Shown here piece after piece: positions 1 to 64,000 of a DNA stretch of 64,000 nt (positions within the stretch are counted from its first letter, which is position 1; every line of letters begins with the position of its first letter). The translations under genes and the position numbers were made by a program. Source of the stretch: Longibacter salinarum (GTDB taxonomy: Bacteria > Bacteroidota > Rhodothermia > Rhodothermales > Salinibacteraceae); contig NZ_PDEQ01000003.1 in the NCBI RefSeq assembly GCF_002554795.1, forward strand, positions 372,001 through 436,000, read 5' to 3'. The notes under the pieces were generated by a model. That model was not told where the DNA came from and did not search any database. It worked only from the letters and a program-made list of their open reading frames with translations.

Positions 1-68
1 CAGTCGGGGAAGAACGCGAACTCATCTACAATCTCCTGGGCGCGGTCATCGACAGCAGTGGTGGGCAT
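1..68 (-). CDS. sufE: SufE-like Fe-S assembly protein, 3' part outside window
   Basis: Only the first 22 codons are present. The reading begins Met-Pro-Thr-Thr-Ala and continues into IVDEFAFFPDW-like sequence, which matches the start of SufE (an Ile-Val-Asp/Glu-Glu-Phe segment followed by aromatic residues and Asp-Trp). SufE accepts persulfide from SufS and passes it to the SufBCD scaffold. The gene follows sufS by about 33 bases on the same strand, so it is very likely the last gene of the suf operon. The call rests on a short N-terminus plus context; the catalytic Cys is not visible. Confidence 0.7.
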   Translation of the reverse strand, partial: MPTTAVDDRAQEIVDEFAFFPD

Positions 69-101
69 GGCGGGAATGAGAGAGCGAGAGAAAACACGTG
101 G

Positions 102-1346
102 TTAGCGCAACATCGTGGCTGCTGTATCAAGAGCTTCGGCAAGCGCATCCACGTCGTCGCGCGTGTTGTAGAAGGCGAAGGAAGCACGCAGCGTGCCCGG
201 GAGGCCGAGACGCTTCATGAGCGGTTGCGTGCAATGGTGTCCGGTTCGAACGGCAACGCCGAGGCGGTCGAGGATCGTCCCCACGTCGTACGGGTGGAGA
301 TCGTCGAATGCCATCGAGACGACGGATGCCTTCTCCGGCGCCGTTCCGACAATGCTGAGCCCGGGGATCATGGACACCTGCTCGGTCGCGTAGTCCAGCA
401 GGTCGTGCTCGTGACGGGTCATCCCGTCGGTGTCAAGGTCCGAGATATACCGGGCCGCTGAAGCCAGTCCAATCGCGTCCGCGATATTCGGTGTGCCGGC
501 TTCCAGTTTGTGCGGAAGATCGGCATATGTGGTTTTCTCGAACGAGACCTCGTCGATCATGTCTCCGCCTCCGTGATACGGTGGGAGGGAGGTCAACATG
601 TCATGGCGTCCGTACAGCACGCCGATTCCCGTCGGGCCGCACATCTTGTGGCCGGAGAAGCAGAAGAAGTCGGCGCCGATGTCCTGGACGTCCACGGGAC
701 CATGCGGGACGGACTGCGCCCCGTCCACCAGGACAGGAATATCGCGCTCGTGGGCGAGATCCACGATCTCTTTCACAGGGTTAATGGTGCCGAGCGCGTT
801 GGAAATGTGGACGACGGAGACGAGCTTCGTTTTCTCCGTCAGAGCATTTCGGAGGGCGTCCAGGTTCAGTACACCCTCATCGGATATCGGCACCACCCTC
901 AGTTCGATGCCAATATCGTTTCGAAGCATTTGCCACGGAACGATGTTGGCGTGGTGCTCCATTTCTGTGATCACCACTTCGTCGCCAGCTTTGAGTCGCT
1001 TCCCAAAGGTGTTGGCGACGAGGTTGATCGACTCCGTCGTTCCCCGCGTGAAGATCACCTGCTCGTCCGTCGGGGCGTTGATGTAGTCCCGAATGGCCTC
1101 GCGCGCATCCTCGTACGCATCGGTCGCGTTCTGGCTGAGCCGGTGTACACCGCGATGCACGTTGCTATTTTCCTGCTCGTAGTACGTGCTCAGCCGGTCG
1201 ATTACAACCTGAGGCTTCTGCGACGTCGCCGCGTTGTCGAGGTAGACGAGCGGGGTGTCGTCATACACATCCTGGTGCAGTGCCGGGAAGTCGCGCCGGA
1301 CCTGCTCCACGTCGAACGTACGGGTCTTGGAGGCGGTGGTCGGCAT
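102..1346 (-). CDS. sufS: Cysteine desulfurase SufS (group II)
   Basis: A 414-residue PLP-dependent cysteine desulfurase that takes sulfur from L-cysteine for Fe-S cluster assembly. Visible hallmarks are the N-terminal YLDNAATSQKP segment, VHRGVHRLS, the cofactor region VLVDGAQSVPHG, the PLP-lysine motif FSGHKMCGPTGIGVLYG, and the C-terminal RTGHHCTQPLM loop with the persulfide-carrying Cys. The length is normal for SufS. An ATG start at 1346 gives the typical SufS N-terminus. It lies between sufD and sufE in the order sufB-C-D-S-E. Confidence 0.96.
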   Translation of the reverse strand: MPTTASKTRTFDVEQVRRDFPALHQDVYDDTPLVYLDNAATSQKPQVVIDRLSTYYEQENSNVHRGVHRLSQNATDAYEDAREAIRDYINAPTDEQVIFTRGTTESINLVANTFGKRLKAGDEVVITEMEHHANIVPWQMLRNDIGIELRVVPISDEGVLNLDALRNALTEKTKLVSVVHISNALGTINPVKEIVDLAHERDIPVLVDGAQSVPHGPVDVQDIGADFFCFSGHKMCGPTGIGVLYGRHDMLTSLPPYHGGGDMIDEVSFEKTTYADLPHKLEAGTPNIADAIGLASAARYISDLDTDGMTRHEHDLLDYATEQVSMIPGLSIVGTAPEKASVVSMAFDDLHPYDVGTILDRLGVAVRTGHHCTQPLMKRLGLPGTLRASFAFYNTRDDVDALAEALDTAATMLR

Positions 1347-1493
1347 GGCTACAGACGGAGAATGGGAGAGGGGAAAGCGATATGCATGCGGGCGGAGCCG
1401 TGCCGGAATACGCCACAGACCCCGCCCATTGCAGCCGATCCGGTTTCGGTGCAGAAGACCGGGTCAGGCTCATGCGATCGATCGGAGCTAGGG

Positions 1494-2840
1494 TTAGCTG
1501 CGATCGAAGTAGCTGGCGAAGCGCTCCTGTACGCGCTCCGTCATGTGCTCACGGAGGGCGTCGACACGAATCTCATCGACAATGTCCTGCGCGAACGCCT
1601 GCAGCATCAGGATGCGCGCGCGCTTCTCCGAGAGGCCGCGCGAGCGAAGGTAAAAGATGCCTTCCTCGTCGAGCTGGCCGGAGGTCGCACCGTGCGAGCA
1701 CTGCACGTCATCCGCATAAATCTCCAGCTCCGGCTTCGTGTACATGTTCGCCTCGTTCGAGAGCACGATGCTCTTGTTCGACTGGTAGGCGTTGATCCGC
1801 TGCGAGTCTGGGCGGACGAACACTTTGCCGTTGAAGACGCCCTTCGATGCATCGTTGAGGACGTTCTTGTAGAGCTCGTTGCTCACGCAGTCGGCGTGCA
1901 CGTGATCGACGAGCGTCTGATTGTCGACGTGCATGCTGTCTTTGCCGAGGTACAGCCCGTACAGGTTCGACTCGCAGAACTCGCCATCCGGGGTGATGGT
2001 GAGGTTGTTGCGGACGACCTCGCCAGAGAGCGTAATCGTGTTTGTCGAGAACACACTGTTGTCCTCGTGGTACGCGGCGGTCGTCTGGACCTGCGACGAC
2101 GCATCGCTTTCGACCTGGCCGATGTAGTGGTCCAGGTTGCCGCGGGCACCGACGTATGCTTCGCGCACTGTGTTCGTGAACACGCGGGCGTCGGTGAGGG
2201 TGTGCTGCATCTCGATGATGGTCGCGATTCCGCCATCTTCCACCACGAATAAGTGGCGTGGCTGGATCATCACGTCATCGTCTGCGACCGTCAGGTGGAC
2301 GGCGTAGATTGGCTTCTCGACAATCGTCCCGCTTGGCACATAGACGAACAGGCCATCCTGCACAAAGGCGGTGTTGAGCGCGGTTAACGCTTCGTCTTCG
2401 AAGTCGGCGTATTCGCCGTAATGCGCTTCGACAATGTCCGGGTGGTTGGCGCCCGCATCGGCGAGGCTCGATACTACGACGCCGTCGGGCAGGGTGCCGA
2501 TATCCGAAAGGCCCTCGTGGACGCGGCCGTTGACGAGCACGATCCGGTGCGCATCGAGGTCGTCGATGAGCACGTCGTTCAGGTCAGACGGGTCGACGTC
2601 CGGGACATTCATCGACAGCGGGAGCGTGTACTCCCGGTCGACGATTTTCGAGATGTCAGTGTACTTCCAGGCTTCCAGCTTGTTGGTTGGAACGCCCAGT
2701 TCGGCAAACCGCTCGATGGCCGCCTCGCGGTGGCTCGAAATCGAGGCGTTTTTTCCATTCAGCGCCTGGCCACTGCTCATCTCGAAAGCCGAGAGAAAGC
2801 GGTCCTTGGCCGGGGCGCTTGTGTCAAGAGTTGTAGGCAT
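1494..2840 (-). CDS. sufD: SufD, Fe-S cluster assembly scaffold subunit
   Basis: About 448 residues from the ATG at 2840; a GTG two codons upstream (2846) is the alternative start. The N-terminal helical region includes PTNKLEAWKYTDISK, typical of SufD (the E-x-W-[KR]-[YF]-T-[DP] signature). The central and C-terminal beta-helix region includes QRINAYQSNKSIVLS and DDVQCSHGATSGQLDEEGIFYLRSRG, where SufB and SufD conserve Cys-Ser-His-Gly-Ala-Thr. SufD pairs with SufB and the SufC ATPase in the cytoplasmic scaffold complex. It sits about 54 bases after sufC and 147 bases before sufS. Confidence 0.95.
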   Translation of the reverse strand: MPTTLDTSAPAKDRFLSAFEMSSGQALNGKNASISSHREAAIERFAELGVPTNKLEAWKYTDISKIVDREYTLPLSMNVPDVDPSDLNDVLIDDLDAHRIVLVNGRVHEGLSDIGTLPDGVVVSSLADAGANHPDIVEAHYGEYADFEDEALTALNTAFVQDGLFVYVPSGTIVEKPIYAVHLTVADDDVMIQPRHLFVVEDGGIATIIEMQHTLTDARVFTNTVREAYVGARGNLDHYIGQVESDASSQVQTTAAYHEDNSVFSTNTITLSGEVVRNNLTITPDGEFCESNLYGLYLGKDSMHVDNQTLVDHVHADCVSNELYKNVLNDASKGVFNGKVFVRPDSQRINAYQSNKSIVLSNEANMYTKPELEIYADDVQCSHGATSGQLDEEGIFYLRSRGLSEKRARILMLQAFAQDIVDEIRVDALREHMTERVQERFASYFDRS

Positions 2841-2894
2841 AGTCACGGTGGATTTTCAGTTGAAGCAGACGGAGGATGGGGAACGGTTCCCGGG

Positions 2895-3665
2895 TTACGC
2901 GGCGGCCGTTGCCTCCTCACGGATCCACTCGTAGCCTTTGTCTTCCAGCTCCTTCGCCAGCTCTTTGTCGCCGGACCGCACGATGCGACCATCGACCATC
3001 ACGTGCACGTGATCCGGCACGATGTAGTCGAGGAGGCGCTGGTAGTGCGTGATGACGAGGAAGCCTCGGTCGTCGCTACGTAGCTTGTTGACGCCCTCTG
3101 AGACCTGGCGCAGCGCGTCAATATCGAGGCCCGAGTCCGTCTCATCGAGAATGGCGAGGCGCGGCTCCAGCATGGCGAGCTGGAAAATTTCGTTGCGCTT
3201 CTTCTCACCGCCGGAGAAGCCTTCGTTGACCGCGCGCTTCGTAAGGTCAGCGCTCAGGTCGACGAGCTTGGCGCGCTCGCGGACGAGCTTCAGGAAGTCG
3301 CCGGCGCCAAGTTCTTCTTCACCCCGTGCTTCGCGGACAGCGTTGACCGCTTCACGAAGGAAGTTGGTCATGCTGACGCCCGGCAACTCAACGGGGTACT
3401 GAAAGGCGAGAAAGACGCCTTTTTCGGCGCGCTCTTCCGGCTCGAGTTCGAGCAGGTCTTCGCCGTCGTAGAGGATTTCTCCTTCCGTGACTTCGTATTC
3501 TTCGCGACCGGCCAGGACGGATGCGAGCGTGCTTTTGCCGGAGCCGTTCGGCCCCATGATGGCGTGGACTTCGCCGGTGTCGAGCGTGAGGTTCACGCCT
3601 TTGAGGATCTCAACGTCTTCATCTTCGACGCTGACGTGGAGGTTCTTGACTTCGAGGAGTGCCAT
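2895..3665 (-). CDS. sufC: SufC, ABC-type ATPase of the SufBCD complex
   Basis: A 256-residue soluble ABC ATPase. Walker A is [16 protein letters not shown] near residue 40, the signature is [11 protein letters not shown], and Walker B with switch is [16 protein letters not shown], which is the SufC-specific form (an Asp follows the Glu, then SGLDIDAL). SufC powers conformational changes in SufB-SufD during cluster assembly. It has no membrane segment. It is second in the operon, 87 bases after sufB. Confidence 0.97.
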
Positions 3666-3752
3666 GTGTGGTGTCGGTCTACAGGTGTTCAGATTCGATA
3701 TGGGTGCAGGGGTCGGACGCGCCCGTTTGGGTCGGGCGCGTCCGAGGCAGGG

Positions 3753-5219
3753 TTATCCAACCGAGCCTTCGAGCTCGATCGCGAGCAGTTCTTTCGCCTC
3801 GACGGCAAATTCCATCGGGAGCTCAGCAAGGATTTCTTTGCAGAAGCCGTTCACGATCAGCTTCAGCGCCTCTTCTTCGCCGAGGCCGCGCTGATGGCAG
3901 TAGAACATCTGGTCCTCGCCGACCTTCGATGTCGTCGCCTCGTGCTCGACTTGCGCCGACGGGTTGCCGATCTCGATGTACGGGAACGTGTGCGCTCCGC
4001 ACTGATCGCCGATCAGGAGCGAGTCGCACTGGGAGAAGTTGCGGGCGTTCTCCGCGTTCTTGCCGATCTTAACGAGGCCGCGGTAGCTGTTCTGCGCCTT
4101 GCCGGCCGAGATCCCTTTCGAGATAATCGTCGACTTCGTGTTCTTGCCGAGGTGGACCATCTTCGTCCCCGTGTCGGCCTGCTGGTGCCCCTTCGTGAAG
4201 GCCACGGAGTAGAATTCGCCGACGGAGTCATCTCCCTTGAGAATAACCGACGGGTACTTCTGCGTGACCGCCGAGCCGGTTTCGAGCTGCGTCCAGCTGA
4301 TCTTCGCGCGATCGCCTTTGCAGATGCCGCGCTTCGTCACCAGGTTGTAGACGCCGCCTTCACCGGTCTCCGGGTTGCCCGGGTACCAGTTCTGGATCGT
4401 CGAGTACTTGATCTCGGCATCCTCATGTGCGACGAGCTCGACGCAGGCCGCGTGGAGCTGATTCTCCTTCCGCATCGGTGCGGTGCAGCCCTCGAGGTAG
4501 CTCACGTACGAGCCCTTCTCCGCCACGATCAGCGTGCGCTCAAACTGTCCCGTGCCTCCCTCGTTGATCCGGAAGTAGGTCGAGAGCTCCATCGGGCAGC
4601 GTACGCCCTCCGGTACGTAGACGAATGAGCCATCCGAGAAGACGGCCGAGTTGAGAGCGGCGAAGTAGTTGTCCGTGTACGGAACCACGGAGCCGAGATG
4701 CTCGCGCACGATTTCGGGATGCTTCCGGGCGGCTTCGCCGAAGGACATGAAGAGCACGCCCTTCTCCTTGAGCTTCTCCTTGAAGGTGGTTGCGACGGAC
4801 ACACTATCCATCACGGCATCCACGGCGACGCCCGTGAGCTGCTTCTGCTCCTGAAGCGGAATACCGAGACGCTCGAACGTCTCGAGCAACTCGTCCGGTA
4901 CTTCATCCAGACTGTCGTACTGGGCCTTGTCTTTCGGCGCAGAAAAGTAGCTGATGTCCTGAAGGTCCGGCTTTACGTACTTGAGGTGCGCCCATTCCGG
5001 GTAGCTGTCCTCGTCCTCCATCAGCGTCTTGAAGTACCGGAAGGCCTTCAGGCGCCACTCAAGCAGCCACTCGGGCTCTTCTTTTCGCTCGGAGATGTAC
5101 CGAACGATGTCTTCGTTTAGCCCCTTCGGAGCTTTTCCAGACTCAACTTCGGTGTACCAGCCGTGCTCGTACTCCTGGCTGGCTACCCCCTCTAGGTATT
5201 CGGTTTCAGACTGGCTCAT
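3753..5219 (-). CDS. sufB: SufB, Fe-S cluster assembly scaffold
   Basis: About 488 residues from the ATG at 5219, which is preceded by a purine-rich GGACGAGGA stretch. An in-frame ATG at 5279 would add 20 residues that do not look like SufB. Family landmarks are the N-terminal region ending in [53 protein letters not shown], and the C-terminal NCxxCDSLLIG-like segment [20 protein letters not shown]. SufB is the site of cluster formation. It is the first gene of the minus-strand suf operon, so the promoter should lie between 5220 and 5870. Confidence 0.96.
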
Positions 5220-5869
5220 AAAATCCTCGTCCTTAAGAAATTCGTGCGTGCTCGCGGCTGCGACAATGGCGCGTCGCATCGTGCAGGTCAGGCAGTGGGT
5301 GCGATGATGCTCCGCGCAGCAGGTCGTGTCATGCCTGCCGGGTTGTTTGGTCTGGCGTTAGGTCCAGGGTCGACATGTGGGCGTCGACCATCCAACGCGA
5401 TGCGGCACACAACTCCGGTGGAGCATGTGTTGCATCGTGTGTAAACAACCGTTTACGCTTTGCTTCTGTGTCAACGCCCGATTACAACCACGGCCTTGAT
5501 CCCGCGTTCCTGCAATTTATCGAGCCATTACGTCTTCATTGCAGTTTTCTAGAGTCACTCGAAGCAGGAGCCGGAGGACGACGGGCCAAGCAAATTTTGC
5601 GACGCTAAAGTGAGCTGATAGGATGTGCGTCCACGCGCGGACGGGATGGCGGACAGACACTGCCGTTTTACCGGAATGAATTATGGCGTGAATGACTGAT
5701 CTGCAGACGCGTGGCCGAACGCGACAGAGAAACCTGTGAGGTGTAGATAGGTACAGATTGTGCAGTTAAAATTGGCTAAACTGGCCCCACGCGGCGCTTT
5801 GATGTGTCGACCACCTAGGGTCGGTACAGCGCCGAAAGATCTGTGACAAAACCTGTTTGAGTCGCTACT
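5220..5869. promoter_or_regulatory. Divergent intergenic region between sufB and sufA with palindrome
   Basis: This 650-base stretch has no convincing gene. At 5441-5456 it contains a perfect inverted repeat, GTAAAC-N4-GTTTAC, whose core (GTGTAAACAACCGTT) recurs with one or two changes at 6287-6306. It lies roughly 220 bases upstream of the sufB start, so it may be an operator. Immediately before sufA, 5850-5859 reads AACCTGTTTG, the same 10-mer found at the ends of the 8339-8591 element. The promoters themselves cannot be placed with confidence. Confidence 0.45.
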
Positions 5870-6202
5870 ATGGACATTTCTATCACGCAAGAGGCGCTGT
5901 CGCAACTTCGAACCGTCGCCTCCGCGGAGTCTGTTGACCTCGATGATACCCTGCTCCGAATCGCCGTCGTACCAGGTGGTTGCTCCGGGCTTACATACGA
6001 TCTCGGCTGGGACACGACGGTGCAGGACGAAGACCAACTTACAGAGATCGGCGGGCTCCGCGTCGTCCTCGACGCAAAGAGTGCGCTCTATCTCGACGGG
6101 TCTGAACTACACTTCACCGATGGACTCCAGGGGGATGGTTTTCACTTCTCGAATCCACAAGCAACCCGCTCTTGCGCCTGCGGTGAGTCCTTCGGCATGT
6201 AG
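5870..6202 (+). CDS. sufA: A-type Fe-S carrier (SufA/ErpA/HesB family)
   Basis: A 110-residue A-type carrier protein. The three conserved cysteines are visible: one in VPGGCSGLTYDL (about residue 39) and the pair in the C-terminal SCACGESFGM motif. A-type proteins receive clusters from the SufBCD scaffold and pass them to apoproteins. The gene is divergent from sufB, so Suf functions here are expressed as two units. The length is typical and the ATG start gives the canonical N-terminal ITQEALSQL helix. Confidence 0.93.
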   Translation: MDISITQEALSQLRTVASAESVDLDDTLLRIAVVPGGCSGLTYDLGWDTTVQDEDQLTEIGGLRVVLDAKSALYLDGSELHFTDGLQGDGFHFSNPQATRSCACGESFGM

Positions 6203-6286
6203 CACGACGTGGCTACACGCCATGGGCCGGCACGTGATACGTACGCTGCGGTTGAACGGCCCGCTCGCCCATTAGCTTAAACGCAG

Positions 6287-6306
6287 TGTAAACAATCGTT
6301 GACACG
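6287..6306. promoter_or_regulatory. Imperfect palindrome related to the sufB-sufA site
   Basis: The sequence GTGTAAAC-AATC-GTTGACAC is a near-perfect inverted repeat with one mismatch. It shares most of its bases with the palindrome at 5439-5458 and ends seven bases before the ATG at 6313. The position is suitable for an operator controlling the small membrane protein gene. The assignment is an inference from symmetry and recurrence. Confidence 0.4.
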
Positions 6307-6312
6307 TTGAAG

Positions 6313-6642
6313 ATGGCGGAAACGGAAGAGGTTCAGTTAGAGCCGGGATCGCGTGAATCGCGGCTGTACGAGGTATTCGCGATCGATCTCTGGTGGAGCC
6401 TCGGAATGATGGCTGCAGGTCTCGTGATCGCAGGGGTTTTGTTTGCATCCATGAGCGCGGACGCGCTGCGAATCGCCGGCCTTGCTGTCGGCGCGGCGGG
6501 AGCACTCACGTTCGCCGCACGCCTGATTGCACTTCGCGGCCTCAAACAGACGCGGGTCGATGAGTGGCTGGTGATCCTGGGCAGTGTCGCCGTGTTTGTC
6601 GGCCTCACCGAGGCGGTCCATGCCCTTCTACAACTCTTTTAG
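6313..6642 (+). CDS. Small membrane protein, three predicted helices
   Basis: A protein of about 109 residues that I do not recognise. After an acidic N-terminus it has three hydrophobic stretches: WWSLGMMAAGLVIAGVLFAS, a second Ala/Gly-rich segment around IAGLAVGAAGALTFAARLI, and a C-terminal one around WLVILGSVAVFVGLTEAV. The ATG at 6313 is chosen over a TTG two codons earlier. It lies just downstream of sufA and ends facing the DUF192 genes. It is probably an inner-membrane protein of unknown function; a link to Suf is suggested only by position. Confidence 0.6.
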   Translation: MAETEEVQLEPGSRESRLYEVFAIDLWWSLGMMAAGLVIAGVLFASMSADALRIAGLAVGAAGALTFAARLIALRGLKQTRVDEWLVILGSVAVFVGLTEAVHALLQLF

Positions 6643-6695
6643 GTCGAACCTGCGTACTCGCCTGCTCCCCACACCCGGCCCAATGACTACTGGAC

Positions 6696-7214
6696 TCACG
6701 CGTCATCCGTCCGGGTCCATCGCACGCGGTCCCCTGCGACGAGTCCGTACGTGTCGGAAAAGCCGGCCGGGGTTTCGAGGACGTACTGCGCCGGTACGCC
6801 CGATTCGATGAGCTCGTCGGAGTACGGGCGCGTGTACTTCGAGATGCTGACGATGGTCGAGTCCGCGTCGATGAAGATGATGTCGAGAGCGATGGGCGTG
6901 TTCGACATATGAAAGTACCGCGGCTGTTCGTCTGCGAATGGAAACAGCATGCCGCTAGTCTCATCGGGGAAGGATTCGCGCTGCATCATCCCCCGCGTCT
7001 GTGCGGAGTCCGACTCGGCGATCTCAATGTCTATCGTCACGACCGTGTCCGCCGTGCCTTCCGTCATCACGGCCAAAGTCCCCTCCTTGTCGAAAGGAAT
7101 ATTAGTCGCGTCAGCCGACGAGGAGTCGGCATCCTTTCCCGAATCTGTGCCGCACCCTGCAACGGGTATCCAGAGGATGAGGGCGATTCCGAGGAGGAAG
7201 GGTAGTCGAGACAT
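6696..7214 (-). CDS. DUF192 family lipoprotein (copy 1)
   Basis: A 172-residue protein with a lipoprotein signal peptide (hydrophobic stretch followed by VAGCG, Cys near residue 21), an Asp/Ser-rich spacer and a DUF192 domain. DUF192 landmarks are ARGMM-like TRGMMQRESFP, SGMLFPF, the NTPIALDIIFID segment, and the final GDRVRWTR. DUF192 proteins are small secreted or lipidated beta-rich proteins of unknown biochemical role. It is a diverged tandem duplicate of the next gene, 49 bases away, and both probably share a transcript with the GNAT gene upstream. Confidence 0.85.
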   Translation of the reverse strand: MSRLPFLLGIALILWIPVAGCGTDSGKDADSSSADATNIPFDKEGTLAVMTEGTADTVVTIDIEIAESDSAQTRGMMQRESFPDETSGMLFPFADEQPRYFHMSNTPIALDIIFIDADSTIVSISKYTRPYSDELIESGVPAQYVLETPAGFSDTYGLVAGDRVRWTRTDDA

Positions 7215-7263
7215 GAGGCGGTAGGTTGGGTCGGGGGCAGCGCGAGTGGAGACGTAGAGTCAG

Positions 7264-7785
7264 TCAAGACGCGGGCGATGGATCCGAGGTTCGCGTCCAT
7301 TGCACGGTCATGCCGGGTTCGATGTTGAACCGGTTGGAAAAGCCTGCGCGAACCTCGACAACGTATCGTTTGGGAGCCTCAGGCTTGATGTTTTTCGTCG
7401 AAAAGGGTGTGGTGTTCTCGACGATATTTATGATGCTCGAATCGGGATCGAGAAACATGATGTCGAGGGGAAGCGGTGTGTTCTTCATCCAGAAGCCCGT
7501 GCGACTCGTCTCTTCCATGATGAAGAGCATGCCCCGATCATACCCAAGGGAGCGGCGATGCATCAATCCGCGGGCACGTGCAGCATCCGTCTCGGCGATC
7601 TCGACATCGATGGTGCGAACCGGCGTTCCATCGCTTTGAACGAAGGTCAGCGTTCCGTCTTTGCGGAACGAGGGTTCAGAGGCCGAGGGGGACGTTGAGT
7701 CCGAGGTGTCATCAGAGCAACTCACGAAAAAGAGAGAACCGGTCAGAAGGAGGAGGGGAAGAAGGTAACGGGTCCGCGGGGTCAT
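7264..7785 (-). CDS. DUF192 family lipoprotein (copy 2)
   Basis: About 173 residues from the ATG at 7785. This start gives a clean lipoprotein signal peptide, RYLLPLLLLTGSLFFVSCS, whose lipobox Cys is followed by Ser/Asp-rich sequence. An upstream start at 7845 would overlap the GNAT gene and spoil the signal. The DUF192 domain shows ARGLMHRRSL, RGMLFIMEE, MKNTPLPLDIMFLD and the final VQWTR. It is paralogous to the protein at 6696-7214. The function is unknown, and its anchoring in the envelope is inferred from the lipobox. Confidence 0.85.
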   Translation of the reverse strand: MTPRTRYLLPLLLLTGSLFFVSCSDDTSDSTSPSASEPSFRKDGTLTFVQSDGTPVRTIDVEIAETDAARARGLMHRRSLGYDRGMLFIMEETSRTGFWMKNTPLPLDIMFLDPDSSIINIVENTTPFSTKNIKPEAPKRYVVEVRAGFSNRFNIEPGMTVQWTRTSDPSPAS

Positions 7786-7813
7786 GCAGGTTGCGAAGCG
7801 AGTGAGGAGTGCG

Positions 7814-8338
7814 TTAGAGTCGACGTTCGTAATAGACGACATCATCGAGCGGGTTGTGGTAATAGGCCTCCCGTTCTACGAAACCAAGATCCTGGTACAC
7901 CGATCGCGCTGCCGTCATGGAGGCGACGGTATCGAGGCGCATGATATTGTACCCTCGCTCACGCGCCTCACGCAGGATCGCCTCGGCGAGCTGAGAGCCA
8001 AGGCCCTGTCCGCGGAATTCTGGGCGAACGTAGAGGCGTTTCATCTCGCAGACCCGATCTCCGTTCGGTTCCGGGTCGAGAGGCTTGAGTGCAACCACTC
8101 CGACCGCCCGTTCGGTCACGGTGTCATTCACGTACTGTGATCCACCAGGCGCGTCTACCGCGAGAAGCGCGACCCCTTGTGGAGCCGCGTACGGACCGGG
8201 TAAGTCCTGAAGTTCTCGCTCCACATCCTGAAAGTCGAGATCAAAGTCGAGTTCGGACAGGTATTGGCGGAAGAGAAGGCGCACGGCGGCCCATTCGTCA
8301 CCTTGAGTGGGTCGAATCTGGATGGATGAAGCCGTCAT
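7814..8338 (-). CDS. GNAT-family N-acetyltransferase
   Basis: A 174-residue single-domain acyl-CoA transferase. The acetyl-CoA binding motif is visible as LYVRPEFRGQGLGSQLAEAI (motif A, R-x-x-G-x-G/A), followed by RLDTVASMTAARSVYQDLGF and FVEREAYYHNP, typical of GNAT enzymes acting on small molecules or protein N-termini. The substrate cannot be told. It is the first gene of a likely three-gene unit with the two DUF192 lipoproteins. Its start codon abuts the left inverted repeat of the 8339-8591 element. Confidence 0.85.
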   Translation of the reverse strand: MTASSIQIRPTQGDEWAAVRLLFRQYLSELDFDLDFQDVERELQDLPGPYAAPQGVALLAVDAPGGSQYVNDTVTERAVGVVALKPLDPEPNGDRVCEMKRLYVRPEFRGQGLGSQLAEAILREARERGYNIMRLDTVASMTAARSVYQDLGFVEREAYYHNPLDDVVYYERRL

Positions 8339-8591
8339 AACCTGTTTGGCGGATGCATCGTAAAAAAGTGAACGTTGCCATTCGTGTCTATCACTAGATC
8401 CTAATCGCTAGGACGCGGTAGACACGGTGTGAGAGATTGATCAAGCCGGCTGTTGCTAGCACGCGAGCAAGCATCGCGAGCAAGCATCGCGTGCCGGCAT
8501 CGCGTGCCGGCATCGCGTGCTAGCATTGCGAGGACCGACTGTCGGCAGGTCCGTACCGTTGGATGGCCGACGGCTGTTCGCCAAACAGGTT
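8339..8591. repeat. Structured 253-bp element with 13-bp perfect inverted ends
   Basis: The left end AACCTGTTTGGCG (8339-8351) is the exact reverse complement of the right end CGCCAAACAGGTT (8579-8591). Inside are an interrupted hairpin, CGTGTCTA (8383-8390) with TAGACACG (8419-8426) and TCCTA/TAGGA nested within it, a second 12-bp inverted pair GCTAGCACGCGA (8455-8466) with TCGCGTGCTAGC (8513-8524), and GGACC/GGTCC near 8532-8553. TCAT occurs just outside both ends (8335-8338 and, one base displaced, 8593-8596). There is no credible coding sequence. It resembles a MITE- or REP-like element or a structured leader. Confidence 0.6.
8459..8535. repeat. 13-bp tandem repeat array
   Basis: About five and a half units of the consensus GCATCGCGWGCNN: GCATCGCGAGCAA (8471-8483), GCATCGCGTGCCG twice (8484-8509), GCATCGCGTGCTA (8510-8522), then degenerate GCATTGCGAGGAC (8523-8535), preceded by a partial unit at 8459-8470. 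The period is not a multiple of three, so it is not a protein repeat. It is nested in the inverted-repeat element and flanked by its own 12-bp inverted arms. Confidence 0.85.
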
Positions 8592-8642
8592 CTCATGAAT
8601 GCTGCCGAAGCGACTGCGAAGAAAGAGGGGCAAAGGTGTCAA

Positions 8643-9815
8643 TCAGGAGGGCATGAGGCGTTCGGTGATCCCGTCGGCTAGAAGACGGCCGGATCGTGTG
8701 AGACGAATACACCCCGTATCTGGCTCGTTGATCAGATCGTTCTTGACGAGTTTCTCGATCAGAGCACTGCGGGCGCTCAACAGATCGTACCCGTATCGGT
8801 CGCGAAGATCCGACAGATCCAGACCCTCGTGGGTCCGCAGCCGAAGGAAGATATATTCCCTGGCAAGAGAGATCCAGTCCGCCGTTTGGCGATACGCGAT
8901 CGGCGGGTATCGGTTGCCCAGTAGCGATACGTAGCGATCGACATCCCGGATGTTCGTCCAGCGGGTTGCGCTCCGTTCTTCGTCACGGCCAGGCCACCAG
9001 AACGATTCGGCCGATGGCCCAACGCCAATGTAGCTTCCATGCGCGTAGATGTTGCGCAAATGGGCGGACTCATGACCGGGCCGTGCGAAATGTGTCAGTT
9101 CGTACGGTGTATAGCCGGCCTCTTCCAGCAGTTCGTTCGCCACTTTCAACATCCGTGCTCGTCGGACGCGATTCTCATTTTCGGCCGCCTCTGACTCTTT
9201 GTTCGGATCGGATGCGCGATCCGGTTGCCACTCCAGCAGCGTCACGGACGGAATTCCCATGTCGATGGCCTGCTGCAGGTTGTCCGTCCACCGCTCAATC
9301 GACTGCTCGGGCCAGCCGAACGCCATATCGATCGCTAACGTCTCGAATCCGACGTTGAAGGCCGTTCGAATGCTTCGCACGGCATCCGCGGGGGAGTGTG
9401 GAGCTCCGAGGTGTTGTAGGTCGTCCGGGTAAAAGGAGAGGACGCCCATGCTGAGCCGGTCGAATCCGACATTCCGAAGTCCGCTGAGGTACGGGCGCGT
9501 GGCATCTTCCGGGTTGATCTCGGCCGTTGACTCCTCGAACGTCGACGCGTCGAAGACATTGAGGACCGTATTGAGGAGGGACCGAATGTGACGGAGGCGC
9601 AGCAAGGAAGGACGCCCGCCTCCCGCGTGGATCGTTCGTACGGGTTCGTCCTCGGCATAATCCTGCGCGTACAGCTTCAACTCGGTGGAAAGGGCGTCGA
9701 CGAATTGCGTCAGACGGGCATTGAGCCGTTGTTCGTCTGGGACGACTTCGTAATAGGAATCGTCATAGGAGCGCCGCGCGGTACGGAAGGGGATGTGGAA
9801 ATACAGTCCAGCCAA
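8643..9815 (-). CDS. HemW/HemN-like protein lacking radical-SAM cysteines
   Basis: A 390-residue protein with the overall plan of HemW (haem chaperone related to oxygen-independent coproporphyrinogen oxidase): AGLYFHIPF at the N-terminus, HAGGGRPSLL, GFDRLSMGVLSF, a LAIDMAFGWPEQ segment, and a C-terminal winged-helix-like region ending near GRLLADGITERLM. However, the CxxxCxxC that binds the 4Fe-4S cluster is replaced at residues 11, 15 and 18 by Arg, Arg and Asp (codons CGT, CGC, GAC). The best start is a TTG at 9815; no in-frame ATG lies nearby upstream. Radical-SAM chemistry is therefore unlikely, and haem binding might persist. Confidence 0.8.
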   Translation of the reverse strand: MAGLYFHIPFRTARRSYDDSYYEVVPDEQRLNARLTQFVDALSTELKLYAQDYAEDEPVRTIHAGGGRPSLLRLRHIRSLLNTVLNVFDASTFEESTAEINPEDATRPYLSGLRNVGFDRLSMGVLSFYPDDLQHLGAPHSPADAVRSIRTAFNVGFETLAIDMAFGWPEQSIERWTDNLQQAIDMGIPSVTLLEWQPDRASDPNKESEAAENENRVRRARMLKVANELLEEAGYTPYELTHFARPGHESAHLRNIYAHGSYIGVGPSAESFWWPGRDEERSATRWTNIRDVDRYVSLLGNRYPPIAYRQTADWISLAREYIFLRLRTHEGLDLSDLRDRYGYDLLSARSALIEKLVKNDLINEPDTGCIRLTRSGRLLADGITERLMPS

Positions 9816-9973
9816 AGCAGCGAGCCGCCGACGTGCGACGGGTTTCAGGGGGAGAACGAAAATGCAAGCATCAGGGGTAAGCCAAAGGTAGGTAGTGCAA
9901 CGAACAGATGCAGGTGTTGCTTTGCAAATACGAGACGGTCGTCGTCTGCACGTAAATAGCAGTGTAAGGAGTG

Positions 9974-11041
9974 TTATGTATTGTTATTTATCGTCCCGTT
10001 GTTTTGGGGTACGGTGCGTTCCACGGAGCGATCCGGCCTCGGAACCTCCCTTCCCTCGAGTTTCCACTGCTGAATTTCCACGTGTTCCTTTATCAGATCG
10101 ATCGATTGCAGCAAGATTGTTCGGGTCAATCGGTTCAGTCGCTGATCGTATTCACTGCTAAGGATGGCGTCGGTGCTGATCGATGTGATCTGGTTAATGA
10201 CTTTGTCGTTTTCAACAGAAGCAACATCCGCCATCATCTGATCGATGACGTTAAAGACGATGTCACTGATGGCCCGCTCAAGAAGGGACGCCATCGTTCG
10301 GCCAACACCGGGAATCGCGGCGATTGTCCGGATCTCCTGGTTCCGATCGACGGCCTCGGCGATGACGTCTTCGACATACTCTCGGAAATCAGACTGATAT
10401 GTGCCATACGCCTTGGCCGTCGCTTCCTGTAGCCGGTGCGTCATGGATTGGATGAGGAGGTCCCGCTGAGGCTCGATGACCTGCTTGGTCACTTGATCGA
10501 GAACGGGGTGACCGTCTCGCACCTCATCTTTGATACCGTCCAGGATGCGGACAGCGACGCGGTCGCTGAGTTCTTCGACAACGATGCCGCCATACTTCGA
10601 AAACGTCCGGTAGAGCGCGGTTTTTCGAAAGTCGACAACCCCCAGCCGCTGCATCTTTGGGACCATGGCGATGATGCGCAGCAATCGGAGTGAACGAAGC
10701 GAGCTGACTGGAATACACCCGAGCACGTCGTACCAGTGAACAAATGGGTAGAAGAACCAGCGGTGGTACCTGCCGCGGTAGATGGCCAGCCCCCACCGAA
10801 TGAGGATTTCGACGATGAAGACAGACACGAACATCAGGTCCACGAAAAAAAAGTGTTCGTGGATCGTCGACGCATACCAGAAATAAAATCCAGGAATCCA
10901 CTGCTGGAGGAAATCCTGAAACGTCGGGTTCTCGAACCCCCAGTCGAAGATGAGGAGGGTGAGGTTCGACACGATCAGAACGAGCATCACGACGTCGACG
11001 GTCAGTGACAGTCGCTCTTTCCAGGTTTGCGTTCGGGGCAT
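9974..11041 (-). CDS. Ion-channel-like membrane protein with voltage-sensor fold and no pore
   Basis: About 355 residues from the ATG at 11041. Four N-terminal hydrophobic segments resemble S1-S4 of a voltage sensor: VDVVMLVLIVSNLTLLIF; VDLMFVSVFIVEILIRWG with an acidic Glu near 78; a WYDVLGCIPV segment with Asp near 105; and SLRSLRLLRIIAMVPK with Arg at about 116, 119 and 122. No S5-pore loop-S6 follows. Instead there is a long soluble, mostly helical region to the Asn-rich C-terminus (about 220 residues). It may be a sensor or scaffold in the inner membrane. The ligand and function are unknown. It is divergent from nurA. Confidence 0.6.
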   Translation of the reverse strand: MPRTQTWKERLSLTVDVVMLVLIVSNLTLLIFDWGFENPTFQDFLQQWIPGFYFWYASTIHEHFFFVDLMFVSVFIVEILIRWGLAIYRGRYHRWFFYPFVHWYDVLGCIPVSSLRSLRLLRIIAMVPKMQRLGVVDFRKTALYRTFSKYGGIVVEELSDRVAVRILDGIKDEVRDGHPVLDQVTKQVIEPQRDLLIQSMTHRLQEATAKAYGTYQSDFREYVEDVIAEAVDRNQEIRTIAAIPGVGRTMASLLERAISDIVFNVIDQMMADVASVENDKVINQITSISTDAILSSEYDQRLNRLTRTILLQSIDLIKEHVEIQQWKLEGREVPRPDRSVERTVPQNNGTINNNT

Positions 11042-11262
11042 GAAGCGTCGATGTTGATGCGGGGGCAAGCACGATACTGCGCAGCCGACGGACCCTAGGT
11101 GGACCGCCGCCTTCTGTGCATCGCCAATATGAGGGATGAATGAGCGAATGTCGATATTCTCCCGTGACATTCTTGAGTAAGAGCAAGCCAATGCCTTCGC
11201 GGCGCCGTTCGTACTGCCGTTGCGCCATCCCGCCGAGTCATTTCACTGAGTTGAATCTGTTC

Positions 11263-12468
11263 ATGCTCGACTTACGCCAGCTTCGCGACCAGCTCGGGCG
11301 GGTACCCGAAACGCAGGCAGGAACGCGCGACCTAAGGGAGAAGCAGCGACGGCGAGCCCTCCGCGCGTTGCAGGAGGTAGCAGATGAATGGCAGCGTGTG
11401 CAGGCGCGTGTGCAGCAGACTCAGCCTGGTCATCTTGTGGCAGCCTTGCGGTCGAGCCCCACAATGACCGCCGCTTCTTCCGCGCGGCCGACGCCCATGA
11501 CCGTCGTCTCGACCGATGGGTCGCAGATCTATCCTGATCGCCACATCGAGCCGACCTACTTTCTCCTCAACATCGGACGTGTCGCGTTTCAGTACGGAAC
11601 CACCGAAAGTCCCGTCCTTGATGCCGTTCCGGATTTGCGCTTTCCGAGCGATCTGAACGACCACTTCGATGAAGTCCTTTCCACGATGACGACGGAAGTC
11701 GTTTCAGCGCTCCGAGACGAGCAGGAACTGGCCGAATTGCTGAGGCTTGCTCGCGAAACGCACGTGCCAGGTCGCCCGATTGTCGCTCTGGCTGACGGGA
11801 CGCTGATCCGCTGGATGTTGCGCGGGATGCAGAATCGAGCCGTGGAAGAGGAGTTGATTGAGCGCTACACCGGTATGCTGCGCGAATTCAGGGAAGAGCA
11901 ATTCCCGATCGCGTCGTACATTTCGATGCCGGGAAATACGGAACTGGTGAACCTGCTCCGATTCCACCTCGATGAACTGGAGGAGGAAGCCCCCCATCCG
12001 GCTACGGTGGACGAGGTGAATCCCGGTGAGGTGGATGAAGAGGAGCCGCCCCTTGCTGGCTTGCTCGATCGCCACGTGTTCGCGTCCGTTCTCGCACGGG
12101 GCGAACGTTCGGCTGTCTTTGGTTCGATGTCCCGGATCCAGCGCCAGTATCCGGAGGGCAACGAGATCTGCTACTTTTACCTCCACGTGCCCGTGAATGA
12201 CCACGAGAGTGAAATCGCCCGTGTCGAAATCCCGGCGTGGGTGGCCGATGATCGGCCCCTCGTGGACCTCGTGCACGCCGTTGTGATGAGCGAGTGCCGG
12301 AAGGGAGAGGGCTACCCGCTTGTTTTGTCGGAGGCGCACGAGCGGGCGGTCATCCGAGCCCCGGAGCGGGATGCGTTTCAGCGACTTCTCGGGCGCACAC
12401 TTCGACGCGCTGGACTATCCTCACCCCATTCGCAGAAACGCCGGAGTAAGCAACGTCCACGGGTCTGA
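11263..12468 (+). CDS. nurA: NurA-domain nuclease
   Basis: About 401 residues from the ATG at 11263; in-frame starts farther upstream (to 11140) would add residues that overlap the opposite promoter. It has an N-terminal helical, Arg-rich region, then the NurA motif VVSTDGSQIYPDR with the metal-binding Asp near residue 85, a second VALADGTLIRW motif, and a C-terminal HERA/NurA-type segment with LSEAHERAVI. NurA is an RNase-H-fold 5'-3' nuclease that works with the HerA translocase in DNA end resection in archaea and some bacteria. It ends in a basic tail, and a HAS-barrel gene follows. Confidence 0.85.
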   Translation: MLDLRQLRDQLGRVPETQAGTRDLREKQRRRALRALQEVADEWQRVQARVQQTQPGHLVAALRSSPTMTAASSARPTPMTVVSTDGSQIYPDRHIEPTYFLLNIGRVAFQYGTTESPVLDAVPDLRFPSDLNDHFDEVLSTMTTEVVSALRDEQELAELLRLARETHVPGRPIVALADGTLIRWMLRGMQNRAVEEELIERYTGMLREFREEQFPIASYISMPGNTELVNLLRFHLDELEEEAPHPATVDEVNPGEVDEEEPPLAGLLDRHVFASVLARGERSAVFGSMSRIQRQYPEGNEICYFYLHVPVNDHESEIARVEIPAWVADDRPLVDLVHAVVMSECRKGEGYPLVLSEAHERAVIRAPERDAFQRLLGRTLRRAGLSSPHSQKRRSKQRPRV

Positions 12469-12504
12469 CAGCCGTCGGACAACGAGAAGCCGGATAGATC
12501 GGCC

Positions 12505-12535
12505 TCCTTTCGTATTTATATATTTACGGTCGGGC
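12505..12535 (+). promoter_or_regulatory. AT-rich candidate promoter before the HAS-barrel gene
   Basis: A short AT-rich stretch (TTTCGTATTTATATATTTACG) stands out in an otherwise GC-rich intergenic gap between nurA and the HAS-barrel gene. It sits 65-95 bases before the start codon and could hold a -10-like element. No exact consensus is evident. Confidence 0.25.
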
Positions 12536-12597
12536 AGACGAGCAAGATCTCGCCGTGCCGGACAGACTGAATTCGTTCGTTAACTAGAGCCATCCGT

Positions 12598-13185
12598 ATG
12601 AAAGTCGCAGAAGTCATCGAATCCAGCACCCGGTCCTTCGTTGCCGAGGTCTACAATGACAACGACGCCCCAGCGTTTGGCACGTGGGTTCGTGCCGATG
12701 GCCGTGACGGCAGAGATATTTTCGGGCTGATCAGCCACGTTGAGGTGGGCAGCTACGATGGCAACCGGCAGGCGGTGGCGCTCGGGGTGTCCGAGGAGGA
12801 TCGCCAGCGCGAGTGGCCCATGGTACAGGAACTGCTACGGACGACGGTGCATGCCCAGATTCTCGCCCACCGGGACAGAGATGGCCGGGTTCGACAGACG
12901 CTTCCCGCGCAGCCGCCGGGGATTCATGCGTTCACCTATCGCTGCGAGGAAGACATCGTTCGTGAGCTCGGCGCGCCGTATGATTTCCTACGCACGCTGA
13001 TCACGCAGCCCGCCGATAACGTTCCAGTTGACGACCTCCTCGTCGCTGTGCTTCGTCACATTTACACCGCCCATGGAGGCGAAACCGGGGGCCGGCCGGA
13101 GCTCGTACGGGCCGGGCGAACGCTAAGCCGTCTGCTCGATGACGACCACGAACGACTGCAGTCGGTACTGCGACGCATACTCTAG
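12598..13185 (+). CDS. Stand-alone HAS-barrel domain protein
   Basis: A 195-residue protein. The N-terminal ~90 residues match the HAS-barrel (HerA-ATP synthase beta-barrel) pattern: GKVxxSSTRSF-like start (VIESSTRSFVAEVYN), FGTWVRAD, then IFGLISHVEVGSYDGNRQ. A predicted helical C-terminal domain follows (DFLRTLITQPADNVPVDDLL and RLLDDDHERLQSVLRRIL). There is no Walker A, so the HerA ATPase domain is absent. Pairing with nurA suggests it acts in the same NurA/HerA DNA-end processing machine, perhaps as an adaptor. This function is an inference from domain and context. Confidence 0.75.
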   Translation: MKVAEVIESSTRSFVAEVYNDNDAPAFGTWVRADGRDGRDIFGLISHVEVGSYDGNRQAVALGVSEEDRQREWPMVQELLRTTVHAQILAHRDRDGRVRQTLPAQPPGIHAFTYRCEEDIVRELGAPYDFLRTLITQPADNVPVDDLLVAVLRHIYTAHGGETGGRPELVRAGRTLSRLLDDDHERLQSVLRRIL

Positions 13186-13246
13186 CGGATGGCCTACCTG
13201 TGCATTGTCTCGCTGAGGGCGAACATGGACACCCGGTCGCGCAGAG

Positions 13247-13765
13247 TTAAAAGATGACACCGACACGGACGGGAAAGAGAATGTTGGACGAGCTCTCGCC
13301 GATAACAAGCGCGGGGTCAATCTCGAAGAACACCGACGTGTCGCGAAGAAGCCAGACGCGTCCAAATCCGAAGTGAAAGAAGGGCGCCGCCTCCGGGGCC
13401 GTCTCGCCCAGTGGGACATATGCGCCCACACCGCCGAGGAAGTACGTTCCGCGTCCACCCATGACCGGCAGCGTCACAATGAGCGATGCCGTGGGGTCGA
13501 GTGCATACGTTGCCTCGTCCTGCCCTTCGAACACGTATCCTGTGAATGCAGACCCGACGGAAACGGAGAGGTCCCGGTTGATCGGGGCCGAAACGCGGAA
13601 GCGGATGCCGGGCCCGACGTTGTCTTCAATGCTACTCGCCATCATCTGGAAACCGATTCCGAAGCGGGGTTCGGTCTGCGCCGTGGCAGACTCTACACCG
13701 ACGATCCCGACGAGCAGGATGGCAACGGCAATCCGGGTGCAAACGGCACGAAAGGAAGATAGCAT
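13247..13765 (-). CDS. Small outer-membrane beta-barrel-like protein
   Basis: About 172 residues from the ATG at 13765, which gives a proper signal peptide: FRAVCTRIAVAILLVGIVG, with cleavage after Ala-Thr-Ala-Gln. The mature part alternates hydrophobic and polar residues, typical of an eight-stranded barrel (for example GIRFRVSAPINRDLSVSVGS and GTYFLGGVGAYVPLG), and ends in a C-terminal Phe. This pattern suits a protein folded by the Bam machinery. No specific family was recognised. Upstream in-frame starts to 13891 would bury the signal sequence. Confidence 0.65.
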   Translation of the reverse strand: MLSSFRAVCTRIAVAILLVGIVGVESATAQTEPRFGIGFQMMASSIEDNVGPGIRFRVSAPINRDLSVSVGSAFTGYVFEGQDEATYALDPTASLIVTLPVMGGRGTYFLGGVGAYVPLGETAPEAAPFFHFGFGRVWLLRDTSVFFEIDPALVIGESSSNILFPVRVGVIF

Positions 13766-14091
13766 GTCAGACGTGGATTCTCGGAAGGGGATGAGGCTAA
13801 GGACAATCGGAATCATGCCCTTAGGACAGCCGTAGATACAGCAAGAAAAGTAACGTAGGTGTTCAGCGCGACGGACGACTCGTCGCAACAAGGCGTCTCG
13901 ACAGAAACGTATACCTCACGACGCCCACGGTCAACTGCGGCAACGAAAGTCCGGTGGTCTGCGCCAGACCTTCACCGTGGCATCACGTGTCCACGTACCG
14001 CTTTCACAGCGGTATGTGAATGCGAAGCGCTTCCAGTGAACCCTGCGTGCGCGATATCTCTCATCCCGCCTTTCACTCAAGGACCCTTTTT

Positions 14092-15345
14092 ATGCCAGAA
14101 TCGTCCTCCTCGTCCGCTGCACTCGCTGGTTCCGCCGCTACAAACGGAACGAGCCCTCCGCAAACATGGGATCCCGCCGACTTCGAGGCCCTCGATTACT
14201 ACGCGATTGACGAACTGTTAACGGACGAAGCGCGCCAGATTCGAGATGAGGTTCGCGACTTTATGACGGCAGAAGTCGCGCCGATCATCGAAGAGCATGC
14301 GGAGAACGAAACGTTCCCGGATCAGCTGATTCCCGAGTTTGCGCGCTTGGGGCTGCTTGGGCCGAAGGTTCCAACCGAGTACGGTGGAGGCGGCCATGAT
14401 AGCATCGTCTACGGCCTGATGATGCAGGAAGTGGAGCGAATCGACTCCGGGCTGCGATCGTTCTGCTCGGTCACGGGGTCGCTCGTCATGTATCCGATCT
14501 GGAAATACGGTAGCGAAGAACAGAAGCAGAAGTGGCTGCCGAAACTCGCGGCGGGGGAAGCGATCGGATGCTTTGGCTTGACGGAGCCGTACGTCGGCTC
14601 GAACCCGTCGGATATGCGCACGACGGCGACGAAGGATGGCGACAGCTACATTATCGACGGACACAAGCGCTGGTCGACCAACGCTTCGATCGCGGACGTG
14701 GCGGTGATCTGGGCCAAGACCGAGGACGGTGCCACCCGAGGCTTTTTAATTGAGACGGATCGTGAGGGTGTGTCGACCCCGCCAATCGACGATACGCTCT
14801 CGCTGCGCGCCGCCGTAACGAGTGAGGTGGTGCTCGATGAGGTCCGCGTACCCGCTAGCAACATTCTGCCGGACGTGTCGGGCTTGAAGGGACCGCTTTC
14901 GTGCCTGAACCAGGCGCGTTACGGAATCTGCTGGGGGGCGATCGGAGCCGCGATGGCATGCTACGATGTGGCGCGTCAGCACGTGACGACCCGTGAGCAG
15001 TTCGGTCGAAAGATCGGCGGTTTCCAACTCGTGCAGGAGCGGATGGTCGAGATGGTGCAAGAGATTACGAAGGCGCAGCTGCTCAACTGGCGTCTCGGCT
15101 CGCTCATGTCGGCCGGCAACGTGCGCCCGCAGCAGGTCTCGCTCGCCAAGCGCAACAATTGCAGCACGGCGCTTGATGTGGCTCGGTCGGCACGGCAGCT
15201 TCTCGGAGGAAATGGCGTCACGAAGATGTACCCGGTGATGCGACACATGGCAAACCTGGAGTCGGTCGTGACCTACGAGGGCACACACGAGATCCACACG
15301 CTGATTGTGGGACGCGACGTCACGGGAGAAAACGCGTTTACGTGA
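14092..15345 (+). CDS. gcdH: Acyl-CoA dehydrogenase, glutaryl-CoA dehydrogenase type
   Basis: A 417-residue FAD enzyme that oxidises and decarboxylates glutaryl-CoA to crotonyl-CoA. The ATG at 14092 follows an AAGGA at a suitable distance. Landmarks are the N-terminal helices, the FAD/substrate motif CFGLTEPYVGSNPSDM, the beta-domain segment VDWTSTNASIADVAVIW-like WSTNASIADVAVIWAK, REQFGRKIGGFQLVQERM, and ARQLLGGNGV. The C-terminal TYEGTHEIHTLIVGRD carries the Glu expected as catalytic base of glutaryl-CoA dehydrogenase. It stands alone with a downstream terminator. Confidence 0.88.
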   Translation: MPESSSSSAALAGSAATNGTSPPQTWDPADFEALDYYAIDELLTDEARQIRDEVRDFMTAEVAPIIEEHAENETFPDQLIPEFARLGLLGPKVPTEYGGGGHDSIVYGLMMQEVERIDSGLRSFCSVTGSLVMYPIWKYGSEEQKQKWLPKLAAGEAIGCFGLTEPYVGSNPSDMRTTATKDGDSYIIDGHKRWSTNASIADVAVIWAKTEDGATRGFLIETDREGVSTPPIDDTLSLRAAVTSEVVLDEVRVPASNILPDVSGLKGPLSCLNQARYGICWGAIGAAMACYDVARQHVTTREQFGRKIGGFQLVQERMVEMVQEITKAQLLNWRLGSLMSAGNVRPQQVSLAKRNNCSTALDVARSARQLLGGNGVTKMYPVMRHMANLESVVTYEGTHEIHTLIVGRDVTGENAFT

Positions 15346-15411
15346 TTCGCGGGCTCGGTCCTCGTTAATAGATGGACCCGAGTTGTTTGAGTAGAAGTAC
15401 CGGACACGGAA

Positions 15412-15444
15412 GAGCGGGGCGCTGTCGTAGCGTCCCGCTTTTTC
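15412..15444 (+). terminator. Rho-independent terminator after gcdH
   Basis: A GC-rich stem, AGCGGGGCGCT paired with AGCGTCCCGCT (one G-U pair) around a four-base loop, is followed by TTTTTC. It lies 66 bases after the gcdH stop. Confidence 0.85.
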
Positions 15445-15933
15445 TATGTTCTCAGCACATCGTGGTCTATTACTACGGTCGCTGCTCCACGAGGATAAAG
15501 TCAGAGTACGGCGGTAGACGATCAGTGTAATTGAGCCGCGAGTGGATCGAAGGAAGATCGACGGTGCTGACAGGAGGGCAGGGGCACGGCTGACGATGCG
15601 TCGCCCGAGGAGCGTCAGAGTGGCGGGAATCCGCATGCCGTCACGTTTGATGATGCAGCGGCGAAGGAGAAGCTCCGTTTTGCGAGGGGATCCTGTAACG
15701 ACCCCGAAATGGCTCAGAATCGCGATCGCATGGCACCTGCTTTGTGCTACCTACCATTCCATTTGATAAACGCGTGAGCGCATGATTTCGGCGATGAAAT
15801 CGTATTGCTGTATCAGACCGCATTTACGCATCTGGGATGAGGTAGGTAGCGCATCGTCCCACTTGCTGTTGTATCGTCGCTGATTTTCGCACTCTCACTA
15901 TTCCCGATTTCGATCAACCGAACGGACGCTGAC
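15445..15933. promoter_or_regulatory. Intergenic region upstream of dps with inverted repeats
   Basis: About 490 bases without a supportable gene. It holds a 13-base inverted repeat with one mismatch, TGTGCTACCTACC (15743-15755) with GGTAGGTAGCGCA (15841-15853), enclosing about 85 bases that include a smaller hairpin, GATTTC-N6-GAAATC (15784-15801). The dps promoter should lie between 15850 and 15933. I see no clear OxyR, PerR or Fur box. Confidence 0.4.
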
Positions 15934-16527
15934 ATGAGTGCAACAACCACTGAACGCCGAACGACCGATACCGCCACGACCGATTCATTCGGTGAGCCGT
16001 GGCGCCCGCAGTCGATGATCGAAGACAACCCAGTCGGACTGCCGGAGGAAGCGGCTGAGAAGCTGATCCCCAAACTCGATGAGATCCAGTGCACGCTCTG
16101 GACGTTGTATCATCAGTATCACAAGCATCACTGGCTCGTGGAAGGACCTCAGTTCCGCGACCTGCACCTGTTCCTCGAAGAGAACTACGAGGAGGTGCAC
16201 AAATACACCGACCGCATCGCGGAACGAATCACCGCGCTGGGGGGCATCCCGACGAGTGCTCCGGCCAATCAGGCTGAGCTATCCCACGTCGAACACGAGC
16301 CCGAGGGAACGTACCGCATTCGCAAAAGCCTTGAGCACGACCTCGCAGCCGAGCGTACGCTGGCCATTCTGGTTCGGGAAACGATCGACACTGCGCTGGA
16401 ACTGAAAGACCACGGTACGAAGCGGCATCTCGAGCGCCTTCTGACGGCGACGGAGGATCGTGCGCATCATATCGAACACTACCTCGGCGAGGATACACTC
16501 GACACCGGTATTCTCAGCGAAGGATAA
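15934..16527 (+). CDS. dps: Dps-like ferritin family protein
   Basis: A 197-residue Dps protein, which oxidises and stores iron and protects DNA under starvation or oxidative stress. After a Thr-rich N-terminal extension of about 30 residues comes the four-helix bundle. The ferroxidase motif is clear in HWLVEGPQFRDLHLFLEENY (His, Asp and Glu ligands shared across subunits), and helix C-D residues follow (RKSLEHDLAAERTLAIL). The length slightly exceeds the usual 160-190 because of the N-terminal tail, which could contact DNA. It is monocistronic with its own terminator. Confidence 0.92.
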   Translation: MSATTTERRTTDTATTDSFGEPWRPQSMIEDNPVGLPEEAAEKLIPKLDEIQCTLWTLYHQYHKHHWLVEGPQFRDLHLFLEENYEEVHKYTDRIAERITALGGIPTSAPANQAELSHVEHEPEGTYRIRKSLEHDLAAERTLAILVRETIDTALELKDHGTKRHLERLLTATEDRAHHIEHYLGEDTLDTGILSEG

Positions 16528-16555
16528 AATCTGCAGCCCATTTCGATCACAAAGA

Positions 16556-16588
16556 CCCGTCCGGACTCCATCCGGGCGGGTTTTTATT
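16556..16588 (+). terminator. Rho-independent terminator after dps
   Basis: The stem CCCGTCCGGA pairs with TCCGGGCGGG around a five-base loop and is followed by TTTTT. It lies 29 bases after the dps stop. Confidence 0.92.
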
Positions 16589-16815
16589 GTAAAGACCACC
16601 ATTCGGGCATCAAATGACCGGTTACTCGCCGCGTCACACGGGCTTAAGATTGGCTGCGGCAGAGGGCGGTCACCACGCATCAAACAAAGTCATCACGTAG
16701 GTTATGGAACGTCCGTGACGGGGGAAGCGTGGATAACGAGCCGCAAACGAACGGCGGAAGCACCAGCGACCGTCGATCTGCGATCCACGAGGTCACGAAA
16801 AGGAAGCCTGCCCTT

Positions 16816-19449
16816 ATGAAGCGTTTAGTCGTCGTCGAGTCGCCGACGAAAGCACGTACGATCCGAAATTTTCTCCCACGCGACGGCTATCAGATTGAGG
16901 CCAGCATGGGACATATCCGCGATCTCCCGGCATCTGCGAAGGAAATTCCGAAGGATGTGAAGGGGGAAGATTGGGCCCGCCTTGGCGTAAAGATCGAAGA
17001 CGGTTTCGAGCCGCTGTACATCGTCCCGTCCCGTAAAAAAGATGTCGTCAAGCAACTGCGCGACGCCATTTCTGATGCCGACGAACTCTACATCGCGACG
17101 GATGAAGACCGCGAAGGGGAGTCGATCGGATGGCACCTGGTGAAGGTGCTCGATCCGGATATTCCGGTGCGCCGCATGGTCTTCCACGAAATTACGAATG
17201 AGGCCATCCAGCGGGCGCTCACAGAGACGCGGGATATCGACATCGACCTCGTCGAAGCGCAGGAAACGCGGCGCATTCTGGATCGGCTGGTCGGGTACAC
17301 GATTTCGCCGCTCCTCTGGCGCAAGATCAAGCCGAAGCTGTCGGCCGGCCGCGTGCAGAGCGTGGCGGTGCGTGTTCTCGTGATGCGTGAGAAAGAGCGC
17401 GTGACCTTCGTTCCGTCGGAATACTGGGACCTGAAGGCCCAAATGTCCAAGTCCGGTCTCGACTTCGAGTCGGAGATGACTCACCTCGGTGGTGTTCGTC
17501 TCGCTTCGGGTCGCGACTTCGATCCGGACACCGGCCGCCTGAAGGATGGTATTACGGAAGGGGAGGACGTTCTCCTCATGGACGAGATCCAGGCGACGGC
17601 GCTGGCGGAGCAACTGCCAGCGGAGACGTGGCGCGTTGCAGACGTGAAGACGCGCGACCGCACGAAGTCGCCGTACGCTCCGTTCATTACCTCCACCCTC
17701 CAGCAGGAGGCGAACCGAAAGCTCGGTCTGTCGTCGAGCCGGACGATGAGCATTGCCCAGAAGCTGTACGAGAACGGGCACATCACCTACATGCGTACCG
17801 ACTCGACCAACCTGTCGAAGGAGGCGATTCAGGGCGCGCGCAAGGCGGTCGTCGATCGGTATGGAAGCGACTATCTGAACGACGACGTCCGAGAGTATAG
17901 CTCGGCGAAGAGTGCGCAGGAGGCCCACGAGGCGATTCGTCCCGCGGGTTCCGAAATGAAAACGCGCAAGGATCTGGGGCTCTCCGGGATGGCCGGGCGC
18001 CTGTACGATCTGATCTGGAAGCGTACCGTGGCGACGCAGATGGCTGAAGCCAAGATCCGGTACACCAATGTGTACTTTGAAGCCGGCGAAGGAGACGAAG
18101 CCGCCCGCTTCCGCGCATCCGGCAAGGAAATCGTTTTCCCGGGCTTCTTCCGCGCATACGTCGAGGGATCGGATGATCCGGAGGCCGATCTGGAAGATCG
18201 CGAGCGTCCACTACCGAGCTTCAACGTGGGAGAAACGTCGGAGCCGAGCGGCGATGGCGCCCCGGATTCCGTCTTTAATGTCGACGACATCGAGCCGATC
18301 GGCCATGAGACGAAGCCGCCATCGCGCTATACGGAGGCGACGCTCGTCAAGAAACTGGAGGAGGAAGGCATCGGCCGTCCATCCACCTACGCGTCTATTA
18401 TCGACACCATCCAGAAGCGCGGATACGTGCGAAAGGAAGGATCGGCTCTCGTCCCAACGTTCACGGCGTTCGCGACGAATAACCTGATGGAGAAGCAGTT
18501 CGAGCGGCTGGTGGACACCCACTTTACCGCCGAGATGGAGGACGCCCTTGATGACATTGCTCGCGGTGCGCAGGACCCAGATCCGTATCTGAAGTCCTTC
18601 TACCTTGGCGACGAAGGCATCGAGCCGCGCGTTGAGAAGGGAATGGACGAGATTGATCCGAAGCAGATTTCGGAGATCTCGTTTCCGAAGCAGTGGGGCG
18701 ACTACGTCGTGCGCGTCGGCAAGTACGGTCCGTACGTTGAGGGGCCCCTGGAGGATGGATCGGACGATACCGCCACGGCATCGCTTCCGGAAGATCTCGC
18801 GCCTGGTGATACCTCGAAGGACAAACTGAAGGACATCCTGGAGGAGGCCAATAAGGGGGACCAGGTGCTCGGCATTCACCCCGAGGCCGATATGCCGGTG
18901 ATCCTGAAGTCGGGACCCTACGGCCCGTACATTCAGCTCGGCGATGATGACCAGAAGGGCAAGCCGAAGCGCGTATCGCTACCGCCGGGAGTTTCGCCGG
19001 AAGATGTCGACTTTGAGCTTGGCAAGAAGATCATCAACCTGCCTCGCGTTATCGGAGAGCACCCGGAGACCGGGAAAGAGATTGACGCGGCCATCGGGCG
19101 GTACGGTCCGTACGTCCGGCACAAGAAGAAAGGGAAGTTTACCTACGCCTCGCTTAAAGACAGCGACAATGTTCTCGACGTCGGGCTCGATCGAGCGCTC
19201 GAACTCATCGAGGAGAAAGAGGCGAAAAACAAACCGCAGCGCGTCCTGGGCGACCACCCGGAGACCGGCGAGCCCGTGGAGCTATGGAAAGGCCGCTACG
19301 GCCCGTACGTCAAGCACAAAGGCACCAATGCCTCGCTGAAAGACGGCCAGACGATTGAGGATCTGGAAATGGATGAGGCGATCGAGCTGCTAGATGCCAA
19401 GTCCAAGAAAAAGGGCAAGAAGAAAAAGAAGAAGGGTAAGAAAGCCTGA
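16816..19449 (+). CDS. topA: DNA topoisomerase I (type IA)
   Basis: About 877 residues. The ATG at 16816 (MKRLVVVESPTKARTI) is the natural start; an earlier in-frame codon at 16729 would add an unrelated 29-residue extension. The Toprim motifs are VVESPTKA and DEDREGESIGWHL. The active-site region GHITYMRTDSTNLS places the catalytic Tyr near residue 325. The C-terminus has four degenerate repeats of the form G-[KR]-Y-G-P-Y-V in place of zinc fingers and ends in an unusually Lys-rich tail. The enzyme relaxes negative supercoils. It is monocistronic with a strong terminator. Confidence 0.97.
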   Translation: MKRLVVVESPTKARTIRNFLPRDGYQIEASMGHIRDLPASAKEIPKDVKGEDWARLGVKIEDGFEPLYIVPSRKKDVVKQLRDAISDADELYIATDEDREGESIGWHLVKVLDPDIPVRRMVFHEITNEAIQRALTETRDIDIDLVEAQETRRILDRLVGYTISPLLWRKIKPKLSAGRVQSVAVRVLVMREKERVTFVPSEYWDLKAQMSKSGLDFESEMTHLGGVRLASGRDFDPDTGRLKDGITEGEDVLLMDEIQATALAEQLPAETWRVADVKTRDRTKSPYAPFITSTLQQEANRKLGLSSSRTMSIAQKLYENGHITYMRTDSTNLSKEAIQGARKAVVDRYGSDYLNDDVREYSSAKSAQEAHEAIRPAGSEMKTRKDLGLSGMAGRLYDLIWKRTVATQMAEAKIRYTNVYFEAGEGDEAARFRASGKEIVFPGFFRAYVEGSDDPEADLEDRERPLPSFNVGETSEPSGDGAPDSVFNVDDIEPIGHETKPPSRYTEATLVKKLEEEGIGRPSTYASIIDTIQKRGYVRKEGSALVPTFTAFATNNLMEKQFERLVDTHFTAEMEDALDDIARGAQDPDPYLKSFYLGDEGIEPRVEKGMDEIDPKQISEISFPKQWGDYVVRVGKYGPYVEGPLEDGSDDTATASLPEDLAPGDTSKDKLKDILEEANKGDQVLGIHPEADMPVILKSGPYGPYIQLGDDDQKGKPKRVSLPPGVSPEDVDFELGKKIINLPRVIGEHPETGKEIDAAIGRYGPYVRHKKKGKFTYASLKDSDNVLDVGLDRALELIEEKEAKNKPQRVLGDHPETGEPVELWKGRYGPYVKHKGTNASLKDGQTIEDLEMDEAIELLDAKSKKKGKKKKKKGKKA

Positions 19450-19475
19450 CGCTTCGTCGCCAGGGCTGATATCAA

Positions 19476-19510
19476 GCGCCGTCTTCCAACTCGGAGGACG
19501 GCGCTTTTTT
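19476..19510 (+). terminator. Rho-independent terminator after topA
   Basis: A 12-bp stem, GCGCCGTCTTCC with GGAGGACGGCGC, has a five-base loop and a run of six T. It lies 27 bases after the topA stop. Confidence 0.95.
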
Positions 19511-19698
19511 GTATGAAAGTGTGGACGTATTAACGTGTGCCGCAAAACGACGTCGACAGAGCCGGACCACGGAAACGTTCACGAACAAAACCAGCGTCAC
19601 ACGGCCGTGCGACGCTGTTAGGCTTGGTATCTCTGCATTCTGCCCGCCGACCCTGCCCACTTTCAAACCTCGACACGTCCTACCTTCAAACCCAAACC

Positions 19699-20706
19699 TT
19701 ACCGTCCGATGCCTTCCTCGCCCTCCTGGAGCGAGTAGAGAATATTGAGGTAGCTCTCGTACCGACGTGCGTGGATTTCGCCACGGTCGACGGCATCCTT
19801 GACGGCACATCCCGGTTCGTGATCGTGCGTGCAGTCCTGAAACTTGCAGTCGTCAAGGTAGGGGACGAACTCGACGAAGAAATGTGCGAGATCGGCTGGG
19901 TGCAACTCTAAAATGCCGAACTCGCGAATGCCCGGCGTGTCGACGATGAAGCCGCCGCCGGAAATCGGGTGAAGCTCGGCGAACGTCGTGGTGTGCTTTC
20001 CTTTCTCCGTTTTCTCGCTCACCTCCCCGGTTTCGACATCGAGTCCTGGCTCGATCGCGTTTAAAAGACTCGACTTTCCGGCCCCGGACGGTCCCGCAAC
20101 GACGCTAATCTTGTTCTCTAGACGGTCGCGTAGGTCCTCAATCCCCGTTTCTTCCGTCGCACTCGTTCGAAGTACCGGATACCCGAGCTCGTCATACATC
20201 TCAGCGATGTCTTCAATTTCCTCTGCATCCGCTTCGTCGAGCAGATCGATTTTGTTCAGGATGATCCCGGCGGGGACGTCGAACATGTCCGCCGAGATTA
20301 GAAATCGATCGATGAAGCCGGGATTGAGTTTGGGCATGCGGACCGCCTGTACCGCCCACGCGAAATCGACATTTGCGACAATAACATGCTCCTGGCCCGC
20401 TCGGCGACCCGCGGCGCGGCGGCTCAGCTTGGTCTCGCGCTCGTGAATGTCGATAATGAAGCCCGTGTCGTCGTCCTCGTTTATTCGGATCGTCACACGG
20501 TCACCGACGGCCACGGGGTTTGTCTGATCGGCCTCCTGCTGCTCCAGCCGGAATTTTCCTCGCACCCGAGATGGGATGGTGCGATCGCCGACCTGCACCT
20601 CGTACCAGCTACCCGTAGATCGCGTTACGACACCGTCGAGCAGGTTCGGTGCATCCGTGGATGCGTCGTCGGTTCGAGGGCTGGAAGAGGAGGTTGCGTC
20701 GCTCAT
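19699..20706 (-). CDS. rsgA: Ribosome small-subunit GTPase RsgA
   Basis: About 335 residues from the ATG at 20706; upstream in-frame codons to 20880 are non-homologous. RsgA is a circularly permuted GTPase that matures the 30S subunit. It shows the N-terminal OB fold (VVTRSTGSWYEVQVGDRT), G4 as LNKIDLL, then G1 as GPSGAGKSSLLNAI and G3 as DTPGIREFG, in permuted order. A C-terminal zinc knuckle CKFQDCTHDHEPGC follows. The C-terminal helix ends in YSLQEGEEGIGR. It is divergent from the small genes that follow. Confidence 0.95.
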   Translation of the reverse strand: MSDATSSSSPRTDDASTDAPNLLDGVVTRSTGSWYEVQVGDRTIPSRVRGKFRLEQQEADQTNPVAVGDRVTIRINEDDDTGFIIDIHERETKLSRRAAGRRAGQEHVIVANVDFAWAVQAVRMPKLNPGFIDRFLISADMFDVPAGIILNKIDLLDEADAEEIEDIAEMYDELGYPVLRTSATEETGIEDLRDRLENKISVVAGPSGAGKSSLLNAIEPGLDVETGEVSEKTEKGKHTTTFAELHPISGGGFIVDTPGIREFGILELHPADLAHFFVEFVPYLDDCKFQDCTHDHEPGCAVKDAVDRGEIHARRYESYLNILYSLQEGEEGIGR

Positions 20707-20912
20707 TAAAGCATCGACGAAAGAAAGGAAAACGGAGCGAGAAACAGTCTGTCGACGTGCTACGTCTAGTCGGTGAAACGGCGGGAGACTTCGAAGACCG
20801 CATCGAGGCCATACGCGATCGGTGTGTCGACGCGATCGGCTCGTTGCCGCAGCAGTACATTCCGCGTGTACAGCACGCATACGACGCTCTCTAGATCCAA
20901 TCTGACGGATCC

Positions 20913-21371
20913 ATGACTACATCAGGCTCCTCGCACTCTTCTCCTCACGAACACGAGTCCCATCACTCCGAAGATGACGCTCACGAGACCTCGTCCACGC
21001 GCGACGATTCGTATCGGCGCATGCGAGACGAATTTGACGGCATGGGCATCGAGAAGCAGGCGACATTTCTTGTTGATGCTACGGTGTCGTTGCTTGCACG
21101 GGGCATCGAGTCAGCCGGGCGCGCAATCGCTTCCGAAATAGACAAGGCGACGAAGAAACGACGCGAAAAGGCAAATACGTCGACGGGCACGGGCGAGCAG
21201 GGGACGGCCCCGGGCAGCGAACCTGGATCCCCATCGTCCCGTTCACCAGGAGCATCTGACGCTTCTGATCCGTTGTCGGCCCCCAATGCTCCGGATCCGG
21301 GGGACGAACCTCCGCATAAACAGTCGTCCGGGCCGGAAGCGGGACCGGACCAAGGTCCCGGCTCGAACTAG
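20913..21371 (+). CDS. Hypothetical protein with amphipathic helix and disordered acidic tail
   Basis: A 152-residue protein of unknown family. The first 35 residues are His/Ser/Glu-rich. A central segment, GIEKQATFLVDATVSLLARG continuing to about residue 90, should form one or two amphipathic helices ending in a basic cluster (KKRREK). The rest is a Pro/Gly/Ser/Asp-rich, probably disordered tail. The next gene, 34 bases downstream, encodes a second small helical protein, so the two probably form one unit. No function can be assigned. Confidence 0.5.
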   Translation: MTTSGSSHSSPHEHESHHSEDDAHETSSTRDDSYRRMRDEFDGMGIEKQATFLVDATVSLLARGIESAGRAIASEIDKATKKRREKANTSTGTGEQGTAPGSEPGSPSSRSPGASDASDPLSAPNAPDPGDEPPHKQSSGPEAGPDQGPGSN

Positions 21372-21405
21372 TCGACCGAATCGCAGCTAACCATCGCCTG
21401 ACGTT

Positions 21406-21645
21406 ATGGCTTCCGACCGCTCCGAAAACCGCGTCCGGTTCAGCAACCTGAACTGGCTCGGAAAGACCGTCTACGCCGGTGCCTCCGTGCTCCGCGTGGC
21501 GGCAAAGGCCATTGATAAAACCGCGGATCGTGTAAACCAGATCGCTGAGGAGTCCCGTGAGGCATACCTTCGCGAGGTGGATCCCAATATCGAAGACGCG
21601 AAGGTCATCGAAGAGACGCCGCGCGAGACGCAACGCCGGTCCTGA
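21406..21645 (+). CDS. Small helical hypothetical protein
   Basis: A 79-residue protein that I do not recognise. It contains a hydrophobic/amphipathic stretch (NWLGKTVYAGASVLRVAAKA) and a charged helix ending in acidic residues. It follows the 20913-21371 gene closely, and both are rich in Ala/Ile/Lys amphipathic helix sequence, so membrane-surface or coiled interactions are possible. The coding call rests on clean start spacing, codon use like its neighbours and the following terminator. Confidence 0.5.
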   Translation: MASDRSENRVRFSNLNWLGKTVYAGASVLRVAAKAIDKTADRVNQIAEESREAYLREVDPNIEDAKVIEETPRETQRRS

Positions 21646-21675
21646 GTGCTACCCGTCGCCTTCGACCGTTACGAG

Positions 21676-21734
21676 TCCGGTTGAGCCGGAAAAACGAAAA
21701 CGCCCCGACTGCCGCCAATAGGCCAGTCGGGGCG
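21676..21734. terminator. Bidirectional terminator between convergent genes
   Basis: Two adjacent hairpins. TCCGG-TTGAG-CCGGA (21676-21690) is followed by an A-rich stretch. CGCCCCGACTG (21701-21711) pairs perfectly with CAGTCGGGGCG (21724-21734). On the minus strand the second stem is followed by TTTTCGTTTTT, which suits lon. It also serves the plus-strand small genes. Confidence 0.85.
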
Positions 21735-21801
21735 TCCGTTTGTTCGATCGAGGTCGTCCGGCCATCATGCCCCGGGCGAACCTCGTCTCAAGACCGATTC
21801 G

Positions 21802-24324
21802 TCAGTTGACGGATGGTTCGTCCATCACGCCACTTCGGTTGTTTTGCTGGATGATCTGTTTCTCTGACTCCGGAAGGGCGAAAAACTCGGCCGGATCCTC
21901 GATCTGTTCGTCTTCGAGGACGAGATCGATGACCTGGTCCACACGCTCAACGTACGTCACGTCGATGCCATCGAGCGCTTCACCCGTAATTTCCTTCACA
22001 TCCTTCTCATTTTTCTTCGGAAGGATCACCTGGTTGATTCCCGCACGCTTAGCGGCGAGAACCTTCTCTTTGATGCCACCGACCGGAAGCACCAGGCCCC
22101 GCAACGTGATTTCACCGGTCATGGCGACGGTGTGCTTCACGCGACGCTGCGTATATGCAGACACCAGGGCGGAAATCATCGTGATTCCGGCAGATGGACC
22201 ATCTTTCGGGACGGCGCCAGCGGGGACGTGAACATGCAGGTCCCAGTACCGGAACGCGTCCTGAGGGATGCCGAGTTCGTCGGAGCGGGCTTTCACGTAT
22301 GAAAGCGCAGCCTGGCCCGACTCCTTCATAACATCGCCGAGCTGGCCGGTGAGCGTCATGCGTCCCTGGCCTTTCGAGAGCGACGCCTCGATGAAGAGGA
22401 TATCGCCACCGGTTGGCGTCCAGGCGAGGCCCGTTGCCACGCCGGGGACCTCGGTCCGTTCGGCCACTTCGGAGAAGTACTTGCGAGCCCCGAGATATTC
22501 CTCGAGGTCGTCGTCATGGATGTCCGCCGTCACGGCGTCGTCCGTAGCGACTTTCTTGGCGACGCCTCGGGTTACGGCTCCGATCGTGCGTTCGAGCTGT
22601 CGGACCCCCGACTCTCGCGTGTAGCCGTCGATCATCAGGCTGATCGCATCGTCTTCGAACTTGATTTTTTCGTCGTTCAGACCGTTTCGTTCGACTTGAC
22701 GCGGGACGAGATACTGTTTCGCAATCTGCAGCTTCTCGTTTTGCGTGTAGCCCGTGATCTCGATCATCTCCATCCGGTCGCGGAGCGGAGCCGGAATACG
22801 ATCGACGTAGTTCGCGGTCGCGACGAAGAGGACCTTCGACAGATCGTAGTCGAGCTCGAGGTAGTGGTCGTTGAACTGGTCGTTCTGCTCCGGATCCAGC
22901 ACCTCGAGAAGAGCGGACGATGGATCGCCGCGGAAGCCGGAGTCCAGCTTGTCGACCTCATCGAGCATGAACACCGGGTTGTTGGTGCCCGCTTTCTTCA
23001 GGCCTTGCAGAACGCGACCGGGGAGGGCGCCCACGTACGTGCGACGGTGTCCGCGGATTTCGGCTTCGTCCCGGACGCCGCCCAGGCTCATGCGAACGAA
23101 CTCGCGGTCGAGGGCCCGCGCGATGCTCTGGCCGAGACTTGTCTTACCGACACCGGGCGGTCCATGAAGGCATAGAATCGGCGCCTTCATGTCGCCCTTG
23201 AGCTTCAGCACCGCGAGATACTCAAGAATGCGTTCCTTGACATCCTCAAGGCCGTAGTGATCCTCGTCCAGCACGGTTTCGGCGTGCGAGATGTCGAGCT
23301 GATCCTCTGAGTACGTATTCCACGGAAGGTCGAGAATCCAGTCGACGTAGTTGCGGGTGACGGCATAATCGGGGGCCGCCGGATTCGTGCGGGCGAGGCG
23401 GTCGAGCTCGCGATTAAGGGTTTCTCGCGCCTCTTCCGGGAGGTCTTTTTTGCGGGCCCGTTTCCGCAACTCCTGAATCTCAGCATCGCCTTCCCCGTCG
23501 CCGAGCTCTTCCTGAATCGCCTTCAGTTGCTGACGAAGAAGGTATTCGCGCTGCTGCTCGTCAACGTCGGAGCGGACACGCGTCCGAATCTCTTCAGAAA
23601 GCTCCAGCACCTGCAGTTCTTCCTGCAGTTGCTTTAAAACGAGATCGGCCCGTTCCACGAGGTCGCTCGCACTCAGGATGTCCTGCTTGCGGCTCACGTC
23701 CGCCTGCAGGTTCGATGCGATAAAGTGAATCAGGAACGCCGGCGATTCGATGTTCTCGATCGCGTCGGCTGCTTCGCTGGGCAGGTTCGGCGCCTTGTGG
23801 ACGATCTGGATGGCCAACTCCTTGATCGACCGGATGCGGGCCTGGATCTCAACGTCCTCCGAGTCGGCGCTGGATTCCAGCGCATTGACCTTCGCACGGA
23901 AGTACGGCTCCTGCTGCGTGTACTCTTCGACCGCAATACGCCGTTTCCCCTGGATCACGATGGAGCGCGATCCATCGGGCATCTTGATCAGCTTCAGGAT
24001 CTCAGCGACCGTCCCAACCGGATACAGATCACCCGGATCGGGCTTGTCGATGTCAGCCGATTTTTGCGCTACGACACCGATCAGCCGGTCGTCCTCGAAG
24101 GCCTCACGGACGAGCTGGAGGGAAGCGTCCCGACCGACCGTGATGGGCAGGACGACACCAGGAAACAGGACCGTATTGCGAAGGACGAGGATCGGAAGTT
24201 CATCCGGGACCTCCGACTGCTTCATTTTCACTTCTTCGTCGGGCGTCGGCAGCGGAATCTGCTGCTCCAGATCGTTCGGCCCCTCATCATCATCGAGCAA
24301 GTCGAACAGTTCGTTCTCGTTCAT
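21802..24324 (-). CDS. lon: ATP-dependent protease Lon
   Basis: About 840 residues from the ATG at 24324 (a TTG five codons upstream is possible). The domain order is an N-terminal substrate-binding domain with VLPITVGRDASLQLV, a coiled segment (EELQVLELSEEIRTRVRSDV), an AAA+ module with Walker A GPPGVGKTSLGQSIA, and the LonA proteolytic domain with the Ser-Lys dyad in KDGPSAGITMISAL and VGGIKEKVLAAKRAGI. It degrades damaged and regulatory proteins in the cytoplasm. The length fits the family. It is transcribed alone toward the bidirectional terminator. Confidence 0.97.
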   Translation of the reverse strand: MNENELFDLLDDDEGPNDLEQQIPLPTPDEEVKMKQSEVPDELPILVLRNTVLFPGVVLPITVGRDASLQLVREAFEDDRLIGVVAQKSADIDKPDPGDLYPVGTVAEILKLIKMPDGSRSIVIQGKRRIAVEEYTQQEPYFRAKVNALESSADSEDVEIQARIRSIKELAIQIVHKAPNLPSEAADAIENIESPAFLIHFIASNLQADVSRKQDILSASDLVERADLVLKQLQEELQVLELSEEIRTRVRSDVDEQQREYLLRQQLKAIQEELGDGEGDAEIQELRKRARKKDLPEEARETLNRELDRLARTNPAAPDYAVTRNYVDWILDLPWNTYSEDQLDISHAETVLDEDHYGLEDVKERILEYLAVLKLKGDMKAPILCLHGPPGVGKTSLGQSIARALDREFVRMSLGGVRDEAEIRGHRRTYVGALPGRVLQGLKKAGTNNPVFMLDEVDKLDSGFRGDPSSALLEVLDPEQNDQFNDHYLELDYDLSKVLFVATANYVDRIPAPLRDRMEMIEITGYTQNEKLQIAKQYLVPRQVERNGLNDEKIKFEDDAISLMIDGYTRESGVRQLERTIGAVTRGVAKKVATDDAVTADIHDDDLEEYLGARKYFSEVAERTEVPGVATGLAWTPTGGDILFIEASLSKGQGRMTLTGQLGDVMKESGQAALSYVKARSDELGIPQDAFRYWDLHVHVPAGAVPKDGPSAGITMISALVSAYTQRRVKHTVAMTGEITLRGLVLPVGGIKEKVLAAKRAGINQVILPKKNEKDVKEITGEALDGIDVTYVERVDQVIDLVLEDEQIEDPAEFFALPESEKQIIQQNNRSGVMDEPSVN

Positions 24325-24792
24325 ATACCAGTTTTCCAATCACAATCAGGAATTTTAAGGGAACCGGTCGGGTTGTCCAGTAACTATCGAAAGGACGAAA
24401 ACCCGTCGCGGGTCATCTCTCGCCTCAGATGAATACCAATCAGGCAGATGATGTGCACCGGGTGCTCGGCGTGATCGTTCCGGCGATATCGGAGGCATCC
24501 GTCATCCTTCACCGGATCTGTCCATCTGACATCGTGTATGGGGCGGAGACGAAAACACGAAACCACATTTCAGAGGCGAGTAGAGGTCAAGAATCAAGCC
24601 ATCCCAAGAATACCAAGTTATTCTGACAACGTGGCAGAATGTATCAGCGGCGCGCGGAAACGATGAGGCGAATGACGGGTTCGTCGACCACGCTGTAGGG
24701 CGGCTTCGATCGACACACGTGGTGTAGTCGGTCAAGAAATGAGCTGCCGGATGATGGGCCCGATTCTGTTCTTCGTTGCCAAACCTCTCTCT
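24325..24792. promoter_or_regulatory. Divergent intergenic region between lon and the ACT-domain gene
   Basis: About 470 bases with no supportable gene. It must hold the lon promoter and the promoter of the plus-strand ACT gene. I see no CIRCE, CtsR-like or other clear heat-shock operator and no strong inverted repeat. Confidence 0.4.
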
Positions 24793-25506
24793 ATGCAAAT
24801 TCTCGATATCGTTCGTGGTGCGCTCAACGGTGCGGGGGTGACCGCCCTTCTTCTCGGTGCGCTCCGAATTCTCGATATCTGGCAGGCTCCGGTTGAGCCG
24901 TGGATCCTCCTGGCCGTGGCCGGTGCCTTTTTCGTCGCAGGCGCGTTTATCCCGGCTCAAGATACGCGGCCCGCGGAGAGCAATGAAACGATGGGTGACG
25001 CGGGTGAGTCATCGTCCGATCCGCTGGCCGAGTCGCTTGCCCAGGCGGCGGAAGCGCTGTCCTCCCGCGGTACATCCGATCTTGGCACGCTGCTTTCGGA
25101 TATGGGTCCGGTATTGCTCGACGACGAGTTTGTCTATCTGACCGTGCCGGACGATCCCGAGGAGTGGCCGGATGCACTCACGCAGGCAGAGCCTATCGGG
25201 ACCTTTCGAGAGGAGGAGGGAGAGTCGTGGATCGTGGCACGAAGCGTAGCCGACGAGGCGGAGATGACGTACGATGTCGTCTTCCGCGGTATTACACTTT
25301 CTGTGCACTCAAGCCTGACTGCCATCGGCTTCCTGGCTGTTCTGACGTTTGCTCTATCCGAGCAGGGAATTGCCGTGAATGTCGTTTCGGCAACGTACCA
25401 CGATCACCTGTTCGTGCCAAAAGAGCGAGTGCGCGAAACGATGGCTGTCTTGAAGGGCCTTCAGGCAGGCGGATCAGAGATTCAGAAGGACGTAGAGCAG
25501 GCGTAG
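24793..25506 (+). CDS. Membrane-anchored ACT-domain protein (DUF2241/ACT_7 type)
   Basis: About 237 residues from the ATG at 24793. The N-terminus has two hydrophobic stretches (VRGALNGAGVTALLLGALRI and WILLAVAGAFFVAGAFIPA), then an acidic linker. The C-terminal half matches the ACT_7/DUF2241 pattern: LTVPDDPEEWPDALTQ, TLSVHSSLTAIGFLAVLT, and the conserved SATYHDHLFVPKERV. ACT_7 proteins usually lack membrane segments and are thought to sense small molecules. The anchored form suggests a sensor at the inner membrane; the ligand is unknown. Confidence 0.75.
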   Translation: MQILDIVRGALNGAGVTALLLGALRILDIWQAPVEPWILLAVAGAFFVAGAFIPAQDTRPAESNETMGDAGESSSDPLAESLAQAAEALSSRGTSDLGTLLSDMGPVLLDDEFVYLTVPDDPEEWPDALTQAEPIGTFREEEGESWIVARSVADEAEMTYDVVFRGITLSVHSSLTAIGFLAVLTFALSEQGIAVNVVSATYHDHLFVPKERVRETMAVLKGLQAGGSEIQKDVEQA

Positions 25507-25553
25507 AGGTGGCTCCGAGAGTGAGAACATCCATCGCCCGTGAGATTCGACTA

Positions 25554-26318
25554 TCAAATCGCCCCATCGAAGAAGTCCGTCAGGTCGTCGCGGTACGAGC
25601 GACTCAGTTTTCGCTCCGTCCCGTCCTCCAGGACGACGATGAATTCGCTGTTTCCGTACGGACGCAATTCTTCGATCCGGCGCGTGTTCACGATTGTCGA
25701 TCGGTGAATCCGTAAAAAGTCGTCTGGAAGCCGCTTCGTCATCTCCGCCATCGTCTCGCGAAGCAGGTGCACAGTGCCGCTGCTGTACAGCCGAACGTAA
25801 TCGCCGGCGGCCTCCACCCAATCGATTGCTTCTGCCTGCACGAATCGGATTCGACCGCCCGATTTGATGACGAACCGGTGGTCTTCAGACATTTCGGCTT
25901 CGCTCAGCAGTGCGGCGAGGCGCTCGGTCATATCCTCGCGGTCGGTTCCCACGCGCTCCCGGCACCGCTTGATCGCTTCGACGAGTCGGTCGTTGTCGAT
26001 GGGTTTTAGCAAATAGTCCAGTGCGTGCACTTCAAACGCACGGAGCGCGTGTTCGTCGTAGGCGGTAACGAAAATAACGGGTGGCATCGCTGATGCTCCG
26101 ATCGTTTCGATCACGTCGAAGCCGTCGAGGCCGGGCATCTGGATGTCAAGGAGAACAAGGTCGGGCGAAAGCGACCGGATCGACGCGACCGCGTGTCGGC
26201 CGGAGTCGCACTCTCCGACAATCTGAACGCGAGGGATGCGGTTGAGGCGCGTGCGGAGTCCCCGTCGGGCAAGCTCTTCGTCATCTACAATCAGCGTTGC
26301 AAGCGGGCGCGGTGGCAT
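25554..26318 (-). CDS. LytTR-family response regulator
   Basis: A 254-residue two-domain regulator. The receiver domain has the acidic pair in VDDEE, the phosphoacceptor Asp near residue 58 in LVLLDIQMPGLDGFD, and the Lys in DYLLKPID. The C-terminal LytTR DNA-binding domain shows WVEAAGDYVRLYSSG, FLRIHRSTIVNTRRIEEL, and LEDGTERKLSRSYRD. It pairs with the LytS-type kinase 42 bases upstream. The target genes cannot be told from the sequence; LytTR regulators usually bind near their operon or at envelope genes. Confidence 0.93.
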   Translation of the reverse strand: MPPRPLATLIVDDEELARRGLRTRLNRIPRVQIVGECDSGRHAVASIRSLSPDLVLLDIQMPGLDGFDVIETIGASAMPPVIFVTAYDEHALRAFEVHALDYLLKPIDNDRLVEAIKRCRERVGTDREDMTERLAALLSEAEMSEDHRFVIKSGGRIRFVQAEAIDWVEAAGDYVRLYSSGTVHLLRETMAEMTKRLPDDFLRIHRSTIVNTRRIEELRPYGNSEFIVVLEDGTERKLSRSYRDDLTDFFDGAI

Positions 26319-26360
26319 AAAGCTGAGGGAACGTAGGGAAAGGGCGATGCGAACAGTAGC

Positions 26361-27542
26361 TCAAGTCAGCGTCGGCGGGTTGCGTGTGCTTGTTTGATCT
26401 GTATGCAAAGGAGAAGCGACGGGCGCGGTCTCCGTGCGGAGTGGGATGTCTATGGAAACGATGCATCCACCTCCGTCCGATGGCGCTATTTCGAACCGGT
26501 GGTTCCCATGGTAAAGGGCGTCCAGCCGGGCACGCGTATTCGACAACCCAATGCCCTCTTTCAGCTTCATACTTTCATTGAAGCCGCGTCCATCATCCTC
26601 GACCCGGAGAAGTAGGCGCTGTCCGGCCCGCCGGGCTGACACCCGGACCGTTCCACCCTCTTCGTTCGCCGCGATTCCGTGGCGAATGGCGTTCTCAACG
26701 AGGGGCTGAAGAAGGAGCGTAGGGACGCATGCGGACATCGTATCCGCATCCACGTCGATGGTCGTAGACAGGCGGTCCCCGAACCGAATCTGCTCGATCT
26801 CGAGATAGCGACGCGTGAAGTCGATTTCTTCTACCAATGGCGCCTCTGGTGCGGCGTCGTTCTCGAGCGTGAGGCGGAGGAAGTCGCTAAGCCGGGCGAT
26901 CATGCGCTCGGCGTCTGAGCTGCGACCTTCTGCCACGAGGGTCGAGATCGCATTCATTGTGTTGAACAGAAAATGCGGATTCAACTGGTACCGTAGCGCC
27001 TGAAGTTCGGCTCGATGCGCGTGCCCTTCAGCCCGGATCGCACGCTCCCGTTCTGCTTCCATATCGCGGTAGTACTTGATGCCAAAGTACAGGACGCTCC
27101 ACGCCAGCATGATGAACGTGTAGAAGAGGGCGCCGCTGAAGATCGAAGCGAAAGAAGGAAGATAGAAATCTTGGCCGGCGATCGACGCACGAATCACGCG
27201 GGCACCTATCTTAAAAAGTCCGCTCCAGATGACCGTGGCGACGTACGAGACGACCGCTGCAATCGATATCAGGGCGGGGATTGGGATCGTGCGCTCGTAC
27301 AGGTACTGGTAGAAGGGGCGGAGACCGAGCGCCACGAGGCCACCGGACATCCCGAACCACATTTTGGCGAGAAGCGTGATGTATGGGTCGTCCACATGCG
27401 CAACAACGCCGAACCACATCGACAGCCCTATGGCAAGCCAGCCAAGCACGTGGAACGTCCAGAAGGAGGTAAGGACGCGGTGTGATGGCTTGGGAAATGA
27501 GGACTCCATGACGAGCACATGAGGAGGAACGGTCCGAGACAT
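26361..27542 (-). CDS. LytS/YehU-type sensor histidine kinase
   Basis: About 393 residues from the ATG at 27542; 27509 is an alternative. Five or so hydrophobic segments (for example VLTSFWTFHVLGWLAIGLSM, ALISIAAVVSYVATVIWSGL, ALFYTFIMLAWSVLYFGIKYY) form the sensor. The kinase core has the phosphoacceptor His in QLNPHFLFNTMNAI (His_kinase family) and the HATPase motifs LLQPLVENAIRHG and DDGRGF. It phosphorylates the adjacent LytTR regulator. The signal is unknown. Confidence 0.92.
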   Translation of the reverse strand: MSRTVPPHVLVMESSFPKPSHRVLTSFWTFHVLGWLAIGLSMWFGVVAHVDDPYITLLAKMWFGMSGGLVALGLRPFYQYLYERTIPIPALISIAAVVSYVATVIWSGLFKIGARVIRASIAGQDFYLPSFASIFSGALFYTFIMLAWSVLYFGIKYYRDMEAERERAIRAEGHAHRAELQALRYQLNPHFLFNTMNAISTLVAEGRSSDAERMIARLSDFLRLTLENDAAPEAPLVEEIDFTRRYLEIEQIRFGDRLSTTIDVDADTMSACVPTLLLQPLVENAIRHGIAANEEGGTVRVSARRAGQRLLLRVEDDGRGFNESMKLKEGIGLSNTRARLDALYHGNHRFEIAPSDGGGCIVSIDIPLRTETAPVASPLHTDQTSTRNPPTLT

Positions 27543-27745
27543 AATTTCAAGATGCCCGCTGCTGCATGTTCTGTCAACCGAACTTCTGGATGTAGCGTGG
27601 ACGTTGCGACAAGCCGATGCCTCTGTACGATGAGTCGTTTCGGAGCGAGCGAATGTGGATCTCATGCAGATCGCATTCATGTCGCGAACGGTTCTTCTAG
27701 GCCATCGTAACGTCACGTCCGACCCGTTAGAGCATATTTGAGACG

Positions 27746-28465
27746 ATGACTGAGACCGCTCTGTCCGATAGCGACGTACTATATGACGACGAGGCTCTGC
27801 TCGTCGTAAATAAGCCGGCAGGTTTGTTGTCGCAGGCAGATCATACTGGAGATGTGGATCTGGTTACCGCCGCGAAGCGCTGGTTGCGAGACGCTCGCGA
27901 CGCAGGATCAGACCCGTTTGTGGGGCTGGTCCATCGTCTCGACCGCCCGGCGTCTGGCGTCATGGTTCTGGCGCGAACGTCGGATGCGGCGCGCGATCTG
28001 AGCAATCAATTCCAGGACCGGCTGGTCGAAAAGCGCTATCTCGCCATCGTCGAAGGTCGAATGACCGGCATGGGAACGTGTACGGACTATATCGCGAAAA
28101 TCGATCGCGAGCCGACCCTGGTGGGGCCAGATCATCCCGAAGGCAAACGTGCCATTCTTCGTTGGCAAACACTGGCGCCGGGCGATTCTGTCTCGGTCGT
28201 CCAGGTGCAACTTGAAACGGGACGCCCGCATCAGATCCGTCTTCAGCTCTCGAATGAAGGCCACCCCATTCTCGGCGACTTCCGACACGGGGGGAGTCGC
28301 GAACTCGATGGAAAAAATCTCGCGCTGCACCAGGTCCTTCTTCGTGTTGAGCACCCGGACACGTATCGCATGATGACCTGGGCGGTGTCGCCACCCGCAT
28401 CGTGGAACCACGTGCTAAGTTCTGATCAAGCCGCTGCCATTCGAGCCGCTGTGCAGCGCCGTTAG
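27746..28465 (+). CDS. RluA-family rRNA/tRNA pseudouridine synthase
   Basis: A 239-residue enzyme. The catalytic motif is clear in VHRLDRPASGVMVLARTS (HRLD with the catalytic Asp), with RYLAIVEG, GRPHQIRLQL and LHQVLLRVEHP downstream. There is no N-terminal S4 domain, so it resembles the short RluA/TruC-like branch. The target RNA cannot be assigned. The gene lies 85 bases before hemF and may be cotranscribed. Confidence 0.92.
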   Translation: MTETALSDSDVLYDDEALLVVNKPAGLLSQADHTGDVDLVTAAKRWLRDARDAGSDPFVGLVHRLDRPASGVMVLARTSDAARDLSNQFQDRLVEKRYLAIVEGRMTGMGTCTDYIAKIDREPTLVGPDHPEGKRAILRWQTLAPGDSVSVVQVQLETGRPHQIRLQLSNEGHPILGDFRHGGSRELDGKNLALHQVLLRVEHPDTYRMMTWAVSPPASWNHVLSSDQAAAIRAAVQRR

Positions 28466-28550
28466 TCGAGTGTCGGCGAGCGGATGCAAGAGCGCTTGTC
28501 CCGAATCAAAGCAGCCATTTCGAACGTCAACCTTCCCAATTGCTAGGCCC

Positions 28551-29525
28551 ATGGCAGATTCCTTCGAACGCGTCGACAAGTTGCGTGACGAGCCGCGCAC
28601 CGATATTCCGATGGCGCATCGAATGCAGCGCTTCGTCGAGGCGTTGCAGATGCGTATTGTCAAGAAGCTCGAGGCCATCGACGACTCTACCTCGTTTCGT
28701 CTCGATCAATGGGAGAGAGAAGGAGGAGGAGGCGGTCTGACAGCCGTTATTGACGACGGCGAGGTGTTTGAAAAGGGGGGCGTCAACACGTCTGCTGTTC
28801 ACGGAGAGCTGCCGGACCGGATGGTGGAAGCGTTCGGCGTAGAGCCCAAGCCGTTTTTCGCGACGGGCGTCTCGCTGGTGATCCACCCGCGTTCACCATG
28901 GGTGCCGACGGTACACGCCAACTTTCGATACTTTGCCCTGGGCGACGACCTCATGGAGCCGGACGATCAGTGGTTCGGGGGCGGAGCCGACCTCACGCCG
29001 TACTATCCGACGTTAGAGGATGCCAAGCACTTTCACCGTGTGTGGAAGCACGTTTGTGATCGTCATGACGTGGCGGATTATGGTGATTTCAAGCAGAAGT
29101 GCGACGAGTACTTTTATCTGCCGCATCGGAGCGAAGCACGCGGTGTGGGCGGAATCTTTTATGATTACCTGCGCGACGACCCGGAGGGGACGTTTTTCTT
29201 CAGCCGGGAGGCCGGTCGGCGTTTCCTGGATAGCTACGTCCCGATTGTTGAGCGGCACCTCGATACGCCATACGGAGAGGAGGAACGAACCTACCAGGAA
29301 GTGCGACGCGGACGGTATGTCGAGTTCAACCTGCTTTTCGATCGCGGGACGAAGTTTGGCATCGAGACGCGGGGGCGGACCGAGAGCATCCTCATGAGTC
29401 TGCCGAGAAGTGTGCAGTGGCGCTACGATTGGACACCGGAGCCTGGAAGCAAAGAGGAGAAGGCTCAGTGGTTTTTTGAAGCGCGGGACTGGCTGTCGCT
29501 CGATGAGTCTGACGTGCCTGAATAA
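28551..29525 (+). CDS. hemF: Oxygen-dependent coproporphyrinogen III oxidase HemF
   Basis: About 324 residues from the ATG at 28551. HemF converts coproporphyrinogen III to protoporphyrinogen IX using oxygen in the cytoplasm. Clear family segments are GGGLTAVIDDGEVFEKGGVN, VHANFRYFALGD, WWFGGGADLTPYYP-like QWFGGGADLTPYYPT, FNLLFDRGTKFGIETRGR and ESILMSLPRSVQWRYDW. It is the first of a haem gene set with hemH and hemL downstream. The length is standard. Confidence 0.97.
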   Translation: MADSFERVDKLRDEPRTDIPMAHRMQRFVEALQMRIVKKLEAIDDSTSFRLDQWEREGGGGGLTAVIDDGEVFEKGGVNTSAVHGELPDRMVEAFGVEPKPFFATGVSLVIHPRSPWVPTVHANFRYFALGDDLMEPDDQWFGGGADLTPYYPTLEDAKHFHRVWKHVCDRHDVADYGDFKQKCDEYFYLPHRSEARGVGGIFYDYLRDDPEGTFFFSREAGRRFLDSYVPIVERHLDTPYGEEERTYQEVRRGRYVEFNLLFDRGTKFGIETRGRTESILMSLPRSVQWRYDWTPEPGSKEEKAQWFFEARDWLSLDESDVPE

Positions 29526-29758
29526 AAAGATGAGTGAGCATCTACCCGGTGCTTCCGCCGGCTGAGCCGTAAGTGGATGCAAAACGTGTCTGCACGCCGA
29601 TGATTTTCTGATGCTGAGCACATTATTTCCCTCGAACACGAAATGCGCACAGTCTTTTGGGGGAAAGTTCAACGCCGTACAGGAACGGGAGAGGCCGGTT
29701 TGACACATAAGTACCAGTCCAGTCAGGGCAATTTACGCCCGGAACAGCACCCGAGCAG

Positions 29759-31084
29759 ATGACTCCTCGCGATTACGTATCCCATTATTCCACGGCAGCA
29801 CCTGCAATCCCAGGTGTCCCGTCGTCTCCTGCGCCCTTATCTGTAGAAGATGGGGAAATGATCGGGATCGTGTGTATGGGCTCGGGCGGGCCATCCTCAC
29901 TGGATGATGTGTCCCGGTTTCTGTATGACCTCTATATGGACCCGGCGCGACTGGAACTGGGGATGGGGGGCTTCCTGCGTCACCTATTTGCCCGCCTAAT
30001 GTCGAATCTGAGGTCGTCTGTTGTTCGCGACCGATACGAAATGATCGGCGGACGCTCTCCACTGCTCCGGATGATGGGCGAGCAAACCGGAGCGCTAGAG
30101 CGCCATCTGATTCGCGAGTATCATGGTGCTGAGGTCGAATTTCGCACCTATGTCGCGCATCGACATGGGACGCCGAGTTTCGTGGATGCGGCGCGCCAAA
30201 TGGAGGAGGACGGTGTGGATCGCGTCGTGCTCTTGCCTCTCGTGCCCCAGTACGCTCTCTCGCGGACCCGCTCGTGGATTCAGTACTGGGAAACCCTCGA
30301 GCACGCCGGCGAGATTCCGAGTTGGCCGAGAACCGCGGTTCACGAGTACGCCGCGAATCCCAAATACGTCCAGGCCTTGAGCGAGCGCATCGACGAGGCC
30401 ACGCAGCGTTTTCCGAAGGAATCGCGGTCGGACATCCATCTGCTGTTTACAGCGGCCGGTCTCCCGCCGAGTGAGCGCGATCGCCGCTGTGATCCATCCT
30501 GCTGCCTCGTGTGTAGCACGGTCGATCATGTCATGCGCTATCGCGATCACGACCACCCGTTTAGCATCGCCTTTCAGCCGGAGGTCGGTCCGCCGATGAC
30601 GCTCATGCCGTCTGTCGAGCGTGAGATTGACCGTCTCGCAGGAGCAGATGCGTCCGATGTGCTCGTCGTTCCGGTGTCGTTCGTAACCGACCGGCTCGAA
30701 ACCTGCGTTCATCTCGACATCGAACTTCGCGACCACGCGTACGATGTTGGAATCGAAAGTTTCGAGGTGACGAGCGGTCTGAACACCCACCCCCTTTTCG
30801 TCGAGGCTCTGGCAGAGGCGGTCGTCTCGCAGTGTCACCTGTCTGACGATATGGTCCGCCGCGAAGCACAGGGTGACTCTGCTCCTTCAGGGTATCCGCT
30901 TCCGCCACTGCGTGATTTGGCGACGGAGCCCATGCACGAGCAGGCCGTCACCTGCCCAGCCTGCACCGGCGAGGTGCGTCCCAAGGTCTGGGGACAGACC
31001 GTCACGGAGACGATTCTCCCGCGCCCGTCTCCCCGTCCGTTCCGCATGACGCCCATGCGGATCGAGTCCAGTCGGGACTCGTGA
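29759..31084 (+). CDS. hemH: Ferrochelatase-like protein (HemH) with altered active site
   Basis: A 441-residue protein, longer than the usual 310-360. After a 33-residue extension the N-terminus reads GIVCMGSGGPSSLDDVSRFL, and IGGRSPLLRMM and FQPEVGPPMTLMP match ferrochelatase landmarks. FVTDRLETCVHLDIEL holds the conserved Glu near 314. However, the motif normally FSAHGLP reads FTAAGLP (residues 230-236), so the catalytic His is Ala (GCC), and the Trp of the VGPxxWLxP motif is also replaced. Immediately after lies an inserted Cys cluster (C244, C248, C249, C252); CPACTG lies near the C-terminus. Iron insertion activity is uncertain. Confidence 0.8.
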   Translation: MTPRDYVSHYSTAAPAIPGVPSSPAPLSVEDGEMIGIVCMGSGGPSSLDDVSRFLYDLYMDPARLELGMGGFLRHLFARLMSNLRSSVVRDRYEMIGGRSPLLRMMGEQTGALERHLIREYHGAEVEFRTYVAHRHGTPSFVDAARQMEEDGVDRVVLLPLVPQYALSRTRSWIQYWETLEHAGEIPSWPRTAVHEYAANPKYVQALSERIDEATQRFPKESRSDIHLLFTAAGLPPSERDRRCDPSCCLVCSTVDHVMRYRDHDHPFSIAFQPEVGPPMTLMPSVEREIDRLAGADASDVLVVPVSFVTDRLETCVHLDIELRDHAYDVGIESFEVTSGLNTHPLFVEALAEAVVSQCHLSDDMVRREAQGDSAPSGYPLPPLRDLATEPMHEQAVTCPACTGEVRPKVWGQTVTETILPRPSPRPFRMTPMRIESSRDS

Positions 31085-31143
31085 TCCGCTGCGTGTGATG
31101 TCGTTTTTGGGCTCGCCCCCGCGTGTTTTGATTTGTCGACCAG

Positions 31144-31761
31144 ATGTCTCAACGTATGCAAGCTCCGTCCGACCACCTCCTTCGCACGATGGCTGCTGTG
31201 CCTGTAAACAGCTTCATCCTCGACCTGGGCTGCGGGGAAGGACGGCATACGGAGCCGTTGCTCCGCCTGGGCTTTCCCGTTCACGGCTGCGACCCTCGAC
31301 CCGACGCGGTCGAGCGCACACGTGGACGTATCAAGGACATCGTCGGAGAAGAGGATGCCGAGAACTGTGTGCAGGTCGCCTCTCTGGCCGAGATGGATTA
31401 TCCAGACGAGTCGTTCGACTGGGTCGTGGTTTATCACGGAGAAGTCTTCGGTGATCGCCCCGAAGACGTCTATCAGCTTCTCTCTGAGGCCCGCCGTATG
31501 TTGAAGCCGGGCGGATGGGCGTATGTTACGTTTCCCGCGGCGGCCGTTGACATCGATGATCAGGAAAGAACCGCAGGAGATGGTGCTCCCGCTTCGTCCC
31601 CGGCCCAAAGTGCGGCGGGTAGCGTCTCCATCGATGAGCTTGAGGCACAGCAGGAGCGGGCCAATCTAGCAACGGCCTCTGCCCCTGAAATCGCTGAAGA
31701 ACCAGGCGCTGTCCGCGTTCGTGCGATTTTTCGCCGCGTGGATCCGAACACACCCGCGTGA
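31144..31761 (+). CDS. SAM-dependent methyltransferase
   Basis: A 205-residue class I methyltransferase. The SAM-binding motif I is ILDLGCGEGRHTEPLL, followed by VHGCDPRPDAVERT and FDWVVVYHGEVF. The C-terminal third is Ala/Glu/Ser-rich and less conserved. The substrate is unknown. It sits between hemH and hemL in the haem region, so a tetrapyrrole or quinone substrate is conceivable but cannot be shown. The ATG start lies 60 bases after hemH. Confidence 0.85.
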   Translation: MSQRMQAPSDHLLRTMAAVPVNSFILDLGCGEGRHTEPLLRLGFPVHGCDPRPDAVERTRGRIKDIVGEEDAENCVQVASLAEMDYPDESFDWVVVYHGEVFGDRPEDVYQLLSEARRMLKPGGWAYVTFPAAAVDIDDQERTAGDGAPASSPAQSAAGSVSIDELEAQQERANLATASAPEIAEEPGAVRVRAIFRRVDPNTPA

Positions 31762-31938
31762 TCGGGGCCTTCGTGGGAGGCAACTCATTTCTTAGACGTG
31801 GCCTTTAGGCACCCGCTTCAGGGATCGACCTCGCGATTCGGTCATACGATACCCGGATGTGTCTCGGTGATTCAGCGCCGCATCGGGGCATGTGAGAGCC
31901 GCAGATTTCTCGGCGTTTCGTGATTCCTACAGCACGTG

Positions 31939-33261
31939 ATGAAACACATGGATATTGCCCCACCGAAGATCGAGATTGGGAAGAGCAAGGCGCTCTACGA
32001 ACAGGCGCAGAAAAGCATTCCCGGCGGTGTCAATTCACCGGCGCGGGCATTCAAGAGTGTCGGCGGCACTCCGCTCTTCATTGAGTCGGCGCAGGGCGCC
32101 TACATGACGGATGTCGACGGAAACGAGTACATCGACTACGTCGGATCCTGGGGGCCGATGATCTTTGGTCACGCCGATTCGGATGTCGTGCATGCGGTCC
32201 AGGACCAGGCGACGTCGTCCACATCGTTCGGAGCGCCAACCCGAATCGAGATTGATGTTGCGGAGCTCGTCTGCGACCTCGTGCCGTCCATCGAGTCTGT
32301 GCGCATGGTGAACTCCGGAACGGAAGCGACCATGAGTGCGGTGCGCGTGGCCCGTGGATTCACAGGCCGAGACAAGATCATCAAGTTCAAGGGCAACTAC
32401 CACGGCCACGGCGATTTCTTCCTGATGGAGGCGGGAAGCGGCCCGCTCACGCACGGGACGCCGAATTCACCTGGTGTTACCGCAGGAAACGCAGAGGATA
32501 CGCTTCTGGCCGAGTACAACGACGTTGAGAACGTGCGCAACCTTGTGGAGGCGCATGACGACAACGTCGCCTGTATCATCGTCGAGCCAATCGCCGGCAA
32601 CATGGGCTGTATTCCGCCCGAGCCGGGCTTTCTCGAAGGTCTCCGCGAGATCTGCGATGAGCACGGCGTCGTCCTGATCTTCGACGAGGTGATGACAGGC
32701 TTCCGGGTTGCGCCGGGAGGAGCACAGGAGCGCTACGGTGTCACGCCGGACATGACGTGCCTTGGAAAGATCATTGGCGGCGGACTGCCGGTGGGGGCGT
32801 ATGGCGGCAAGAAGGAGATTATGAATCACGTCTCACCGGTCGGGCCCGTCTATCAGGCAGGTACGCTCAGCGGCAATCCGTTGGCGATGCGAGCAGGCTA
32901 CGCCGTTCTCTCCAAGATCAAGGAGACGCAGGATACGCTGTACGACGAGCTTGAGGCCTATGGAGCAGCTCTCGAAGAAGGGCTGGCGGACACCCTCGAT
33001 CGGCTCGGACTGGATTACTACCAGACGCGGGTTGGAGCAATGGGCTGCCTGTTCTTTACCGAGGAAAAGGTGGTGGATCAGGCGACGGCGAAGTCGACCG
33101 ATGCCGAAATGTATGCCAATTACTTCCACGGACTACTGGACGAAGGCGTCTACTTCGCTCCGTCACAGTTCGAAGCCTATTTCTTCGGTACGGAGCACGC
33201 AGAACGCGAACTTGAGACGACCCTTGAGGCCCAATACGATGTGTTGAAGCGCATCCACTGA
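31939..33261 (+). CDS. hemL: Glutamate-1-semialdehyde 2,1-aminomutase
   Basis: A 440-residue PLP enzyme that makes 5-aminolevulinate from glutamate-1-semialdehyde in the C5 pathway. Landmarks are FPGGVNSPARAF-like IPGGVNSPARAFKSVGG, SWGPMIFGHAD, VNSGTEATMSAVRVARG, DEVMTGFRV, and the PLP-lysine in CLGKIIGGGLPVGAYGG (Lys near 277). The ATG at 31939 is preferred; a GTG lies one codon earlier. With hemF and a hemH-like gene nearby, this is a haem biosynthesis locus. Confidence 0.97.
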   Translation: MKHMDIAPPKIEIGKSKALYEQAQKSIPGGVNSPARAFKSVGGTPLFIESAQGAYMTDVDGNEYIDYVGSWGPMIFGHADSDVVHAVQDQATSSTSFGAPTRIEIDVAELVCDLVPSIESVRMVNSGTEATMSAVRVARGFTGRDKIIKFKGNYHGHGDFFLMEAGSGPLTHGTPNSPGVTAGNAEDTLLAEYNDVENVRNLVEAHDDNVACIIVEPIAGNMGCIPPEPGFLEGLREICDEHGVVLIFDEVMTGFRVAPGGAQERYGVTPDMTCLGKIIGGGLPVGAYGGKKEIMNHVSPVGPVYQAGTLSGNPLAMRAGYAVLSKIKETQDTLYDELEAYGAALEEGLADTLDRLGLDYYQTRVGAMGCLFFTEEKVVDQATAKSTDAEMYANYFHGLLDEGVYFAPSQFEAYFFGTEHAERELETTLEAQYDVLKRIH

Positions 33262-33749
33262 GGTAGACATCCCACTTCGTCGAGTCATGTACACCCTCGA
33301 TGCTATTCAGCGTCGAGGGTGTTCGTGTGTTGAGGTGTTCGCGAGAATGATCTCCGGGCGTGTTTTACCGTTGCCTTCGAGAAGAGGTTTGCTCGTGCAT
33401 ATACCGCTGCCTATGCACCGATTGAGGAGTCGAGAACGTGGTCGGCGGATGGATCGGGAGATCAGGTGGCGCGCGAGGTCCATGACGTTCTTCGTACTGG
33501 GAGCGTCGCGAGGGCCGACTGGGAATGCGAGCACGAGTATCCATGGTGAAGTCGGGCGTCGTCCACCATACAGATCCTAAATGGATTGAGTGGACGACGG
33601 AAGCGTCGAACCAAAACAGTGGTGCAAGGCCGTGCGCCGCCTCAGATTCCGGTTTGTTCGTGGGCTCAGAGGGCTCTTCTTGTCTACATCAGAGGTGTCT
33701 GCGCGGGATGCGGTGCACAACACATCCCGTCAAACAGCTTCTGAAACAA
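33262..33749. other. Intergenic region after hemL with two inverted repeats
   Basis: About 490 bases without a supportable gene. At 33290-33321 a perfect 10-bp hairpin, ACACCCTCGA with TCGAGGGTGT, follows hemL by 28 bases. It has no strict T run, so it is only a possible terminator. At 33557-33599, CGTCGTCCAC pairs with GTGGACGACG over a 23-base loop. Nothing else stands out. Confidence 0.45.
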
Positions 33750-33787
33750 GAAAAGCCGTGCCCTCCGAACGGGAGAGCACGGCTGAA
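33750..33787 (-). terminator. Terminator of the Ser/Thr kinase gene
   Basis: On the minus strand an AGCCGTGC stem pairs with GCACGGCT around a TCTCCC/GGAG-containing loop and is followed by TTTTCTTG. It lies about 24 bases beyond the kinase stop codon. Confidence 0.85.
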
Positions 33788-33810
33788 ACTTGATGTTTTT
33801 CTAAGAAGCG

Positions 33811-35901
33811 TCAGGGCGTCCAGAGCTTGACGTCGTTGTCTTTGCTCCCGGAGAGCACATAGCGCCCGTCCGGCGAGAACGCGATGGCATTCACGCCGTC
33901 GGCGTCGCCTTCGAAGACATAGCCGAGGCTTCCTGTGTCCACCTTCCAGAGCTGGACTTTCATGTCGCTACTTCCCGAGAGAACGTACTGGCCATCCGGC
34001 GAGAACGAGACGGCGATGACGAGTCCCGAATGACCGTCGAACGTGCGCAGGAGCTCACCCGATTCGACATCCCAGAGGCGCGCTGTCATATCGTCGCTGC
34101 CAGAGAGAGCGTACCGTCCATCGGGGGAGAAGGAAACGGAGAACACGTACGTCGAGTCCCAGTCGCCTTCGTCGAAGGTCCGCACAACGGACCCCGATGC
34201 CGCATCCCAGAGCTTCAGGGTTCCGGACTGGCCGCTGCCGGTCAGGACGTATTTTCCATCGGGCGAGAAAGCCAGGGAGAAGATCGCTTCCGGGTTGTGG
34301 TCGAAGGTGCGGACCACGTTGCCGGTGTCGGTCTCCCACATGCGCAGCGTTCCCGCTTCCCCGCATCCCGACAGAACGTATTCGCCGTCTGGAGAGAAGG
34401 TGGCGGCGAGGACCGCTTCGGAGTGGCGTTCGAACGTACGCACGGCCTGACCGGACTCGACATTCCACAGGCGAACGTGGCCATTCGAGCTTTCCGAGAC
34501 CAGGTGACTTCCGTCGGGCGATAGAGCGACGGAGATCGGCTGACTGTCGAGACCCGTGAACGTTTGGATCTGTCGGCCGGTCACGACCTCCCAGAGCTTC
34601 ACAGTGTTGTCTTCGGCGCCGGAGAGGGCGTACTGGCCGTCGGGCGAGAAGGCGACGGCGTTAACCCAGTCGGCATTTCCGTTCAGCGATCGAACGATGT
34701 GAAGCCGCTGACGCTGAGGCTGGTTTTCGTTCTGTGAGGCGTCTTCGGACGCTTCTGCTGTAGCTGTTTCTGTCGAGGCAGCCGTCGCTGTTTCTGTTTC
34801 TGCACTGTCGTCGCCCGGGCGGTACACCTGCGTTTTCGGCGCATCCGGTGCGACTCCATTTCCGCCGCCGCTGCCGCCACCATCACCGCTTGGTGCGCTA
34901 ACGGAAGCACCTCCACCGCCTCCCTGCGGGACCTCCACATCTTCACCGGGATCGTTGGCGTTCAGAGCATCTGCCACGTCCTGTCCCGTCTGGTACCGAT
35001 CATCGGCATCCTTCATGAGGAGCTTGGCGATGATCATTTCCAGCCAATCCGGACAGTCCGGGTTATGTCGGCTGGGGGGCGTGTAGGACTCGTGCAAGAC
35101 CTTATAGACAACACTCATCGGGTGACCGCCCGTGTGAGGAAGCGTGCCCGTGACCGTCTCGTACAAGACGACGCCGAGACTGTACAGGTCGCTCCGGGGG
35201 TCCACCTCGTTGCCACGAGCTTGCTCCGGACTCATGTATTCGGGTGTGCCGAGGACTGTGCCTGTCTGCGTGAGGCGGGACTCGCTGGAGGCATAGGCGA
35301 TGCCGAAGTCCATGAGCACGGGACGACCGACGTCCGTCACCATTACGTTCGAGCTCTTGACGTCGCGATGGACCGTATCCCGTGTGTGGGCATAGCCGAG
35401 AGCTTCAGCCACTGGCGCGATGAGCGCAACGGCCTCATCGGAGGGGAGGGGACCACCTTCCTGAATGATCTCGTGGAGGTCGCGGCCCGTCAGGTACTCC
35501 ATCGCCATGTAGTGCACCCCGTTCATCTCACCCTCGTCGAAGATGGTGACGATGTGCGGGTGATTGAGCATAGCTGCCGACTTCGCCTCACGGTGGAAGC
35601 GCTCGAGCAGCTTCTGGTCATGCGTGAGGCCCTGAGGTAAGACCTTCAGCGCAACGGGGCGGCCGAGACTGGATTGAACGGCTTTGTACACGATGGCCAT
35701 ACCACCGCGTCCCAGCTCCTTGTTGATTTCGTACTGCGACGCCATAGCGTCGCGAACGACGGTCTCGGGATTGGAAAAACTCCCCGTCCCCGCGGACGTC
35801 GTCGGCGGGTCTTCAAGCCACTCTCCGCAATGCTTACATTTGCGGGCTGCCGCGAGGATCTCTTCGTGGCAATAGGGACAACGCTTGTTAGCTTCGGACA
35901 T
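33811..35901 (-). CDS. Zinc-ribbon Ser/Thr protein kinase with WD40 propeller
   Basis: About 696 residues from the ATG at 35901. The order is: zinc ribbon CPYC...CKHCG (Cys 8, 11, 22, 25); Hanks-type kinase with the Gly loop ELGRGGMAIVYKA, VALKV Lys near 86, HRDVKSSNVM (178-187) and DFGIA (198-202); an Asp/Gly/Thr-rich linker; then seven WD40-like repeats, each with a FSPDGxYxLSG core, forming one propeller to the end. There is no membrane segment, so the propeller is cytoplasmic. It probably phosphorylates Thr residues; the following genes supply FHA and PP2C partners. Confidence 0.93.
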   Translation of the reverse strand: MSEANKRCPYCHEEILAAARKCKHCGEWLEDPPTTSAGTGSFSNPETVVRDAMASQYEINKELGRGGMAIVYKAVQSSLGRPVALKVLPQGLTHDQKLLERFHREAKSAAMLNHPHIVTIFDEGEMNGVHYMAMEYLTGRDLHEIIQEGGPLPSDEAVALIAPVAEALGYAHTRDTVHRDVKSSNVMVTDVGRPVLMDFGIAYASSESRLTQTGTVLGTPEYMSPEQARGNEVDPRSDLYSLGVVLYETVTGTLPHTGGHPMSVVYKVLHESYTPPSRHNPDCPDWLEMIIAKLLMKDADDRYQTGQDVADALNANDPGEDVEVPQGGGGGASVSAPSGDGGGSGGGNGVAPDAPKTQVYRPGDDSAETETATAASTETATAEASEDASQNENQPQRQRLHIVRSLNGNADWVNAVAFSPDGQYALSGAEDNTVKLWEVVTGRQIQTFTGLDSQPISVALSPDGSHLVSESSNGHVRLWNVESGQAVRTFERHSEAVLAATFSPDGEYVLSGCGEAGTLRMWETDTGNVVRTFDHNPEAIFSLAFSPDGKYVLTGSGQSGTLKLWDAASGSVVRTFDEGDWDSTYVFSVSFSPDGRYALSGSDDMTARLWDVESGELLRTFDGHSGLVIAVSFSPDGQYVLSGSSDMKVQLWKVDTGSLGYVFEGDADGVNAIAFSPDGRYVLSGSKDNDVKLWTP

Positions 35902-36342
35902 GTCCTGGATGCAATTAGTGCGCGACATCCAGCGGGTCGGCGGCGAGGCCCGACCGCACCGAATGAGTGCGAGTAGGAGCCGGAGTGGAGGTCTCCGGTA
36001 CGGCTAGTTATGTGTAAGGGGCCGGCGTTCATCGAGCACCTCTCATCCCACGATTCATAGTAACCGTTCGCGCGAGAGCATGAGGCAAAACGATTGCGCG
36101 AACGGACGTGCCGGAGAGAGGCATACCGGATTCTATCGACCCATAATGAGCAATAATTCTGCCAGCTTGTGACTATGATGCGATGCGTGCCTTAAGCTGC
36201 CAGCGGCGCCGTTCGATGAAGCGCGTAGCTCAAAAGTAGGCCCGAACCTCCGGAAGGAAGTCCGGGCCGCGGGGCAGATGAACCCAGGCTCGCCGCGGGT
36301 GTCGACGGTAGCCGGTCACCCGGGTGCTAACGCTGTGCTGAG
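35902..36342. other. Intergenic region with strong hairpin downstream of the FHA gene
   Basis: A stem-loop at about 36239-36270 (minus-strand reading GGCCCGGAC...TTCGGGCC) lies about 70 bases beyond the FHA stop. It is the likely transcription end, although only a short T-rich run (TACTTTTG) follows. The kinase promoter must also lie here. A plus-strand piece GGAAGGAAGTCCGGGC recalls a conserved segment of RNase P RNA, but the region is too short for that RNA. Confidence 0.45.
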
Positions 36343-37395
36343 TTAGTCCCGCTCGTAGCGGAGCATCATCTCGCCCATGCGAATCATGTCGCCATCATCA
36401 AGCTCAACCATCTTCTCGGCTTCGACCGGCTCCCCGTTCACCATCGTGGGGTTGGTCGTGCTCTTATTCTTCAGGTAGATGTCCTGATCTTTCTGCACGA
36501 TCTCTGCCTGCATGCGCGAGACGGTACGGTAGGTGTCACCGAGCTGAATGTGGGCGAAGGCGCGTTCCCCTTCGACCTCAGCGCGACCCATCGTGACGAC
36601 GTTGCCTTCGGGGGTCGGGTGGCCGGCGATGCGAAACTCTTTTCCTTGATCCGGTCCGGCTGCAACGACGAGCTTGCCGGGGATGAACTTCATGGTTTTC
36701 GGCGGGGCCTTGAACTTCAGCGTGGCCGGGCCGCCGCTTCCGCTTCCGGAGGAACTTGAGCTCGACTTGATGCGCTGCTCCGCATCACCTTCGTCGTCGC
36801 CCATCTCCGTCGCAGTGAAGTCCGTGCTGTTCAGGCCGGAGGCTGCTCGCTTAAGCTCTTCCTCCTGGCGTTTGCGTGCTTCGTCGGCTGCTTTCTTCGC
36901 CTTCTCTTCCGAGGACGAGTAGATAGAGTATCCGACGACGGCTATGATTGCAAAGCCGAGGAGCGTCAGACCGAAGATGGGCCAGAAGCCGATCCCTGGT
37001 TTCAGTTCCTCACTGACTCCTCCTTGGCCGCTACTCTGGGCGCTTCCGCCGCTAACGACCTCGCGAGAGTCTTCGTCGATGAATGCTGACTGATTAAAGG
37101 GACTGATCGAGACGACGCCCGTGACCTGAACCTGAGCCGTGACCGCCGGAGGTGCGTCCGTCGTGCGAACGCGTAGCGTCTCGCCTGTGTCTCCGCGGAG
37201 CATGTAGTTCATCGTGGAGTTGCTTCCGCTGGAGCTCTCCACGTGCTCATCAACGACCCCAGATACCGAGACGGATTGGTCGGAATACTTGCCCGGGTTT
37301 TCAACGATCTGCTTGATCGTCACCTGTTCCTGCGCCTGCGCTGGAATTGACAGCGCAAACGCAAGTAAGGCGACCATCCACAAAATGTTTTTCAT
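36343..37395 (-). CDS. Exported OB-like/transmembrane/FHA-domain protein
   Basis: About 350 residues from the ATG at 37395. It starts with a signal peptide (ILWMVALLAFALSIPAQA). A periplasmic domain of about 100 residues follows that reads like a small OB fold (IVENPGKYSDQSVSVSGVVD, GETLRVRTTDAPP, VQVTGVVSIS). Next come a transmembrane helix (IGFWPIFGLTLLGFAIIAVV), a charged linker, and a C-terminal FHA domain (VTMGRAEVEG, RTVSRMQAEI, NPTMVNGEPV, LDDGDMIRMG). The FHA domain should be cytoplasmic and read phosphothreonine, presumably from the neighbouring kinase. Confidence 0.85.
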   Translation of the reverse strand: MKNILWMVALLAFALSIPAQAQEQVTIKQIVENPGKYSDQSVSVSGVVDEHVESSSGSNSTMNYMLRGDTGETLRVRTTDAPPAVTAQVQVTGVVSISPFNQSAFIDEDSREVVSGGSAQSSGQGGVSEELKPGIGFWPIFGLTLLGFAIIAVVGYSIYSSSEEKAKKAADEARKRQEEELKRAASGLNSTDFTATEMGDDEGDAEQRIKSSSSSSGSGSGGPATLKFKAPPKTMKFIPGKLVVAAGPDQGKEFRIAGHPTPEGNVVTMGRAEVEGERAFAHIQLGDTYRTVSRMQAEIVQKDQDIYLKNKSTTNPTMVNGEPVEAEKMVELDDGDMIRMGEMMLRYERD

Positions 37396-37452
37396 AGGGA
37401 TCACTTCTCGATGTAGGAGCCGATTAGACATGTGTGGTGGGGCTTCGACAGG

Positions 37453-38967
37453 TTAGTTCTCGCTTGTAATCCCGACACGAACAACACCACTCCACTGCTT
37501 GTCGTCATACAGGGGCCATACGACTTCGCGAAGAGGGGTGCCATTCTGCGTGACTTGATGATGGTACAGCGCGGGTGTTTTCGACGTTTTCGACCATTCA
37601 CTATCGGTGTAGTCGATCTGGCCGCGCTCAAACGAGCGGGAGGTGATGACCTCGCCACTCTGGTTTTGTACAGCGTAATATTCGATGACGGATAGTCCGT
37701 CAATGACGTTGTTGAACGCTTCGACGTTATCACCTGCAAGGTAGGCAGCACCCAGGAGCGTCGCAACCGAACTTCCGGTTCCGGGGTATGCGGACCGGAA
37801 TTCGTAATCGTAGAGCGCCTGCCATTCGGATTCATCCTGGATATTACTCAGGAGAGACTCCAGAATCACATTTTCCTCGGGCACGGTTGCTCGGTCGTAC
37901 TGCACGAGCAGGTAGCCTGTATCGATCGGTGAGATGAGCCAGGCTCGTTTTCCATCGTCGGACGAAAGCAGGGAAACAGTTCCCGATGCGGTTTCGACCA
38001 ACGAAGAGGAGGGAAGGCGAGCGTCGTCTGCGCCGTAAAACGCGACGTCCGCGCTAAGGGCACCGGTGACGGTATAGATGCTCTCGACGTACTCCGGAAA
38101 GCGAATCCGTGGGAAGCTGGTTTTGGCGTAACTCATGGCCGGACCTGCCGTCACACCGTCGAGAAGCTGGTTGCCGACACGTGCGATTGGCTCGAGCATG
38201 CGTCCGCGAGCCGCCATGACGGCCGTCATGATGGTTTCGGGTTGTGCATCACGGGTTGCGAGCCGCTTAGACAGGGAGAAGGCCTGCTCAAAGTTCGTTT
38301 GCACGAGGTAGAGTTTCGTCAGGCGTTCCGCCGCGGTGTCCCAGCTGAGCGCGTTTTGATCGGTGCTCCAGTTGTCGAGCATCCAACGGTAACGCGAGGC
38401 GGCCGCACCGTACGCACGCACTTGTCGGGCAGCTTCGCCACAGTAATAGTATAGCGTAAACGACTGCTTGGTGAGCGAAGGAAAGTTGCGACAGTAGACC
38501 GTTGCGTCGCGATAATTTTTGTTTTCGAACGCCGAGGTAACGCTGGAGGCGAGGTCGCCGGAGATCGTCGAGCGAAAGCGCGTGCGGGCACCGTCGGGAA
38601 GATATGATTGATTCTCGACGACGCGTAGAAACTGGCTGATCTGGCCGGTGGATGCACGAGACCCGAATGAGCGATACCAGCGCGACAGCGTATCCTCAAT
38701 CTTGTTGCGCACTCGGGGGATGTCGCAATTCTCTGCGGCCGTCTGCAGTACGCGGAGGGCAGCCGAGAAGTTGTTCGCCCGAATCTGGCGATTGGCCAGA
38801 TTGATTTGTCGTCCTGCAAAATCCTCACACACGACGGATGCCGTTGGACCGTCAAGATCAGGTCGCAAGGTGGCATCTACCACGGTGTCTGATGCACCGA
38901 GAGAAGGCGAGGGGGCCAGGGTCAGCAGCGCGAATAAGCTCGAAAGTAGTACGGTAGAGACGTTCAT
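37453..38967 (-). CDS. Exported sensor-like protein
   Basis: About 504 residues from the ATG at 38967, with a signal peptide (VSTVLLSSLFALLTLAPSPSLG). The first ~280 residues are helical, with repeated Tyr/Arg-rich motifs reminiscent of TPR-like repeats. The later part has cache-like features: SADVAFYGADDARLPSSS, SVIEYYAVQNQSGEVI, and a closing PLREVVWPLYDDKQWSGVVR segment as in extracellular sensors. No membrane anchor is evident. It lies between the FHA gene and the PP2C gene, so it may feed a signal to the phosphorylation module. The family is not recognised. Confidence 0.65.
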   Translation of the reverse strand: MNVSTVLLSSLFALLTLAPSPSLGASDTVVDATLRPDLDGPTASVVCEDFAGRQINLANRQIRANNFSAALRVLQTAAENCDIPRVRNKIEDTLSRWYRSFGSRASTGQISQFLRVVENQSYLPDGARTRFRSTISGDLASSVTSAFENKNYRDATVYCRNFPSLTKQSFTLYYYCGEAARQVRAYGAAASRYRWMLDNWSTDQNALSWDTAAERLTKLYLVQTNFEQAFSLSKRLATRDAQPETIMTAVMAARGRMLEPIARVGNQLLDGVTAGPAMSYAKTSFPRIRFPEYVESIYTVTGALSADVAFYGADDARLPSSSLVETASGTVSLLSSDDGKRAWLISPIDTGYLLVQYDRATVPEENVILESLLSNIQDESEWQALYDYEFRSAYPGTGSSVATLLGAAYLAGDNVEAFNNVIDGLSVIEYYAVQNQSGEVITSRSFERGQIDYTDSEWSKTSKTPALYHHQVTQNGTPLREVVWPLYDDKQWSGVVRVGITSEN

Positions 38968-39422
38968 GCGGACTAAACAGTACCCTGAAAGGGGGATGGG
39001 TGCTCCAAGGCCAGGGGGAGTCAATGGGTGGTGCGAAACGCGGACCGGGTGGGTCGGTCGTACGCGGGGGCCGATCGAAGAAGCCGTGTGGTGGCAGCTT
39101 CAAAGTAAGCGGTTAAATCGGCATATGCGGACCGGATCACAGTGAAGGCTTCGGTGCGACCGGGCGCAATTTGACGGAAAGGAACAACGCGACGCTACGT
39201 CTTCGCAAACGGGAGCTAGCCACCCCACTTTGAAATCACCTACGAATCTCCGCCAATATAAACAGGTCCGAAGTGCAATGCGAACCTAAACACTCCGTCA
39301 GACACACGCACTTTAAAAGGTAACGTTCACATACTCCGTGCCTTTCCGGGCCAAACTTGCGCAGGGAAACGGAAAAATCACGGATTCCAAATCTTTCGGA
39401 TCGATGCGCAGAGGTCGGGACG

Positions 39423-39475
39423 GACCCGAAGTCGGGTCGTTCATCCTGGCTCTGGTCGGTAGCACGCCGACCAGA
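39423..39475 (-). terminator. Paired hairpins after the PP2C gene
   Basis: Two close stems: CGACCCG/CGGGTC-like at 39423-39440, and a perfect 9-bp TCTGGTCGG/CCGACCAGA at 39451-39475. They lie 75-125 bases beyond the phosphatase stop on the minus strand. No long T run follows, so termination is only probable. The rest of the 38968-39549 gap holds no supportable gene. Confidence 0.45.
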
Positions 39476-39549
39476 AGATAAACTGCAGAATACAGTGTGA
39501 TACGACGACGGGAAAACGTCAACAGCACCGCATGGACACCGCTTCGATC

Positions 39550-40380
39550 TTACGCGTGCTCCTGCTGCTTCGGAGGGAACGGATAGGTGCGCACCCGGCC
39601 AAGCTCGCGCTGTAGGCTGCCAGCCTCCGCAAGTACAACGGAAATGTTGTCGGTCGAGCCGGAATAATAGGCAAGGGAAACGAGAGATTCGGCCGCGGTC
39701 TGAAGGTCGGGTGTGCCGAGCATGTATGACTTAAACAGTTGCTCTTGCTCCTTCAATTTGTCGACGATTAAGCCGTCCGAACAGAGAAGGAACCCGTCGT
39801 GACCATCCAGGCGATAGGCTGGGTTTTCTTTCGGAAAAAAGTCCGGCTCGTCACCACTCCCGTCGAGCGTTTTGTTGATAATGTGACCGTACTGCGCGAC
39901 GAACTGCGGATCCAGGTTTTCGTTGCCGGCCTTGTTCTTAAACTCCTGGAGGTACGAGTGATCTTCAGTAATCTGCTCGATGAGCTCGCCGTTCAGGTAG
40001 TAAACGCGCGAGTCTCCGAGATTGCCGACGACAAAGTGATCTTGAAAGCCAAGAACACAGGTGAGCGTCGTGCCCATACCTTCGAGAGAGGGATCCTCCT
40101 CGGTAACGTCGCGGATGGAGGCCTGTGCTCGCTCATACATTTCCGCGAGAATGTCCTTCAGGTCTGCAACGTCGACCTCGTAATCAAATCGCTCTGTTAA
40201 AAACTGCTCAGCCGTGGAGAGAGCCGTCTTGCTCGCGATCTGTCCGCCTGCAACGCCCCCCATTCCGTCGGCGACGGCAAAGAAGAACGCGTTCGGGCCT
40301 GGGTAACAATGTAAAACGTCATCCTGATTTACATCCCGGCGTCCGGGGAACGTCGTTCCGTGCGCAGAAATTGGGAGCAT
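39550..40380 (-). CDS. PP2C-family protein Ser/Thr phosphatase
   Basis: A 276-residue metal-dependent phosphatase. The motifs appear in order: GRRDVNQDDVL, AVADGMGGVAGG, GMGTTLTCVLG, GNLGDSRVYYL, LCSDGL, and GSTDNISVVLAE, which include the Asp metal ligands. It has no membrane segment. Together with the kinase and FHA protein it completes a reversible phosphorylation cassette, all on the minus strand. The start at 40380 is an ATG giving LPISAHGTTFPGRRDVNQD. Confidence 0.95.
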   Translation of the reverse strand: MLPISAHGTTFPGRRDVNQDDVLHCYPGPNAFFFAVADGMGGVAGGQIASKTALSTAEQFLTERFDYEVDVADLKDILAEMYERAQASIRDVTEEDPSLEGMGTTLTCVLGFQDHFVVGNLGDSRVYYLNGELIEQITEDHSYLQEFKNKAGNENLDPQFVAQYGHIINKTLDGSGDEPDFFPKENPAYRLDGHDGFLLCSDGLIVDKLKEQEQLFKSYMLGTPDLQTAAESLVSLAYYSGSTDNISVVLAEAGSLQRELGRVRTYPFPPKQQEHA

Positions 40381-41011
40381 TGCAAACTAACCGGTGTTTC
40401 TGGAATCCGTGGCGCGGCGACGTCCCACCGCATGGTGAGACAAACGCCGGTGGAGAGCAAGCCCGTGCGCAGTGAAACGGTGAGAGCGCGAGTAAGCCTG
40501 TCACTCCGAATGATGATGGTACTGCGAATCCGACCGGAATTACAATTCGGATTGCTTGCCTCGCGTCAGCGACGATCAACCATAGATCGTAGGGCCGAGG
40601 CACGACGGAGGGTAGTCCGGATTCGCTAAGTTAAGCGGTGCTTCAAAGAGGCGCAATATACACACGAGAGAGGTCTTGCAGGTCGTAGAACACCCTGGAC
40701 AGACTAGTTTCACGGGGTTTTCTGAAGGACAACCACCTCTCCTCGAACGACGGCGCACCAACGATGGACGCGCGTCGGAAATCGAGGTGCAGGAAAGAAC
40801 CTCATTCCTCGTCGCGGTATTAGTCACATAAAGACCGTGCCACGAAGCGGTAATCTTCGTCGGTTGCGTTTCGTCACCCGGTTTTTGCGAAACTTCACCT
40901 CGAGCTCTGCGGAGCAAATGCTGACGGGCACGCCTTCGTTCCTTTGATGAGTCCGTCCCCTCGGGGCCGTGTCCAGAACGTCCTCGTGCTATGCGGGCCT
41001 CCTCGCAGAGG
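40381..41011. other. Intergenic region between PP2C and HAD genes
   Basis: About 630 bases in which I see no supportable gene. Open frames exist, but they lack family features and reasonable starts. The PP2C promoter should lie near 40381-40500. No clear inverted repeat or terminator was recognised. Confidence 0.35.
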
Positions 41012-41749
41012 TCACGGGCGCTCTGGCGGCGAAGGCTCCACCGTCGAGCGTAAATGTTGCGTCGACGTCGGAACGTCCAGCGCCCGAAGCACATCGTCGA
41101 GCGCGCTCAGGTTATCGAGAATAGCGTCCGGGCCGTGAGACGAAAGGTCTTGGCGGGAGGCGTGACCGGTACAAACGGCAACCGCGCGAGCTCCTGCGGC
41201 TCGGCTGCACTCGATATCTCGTCGTGTATCACCGATGACCGTGACACAGGTTTGTTCAAAGCGAATGCCAGTATGCTGATGCGCCCGGTCGATGGCGAGG
41301 GCAGGGAGGCAGTTCCGGTTGGCGTTGTCACATCCAAATGCGCCAAACGAGAAGTACGTGGCCAGTTCCACGACGTCCAGTTTGCGGTAGGCCATCGGTT
41401 CCACGTTGCCCGTGACGAGGCCAAGGTGGATGTCGGATCGGTCGTGAAGGTGATCGAGGAGAGGACGAACGCCCGGCAACACGTCAACGTCGCTCGACAT
41501 CAGGCCAGGTTCGGCAATGCTAACATATACGTCGAGTGCCTCCCGGATCAGGGTTTCATCGGCGTCCACACCATTGGCATCGAAGACCTCTGCCATGATC
41601 TGTAGGTCCGTCTTTCCGGAGAAACGAATCGCTCCGGTATCAAGCGGTCGCCCGACGAGTTCGGCGAGTGCGCGCTCGACGGCGTTGCGTGTCGACCCGT
41701 TCGTCCGAACGAGCGTCCCGTCAATGTCAAACAGCAGGAGTTTCTCCAC
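41012..41749 (-). CDS. HAD-superfamily hydrolase, phosphoglycolate-phosphatase-like
   Basis: A 245-residue HAD phosphatase starting with a GTG at 41749. Motif I is LLFDIDGTLVRT (both Asp), motif II is LGLVTGN, and motif IV is VIGDTRRDIECSRAAGA. The cap is of the small helical C1 type (ELVGRPLDTGAIRFSGKTDLQ), as in phosphoglycolate phosphatases. The substrate is likely a small phosphorylated metabolite. It has no obvious operon partner apart from the uncertain small frame upstream. Confidence 0.88.
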   Translation of the reverse strand: MEKLLLFDIDGTLVRTNGSTRNAVERALAELVGRPLDTGAIRFSGKTDLQIMAEVFDANGVDADETLIREALDVYVSIAEPGLMSSDVDVLPGVRPLLDHLHDRSDIHLGLVTGNVEPMAYRKLDVVELATYFSFGAFGCDNANRNCLPALAIDRAHQHTGIRFEQTCVTVIGDTRRDIECSRAAGARAVAVCTGHASRQDLSSHGPDAILDNLSALDDVLRALDVPTSTQHLRSTVEPSPPERP

Positions 41750-41785
41750 GGGGCGGTGGTGGGGCGAGGGAAAGAATGCCGGGAC

Positions 41786-42088
41786 TCAGTGCACACCGGG
41801 CGGAGAAACGTCTACGATGCGTAACCCGGCGGGTTCGACCCTGCCCGTAACGTCATCGTCCGTGGGGGGCCAGAAGGATATCTGCGTTGTCGTCGTGTCT
41901 GGAGCGAATGGAGCCGGTACGTACGAGTCCATCAGATGCTGCTTCCTCTGCACGTTCAGCAGAATGGACCGGGTGTGCGGAAAAGCACAGAGACGTGCGG
42001 TTTTACACAGCATGATCCGACGGAACCGGTGACGAGCGGCGACGAAAGCAGTTTCCGCCGTCGGCATGAGAGTTGAGTCCTTATACAA
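41786..42088 (-). CDS. Possible small hypothetical protein
   Basis: A 100-residue frame ending 37 bases before the HAD gene on the same strand, with alternative starts at 42067 and 41932. No family features are recognised. The last ~48 residues (DSYVPAPFAPDTTTTQISFW onward) look more protein-like than the Arg/Cys-rich first half. It could be a short leader gene or chance. The surrounding 42089-42358 holds only the groEL terminator. Confidence 0.25.
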   Translation of the reverse strand: MYKDSTLMPTAETAFVAARHRFRRIMLCKTARLCAFPHTRSILLNVQRKQHLMDSYVPAPFAPDTTTTQISFWPPTDDDVTGRVEPAGLRIVDVSPPGVH

Positions 42089-42293
42089 CTGAGAAACGGT
42101 TGCGACGCGGTCTGTGAGAGGTTGACCACTCTCTTCAGATGTCGTGACTACACGAATGCGGAGGTTTAGCCGATATCAAACGGATCCTGTTAGTGGAATC
42201 GTTCGAGGCGCCAGGCGGCGCGGCTGAGTCTCCGCATTTTTCGTTTCAGCGAGCTCATCCGCGCATGAAGATCACGCGGCCTGCCAAATACAA

Positions 42294-42323
42294 ACGGGAC
42301 GACTCTCGAAAGAGCCGCCCCGT
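42294..42323 (-). terminator. Terminator of the groES-groEL unit
   Basis: ACGGGACGACTCT and AGAGCCGCCCCGT form a stem with two mismatches around a CGAA tetraloop, 36 bases beyond the groEL stop on the minus strand. The following minus-strand sequence is only weakly T-rich. Confidence 0.65.
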
Positions 42324-42358
42324 AGGTTTCGCGAAACTCGTTTTAGATCCGTGCGGAC

Positions 42359-43999
<1,641 letters not shown>

Positions 44000-44079
44000 T
44001 CAGTTTAAGTGAATCGGTCGTCTATTCAACAGGCCGTTCGGATTTTTAAGGGTCTGCTCTACGGTTCTCGCTGACGAAT

Positions 44080-44370
44080 TTAGTCGTCGATGCGACCGAG
44101 GAGATCGGATTCCCGCACGATCAAAATGTCTTCGCCAGCTAGCGAGATCTCGGTGCCGGCGTACGATCCGTAAAGCACGTCGTCGCCTTCCTTTACGCCC
44201 ATGGCGATCGTCTGGCCGTTTTCAACACGTCCTGGGCCGACGGCGAGGACCGTTCCGCGCTTCGGCTTTTCTTTCGCGGTGTCGGGAATGTAGAGTCCGC
44301 CCTTCGTTTTTTCGTCAGCGGCCGCGGGACGAATCGCCACGCGGTCGGAGAGGGGTTTGAACGTCGTCAT
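44080..44370 (-). CDS. groS: Co-chaperonin GroES
   Basis: A 96-residue co-chaperonin from the ATG at 44370 ([15 protein letters not shown]). The mobile loop is [18 protein letters not shown], followed by [10 protein letters not shown] and the closing [13 protein letters not shown]. The longer in-frame start at 44463 would add an unrelated 31-residue extension. No CIRCE inverted repeat is visible upstream, so control is probably not by HrcA. Confidence 0.96.
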
Positions 44371-44684
44371 CGTTCGCTGTACTCGTTGGTTATATCTCGT
44401 GGTGAGATGATGGGCGAGGCGTGAAATGGAGTCGATGTCCCTCGCAATTCGGCGCCTAGTCAAACGGCGTACCGAACCGGTTTGGAGGGGCTACCGAGCC
44501 TGTTTTCTTCACAAACCAAAAAGAAAACCGCTCCGGCCGCCAGGAAGGCGGACGAAACGGCAGGATCGTCGGTCGAGGTGGCAGATGAGTAGGACACGTC
44601 GGTCTGCCAAAAATGTCAGATCAGGTGGAACGGGGCTCGCTCCCGTTGTCTGCGTCGCGGAATGTCCATCACGAACCGGGCACG
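44371..44684. other. Intergenic region upstream of groES with a candidate terminator
   Basis: A 314-base gap with no supportable gene. On the minus strand CCGCC-TTCCT-GGCGG (44537-44551) is followed nine bases later by TTTTCTTTTTG, so it likely ends the unknown gene at 44685-45290. The groES promoter should lie between 44371 and 44500. No TTAGCACTC-type operator is present. Confidence 0.55.
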
Positions 44685-45290
44685 TTAGGCGAGGGCGCCA
44701 CCGTCCGGGTCGTCCCCAAGGAAGTCCGGTAGGTCCGGGGAGTCGTCGCTGTCTTCGGGACCGTTGTCCGGCGGATCTGGCGGCAGCGGGTTGCCCCGAT
44801 CGTCGAATCCAGGTTCATCGCTACTGGCGCCATCGCCTCGCGCGCCCTCTGGGTCTTTTACCTCCTCGATCTCGTCTGGCGATTCGACCATGTCGGTATC
44901 GGCTGCGTCCCGGGCCGGCTGGTCGGAGTGGCCATTTTGAATTGCGCAGTCGGGAGGAGCAGGCTCTTTTTCGTACACATCAACGACGGTCGTCCCGTCC
45001 TGGAAGTTGATGGCGAGCACGGCCTCCTTCTCAGGATCGTACGTATCGATCAGATGCCGGACGATTTCGAGTTGGGTGCCCATCACGTCCTCTTTCGATC
45101 CCTTGAACGTGAGGTAGTTTAGCGGGAGCTTCCGGCCCCGGTCTCCACCTACGTTGGAACGAAAGACGACGGCTCCGCGGCCGCGCTCGTTGTACATGCG
45201 CCAGGCGTGACGAGCTGCCAGATTCCAGTGGCGCTCGGCAAATTGATTCAGAAGTTCGCCGGGGTTTGGCGGCACGGCGGAGGATGACAT
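44685..45290 (-). CDS. Hypothetical protein with conserved-looking N-domain and acidic tail
   Basis: A 201-residue protein that I do not recognise. The first ~105 residues look folded (LLNQFAERHWNLAARHAWRM, GAVVFRSNVGGDRGRKLPLN, LEIVRHLIDTYDPEKEAVLA, TTVVDVYEKEPAPPDC). The remaining ~95 are Asp/Glu/Pro/Gly-rich and probably disordered, fitting a salt-adapted cytoplasmic protein. There is no signal peptide. It is convergent with nothing and lies between groES and the barrel gene. Confidence 0.6.
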   Translation of the reverse strand: MSSSAVPPNPGELLNQFAERHWNLAARHAWRMYNERGRGAVVFRSNVGGDRGRKLPLNYLTFKGSKEDVMGTQLEIVRHLIDTYDPEKEAVLAINFQDGTTVVDVYEKEPAPPDCAIQNGHSDQPARDAADTDMVESPDEIEEVKDPEGARGDGASSDEPGFDDRGNPLPPDPPDNGPEDSDDSPDLPDFLGDDPDGGALA

Positions 45291-45455
45291 ATACGTTTGG
45301 TCGGTTGTATCTATCTTCGTTCGTAGCGAGATTCCAGCGTCTCAACGCCAAGTTCTACATGGAGCCAACGTTGTAACGTCGGGAACTTCGGCTGTACGCA
45401 CCGATGCAGATACCGACCGTTCCCGGTTTCTCCGACACTTGTCTCGTTTTTCCCT

Positions 45456-46865
45456 GTGCATCCAGATATCGATCCTGCGCGACCACTTCCAGCCGCGGCG
45501 TGTTCATCGTGCAATGAGCTCGTGCCCGTGGAGCGCAGGCGCCGGATCCCACGTCTGGGGTGGGCACTCGTGGTGGCGTTCATCCTGATCACCGTACCGG
45601 TGTCGGACGTTGCAGCGCACGACGAGCCCGGGGCTCGGGCTGGCCCGTCCCCCACCGTTTCCTATGCGTTCGTGGATGCCGACACGTCGGACGTCGATCC
45701 TCACCCTAACGCGGTTCCGTATCGTACCAACCGAAGCATCTGGGTGCATTTGCTCTCGGCGCCATCGTACGCGCTTTACGGGGTCACGCGCCCGCTGGGA
45801 TGGGGCGTGAAGTACCTCGAACGTGAGTTCCCGACCCTGTTCGAGCCGAGACTGCCCGTTCGGGGGGCGCTACCAATCGTTGAACTGGGAGGACCGGTTG
45901 GCATTCAGGGTGGTGTCGCCCTTTTCGACCAGAACCTGTGGGGCGTTGGACATGACGCGCGGGTCTCTGCGCTTTACGGCTCAAGAAGCCGCTACGAGGT
46001 GCAGCTAGACTATGGACTCGGGTCAGCGCTCGGTTCGCGCACGGACCTGTCGTTCAGCGCAGACTTTTTTACACATCCGGAGCGCCGCTACTTTCTGCGT
46101 GGAAATCGCGCGGATAAGAAGGATGAGACGCGCTACTTCACCCGGCAGTTTGCCTCTCGCATCACGCTGGGACTGCAGCCGATCAACAAACTTTCGGGCG
46201 ACATTCAGTTCGCATACACACGCTCCCAGAACAAAGCTGCCGACGGAGAGCTTGGTGCGAGACTTCCGACGACGCTTCCCGGACTCGATCGAATCACGAA
46301 CCTCCTGTCGGCCCGGACCTCGTGGAGTGTCGACTTCACCGGGCGGACGGAAGCGCGCACCGTCCGCGGGACACGGTTTACGGTGGAGGGTGAGCTAACG
46401 AATGATCTGAATGGTAGCACCTTTCGCTACGTCCGATATGCAGCCGAGGTGCAGCAATACGTTCCACTGGTCGTGCTACCCCCTACGCGTCGCCTCGCGC
46501 TGAGACTTCGTCTCGACAAGGTCGAACCGGTTCGCGGGGGAGCAGCCGTGCCGTTTTTTCGATTACCGGGAATTGGAGGCCAGTCCACCGTTCGGAGCCT
46601 CGTCTTCGACCGGTTCGTGGAGGAGGGCGCGATCGTGGCCAACGCAGAATACCACTATCCCATCTGGAATCGGATGGATGCGGTGGTCTTCGTGGATGCT
46701 GGACAGGTGTTCAACGAGTTCGAGATGATCGCGCTCGATCGATTTCACGTCGGGTACGGAGCAGGCGTTCGCGTTCTTCGGGGGGGCGACCTTGCGTTTC
46801 GTCTCGACGTAGCCACGGGAGAGGAAGGCGTACGCGCTATTCTCACCGTTAATAAGACCTTTTAA
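45456..46865 (+). CDS. BamA/TamA-like outer-membrane barrel protein
   Basis: Up to 469 residues from a GTG at 45456. A GTG at 45528 would give a classic signal peptide with an RRRR n-region followed by LGWALVVAFILITVPVSDVA. The mature protein lacks POTRA repeats and is mostly alternating beta strands. The C-terminal VVFVDAGQVFNEFEMIALDR, HVGYGAGVRVLRGGDLAFRL and final NKTF match the D15/Omp85 barrel family, and PFFRLPGIGGQSTVRSL resembles its strand region. It probably resides in the outer membrane. A kinase-like lipoprotein gene follows by 62 bases. Confidence 0.8.
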   Translation: MHPDIDPARPLPAAACSSCNELVPVERRRRIPRLGWALVVAFILITVPVSDVAAHDEPGARAGPSPTVSYAFVDADTSDVDPHPNAVPYRTNRSIWVHLLSAPSYALYGVTRPLGWGVKYLEREFPTLFEPRLPVRGALPIVELGGPVGIQGGVALFDQNLWGVGHDARVSALYGSRSRYEVQLDYGLGSALGSRTDLSFSADFFTHPERRYFLRGNRADKKDETRYFTRQFASRITLGLQPINKLSGDIQFAYTRSQNKAADGELGARLPTTLPGLDRITNLLSARTSWSVDFTGRTEARTVRGTRFTVEGELTNDLNGSTFRYVRYAAEVQQYVPLVVLPPTRRLALRLRLDKVEPVRGGAAVPFFRLPGIGGQSTVRSLVFDRFVEEGAIVANAEYHYPIWNRMDAVVFVDAGQVFNEFEMIALDRFHVGYGAGVRVLRGGDLAFRLDVATGEEGVRAILTVNKTF

Positions 46866-46927
46866 AAGAGGAGAAGATGGGTCTCCTCCCCGTATTCTAC
46901 CGATCGCACATCGCGTTTATCTGTCGA

Positions 46928-48727
46928 ATGAAGCTTTTGTCTCGAGCCAAACTGGCGTTTCTCCTCATTGCGTTTGCCGTTTTTGCGAGCGGATGTAGTT
47001 CGTCGCGTCCGTACACGCTCGGCGCCCTAAAAACGGAAGATCCGGACCGCGAGCCGATTCCGGAGCCGCGCGAGATCGAGCAAAACTTCTACTGGGATCG
47101 CGTCGATCTGACGGTTTTCCATCAGCTGAAGAAGCCGCTGAACCTGGCGTGGACAGGTCGGAAAGCCGGCGCACTCGTCGGGATTGGCGATGGGGAGACG
47201 CAAGCCGATAACGTGAATGCGTTCGATGAGCCGCCGCGGTCGAGCTGGTGGACGCCTCGGCACTATTATCGTCCGATGACAGCCGAGGAATTGGCGATCG
47301 GGCCGAACACAGATGGTCGTACGGAGGCTGGACCCGATACGAGTGGGACATGGACGATCTGGAGGGGAAAGTCGGTCGGGGCGGCATCCGGCTTTTTTAT
47401 CCAGGACGCGCGCGGGGTGCGCTACCTGCTCAAGTTTGACAAGCCGTCCTATCCCGAGCTTGCTTCGTCAGCGGAGGTCATTTCGACGAAAATCTTGCAT
47501 GCGGCCGGATATCATGTCCCAGAAAATACAATTGCGCATGTGCATCCGGAGCAGATCGAGATTGGCGAAGGGGCGACCGTGCAGGACGGAAACGATCGTC
47601 GGCCCATGCGCCCCGACGACGTCACCTCCGTGCTTGAGGGACAGCCACGCCGCGATGACGGCAAAGTACGTGTTATGGCGAGCCGGTTCGTGGACGGCCA
47701 CGTGCTGGGGCCGTGGAATTTTCGCGGTCGGCGCGACGACGATCCCAACGACCGCGTGCGCCATCAGGACCGCCGCGAACTGCGGGGGCTTCGCGTGATC
47801 AGTGCCTGGCTAAATGACACGGATCGCCGTGCTGCCAACACGCTCGCCGTGTACACCGACGAGCGATACATCAAGCACTACGTGCAGGATATGAGTTCGA
47901 CGCTCGGGGCGAACACGGGCTCGCCGCACCGACCGATCCACGGACAGGCGTACATGATCGATCATCGGCTCATTCCGCAGGCGCTCGTCAGTTTCGGGTT
48001 GTTTCGGTTCCCCTGGTGGGAATACGATCCTTCGGCCGCGTTTCCGTCCGTTGGATACTGGCGCTCCGATGTTTTTCGCCCGGACGAGTGGGTACCCACG
48101 TATCCGAATCCCGCCTTCGAAAAGCTGACACGCCGGGACGCGTTCTGGGGCTCGAAAATCGTCACCGCGTTCTCCGATGACGACCTTGCCGCCATCGTGC
48201 AAACGGCCGAGATGTCGAATCCGGAAGCGGAGGCGTACCTCCTGCGTGTTCTCCAGGAGCGGCGCGACAAGACCGGGCGGTACTGGTTTCGCCGCATTGC
48301 GCCCCTCGATCGATTCCGCGTGTCGCAAGACTCCGGCTCTGCACTCCGGCTAGCATTCGACGACCTGGCCGTCGAGCGGGGAATGGAGATGGCCGATGCC
48401 GTGGCCTACCGGTACACGATCCGGCATGACGGGACGAAGCTCGATCATGGGATGGTCAGCGAGCGATCGGTTGGACTCCGAGTTGGGGAGAAAACGATCA
48501 ATGAATGGCTGGATGAGCAAAACCTCACCAATCCAGATCATCGCGTCGTAAGGGTCGATCTTGCACCAGAATACCGGTCAGGGGACGACGTGCTGCGTCC
48601 GTCGGAAGTGCAAGTGTTCGTCTACCTTCCTGCCACGCCAACGCGTCCACTCGATGTCGCATCCGTGTTCAGCCGCGACGATATTGATCCGCACGCGCCC
48701 CGGGTTGTGGGGCTGCGTCGAAAGTAA
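46928..48727 (+). CDS. Envelope lipoprotein with HipA/Fam20-like kinase motifs
   Basis: About 599 residues from the ATG at 46928. The lipoprotein signal (LAFLLIAFAVFASGC) has its Cys at 23. A kinase-like core follows: Gly-rich SGFFIQDARGVRYLLKFDKP (Lys near 169), an acidic alpha-C-like helix (YPELASSAEVIST), a hinge-like ASRFVDGHVLG, the D-x4-N catalytic motif in AWLNDTDRRAAN (Asp 299, Asn 304), and the metal Asp in HYVQDMSSTLGAN (321). This matches HipA-type and secreted Fam20-like kinase folds. The assignment is by motif only. It is tied to the barrel gene upstream, so periplasmic or surface phosphorylation is a possible role. Confidence 0.65.
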   Translation: MKLLSRAKLAFLLIAFAVFASGCSSSRPYTLGALKTEDPDREPIPEPREIEQNFYWDRVDLTVFHQLKKPLNLAWTGRKAGALVGIGDGETQADNVNAFDEPPRSSWWTPRHYYRPMTAEELAIGPNTDGRTEAGPDTSGTWTIWRGKSVGAASGFFIQDARGVRYLLKFDKPSYPELASSAEVISTKILHAAGYHVPENTIAHVHPEQIEIGEGATVQDGNDRRPMRPDDVTSVLEGQPRRDDGKVRVMASRFVDGHVLGPWNFRGRRDDDPNDRVRHQDRRELRGLRVISAWLNDTDRRAANTLAVYTDERYIKHYVQDMSSTLGANTGSPHRPIHGQAYMIDHRLIPQALVSFGLFRFPWWEYDPSAAFPSVGYWRSDVFRPDEWVPTYPNPAFEKLTRRDAFWGSKIVTAFSDDDLAAIVQTAEMSNPEAEAYLLRVLQERRDKTGRYWFRRIAPLDRFRVSQDSGSALRLAFDDLAVERGMEMADAVAYRYTIRHDGTKLDHGMVSERSVGLRVGEKTINEWLDEQNLTNPDHRVVRVDLAPEYRSGDDVLRPSEVQVFVYLPATPTRPLDVASVFSRDDIDPHAPRVVGLRRK

Positions 48728-48845
48728 CGCCAACAGGTGGTGTTCAGGTCGGGCTGACGTCGGAGAAACCTTTTGGCTCGTGTAAACCGTTTTAGTTTTC
48801 TCTACGGGGTTTTTGACTCCAGCCGTCTGATTCATTACCGCCATT

Positions 48846-51761
48846 ATGGCTCGTCTCCTCGCCTCACTTCTCGGTTTGCAAAAAGGGGAGCGGAAAATGG
48901 CGCTGTTAATGGCAGCGTATCATTTTCTGTTGCTCGTCATCCTCTATTTGCTCAAGCCCGTGCGGGACAGTCTGTTTCTCGCGGACCGAGGGCCGGCGGA
49001 GCTTCCGTACGTTTTTATTTTGACGACCGTCATGGTCGTCCCAGTCGTCATTTTGCACACGCGGCTTGGTCAATCGATGCGGGTTGGGCGACTGATTGAC
49101 GGGGTAACGCTGTTTCTGGCAGCGAATCTTGTCGGTCTCTACTGGTTGGTCGCGCTCGAGACGGCCTGGGCGCCGTACATTCTGTATGCCTGGGTCAGCA
49201 TTTTCAGTTTACTGGTTACCTCGCAGTTCTGGCTTCTGGCCAACGCCATCTTCGGGGCCTCGCAGGCGAAACGAGTTTTTACCGTACTCAGCGCGGGCGC
49301 GATTCTGGGAGCTATTGTCGGTGGGGAAGCGACGGGGCTGCTGGTCCGTACGGCCGGCATCGATAGTCACGCACTGCTGTTCATTGCGGCTGCTATGCTC
49401 GTTGGCTCCGTCGCTATGAGCCGATGGATTCGACAGCAGCACCAGGCGCGCGGGGGAGCTGTACAGGTCGCGGGATCAAATGAGGAGGTTCCGTTCTCTG
49501 GCGATGAGGCATCGGCCGACGCGCACGCCGACGACACAGATGCGTCTCCGGTTGAGGATGAGGATCCGACTGAGACAGCCGAGAAGCATGAGGCCTCGTC
49601 GCGCCTGTCCGCCCAAATGTCCGGCAGTTGGAAGGCGTGGTCGATCATCCGCAGTTCGCGCCACCTCCAGTTGATCGTCGGAGTGATCGCTGTCATGGTG
49701 ATCACGTCGACCGTGGTGGATTTTCAGTTCAAAACCGTCGCAGCGCAGGCGTTCGCGTCTGAAGATGCACTAACCTCGTTCATGGGACGATTCTATGGGC
49801 GCGTGAGTCTCGTAGCTCTCGTCGTACAGTTCTTCATCGCTCCGCGATTTATTCGCATTCTCGGCATTGGGGGAGCTCTGTCTATTCTGCCGATTGCCCT
49901 CGCGGGTGGAACCGTGGCGATGATCCTCGTTCCGGGGCTGGTCGCTGGTGTGCTGATTCGAGGGGCGGACCAGACGCTCAAGCACTCCATCGACAAGACG
50001 GGGCGAGAGCTTTTATTTGTGCCGGTGTCACTGGAGAAGAAGAAGCAGGTGAAGGTGTTTGTCGACCTGTTTGTGGATCAGGGTGCACAGGGGGTGGCGG
50101 GTGCACTACTCCTTCTCCTTACGACCGTTCTAAGCTTCTCCGTGTCTGAGCTCGGATGGGTCGTCGGGTTCCTTCTTGCGGGTTGGGGCGTGCTGGCATA
50201 CCTCGCCCGCCGCACGTACATCCACGAGTTTCGTAAACGTCTCCGTGCGCAGGAGGACACAGAGTCTTCTGATGAGGCGACGCCCGTATCGGAGACACTC
50301 GATGAATTGCTCGAGTCTCTCTGCAGCCGCAACGAACGCGAGACGCTCGCTGCGCTGGACCAGCTGGAGCATGGCGACGAAACCGTTCCGATTGACGCGC
50401 TCGTGTGCCTGCTCGATCACTATTCGCCGACGGTGCGGGAGCAGGCCATTCGCGTCTTACGGGTGCGTACGATCGAGGGGCTGGGGTCGGAGGTTGTGGA
50501 GGCGCTGACGGACCCCAACCCAGACGTTCAGTTGGAGGCGGCGCGGTACCTGTACTGTCAGAGCGGTGAGCGTATTGACCGGTTGCAGGAGGCGCTGGCG
50601 CACGATGACGTACGTATCCGCGCGGCGGCCGTTGGGCTGATTGCGGAAGAGGGCGGGCCGGACGCGTATCGTCTCATTACCGAGGCGACGCTCCGGCAGC
50701 TCCTCGATGTCCCAGGAGAGGCCGGCGAGGACGCCCGTACTCATGTGGCTCGCATCCTTGGTGTTCTCAATCGGTCGTATCGCATTGAAATGTTGCACTC
50801 CCTTCTGTTCGATGATTCCGATCAGGTGGTTGAGGCCGCGATTCGTGCCGCTGGACGCAGCGAAGAGAGAGCCTTCGTGTATCCGCTGTTGGTGCGTTTG
50901 AAAGAAGAACGTTTTGAAGGCGTCGCCCGTGAGGCGTTGTCTCGTTTTGGTGAGCGGGTGCTGGGTACACTCTACGATGTGATGGTTGACGACCGCGTCA
51001 ATTTAGATGTTCGCGTACAGGTCCCGCGCATTTTGACCGAGCTCCATAACAACCTGGCGGTGACGGTTCTTGTCACCGCTCTCCGTGATGTACCGATTCC
51101 AGTTCAACACGCCATTGTCCGTGCCCTCAGTCGGCTTCACGCGTCCGGGTACGACTCGTTCGCGTTCGACGACATCGCGGAGGCGATTCGTAGCGAAATA
51201 CGGTACTATGCAGCCCTCGGACAGGTCGTCCACATGATGCTTCGGACGGACCGCGACGCGGTGGGAGATGTCGAACTGTCGGATGTCCGAGGGGCGCGGG
51301 AGCGGAGCTTAGAGCGTATCTTCCGTCTCCTTGGACTGCAGTACGATCAGCGGGACGTGTACGACGCGTATCTCGGGCTTACGAGTGACGACCGGACGCT
51401 CCGCTCAAGTGCCATCGAGTTCGTCGATAACCTGGTGGACTACTCCACGAGCCGAATCTTGCTGCCGTTGCTCGACGATCCGGAGGGAAGGAAGGCATTG
51501 GAATATGGCCAACGATTTTTCGACCTGAACCTTCGGACTCCCTCCGATGCACGCGCCTTTCTTCAAGAGGTCGACAATCCGAGACTAGAGGGGTCTGAGT
51601 CGTCGGACCGCGGGGACATGTCTCCACCCGATCGAGGCGTGAGTCAGAGCGTCCAAGGACGTACATCCGGGTTTTTCGGGCAGGATGAGTCAACTGACGG
51701 CGTCGATGGTATCCCGCAGCGGCGCGCTCCGACGTCCGAGGGTATGTCGGATGCTTCGTGA
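48846..51761 (+). CDS. Npt-type nucleotide-transporter-like membrane protein with HEAT repeats
   Basis: A 971-residue fusion. The N-terminal ~450 residues carry about ten to twelve hydrophobic segments of the MFS/ATP:ADP-antiporter-like family (AAYHFLLLVILYLLKPVRDS, SLFLADRG, SLEKKKQVKVFVDLFVDQGA). The C-terminal ~450 residues are helical repeats of HEAT type (DALVCLLDHYSPTVREQAIR; EALTDPNPDVQLEAARYLYC; RIRAAAVGLIAEEG; RDVPIPVQHAIVRALSRL) ending in a charged tail. The substrate cannot be told. The soluble HEAT part should face the cytoplasm. The gene follows the kinase-like lipoprotein by 118 bases. Confidence 0.78.
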   Translation: MARLLASLLGLQKGERKMALLMAAYHFLLLVILYLLKPVRDSLFLADRGPAELPYVFILTTVMVVPVVILHTRLGQSMRVGRLIDGVTLFLAANLVGLYWLVALETAWAPYILYAWVSIFSLLVTSQFWLLANAIFGASQAKRVFTVLSAGAILGAIVGGEATGLLVRTAGIDSHALLFIAAAMLVGSVAMSRWIRQQHQARGGAVQVAGSNEEVPFSGDEASADAHADDTDASPVEDEDPTETAEKHEASSRLSAQMSGSWKAWSIIRSSRHLQLIVGVIAVMVITSTVVDFQFKTVAAQAFASEDALTSFMGRFYGRVSLVALVVQFFIAPRFIRILGIGGALSILPIALAGGTVAMILVPGLVAGVLIRGADQTLKHSIDKTGRELLFVPVSLEKKKQVKVFVDLFVDQGAQGVAGALLLLLTTVLSFSVSELGWVVGFLLAGWGVLAYLARRTYIHEFRKRLRAQEDTESSDEATPVSETLDELLESLCSRNERETLAALDQLEHGDETVPIDALVCLLDHYSPTVREQAIRVLRVRTIEGLGSEVVEALTDPNPDVQLEAARYLYCQSGERIDRLQEALAHDDVRIRAAAVGLIAEEGGPDAYRLITEATLRQLLDVPGEAGEDARTHVARILGVLNRSYRIEMLHSLLFDDSDQVVEAAIRAAGRSEERAFVYPLLVRLKEERFEGVAREALSRFGERVLGTLYDVMVDDRVNLDVRVQVPRILTELHNNLAVTVLVTALRDVPIPVQHAIVRALSRLHASGYDSFAFDDIAEAIRSEIRYYAALGQVVHMMLRTDRDAVGDVELSDVRGARERSLERIFRLLGLQYDQRDVYDAYLGLTSDDRTLRSSAIEFVDNLVDYSTSRILLPLLDDPEGRKALEYGQRFFDLNLRTPSDARAFLQEVDNPRLEGSESSDRGDMSPPDRGVSQSVQGRTSGFFGQDESTDGVDGIPQRRAPTSEGMSDAS

Positions 51762-52126
51762 CGATCCACGGAGCGAAATCTTAATCGGTCGATTGACAGG
51801 GTAATTTGGCCGATCATCTCTGATAAATAAAACGGAGTTCCTTGGGGTAAGGATGCCGTGAGTAGGAGGCCGAGTACCCTTTATATTCATCGGCATATTG
51901 CTCGTCTCCCGTCTGTGACCGTATATTCGTGTACGCAGATGTAGGAACGCTGACATCGATCGACATCGTCAATCTTGTCGATGAGTGCAATGATAACATT
52001 TTCCTGCAGCGTGAGTATGAAATCAATATCCGAGACCACGGAGACGATGTGTCATCTCGGACCTCGTAGCGTGATTATGGCTACGGTAAAAATTTGTAAG
52101 AACATTATTTAGCCCTGTGTTGATTT
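51762..52126. promoter_or_regulatory. AT-richer upstream region of the S24 repressor gene
   Basis: A 365-base gap, clearly more AT-rich than its neighbours, with no supportable gene. It contains imperfect dyads: CATCG-TCAATCTTGT-CGATG (51964-51983), and TCCGAGA with TCTCGGA (52029-52061). These could be operators for the adjacent S24 regulator, but no direct evidence is visible. Confidence 0.4.
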
Positions 52127-52843
52127 ATGCCAGTATCAACGCACAAACCGCCCCGTCCAATTGCCGAGGTTCGCGAAGAGACGCGCACGTGGCTCAATCA
52201 CGTTTGCGATGAGCACTTCGGTGGCAACGTTCGCCGTATGGCGACTTCGCTGGGGTACGACGATGCAGGACGTAGTAAACTAGATCGGATCCTCAAGGGG
52301 AAGACGATCAAGATTGACTCTGAACTGCTCGTCGACGTGAAAGACTTTCTCCGAGAACAGGATATTGAGTTTTTAGAGCCTGGCTCACCGTACTCGGACC
52401 CTGACGCCGATCAGCATAATCTGTCCCTCACGTTCTGCAGCATTGAAGTTGTTCGTCGGAACGGGACGTATGTCGCAGAACGAATGGAGAAGGGGCGGTA
52501 TCACGTCGACCCGGCCGAGGTGAACGATACGGATGTCACCGGAGACGACCTGTTCGTTATTCCTGTGGAAGGGGACTCCATGGATCCAGAGTTTCGGTCG
52601 GGTGACCGTCTGATCATCCAATCCGTATCCACGCCAGATTATCAGTTTATTCCGGGAGACGGCGTGTATCTTTACCGCCTGGAGGAAAGCATTCAGATCA
52701 AACGCCTCATGCGCAAGCCAAAACGCATCGTTCAGGTCGTTCCTGCAAACGCAAAGTACGAGTCGTACCAGATCCAAACGGATGATGCAGAGGTTGACAT
52801 CGAAATCCTCGGACGGGTTTGGGCGCGAGTGAAGAGGTACTAG
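52127..52843 (+). CDS. S24/LexA-like HTH repressor
   Basis: A 238-residue regulator. The N-terminal ~85 residues hold a helix-turn-helix (VRRMATSLGYDDAGRSKLDR). The C-terminal peptidase domain has the catalytic Ser in VEGDSMDPEFRSGDRL (Ser 151) and the Lys in EESIQIKRLMR (Lys 192). The linker shows no Ala-Gly or Cys-Gly bond of the kind cleaved in LexA or CI repressors, so self-cleavage is doubtful. It could be a phage-derived or damage-responsive repressor. No phage genes surround it. Confidence 0.82.
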   Translation: MPVSTHKPPRPIAEVREETRTWLNHVCDEHFGGNVRRMATSLGYDDAGRSKLDRILKGKTIKIDSELLVDVKDFLREQDIEFLEPGSPYSDPDADQHNLSLTFCSIEVVRRNGTYVAERMEKGRYHVDPAEVNDTDVTGDDLFVIPVEGDSMDPEFRSGDRLIIQSVSTPDYQFIPGDGVYLYRLEESIQIKRLMRKPKRIVQVVPANAKYESYQIQTDDAEVDIEILGRVWARVKRY

Positions 52844-52946
52844 CGCCGAGTTGTTCTCGCTACAATCGAATAATCGGTCCGCTCGAGGAGTACGCATTTC
52901 GTATAGGAAGCCCCACCGCCGCTTGCACGGTAAACGTGCTTTCTGG

Positions 52947-54473
52947 TTATGCGTTACGAACCGCCTCCGTAAGTTCGGCCAGAGCCTCTTCGCGCCGCCG
53001 CTGAGACTGGTCGGCTTCGTGGAGTGTCGGTGACGCGACGCGATCGCCACATTCAGCCGGTGTGAGTGGGCACCGCTCGCACGTCAGGTTCACATCAAGC
53101 TGTGGGATGTCGTCGTCGTTCCAAAAGCGGACGTGTCGTTTGAAGTCGTCATTGATCAGAAAGCCCAGCGAGACACACGAGTTCGTCGTGGGCTGAAGAG
53201 CGAGCGGCCGCGCAGACGAGAGCACAAAGAATTCTGCATCGTCGTTCAGGTAATACGACCGCTGTGCTCGAATCCGGGGCTCCACGCTCGGCTGCATGCT
53301 GGTCGTACCATTGTGCTGTTCGCCAGAGAGGCGATGAAGAAGGCGCATCGCCGGCCAGCGACGACAGTAGTGCTCGCGAAGGCCAATGCCGTGCGGCACC
53401 GGGACCTGCGACATATTCAGCAGCTTCGTCAGCTTGAAGTCCGACGACCCGGCCTCGTGGTGGAACCGCATAAAGAAGATGTCTTCGAGGCCGAAGAAGC
53501 GAGGCACGAGTTCGGTGAGCCGATAGTAAAACATCTCCGGCGTTGCGTCGAACCGGGCCATGCATGTTCGAAGCGCATCTGGATCCCAGGTGGAAGTCGA
53601 AAATATGCTCTTCAGGTGATCCAGTAGCGGGTCCCGATCGATGAGGAGAGCGCCTGCGAAATACGAGGCGCGAAAGTTATTCAGCACCTGTTCGTAGCTT
53701 TCGACCTTTAGCCACGATGACGTTCGCGCGCGCTCCTCGACATCCATGATGCAGTACCCGATCTCCCGCGCATAAATGAACGCCCGCTGGATGTCCATCA
53801 AATCCCCGTTCAGCAGAAGCGTCGGCTGGTCGCCCTCGACGAAAACGGACCGAAAGTCTGATAGCTCGGGATGATCCGGAAGCGTCTCCAGATCGATATC
53901 GTAACCATACTCGTCCACCAGCACCGCATACAGGGCTTCGTGCGGGATCGACGTGCCGGGCGCCCACTCCTTGGTTCGCCGGTAGTCTTGCGCCAATTCC
54001 TCGAGTTCCTCGAAGTAGTTGCCGTGTAGCTGCTGATACGACCGCAGGGCCGCGAAGAGGAAGTGCTCCACCTGCATGTCGTACGTCCGCCCGATCTCCA
54101 GGAAGGTCCGGATCAGGGCGCCCGCTCGTGACGGCCGATCCGAGACGAGGGCAAACACGTCCTGAGGCTCAAGTCCGAAGACATCGAAGGGGAATTCCTG
54201 TATGAACGTGGAGGAAAACACCTCTTTGATTGGGTCGAGTTCATCCGTCACGTGCATCGATACCAAATCGTCGTACGTGACCCCGAGCGCATCTGCCAGA
54301 TCGATGATCTTATCCGGTTTCGGATACTTTTTGCCCTTCTCGATCTCGCTGAGATAGGAAATGCTGAGGCCGGAATCCTCGGCGATTTCCTTGAGGGATG
54401 CGCCACGATCCTGTCGAAGCGTGCGGAGCTTCAGGCCGAGGATGAAGCGGAGATTCTCACTACTGACAGCCAT
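52947..54473 (-). CDS. RamB/ScfR-like transcriptional regulator
   Basis: About 508 residues from the ATG at 54473. It has an XRE-type helix-turn-helix at residues 11-70 (LRTLRQDRGASLKEIAEDSG, LSISYLSEIEKGKKYP), a DUF955/ImmA-IrrE-like middle with AREIGY (235-240) where HExxH would be, and a C-terminal domain with the Cys motif LTCERCPLTPAEC of short-chain fatty acyl regulators. RamB-type proteins control glyoxylate-bypass genes in actinobacteria. Here the divergent aceB-aceA genes and AGCGAA repeats support the same role. The ligand is unknown. Confidence 0.85.
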   Translation of the reverse strand: MAVSSENLRFILGLKLRTLRQDRGASLKEIAEDSGLSISYLSEIEKGKKYPKPDKIIDLADALGVTYDDLVSMHVTDELDPIKEVFSSTFIQEFPFDVFGLEPQDVFALVSDRPSRAGALIRTFLEIGRTYDMQVEHFLFAALRSYQQLHGNYFEELEELAQDYRRTKEWAPGTSIPHEALYAVLVDEYGYDIDLETLPDHPELSDFRSVFVEGDQPTLLLNGDLMDIQRAFIYAREIGYCIMDVEERARTSSWLKVESYEQVLNNFRASYFAGALLIDRDPLLDHLKSIFSTSTWDPDALRTCMARFDATPEMFYYRLTELVPRFFGLEDIFFMRFHHEAGSSDFKLTKLLNMSQVPVPHGIGLREHYCRRWPAMRLLHRLSGEQHNGTTSMQPSVEPRIRAQRSYYLNDDAEFFVLSSARPLALQPTTNSCVSLGFLINDDFKRHVRFWNDDDIPQLDVNLTCERCPLTPAECGDRVASPTLHEADQSQRRREEALAELTEAVRNA

Positions 54474-54657
54474 GCGAGAGAGAAAGTGCGAGGGAAAAGA
54501 GGGGGGAGAGAAGGGGCGAGTCCCGAGCGGTACGAATGGATCACCTCGGTGGAGCGGGAAGCGCATGCGATAAATCGGCGGGCATACGAGCCTACATGCA
54601 CCGGCAACCCATATCTCAGGCCTTGTGCGCCTTCATATCTATATGGAGCCAAAATCG

Positions 54658-54739
54658 TTCGCTGTGAGCGAAATTAAATGAAGCGAATGTGAAGAAACAG
54701 CTTCAGCCAACGAAATTATATCAGCAGCGAAATTTCGCT
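54658..54739. promoter_or_regulatory. AGCGAA/TTCGCT half-site cluster, candidate operator
   Basis: Within 82 bases the half-site AGCGAA or its complement occurs five times, plus one AACGAA. TTCGCT-GTG-AGCGAA (54658-54672) is a perfect inverted repeat. AGCGAA stands at 54682-54687, AACGAA at 54709-54714, and AGCGAA-AT-TTCGCT (54726-54739) is a perfect 14-bp palindrome. It lies between the RamB-like gene and aceB, and the last half-site overlaps the putative aceB -35. This is a likely binding array for the adjacent regulator. Confidence 0.65.
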
Positions 54740-54767
54740 TGACAGCCACGCGGCCTTCACGTAGTAT
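54739..54767 (+). promoter_or_regulatory. Candidate aceB promoter
   Basis: TTGACA (54739-54744), a 17-base spacer and TAGTAT (54762-54767) form a sigma-70-like arrangement about 145-170 bases upstream of the malate synthase ATG. Its first base is shared with the distal TTCGCT half-site. TAGTATTTG also partly recalls the Bacteroidota -7 motif. Confidence 0.5.
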
Positions 54768-54910
54768 TTGCATACCATCAAGTCTGCCGGGACACCCCGC
54801 GTCAGCGACGCCTATTCGGAATGGAAGCGGTTCCGGGTGAATGTCTGCTGGCACATGGGCGCACTCCCGGGCCCTTTCGCCGCCCTTTTTCTATCCAAAG
54901 CAGGTACGAC

Positions 54911-56659
54911 ATGGCAATCTCAACATCCGACGCTGCGGCGTACACATCGAACGTCGACTGGACCTCCGTCGCTGACGGCGTAGAAATCAACGCAAAGGCG
55001 TGGACCGACGAGGCGAAGCAGCTTTTCCCGGAGGAACTGCTGTCGATCATAGCCTCTCTGCATCGAGCGCTGAATTCCGAACGGATGAACCTGCTGAAGG
55101 CTCGAAAGGCGCAGCAGAAGCGCTACGACGAAGGGGCACTGCCAGGGTATCTGCCTGCGGACGAACATCCGGACGCTCACGGAGACTGGCAGGTCGCACC
55201 TCTTCCTGATGACATCCTGCAGCGACGGGTCGAGATCACCGGGCCGGTCAACAACGCGAAGATGGTCATCAACATGCTCAGCCGGAACGAGGACGGGTCG
55301 ATGGCTGATGCGGCGATGCTTGACTTCGAGGACTCGATGAAGCCGGCCTGGACGAATGTGCTTGCCGGAATCCGCAATGTGAAGGAAGCGGCAGAAGGGA
55401 CGCTTTCGTACACGCAGTCCGCGACCAACGGCCGTCCCGCGAAGGATTACAATCTCGACCCGGATGACATGCCGCTCCTGATGGTTCGAATTCGCGGCCT
55501 CCACCTCGACGAATCAAACGTCCACGTGGATGGGGAGCCGGTCTCCGGCGGTCTACTTGACCTGGCCGCTGTTGCCTATCACACGGCTCAAGCGCTCATG
55601 AATCAGGGGAAGACGCCGAAATATTACGTGCCGAAGGTCGAGCATTATCTGGAGGCGCGCTGGTTCAATAAGCTCTTCGTCGGTGTGCAGAAGGCACTCG
55701 GCATCCCGGAAAAGACATTCAAGGCCACGTTCTTAATTGAAACGCTGCCGGCCGCCTTCCAGATGGAAGAGATCCTGTACGAATACCGGGATCACGCGGC
55801 CGGGCTCAACGGTGGTCGCTGGGACAAGATCTTCAGTGATATCAAGGTACTGCGGGAGCACGATGACCGCGTGCTTGCCGACCGCAACTGGATCAACATC
55901 CAGCGTCCGTGGATGGAGATGTACGTCAAGCAACTCATTCGAGTCTGCCACAAACACGGAGCGTTCGGCATGGGGGGCATGGCGCCTCAGACGCCAGGGA
56001 AAACGGAAGACCTGCGCGAAAAGCAAATTGCGGGCGTGGTGGACGACAAAAAATTTGAAGCGTCCATTGGACACGATGGATGCTGGGTCTCCCATCCCTA
56101 CTTCATCGGCCCAGCGATGAAGCCCTTCAAGGAAAAGCTCGATGCTGAGGGCAAGAAGAATCAGCTAGACGTCATTCCAGATATCCCCGAGCAGCCCGAT
56201 CTTCTACCAAAAGGCGGCGTCGGGCCGAAGACCGTGGACGGAATTCGGGTCAACGTTCGCGTTTCCATTGGCTACATGAAGGGCTGGAATTCGGATATCG
56301 GCGCTGTGGCGTGGGACAACCGAATGGAAGACCTCGCGACGTTTGAGATCTCGCGCGCGCAGACGTGGCAGTGGCTCCATCACAGCGTGACCCTGGACGA
56401 TGGGACCGAGGTCACGAAAGAACTCATCCACCGAATCTTTGAGGAGGAGCTCGAAAAGATCGAGGCAGAGGCGCGCGATTTTTTTGCCTCTTACGGGGAG
56501 GATGCCGTCGAAACCCATGTTCAGCGATTTCGGAAGGCAGCGAAGGACGCGGAGCGCATCTTTACGGAAGACGCGATGCGACCCTTCCTCGCCTGCGAGT
56601 CCGAGCTTTTCGGCGTGGACGAGCACAAGGAGCATCTGCTCAAACACTCTGGCTGCTGA
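54911..56659 (+). CDS. aceB: Malate synthase (AceB type)
   Basis: About 582 residues from the ATG at 54911, which has AGGT nearby; an earlier in-frame start at 54821 adds non-homologous residues. It condenses glyoxylate with acetyl-CoA. Landmarks are DAAMLDFEDSMKPAWTNV, MVRIRGLHLDE, TFLIETLPAAFQMEEIL, NGGRWDKIFSDIK, and AWDNRMEDLATFEISRAQTW, containing the catalytic Asp. It is the first gene of the glyoxylate bypass pair; isocitrate lyase follows by 103 bases. Confidence 0.93.
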   Translation: MAISTSDAAAYTSNVDWTSVADGVEINAKAWTDEAKQLFPEELLSIIASLHRALNSERMNLLKARKAQQKRYDEGALPGYLPADEHPDAHGDWQVAPLPDDILQRRVEITGPVNNAKMVINMLSRNEDGSMADAAMLDFEDSMKPAWTNVLAGIRNVKEAAEGTLSYTQSATNGRPAKDYNLDPDDMPLLMVRIRGLHLDESNVHVDGEPVSGGLLDLAAVAYHTAQALMNQGKTPKYYVPKVEHYLEARWFNKLFVGVQKALGIPEKTFKATFLIETLPAAFQMEEILYEYRDHAAGLNGGRWDKIFSDIKVLREHDDRVLADRNWINIQRPWMEMYVKQLIRVCHKHGAFGMGGMAPQTPGKTEDLREKQIAGVVDDKKFEASIGHDGCWVSHPYFIGPAMKPFKEKLDAEGKKNQLDVIPDIPEQPDLLPKGGVGPKTVDGIRVNVRVSIGYMKGWNSDIGAVAWDNRMEDLATFEISRAQTWQWLHHSVTLDDGTEVTKELIHRIFEEELEKIEAEARDFFASYGEDAVETHVQRFRKAAKDAERIFTEDAMRPFLACESELFGVDEHKEHLLKHSGC

Positions 56660-56762
56660 CGCTACGTTCTGCAGCGGTCCCTGCGTCCCGTTCCGTCCGG
56701 ACCGAGGCGGGACGGGGCCATTTTCAGCGGATCGGTCTCAACCATAATCAGAGGGTATCCCG

Positions 56763-58067
56763 ATGGACGTACAAGCGAATGGCACCCCCACGACGGAAGA
56801 ACAAATTGACGCACTGAAGGAAAAGTGGGCAAATGATCCGCGATGGGAGGGGATCAAGCGCCCGTACGACGCAGCGGACGTCGTCCGTCTGCGCGGATCG
56901 TTTAACATCAAGCATACACTGGCCGAAATGGGTGCAGCGCGCCTATGGCAACTCCTCCACGATGAGGAATACGTCAACGCGCTCGGGGCCCTGACCGGGA
57001 ATCAGGCGATGCAACAGGTCAAAGCCGGTCTTAAGGCCATCTACCTGAGTGGGTGGCAGGTGGCCGCGGACGCGAACCTGAGTCGCCAGATGTATCCGGA
57101 TCAGAGTCTGTACGCCTCGAACAGCGTTCCTGACGTGATCCGGCGGATCAACAATACGTTGAAGCGGGCCGACGAGCTGCATCACGCGGAAGGGGACGAC
57201 TCTACGTATTGGATGGCGCCGATCGTTGCGGATGCGGAAGCCGGTCATGGAGGGGTGCTCCACGCCTTCGAGTTGATGAAGTCCATGATTGAAGCGGGCG
57301 CTGCTGGCGTGCACTTCGAGGATCAGCTCGCGGCAGAGAAGAAGTGTGGACACCTCGGCGGCAAAGTTCTCGTCCCGACACAGCAGTTCGAGCAGGTGCT
57401 CATCGCGGCCCGCCTTGCGGCGGATGTGATGGATGTGCCGACGCTCCTCATTGCCCGGACGGATGCGGACTCTGCTCAGCTTTTGACCAGCGACGTCGAC
57501 CCGCGTGATCGCACGTTTATTAAGAGCAAGGACCGGACGAGCGAAGGTTTCTATCGGGTGAATGCGGGTCTGGACCTGGCGATCAACCGGAGCCTGAGCT
57601 ATGCGCCGTATGCTGATCTACTGTGGTTTGAAACCTCCAAACCGAATCTCGAGGAGGCGAAGACGTTTGCAGAGGCGATTCACAAAGAGTACCCGAATAA
57701 GATGCTGGCGTACAACTGCTCGCCATCATTCAACTGGCGCGCCCATCTCAACGACGACGAGATCGCCGCATTCCAGCGCGAGATTGGCGAAATGGGATAC
57801 AAGTTCCAGTTCGTCACGCTGGCCGGTTTCCATTCCTTGAACTTCAGCATGTTCAACCTCGCAGAGGGATATCGTGACCGAGGCATGGCCGCGTATTCCG
57901 AGTTGCAGCAGGCGGAGTTTGATGCGGAGGAACGGGGCTACACTGCGACGAAGCACCAGCGCGAGGTCGGCACTGGGTACTTCGACGAGGTCAAAAACGT
58001 GATCACGGATGGCACGTCGTCGACAGGGGCGATGGAGGGCTCGACCGAGTCTGCACAGTTCGCGTGA
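56763..58067 (+). CDS. aceA: Isocitrate lyase
   Basis: A 434-residue enzyme that splits isocitrate into succinate and glyoxylate. The signature [14 protein letters not shown] with the catalytic Cys is intact, with [10 protein letters not shown]-like [43 protein letters not shown] and YNCSPSFNW also visible. An AGAGGG precedes the ATG. It forms a unit with aceB and is likely under the RamB-like regulator. A strong terminator follows. Confidence 0.97.
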
Positions 58068-58104
58068 TCGATCTACCCCTCACTCACCATCGATGAGCGG
58101 TCGT

Positions 58105-58138
58105 AGAGCGGCAGGCTTCGGGCCTGTCGCTCTTTTTT
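58105..58138 (+). terminator. Rho-independent terminator after aceA
   Basis: AGAGCGGCAGGC pairs with GGCCTGTCGCTCT (with minor mismatch) around a TTCG loop and is followed by TTTTTTG. It lies 38 bases beyond the aceA stop. The remaining gap to 58382 shows nothing else. Confidence 0.93.
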
Positions 58139-58381
58139 GTACAGCGGGTTGTTACGGCCATCAGGATCTGGGCGTACGCACAATGCCGGCGTCCACTCGG
58201 GGTCGAGCATGTCCGCCTCAGAAAGAAGGCGCCTGTACGACCTGATCGACACGGGAAACGGCGGGTGGCCGATATATCACAAGTGAGTGTTACTTTCCTG
58301 CAGTCATGAGCGGCTGAAGAAGTGCACGCTCGGTCCCACAGAGTGATGCTACCGTCCCCGTTTCGTAGTAGGATCAAATTC

Positions 58382-59206
58382 ATGACCGTATCGACGCGCT
58401 TTGCCTGGCTACTTCTCGCGCTTGGAGCTCTATTGATCGCCGAACCCTATGTCGCATCCGCTCAGGGGCGTGGGCGCGGCCCGACGTCCGGGCGACCTGG
58501 TACGGCGGAATGGTGGTCGCCTCGACCGTATGCTCAGAAGGGATATGAACCCCGGCGCGCTGTTCGAAAAGATGCGCCTCCTTTCTGTCGCAATCGCCAG
58601 GGGCATCCCGTGCACGGCTGGCGTTGGTGCATCGAGAAAGGATTCGTTCGTCCGGAGGCCCGGCACGCCTGGCGCCCGTATCAGCCGAGCCGGGTTGTGG
58701 TCGTGCGGAAGCGACCGCGAATGGTCGTGCGTCCGCGTGTCGTCTTTCGCGCGGATATCATTGTCGATGTCCTCGGCATCGAACTGTATCGCAACGTGCT
58801 CGACTGGGGGCAGCGGTCTGGGTACCGTGGCGATCCCGTTGCGCGGTGGGTACCGTATGGTCGTCGAGGGTGGGTGCTACAGGTGAGCCAGGAAGGTTTT
58901 CCGCTTGCCGAGCTTATTGATCACAATGGTGATCGCCGCATCGACGATGTCTGGGTCTACGAGCCTGATCGTCTGCATCGCGACCGACAGCGTGACCGAC
59001 GGTACCATGATCGCTACGACGACCGCTACGATGACGACGACCGCTTCGAACGTGAGCGCGAGTGGCGAGAAGAGCGTCGTGAACGTCGCGAAGAGAGACG
59101 TGAGCGGCGTCGGGAAGAAGACGAGGACCGACGCGAACGCCAGCGCGACCGCGACGAGGATTACGAAGAGGACCGCTGGGACGACCGCGACAGTTGGCAG
59201 AGCTGA
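58382..59206 (+). CDS. Exported protein with EF-hand-like loop and highly charged tail
   Basis: About 274 residues from the ATG at 58382. The signal peptide (FAWLLLALGALLIAEPYVAS) ends near ASAQ. A basic, Pro/Arg-rich domain follows, with two Cys at PFCRNRQGHPVHGWRWC. A short beta-rich part ends in IDHNGDRRIDDVWVYE, an Asp-x-Asn-Gly-Asp loop like EF-hand or dockerin calcium sites. The last ~75 residues are an Arg/Asp/Glu repeat region that probably forms a long charged helix or disorder. The family is unknown; it is likely periplasmic or surface-exposed. Confidence 0.65.
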   Translation: MTVSTRFAWLLLALGALLIAEPYVASAQGRGRGPTSGRPGTAEWWSPRPYAQKGYEPRRAVRKDAPPFCRNRQGHPVHGWRWCIEKGFVRPEARHAWRPYQPSRVVVVRKRPRMVVRPRVVFRADIIVDVLGIELYRNVLDWGQRSGYRGDPVARWVPYGRRGWVLQVSQEGFPLAELIDHNGDRRIDDVWVYEPDRLHRDRQRDRRYHDRYDDRYDDDDRFEREREWREERRERREERRERRREEDEDRRERQRDRDEDYEEDRWDDRDSWQS

Positions 59207-59263
59207 ACTGGCCGACCGTCGCGGCGCTTTTTTAAGCGAGCGCGTACCGTCGTAGACGATCGA

Positions 59264-59578
59264 TTAGTGCAGCAGATCAGCGAGCAGGATCAGCGGAATA
59301 CCGAATGAGCCGAGGAGAAGGGCTGTCAGACACCAGGCGGCGTATGGCGTGAGCAAACCGCGCCACCACAGGGTCCAGCGCAGTTGTAGCATCGGCCAGT
59401 TCGCGACGTGACAAAAGAGGAAGAGAAGGGCGAAGAGAAGGGCCTCGCTCTCGTCTGAGACCGCGAAAATCTTGATGATCGGGACGCTGATGATGAAGAG
59501 TCCGATGAACCCGGTCGAGAGCATCAAGGAACCGAGATGGTCCTGAAAAAGATCGCCGGCACTGATCGGTCTAGGCAT
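59264..59578 (-). CDS. Small membrane protein, three predicted helices
   Basis: A 104-residue protein of unknown family. Hydrophobic segments are at MLSTGFIGLFIISVPIIKIF, LLFALLFLFCHVANWPML and TPYAAWCLTALLLGSFGIPL, with a LLADLLH end. The ATG at 59578 is clear. It lies convergent to the preceding exported protein and divergent from the OmpA-like gene, so it is probably a single-gene inner-membrane protein. Confidence 0.6.
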   Translation of the reverse strand: MPRPISAGDLFQDHLGSLMLSTGFIGLFIISVPIIKIFAVSDESEALLFALLFLFCHVANWPMLQLRWTLWWRGLLTPYAAWCLTALLLGSFGIPLILLADLLH

Positions 59579-59827
59579 AGGACAGCAGAATGGTGGCGTG
59601 GGGGTCCGGCGAACGGCATGGAATATCCGTGCAAACGGTACGCCGGAGTTTTGTACGAAGTTGCCTGGAGGTGGCGATCAATCGTGGTCTGTGTGGAGAC
59701 CGTTTCAATCTGTATGAGGGGTTGATCCGGAGATGATATCGGCTCATATTAATACGTGCGTCTGAACGCGGGTTCTGTACTCGTTTTCTACGCCCCCATT
59801 CACCCGTTTCATCTTCCGCGCCGCATC

Positions 59828-60520
59828 GTGACTGTTTCTTGCTGTCATCTCCGCTCGTTCACCGCACTACGCCTCCCGGTGCTTCTATTCGTTTTTGCCG
59901 GTGTCTGGGTAGGATGCTCCGGCACTCAGTCCACGAGCCAGTACGGGGCTCAAACCGATGTGTCATCCGAGGTCGAACGCTTGGAGGAGGAGAATGCTGC
60001 GCTTCGCCAGGATCTGATTGATGCCCGGCGTCGGGCGAACTCCGGCGTGATGCGCAGAGGGGAAACCGTCGAAGTGCTGTCTACAGATCTGTACTTCGAA
60101 AGTGGCAGCGCGCAGTTGACATCGGAGGGCGTGGAAAAGTTAAAAAGCGTTGCTGCAACCCTGAAGCGAGAGTACCCGAATCGTGTGGTCCGTGTTGAGG
60201 GGTACACCGACGATCAACCCATTGGCGATAAGCTCAAGTCTAAATTTCCGAGCAATTGGGAATTGTCGGCGGGTCGTGCCGCGGCTGTGGTTCGGCATCT
60301 ACAGTGGACCCACAATCTTTCGCCGGAGCGCTTCGAAGTTGTCGGCTTTGGCCCGTATCAACCCCTCGCGACCAATGAGACCGCCGACGGTCGACGTCAG
60401 AATCGTCGGGTGCGGATCGCCGTGCTGCCTGGTGACGACCCAGATGCTGTTGACGCGACGGAGAGCATAAGCGGTCCCCGTATGCAGGACCGCCGCGGAA
60501 ATGCGCGAAAGGGATTTTAG
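59828..60520 (+). CDS. OmpA-family peptidoglycan-binding lipoprotein
   Basis: About 230 residues from the GTG at 59828, which best fits a lipoprotein signal (ALRLPVLLFVFAGVWVGCSG); a GTG at 59756 is the longer alternative. A coiled segment (EVERLEEENAALRQDLIDAR) follows, then an OmpA/MotB domain with TDLYFESGSAQLTSEGVEKL, RVEGYTDDQPIGD, LSAGRAAAVVRHL and ADGRRQNRRVRIAV. It should anchor the outer membrane to peptidoglycan. A free-standing hydrophilic tail closes the protein. Confidence 0.85.
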   Translation: MTVSCCHLRSFTALRLPVLLFVFAGVWVGCSGTQSTSQYGAQTDVSSEVERLEEENAALRQDLIDARRRANSGVMRRGETVEVLSTDLYFESGSAQLTSEGVEKLKSVAATLKREYPNRVVRVEGYTDDQPIGDKLKSKFPSNWELSAGRAAAVVRHLQWTHNLSPERFEVVGFGPYQPLATNETADGRRQNRRVRIAVLPGDDPDAVDATESISGPRMQDRRGNARKGF

Positions 60521-60623
60521 ATCGTCCCCCCGGAATGCTGTCGTTGTTTGATGGTCCCGGTGATGAAATCAACCACCGGCGGAAAGCAGAACGCCCGTTC
60601 GCTTCATCCGAGTCCGTTATCTG

Positions 60624-61727
60624 TCAGGCCTCCCAGTTGCCTTCGGCAACCTCTCGGGCGGCCTGAGCAGTGATGCGGATCATCGGGCCGAGCGCGGCGA
60701 ACCGCTCATCCTTGGTCTGTCCGCGTTTGTACCGTATGTAGATTTGTGCGACGATCACGGTGAGGCGGAAGAGGCCGAGTGCATGGTAGAACCGAATGTT
60801 GCTCACGTCTCGGCCGCTGCGAGATGCGTAGCGGCGTACGAGTTCGGACCGGGAGGGAAATCGCTCGTCTACGGGCATCGTCGCAAACTTTTGAAACGGA
60901 GCCGGGTCCGTGGGCTGGATCCAGTAGGTGAGAAGTGCTCCAAGGTCGCTTAGCGGATCGCCCAGGGTGCACATGTCCCAGTCGAACACGGCCACGGGAG
61001 TGCCGGGGTCGTTCGGGGTCAGCATCAGGTTGTCGAGCTTGTAGTCGTTGTGGACAAGGGACGCCCGGTTGGAGTCTGGTCGATTCTCGCAGAGCCAATC
61101 ATACACCTCGTTCATCGATCCGACATTCTCGTCTTTCGCCGCATTCCAGCGCTCGTACCAGCCTTCGATCTGTCGGTCGATGAACCCGTCCGGTCGCCCC
61201 AGATCTTCCAGCCCGATGGACTCGTAGTCGACCGCATGGAGATCAGCGAGTGCGTCGATTAGCGCGTGGGACATTCGCTGCGGCGCGTCATCAAGGTTAC
61301 GATACGCATCCGGCATCGTATCGCGGACGACCACGCCTTGACGTCGCTCCATGACGAAGAATTCCGACCCGATGAGGGATGGGTCGCCGCAGTAAACCAG
61401 AGCCTCGGGGGCCAGGTCGTATGCCTGGTGAAGCTTTGAGAGCACCGAGTACTCGCGGTGCATGTCGTGAGCATTCTCCGCAACAGGGCCGAGCGGCGGA
61501 CGCCGGAGGACGAGCTCGTTTTCGCCGTAATCGAGCAAGTACGTTAGGTTGGCTTTTCCCCCACCAAACTGACGAACGGTCGGAATGCCACTGGTTATCT
61601 CCAGACGATCGTTCAGAAATTCGGCGACAGCGTGAATGTCGAAGGACTCGTCCTCACGCACGTCGATGATCTGTTCAGAAGGGTCCGGCACGGGAGATTT
61701 GTTGGTCAATGGAGGGGGAGCGGTCAC
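60624..61727 (-). CDS. APH-type phosphotransferase (ACAD10/11-associated family)
   Basis: A 367-residue kinase-fold protein starting with a GTG at 61727. Landmarks are RQFGGGKANLTYLLDYGENE, LVLRRPPLGP, VHNDYKLDNLML (H-x-D-x4-N catalytic motif) and FDWDMCTLGDPLSDL. This is the family found fused or linked to acyl-CoA dehydrogenases, which is thought to phosphorylate hydroxylated fatty acids. No acyl-CoA dehydrogenase gene is adjacent. It is probably a metabolic kinase rather than an antibiotic resistance enzyme. Confidence 0.85.
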   Translation of the reverse strand: MTAPPPLTNKSPVPDPSEQIIDVREDESFDIHAVAEFLNDRLEITSGIPTVRQFGGGKANLTYLLDYGENELVLRRPPLGPVAENAHDMHREYSVLSKLHQAYDLAPEALVYCGDPSLIGSEFFVMERRQGVVVRDTMPDAYRNLDDAPQRMSHALIDALADLHAVDYESIGLEDLGRPDGFIDRQIEGWYERWNAAKDENVGSMNEVYDWLCENRPDSNRASLVHNDYKLDNLMLTPNDPGTPVAVFDWDMCTLGDPLSDLGALLTYWIQPTDPAPFQKFATMPVDERFPSRSELVRRYASRSGRDVSNIRFYHALGLFRLTVIVAQIYIRYKRGQTKDERFAALGPMIRITAQAAREVAEGNWEA

Positions 61728-61809
61728 ACGTCAATGATAGGGTTCTCCGACGAAAGTGCCAATCGTTCCGGTGAGGTGAACTCGGGCTCATGAAAGAAGG
61801 CGTTTACGT

Positions 61810-61881
61810 ATAAAAACGAAGGCGCCCCATCCATGACGACCGGTTCCCTTGTGTCGGTATCGACCGTCATGCATGGGGCGC
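61810..61881 (-). terminator. Long-stem terminator downstream of adh
   Basis: A 17-bp stem with a single mismatch, GCGCCCCATCCATGACG (61822-61838) with CGTCATGCATGGGGCGC (61865-61881), encloses a 26-base loop. On the minus strand it is followed by TTCGTTTTTA. It lies 23 bases beyond the adh stop. Confidence 0.75.
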
Positions 61882-61903
61882 TCTGTACAAACGCCTGTCC
61901 TCG

Positions 61904-62923
61904 TTAGCCTTCCGGAACGAGCACGACGCGGAATCGGGCCTCGTTATTGATCATTCGATCGTATGCTTCGGCTGCCTCTGTGAGAGGAAACGTCTCGATC
62001 ATCGGGGCCACGTCGTTCAGCGCGCTAAAGTCGAGCGTATCCTCCGAGTCGTCCGCGGAGCCCGATGGCCAGCCCTGGATCGATTTTCGACCCATGATCA
62101 GTTGCATGGGGGATATCTCGATCGGATCTGCCGTTGCGGCGACCACCATCAGTTTGCCGTCGCGCGCGAGTCCGTCAGCAACGTCTGTAATCGCCTGCGA
62201 GCTGGGCGCCGTGGCGAGAATGACATCGGCTCCCCCGAGGGCCTGAAGCTGCTCGGCCGTGTCTCCACTCGTCGTGTCGATGAAGTGGTGGGCACCGAGT
62301 TTGTGCGCGAGATCTTTCTTGTCGGTGCCGCGCGACAGGGCGATGACTTCGCAGCCAAAGCTCGCGGCATACTGGATTCCCAGGTGCCCGAGTCCACCAA
62401 CGCCCTGAACGGCCACCCGTGCGCCGGGTGTGAGACCGCTGTTGCGGAGTGCGTTGAAGGTCGTAATGCCCGCACACAGGAGGGGGGCCGCCTCATCGAA
62501 GTTCAAATCGTCGGGCATGCGTGCGACAGCTTCCGCCGGGGCACACATGTACTCGGCATAGCCGCCGTCGAACGAGATGCCTGTGACTTTTCCATTCTGG
62601 CAGTTAACGAAGTCACCATCGCGGCATGCCGGACAGGTGAAGTCATGGCCACCGTGCCAGCCGACGCCGACGCGGTCACCTTCCGCCCACATCTCGACAC
62701 CGTCGCCGACGGCATCGACAATGCCGGTCACTTCGTGGCCCGGAACGCGAGGATACTCCAGTCCGGGAAACGTGCCCTCCTTCACGAAGGCGTCACTGTG
62801 ACAGATGCCGCATGCCTTCACGTTGATGCGTACCTCGCCGGGACCGGGCTCGGGTACGTCGAGCTCGACAACCTGAAGATCACCACCGGCTTCTTGAACC
62901 TGTACCGCTTTCATTTTGGCCAT
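61904..62923 (-). CDS. Zinc-dependent alcohol dehydrogenase (AdhP-like)
   Basis: A 339-residue medium-chain dehydrogenase. The catalytic zinc ligands are in KACGICHSDAF and PGHEVTGIV. The structural zinc cysteines are in FTCPACRDGDFVNCQNG. The Rossmann motif is VQGVGGLGHLGIQYA. It oxidises primary or short-chain alcohols with NAD(P). The protein starts at the ATG at 62923. Its neighbours do not indicate a specific pathway. Confidence 0.93.
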   Translation of the reverse strand: MAKMKAVQVQEAGGDLQVVELDVPEPGPGEVRINVKACGICHSDAFVKEGTFPGLEYPRVPGHEVTGIVDAVGDGVEMWAEGDRVGVGWHGGHDFTCPACRDGDFVNCQNGKVTGISFDGGYAEYMCAPAEAVARMPDDLNFDEAAPLLCAGITTFNALRNSGLTPGARVAVQGVGGLGHLGIQYAASFGCEVIALSRGTDKKDLAHKLGAHHFIDTTSGDTAEQLQALGGADVILATAPSSQAITDVADGLARDGKLMVVAATADPIEISPMQLIMGRKSIQGWPSGSADDSEDTLDFSALNDVAPMIETFPLTEAAEAYDRMINNEARFRVVLVPEG

Positions 62924-63235
62924 AAGCTTTTACATAGATGTGCTGATGATAAACGCGGTTGTATGCGAGAACCGAGATGTGAGCGAGGCGGTCCCTTTCG
63001 TATCACTTTGTTTCGATTCGTTCAGAATCCTGTGATGGAATCCTGACGCGCTGAAGCTACTGCTCGGATGGGTCCAAAGGAGCATGCGCACTTTCAGGCA
63101 TAAATGGATGTTGCTTCCACCAATTCGGCGTTCCACACGTCATCTGTTTGATTCTGGTCTGGTCGCCCTGAGAGACGGGCACGTCTTCAGAGTCGCCCGA
63201 TCCCCCATTCACCGCCCCGCGTGTTTCTGCATAAT
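62924..63235. promoter_or_regulatory. Divergent intergenic region between adh and the ABC exporter
   Basis: A 312-base gap that must hold both promoters. I see no supportable gene, no clear -35/-10 and no inverted repeat that stands out. Confidence 0.35.
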
Positions 63236-64000
63236 ATGGCGCTGTCATCTGCTTCCATTCGCGAAGGACTCCGCCGTCTAACGTACGTCCCGGACGCGCT
63301 TCGTCTCGTGTGGGCATCCGCCAAAGGATGGACGGCGGGATGGTCGGTTCTCCTCGTGCTACGCGGTATCATTCCTGCGGCGACCGTCTATCTAACGAAG
63401 CTGGTCGTTGATGCGGCCGATGCCGCGATCGGGCAGGGGCTCGGCTGGGAAACCGCGCAGCCGGTCGTGGTGCTGGCAGCGCTGATGGCCGCGCTCATGC
63501 TCCTGCAGGAATTGCTGGGGGGATTGACGACGTGGGTCCAGACCGCTCAGTCGGAGTCACTGACGGATTTTGTGAAGGCGAAAGTTCACGAGAAGGCCGG
63601 GTCCGTCGACCTCGCCTTTTTCGAAAGCCCGGACTACTTCGACCTGATGTCGCGGGCTAATGAGGAGGCGAGTAGCCGCACCCTCTCGCTGTTGCAGAAT
63701 ATTGGTGCGATGGTGCAGAACGGCATCACGCTGGCCGGTGTCGCCATCATCCTGATTCCATACGGCCTCTGGATTCCGATCGCTCTTCTCCTGAGCACGT
63801 TGCCTGCACTCTGGGTCGTCGTGCGCCACAAGCGGATCTACCATCAGTGGTGGAGCGACACGACGGAGGATCGGCGATGGGCGCAGTACTTCGACCGCCT
63901 ACTGACGTATCCGCAACCTGCACCTGAGGTCAGGCAGTTCGAGCTTGCACCCGCCATTCGGAGAGCGTATATCTCGCTCCGAAAAATGCTGCGCGAGAGC
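63236..64000 (+). CDS. ABC transporter transmembrane subunit, 3' part outside window
   Basis: The 255 codons from the ATG at 63236 run open to the window edge. The product has the membrane-domain plan of a type IV ABC exporter: WSVLLVLRGIIPAATVYLTK, LAALMAALMLLQELLGGLTT, and the coupling-helix-like FFESPDYFDLMSRANEEAS, followed by a helix with GVAIILIPYGLWIPIALLL. The ATP-binding domain would lie beyond 64000. It resembles half-transporters for peptides or lipids; the substrate is unknown. Confidence 0.82.
   Translation, partial: MALSSASIREGLRRLTYVPDALRLVWASAKGWTAGWSVLLVLRGIIPAATVYLTKLVVDAADAAIGQGLGWETAQPVVVLAALMAALMLLQELLGGLTTWVQTAQSESLTDFVKAKVHEKAGSVDLAFFESPDYFDLMSRANEEASSRTLSLLQNIGAMVQNGITLAGVAIILIPYGLWIPIALLLSTLPALWVVVRHKRIYHQWWSDTTEDRRWAQYFDRLLTYPQPAPEVRQFELAPAIRRAYISLRKMLRES

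Follow-up and report, generated by a model that had tools for sequence, protein, structure and literature searches.

A putative extracytoplasmic HipA-like phosphorylation unit encoded beside an Omp85 barrel and a nucleotide exchanger homolog

Our results suggest that three neighboring genes of the halophile Longibacter salinarum encode a phosphorylation unit that works outside the cytoplasm: a HipA-like kinase lipoprotein, docked on an Omp85-type barrel and provided with ATP by a nucleotide exchanger. We put the probability of this reading at roughly 60%; kinase activity, direction of transport, substrate and side of the membrane are all inferred. What we observe directly is the gene order, the lipobox, a HipA_2-type domain with all catalytic residues, the linkage to a transporter of the TLC family, and a pseudokinase clade without the transporter. 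To our knowledge, the periplasm is generally taken to hold no ATP, and for this reason kinase signaling in that compartment is unexpected. A preliminary description of the locus had suggested an extracytoplasmic phosphorylation or nucleotidylation system. Extracytoplasmic modification gains support from homology, conservation and gene linkage, with the activity itself remaining an inference. Nucleotidylation by the kinase-like lipoprotein is neither supported nor excluded.

Gene layout

The window, i.e., the whole stretch of 64,000 nucleotides that was analyzed, contains the following features. Residue numbers throughout count from the start at 46928 that was used in the preliminary description.

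45456..46865, + strand: Omp85-superfamily outer-membrane barrel, 469 aa, no POTRA domain recognized (PF01103; homolog directly upstream at all loci examined)
46877..48727, + strand: HipA-like kinase lipoprotein gene, open reading frame of 616 aa, or 599 aa from 46928 (open frame, ribosome-binding site, HipA_2 profile match)
46928..46996, + strand: signal peptide core and lipobox, the last residue being the lipidated Cys23 (sequence; lipobox retained in the 26-member lipoprotein clade)
47378..47548, + strand: kinase N-lobe with the G151 loop, K169 (47432-47434), E183 (47474-47476), G194 and P198 (column-wise alignment with HipA_2 and HipA)
47696..47698, + strand: G257 (invariant in intact members and HipA_2; gone in all pseudokinase members)
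47822..47890, + strand: catalytic loop D299-R-x3-N304 and metal-type D321 (HipA_2 has D-R-T-x2-N in 29/29 and D in 29/29)
48308..48724, + strand: C-terminal strand-rich domain past the kinase-like region, residues about 461-599 (modeled confidently; no HipA_2 match there)
48846..51761, + strand: homolog of NTT/TLC-type nucleotide exchangers, 971 aa, with C-terminal HEAT repeats (PF03219; PF13646, E = 7.3e-16; hydrophobic segments; linkage)

The barrel, lipoprotein and exchanger genes look like an operon, because they share a strand and are separated by short gaps only. In a consensus scan, sites resembling promoters and terminators turned up about as often as expected by chance. The predicted translation start of the kinase-like gene is probably 46877 rather than 46928. 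An in-frame ATG lies there, 11 bp past the stop of the barrel gene, and we favor it because a good ribosome-binding site, aaaagaggagaagATG, precedes it. About 5 kb from the cassette, on the minus strand at 39550-40380, the window also encodes a PP2C-type protein phosphatase without an evident signal peptide; no link to the cassette has been shown.

Relationship to HipA_2 kinases

The preliminary description had named a lipobox Cys, Lys169, Asp299 with Asn304, and Asp321. All are present in the frame 46928-48727, with Cys23 in the lipobox FASG^CSSS and the two residues of the motif spaced as Asp299-x4-Asn304. We have little doubt that the lipoprotein is exported.

Our claim that it has a kinase-like fold rests on a profile-profile comparison with HipA_2 (PF20613) and on the N-lobe. 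For this comparison the query profile was built from 31 intact relatives and the HipA_2 profile from 29 HipA_2 proteins of the phylum. The two align along the full length of the kinase domain (hhalign 86%, E = 4.8e-6, 236 columns); a true relationship, that of HipA_2 to HipA, yields 89% and E = 2.4e-6. Among the controls, unrelated profiles gave E values of at least 0.12, the reversed family 0.76 and the degenerate clade described below 0.021. G151, K169, E183, P198, G257, D299, R300, N304 and D321 lie on invariant or nearly invariant columns of the 29 HipA_2 sequences, and the counterpart of G257 is Gly in 29 of 29. When 468 proteins were ranked with a HipA_2 HMM, family members took positions 1 to 10. 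The same was true for an independent HipA HMM made from seven proteins, whose catalytic Lys falls on K169 in every member with a readable mapping. The kinase-like fold proposed earlier is thus very likely correct: the comparison sets the whole domain on HipA_2-type kinases and the named residues on catalytic columns. AlphaFold was uninformative here. Given only the window protein and one relative as input, it reached a mean pLDDT of 38 and 33, and the sole confidently modeled region was residues 461-570 (about 70-90 in most blocks).

Pfam and NCBIfam scans report no family above cut-off for the window lipoprotein. In Pfam scans of the family, HipA_2 and HipA_C recur as kinase matches below threshold. 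The gathering score of HipA_2, 27 bits, is not met (best among the members tabulated 14.1 bits, E = 0.028; no match for the window protein), and neither is that of HipA_C, 30.5 bits (family best 13.0 bits). As far as profiles can tell, the lipoprotein is distantly related to HipA_2; it does not reach the family cut-off and is therefore not filed as a member. Searches of solved structures with phmmer and hmmsearch returned nothing for the lipoprotein, the reverse search of the family HMM against HipA was not significant, and a HMM of the HipA C-lobe by itself failed to single out the family. A PI3/PI4-kinase profile produced a single partial match in 240 genomes. Weak, isolated matches to MazE-like, pucC and LsoB_effector in the Pfam and NCBIfam scans were rejected.

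HipA, Fam20C and CotH had all been named for comparison, the latter two being exported kinase-like proteins as well. Only the kinship with HipA found support, through the HipA_2/HipA match. CotH (PF08757) gave no signal, with an hhalign E value of 0.71 and no enrichment of family members in the CotH HMM ranking. For Fam20C (PF06702) there was no match in scans of 22 members at E values up to 10, a result that rests on the Pfam scan only.

The similarity to HipA_2 includes seven corresponding catalytic or structural residues (G, K, E, G, D, N and D). In Bacteroidota, HipA_2 proteins consist of one domain of about 265 aa, and the ones examined start without a signal peptide, whereas the window protein is a lipoprotein and has additional domains at its N and C termini. 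With the HipA toxin kinases (PF07804) it shares the Lys and Glu in register with K169 and E183, the D-x4-N motif and the later Asp; unlike them it is exported and scores below the HipA_C cut-off. No HipB-type DNA-binding antitoxin partner was recognized adjacent to the gene, whose neighbors encode the barrel and the exchanger. We found no precedent for an exported HipA-type kinase in the open-access literature.

Conservation and loss of the active site

A member of the family is present in 23 of 41 near relatives; across the class the figure is 41 of 245 genomes. We also sampled 296 genomes spread over the phylum, and every match fell within this class; sampling was confined to this phylum and did not cover others. 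Collections of viral contigs and plasmids contained no relative.

We aligned 43 full-length genes, 31 intact and 12 degenerate. The tree contains a lipoprotein clade of 26 members (support 100/100), which keeps the lipobox, and a second clade of secreted, non-lipidated proteins made up of five intact genes and one degenerate subclade of 12 (100/100). K169, D299 and N304 are identical in all 31 intact relatives, a set drawn from several families within the class; D321 is found in 30, the remaining one carrying Glu. Conservation at this level is more than chance would produce. E183 and G257, which the preliminary description did not name, belong to the same conserved set. The residues it did name are kept in intact members, and K169, D299 and N304 are jointly lost only in one paralogous clade.

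We regard this loss as the main functional evidence in our analysis. The intact genes share 77 nearly invariant columns, and 58 of these are retained in at least 11 of the 12 degenerate members. Missing from all 12 are K169, E183, G257, D299, N304 and Y314 (always Phe), a set that, judged from the alignment, is nearly the kinase active site. The clade reads as a pseudokinase branch. The replacements vary: K169 became V, L, W or R, and D299 became S, K, A, G or M. This variety shows that constraint was relaxed after the loss.

A second family member in the window's own genome (L022:5281-7005; G000:C1 about 99924-101384) is secreted, has no lipobox and has lost the catalytic residues. It too lies behind an Omp85 barrel. 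A kinase/pseudokinase pair is thereby present in one organism. In genome G357 the kinase-like gene is spread over two frames (L100:5151-6855), through either a frameshift or a sequencing error, and the gene of the phosphatase described below adjoins it.

Linkage to a nucleotide exchanger

The strongest clue to function is a gene that the preliminary description had overlooked. The product of 48846-51761 passes the TLC/NTT test (PF03219, 35.5 bits vs. a gathering score of 21) and has about 10 hydrophobic segments in its first 435 residues; sister NTT genes at other loci reach 80.9 and 87.3 bits. Either a gene of this 971-aa type or its 450-aa sister adjoins 27 of the 31 intact genes; neither adjoins any gene of the 12-member degenerate clade. 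Counted over whole genomes, 28 of the 31 that have an intact gene also have an NTT gene, vs. none of the six whose family members are all degenerate, and a TLC HMM search concurs. One of the exceptions among the intact genes has its NTT on another contig (G333). None was detected for the other three (G349, G014 and G029), of which G014 and G029 are genomes that are 56% and 77% complete. Six genomes have both kinds of gene; there the NTT gene neighbors the intact copy, and no NTT gene was seen next to the degenerate one (whose contig in G001 is only 4 kb long). Part of family f18 has the NTT gene 5' of the barrel; elsewhere it is 3' of the kinase gene. Because it stays linked despite this difference in gene order, the linkage has outlived rearrangement. 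About 14 genomes of the class have NTT homologs without having this kinase.

In the tree the degenerate members form a monophyletic group. Given this one origin, a single event may account for the loss of both the catalytic residues and the NTT. Two intact, non-lipidated members without a linked NTT (L094 and L095) branch just below the pseudokinase clade. They are possible intermediates, in which the NTT was lost ahead of the active site; both genomes are incomplete.

From the linkage we are inclined to infer that the NTT-type transporter supplies the ATP. Like the NTT-HEAT transporters described by Major et al. 2017 (PMC5381601), it consists of a TLC domain followed by HEAT repeats. A link between NTT-HEAT proteins and an exported kinase was not found in the open-access literature. 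Export of ATP is only inferred, because NTT-HEAT transporters, widespread in bacteria, have no known function and the NTTs that have been characterized mostly import ATP and other nucleotides (PMC5381601). One could therefore argue for nucleotide scavenging: the barrel would admit extracellular nucleotides, the lipoprotein would bind or process them in its kinase-like pocket, and the NTT would import them. Free nucleotides are present in hypersaline habitats, and phosphatases adjoin some of the loci. Scavenging leaves unexplained, however, why the full phosphotransfer set (K, E, D, N and D) is kept and is lost jointly when the NTT is absent, and why the barrel is retained even without the NTT. 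We consider it improbable.

Alternatively, the HipA-like fold might carry a nucleotidyltransferase, or a mere ATP-binding scaffold, and no phosphotransferase at all. SelO is a precedent for AMPylation, and many folds that bind ATP have turned into scaffolds, apparently the fate of the degenerate sister clade. The catalytic loop is nevertheless of the HipA_2 kinase type and an ATP/ADP exchanger suits a reaction that returns ADP, so that very little speaks to us for this possibility. In our preferred reading the lipoprotein phosphorylates its target, and it is probably an active phosphotransferase, an inference made without biochemical data.

The Omp85 barrel and the side of the membrane

A barrel beside the lipoprotein had been claimed before, and it is indeed there: a gene of the Omp85 superfamily (PF01103, E = 3.5e-18) lies immediately upstream on the same strand and stops at 46865. 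It passes the Pfam gathering score of 24 bits with 66.6 bits. The pairing is conserved as well. An Omp85-type gene lies directly upstream at every locus examined, the degenerate ones included (at one locus, L029, the contig ends within it). The protein has no recognized POTRA domain, and barrels without POTRA domains resemble the Omp85 "noNterm" type of Heinz and Lithgow (PMC4104836). The same survey has an Omp85 Metallo (PF00149) group. POTRA-less barrels of this kind are found fused to certain relatives of the phosphatase partner. We found no description of a kinase partner for any Omp85 group in the open-access literature.

The barrel may do more than hold the lipoprotein. It could transfer it to the cell surface, as in PlpD with its patatin domain (PMC4104836), so that the enzyme would act outside the cell. 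That the barrel gene precedes every family member directly, pseudokinases too, would agree with this. Three observations make surface display doubtful. First, the ATP of an inner-membrane exchanger would reach the periplasm and not the outside. Second, a surface-export signal in Bacteroidota would carry acidic residues after the lipidated Cys, and no acidic residues follow Cys23. Third, the fused relatives of Omp85 and phosphatase hold the enzyme on the N-terminal side of the barrel, which is normally periplasmic.

Phosphatases and the possible substrate

In several genomes of family f18 a lipoprotein with a calcineurin-like phosphoesterase domain is encoded directly after the kinase gene or after the NTT genes. 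Elsewhere in the order, other families have homologs of about 1250-1340 aa that end in a C-terminal Omp85 barrel related to the one at 45456-46865. In L157:2689-6411, L158:2371-6393 and L159:1899-5639 the N-terminal metallophosphatase homolog and the C-terminal barrel form one chain. Two of the fused proteins start with a lipobox followed by Cys-x-Ser-Lys/Arg-Pro, similar to that of the kinase family. The window's own genome has no homolog of the phosphatase at E = 1e-10.

A PAP2-type phosphatase homolog lies near the cassette at L107, L110, L111 and L113 (four genomes of one family). Its presence there could be taken to mean that the envelope kinase acts on a lipid or glycan (LPS, a lipoprotein glycan or exopolysaccharide) and not on a protein, and kinases of this superfamily also modify lipids and sugars. 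We think such a substrate unlikely, without wishing to dismiss it, since the adjacency is limited to four loci and the HipA relatives of known function are Ser/Thr protein kinases (PMC9948734, PMC9325769). Neither a lipid or glycan substrate nor a location at the cell surface excludes the explanation that we consider best.

Discussion

How might the unit work? The lipoprotein signal would export the HipA-type kinase, whose most likely anchoring site is the inner face of the outer membrane, beside a dedicated POTRA-less Omp85 barrel on which it could dock. In the inner membrane, the NTT-type transporter would swap cytosolic ATP for ADP. Such an exchange would give the kinase its co-substrate in an otherwise ATP-less compartment without a net loss of adenylate. 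The kinase would then move phosphate onto a target in the envelope or at the surface, which might be a protein or glycan that the barrel presents. In some relatives the calcineurin-type phosphatase lipoprotein could reverse the mark. For the complete chain, from a dedicated periplasmic ATP supply through the exchanger, via an outer-membrane-anchored HipA-like kinase, to envelope targets at the barrel, with reversal by the phosphatase in some lineages and loss of the exchanger in the dead sister clade, we see even odds.

If our reading is correct, an exported HipA-like kinase together with an ATP/ADP exchanger makes periplasmic phosphorylation directly testable. It would also give a role to the widespread NTT-HEAT transporters of free-living bacteria, which are listed as uncharacterized (PMC5381601), and POTRA-less Omp85 barrels would serve to dock enzymes of the envelope. 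In one genus the cassette is naturally present in some strains and absent from closely related ones, which offers ready comparisons. One genome (G117, locus L119) carries two intact barrel-kinase-NTT cassettes about 9 kb apart.
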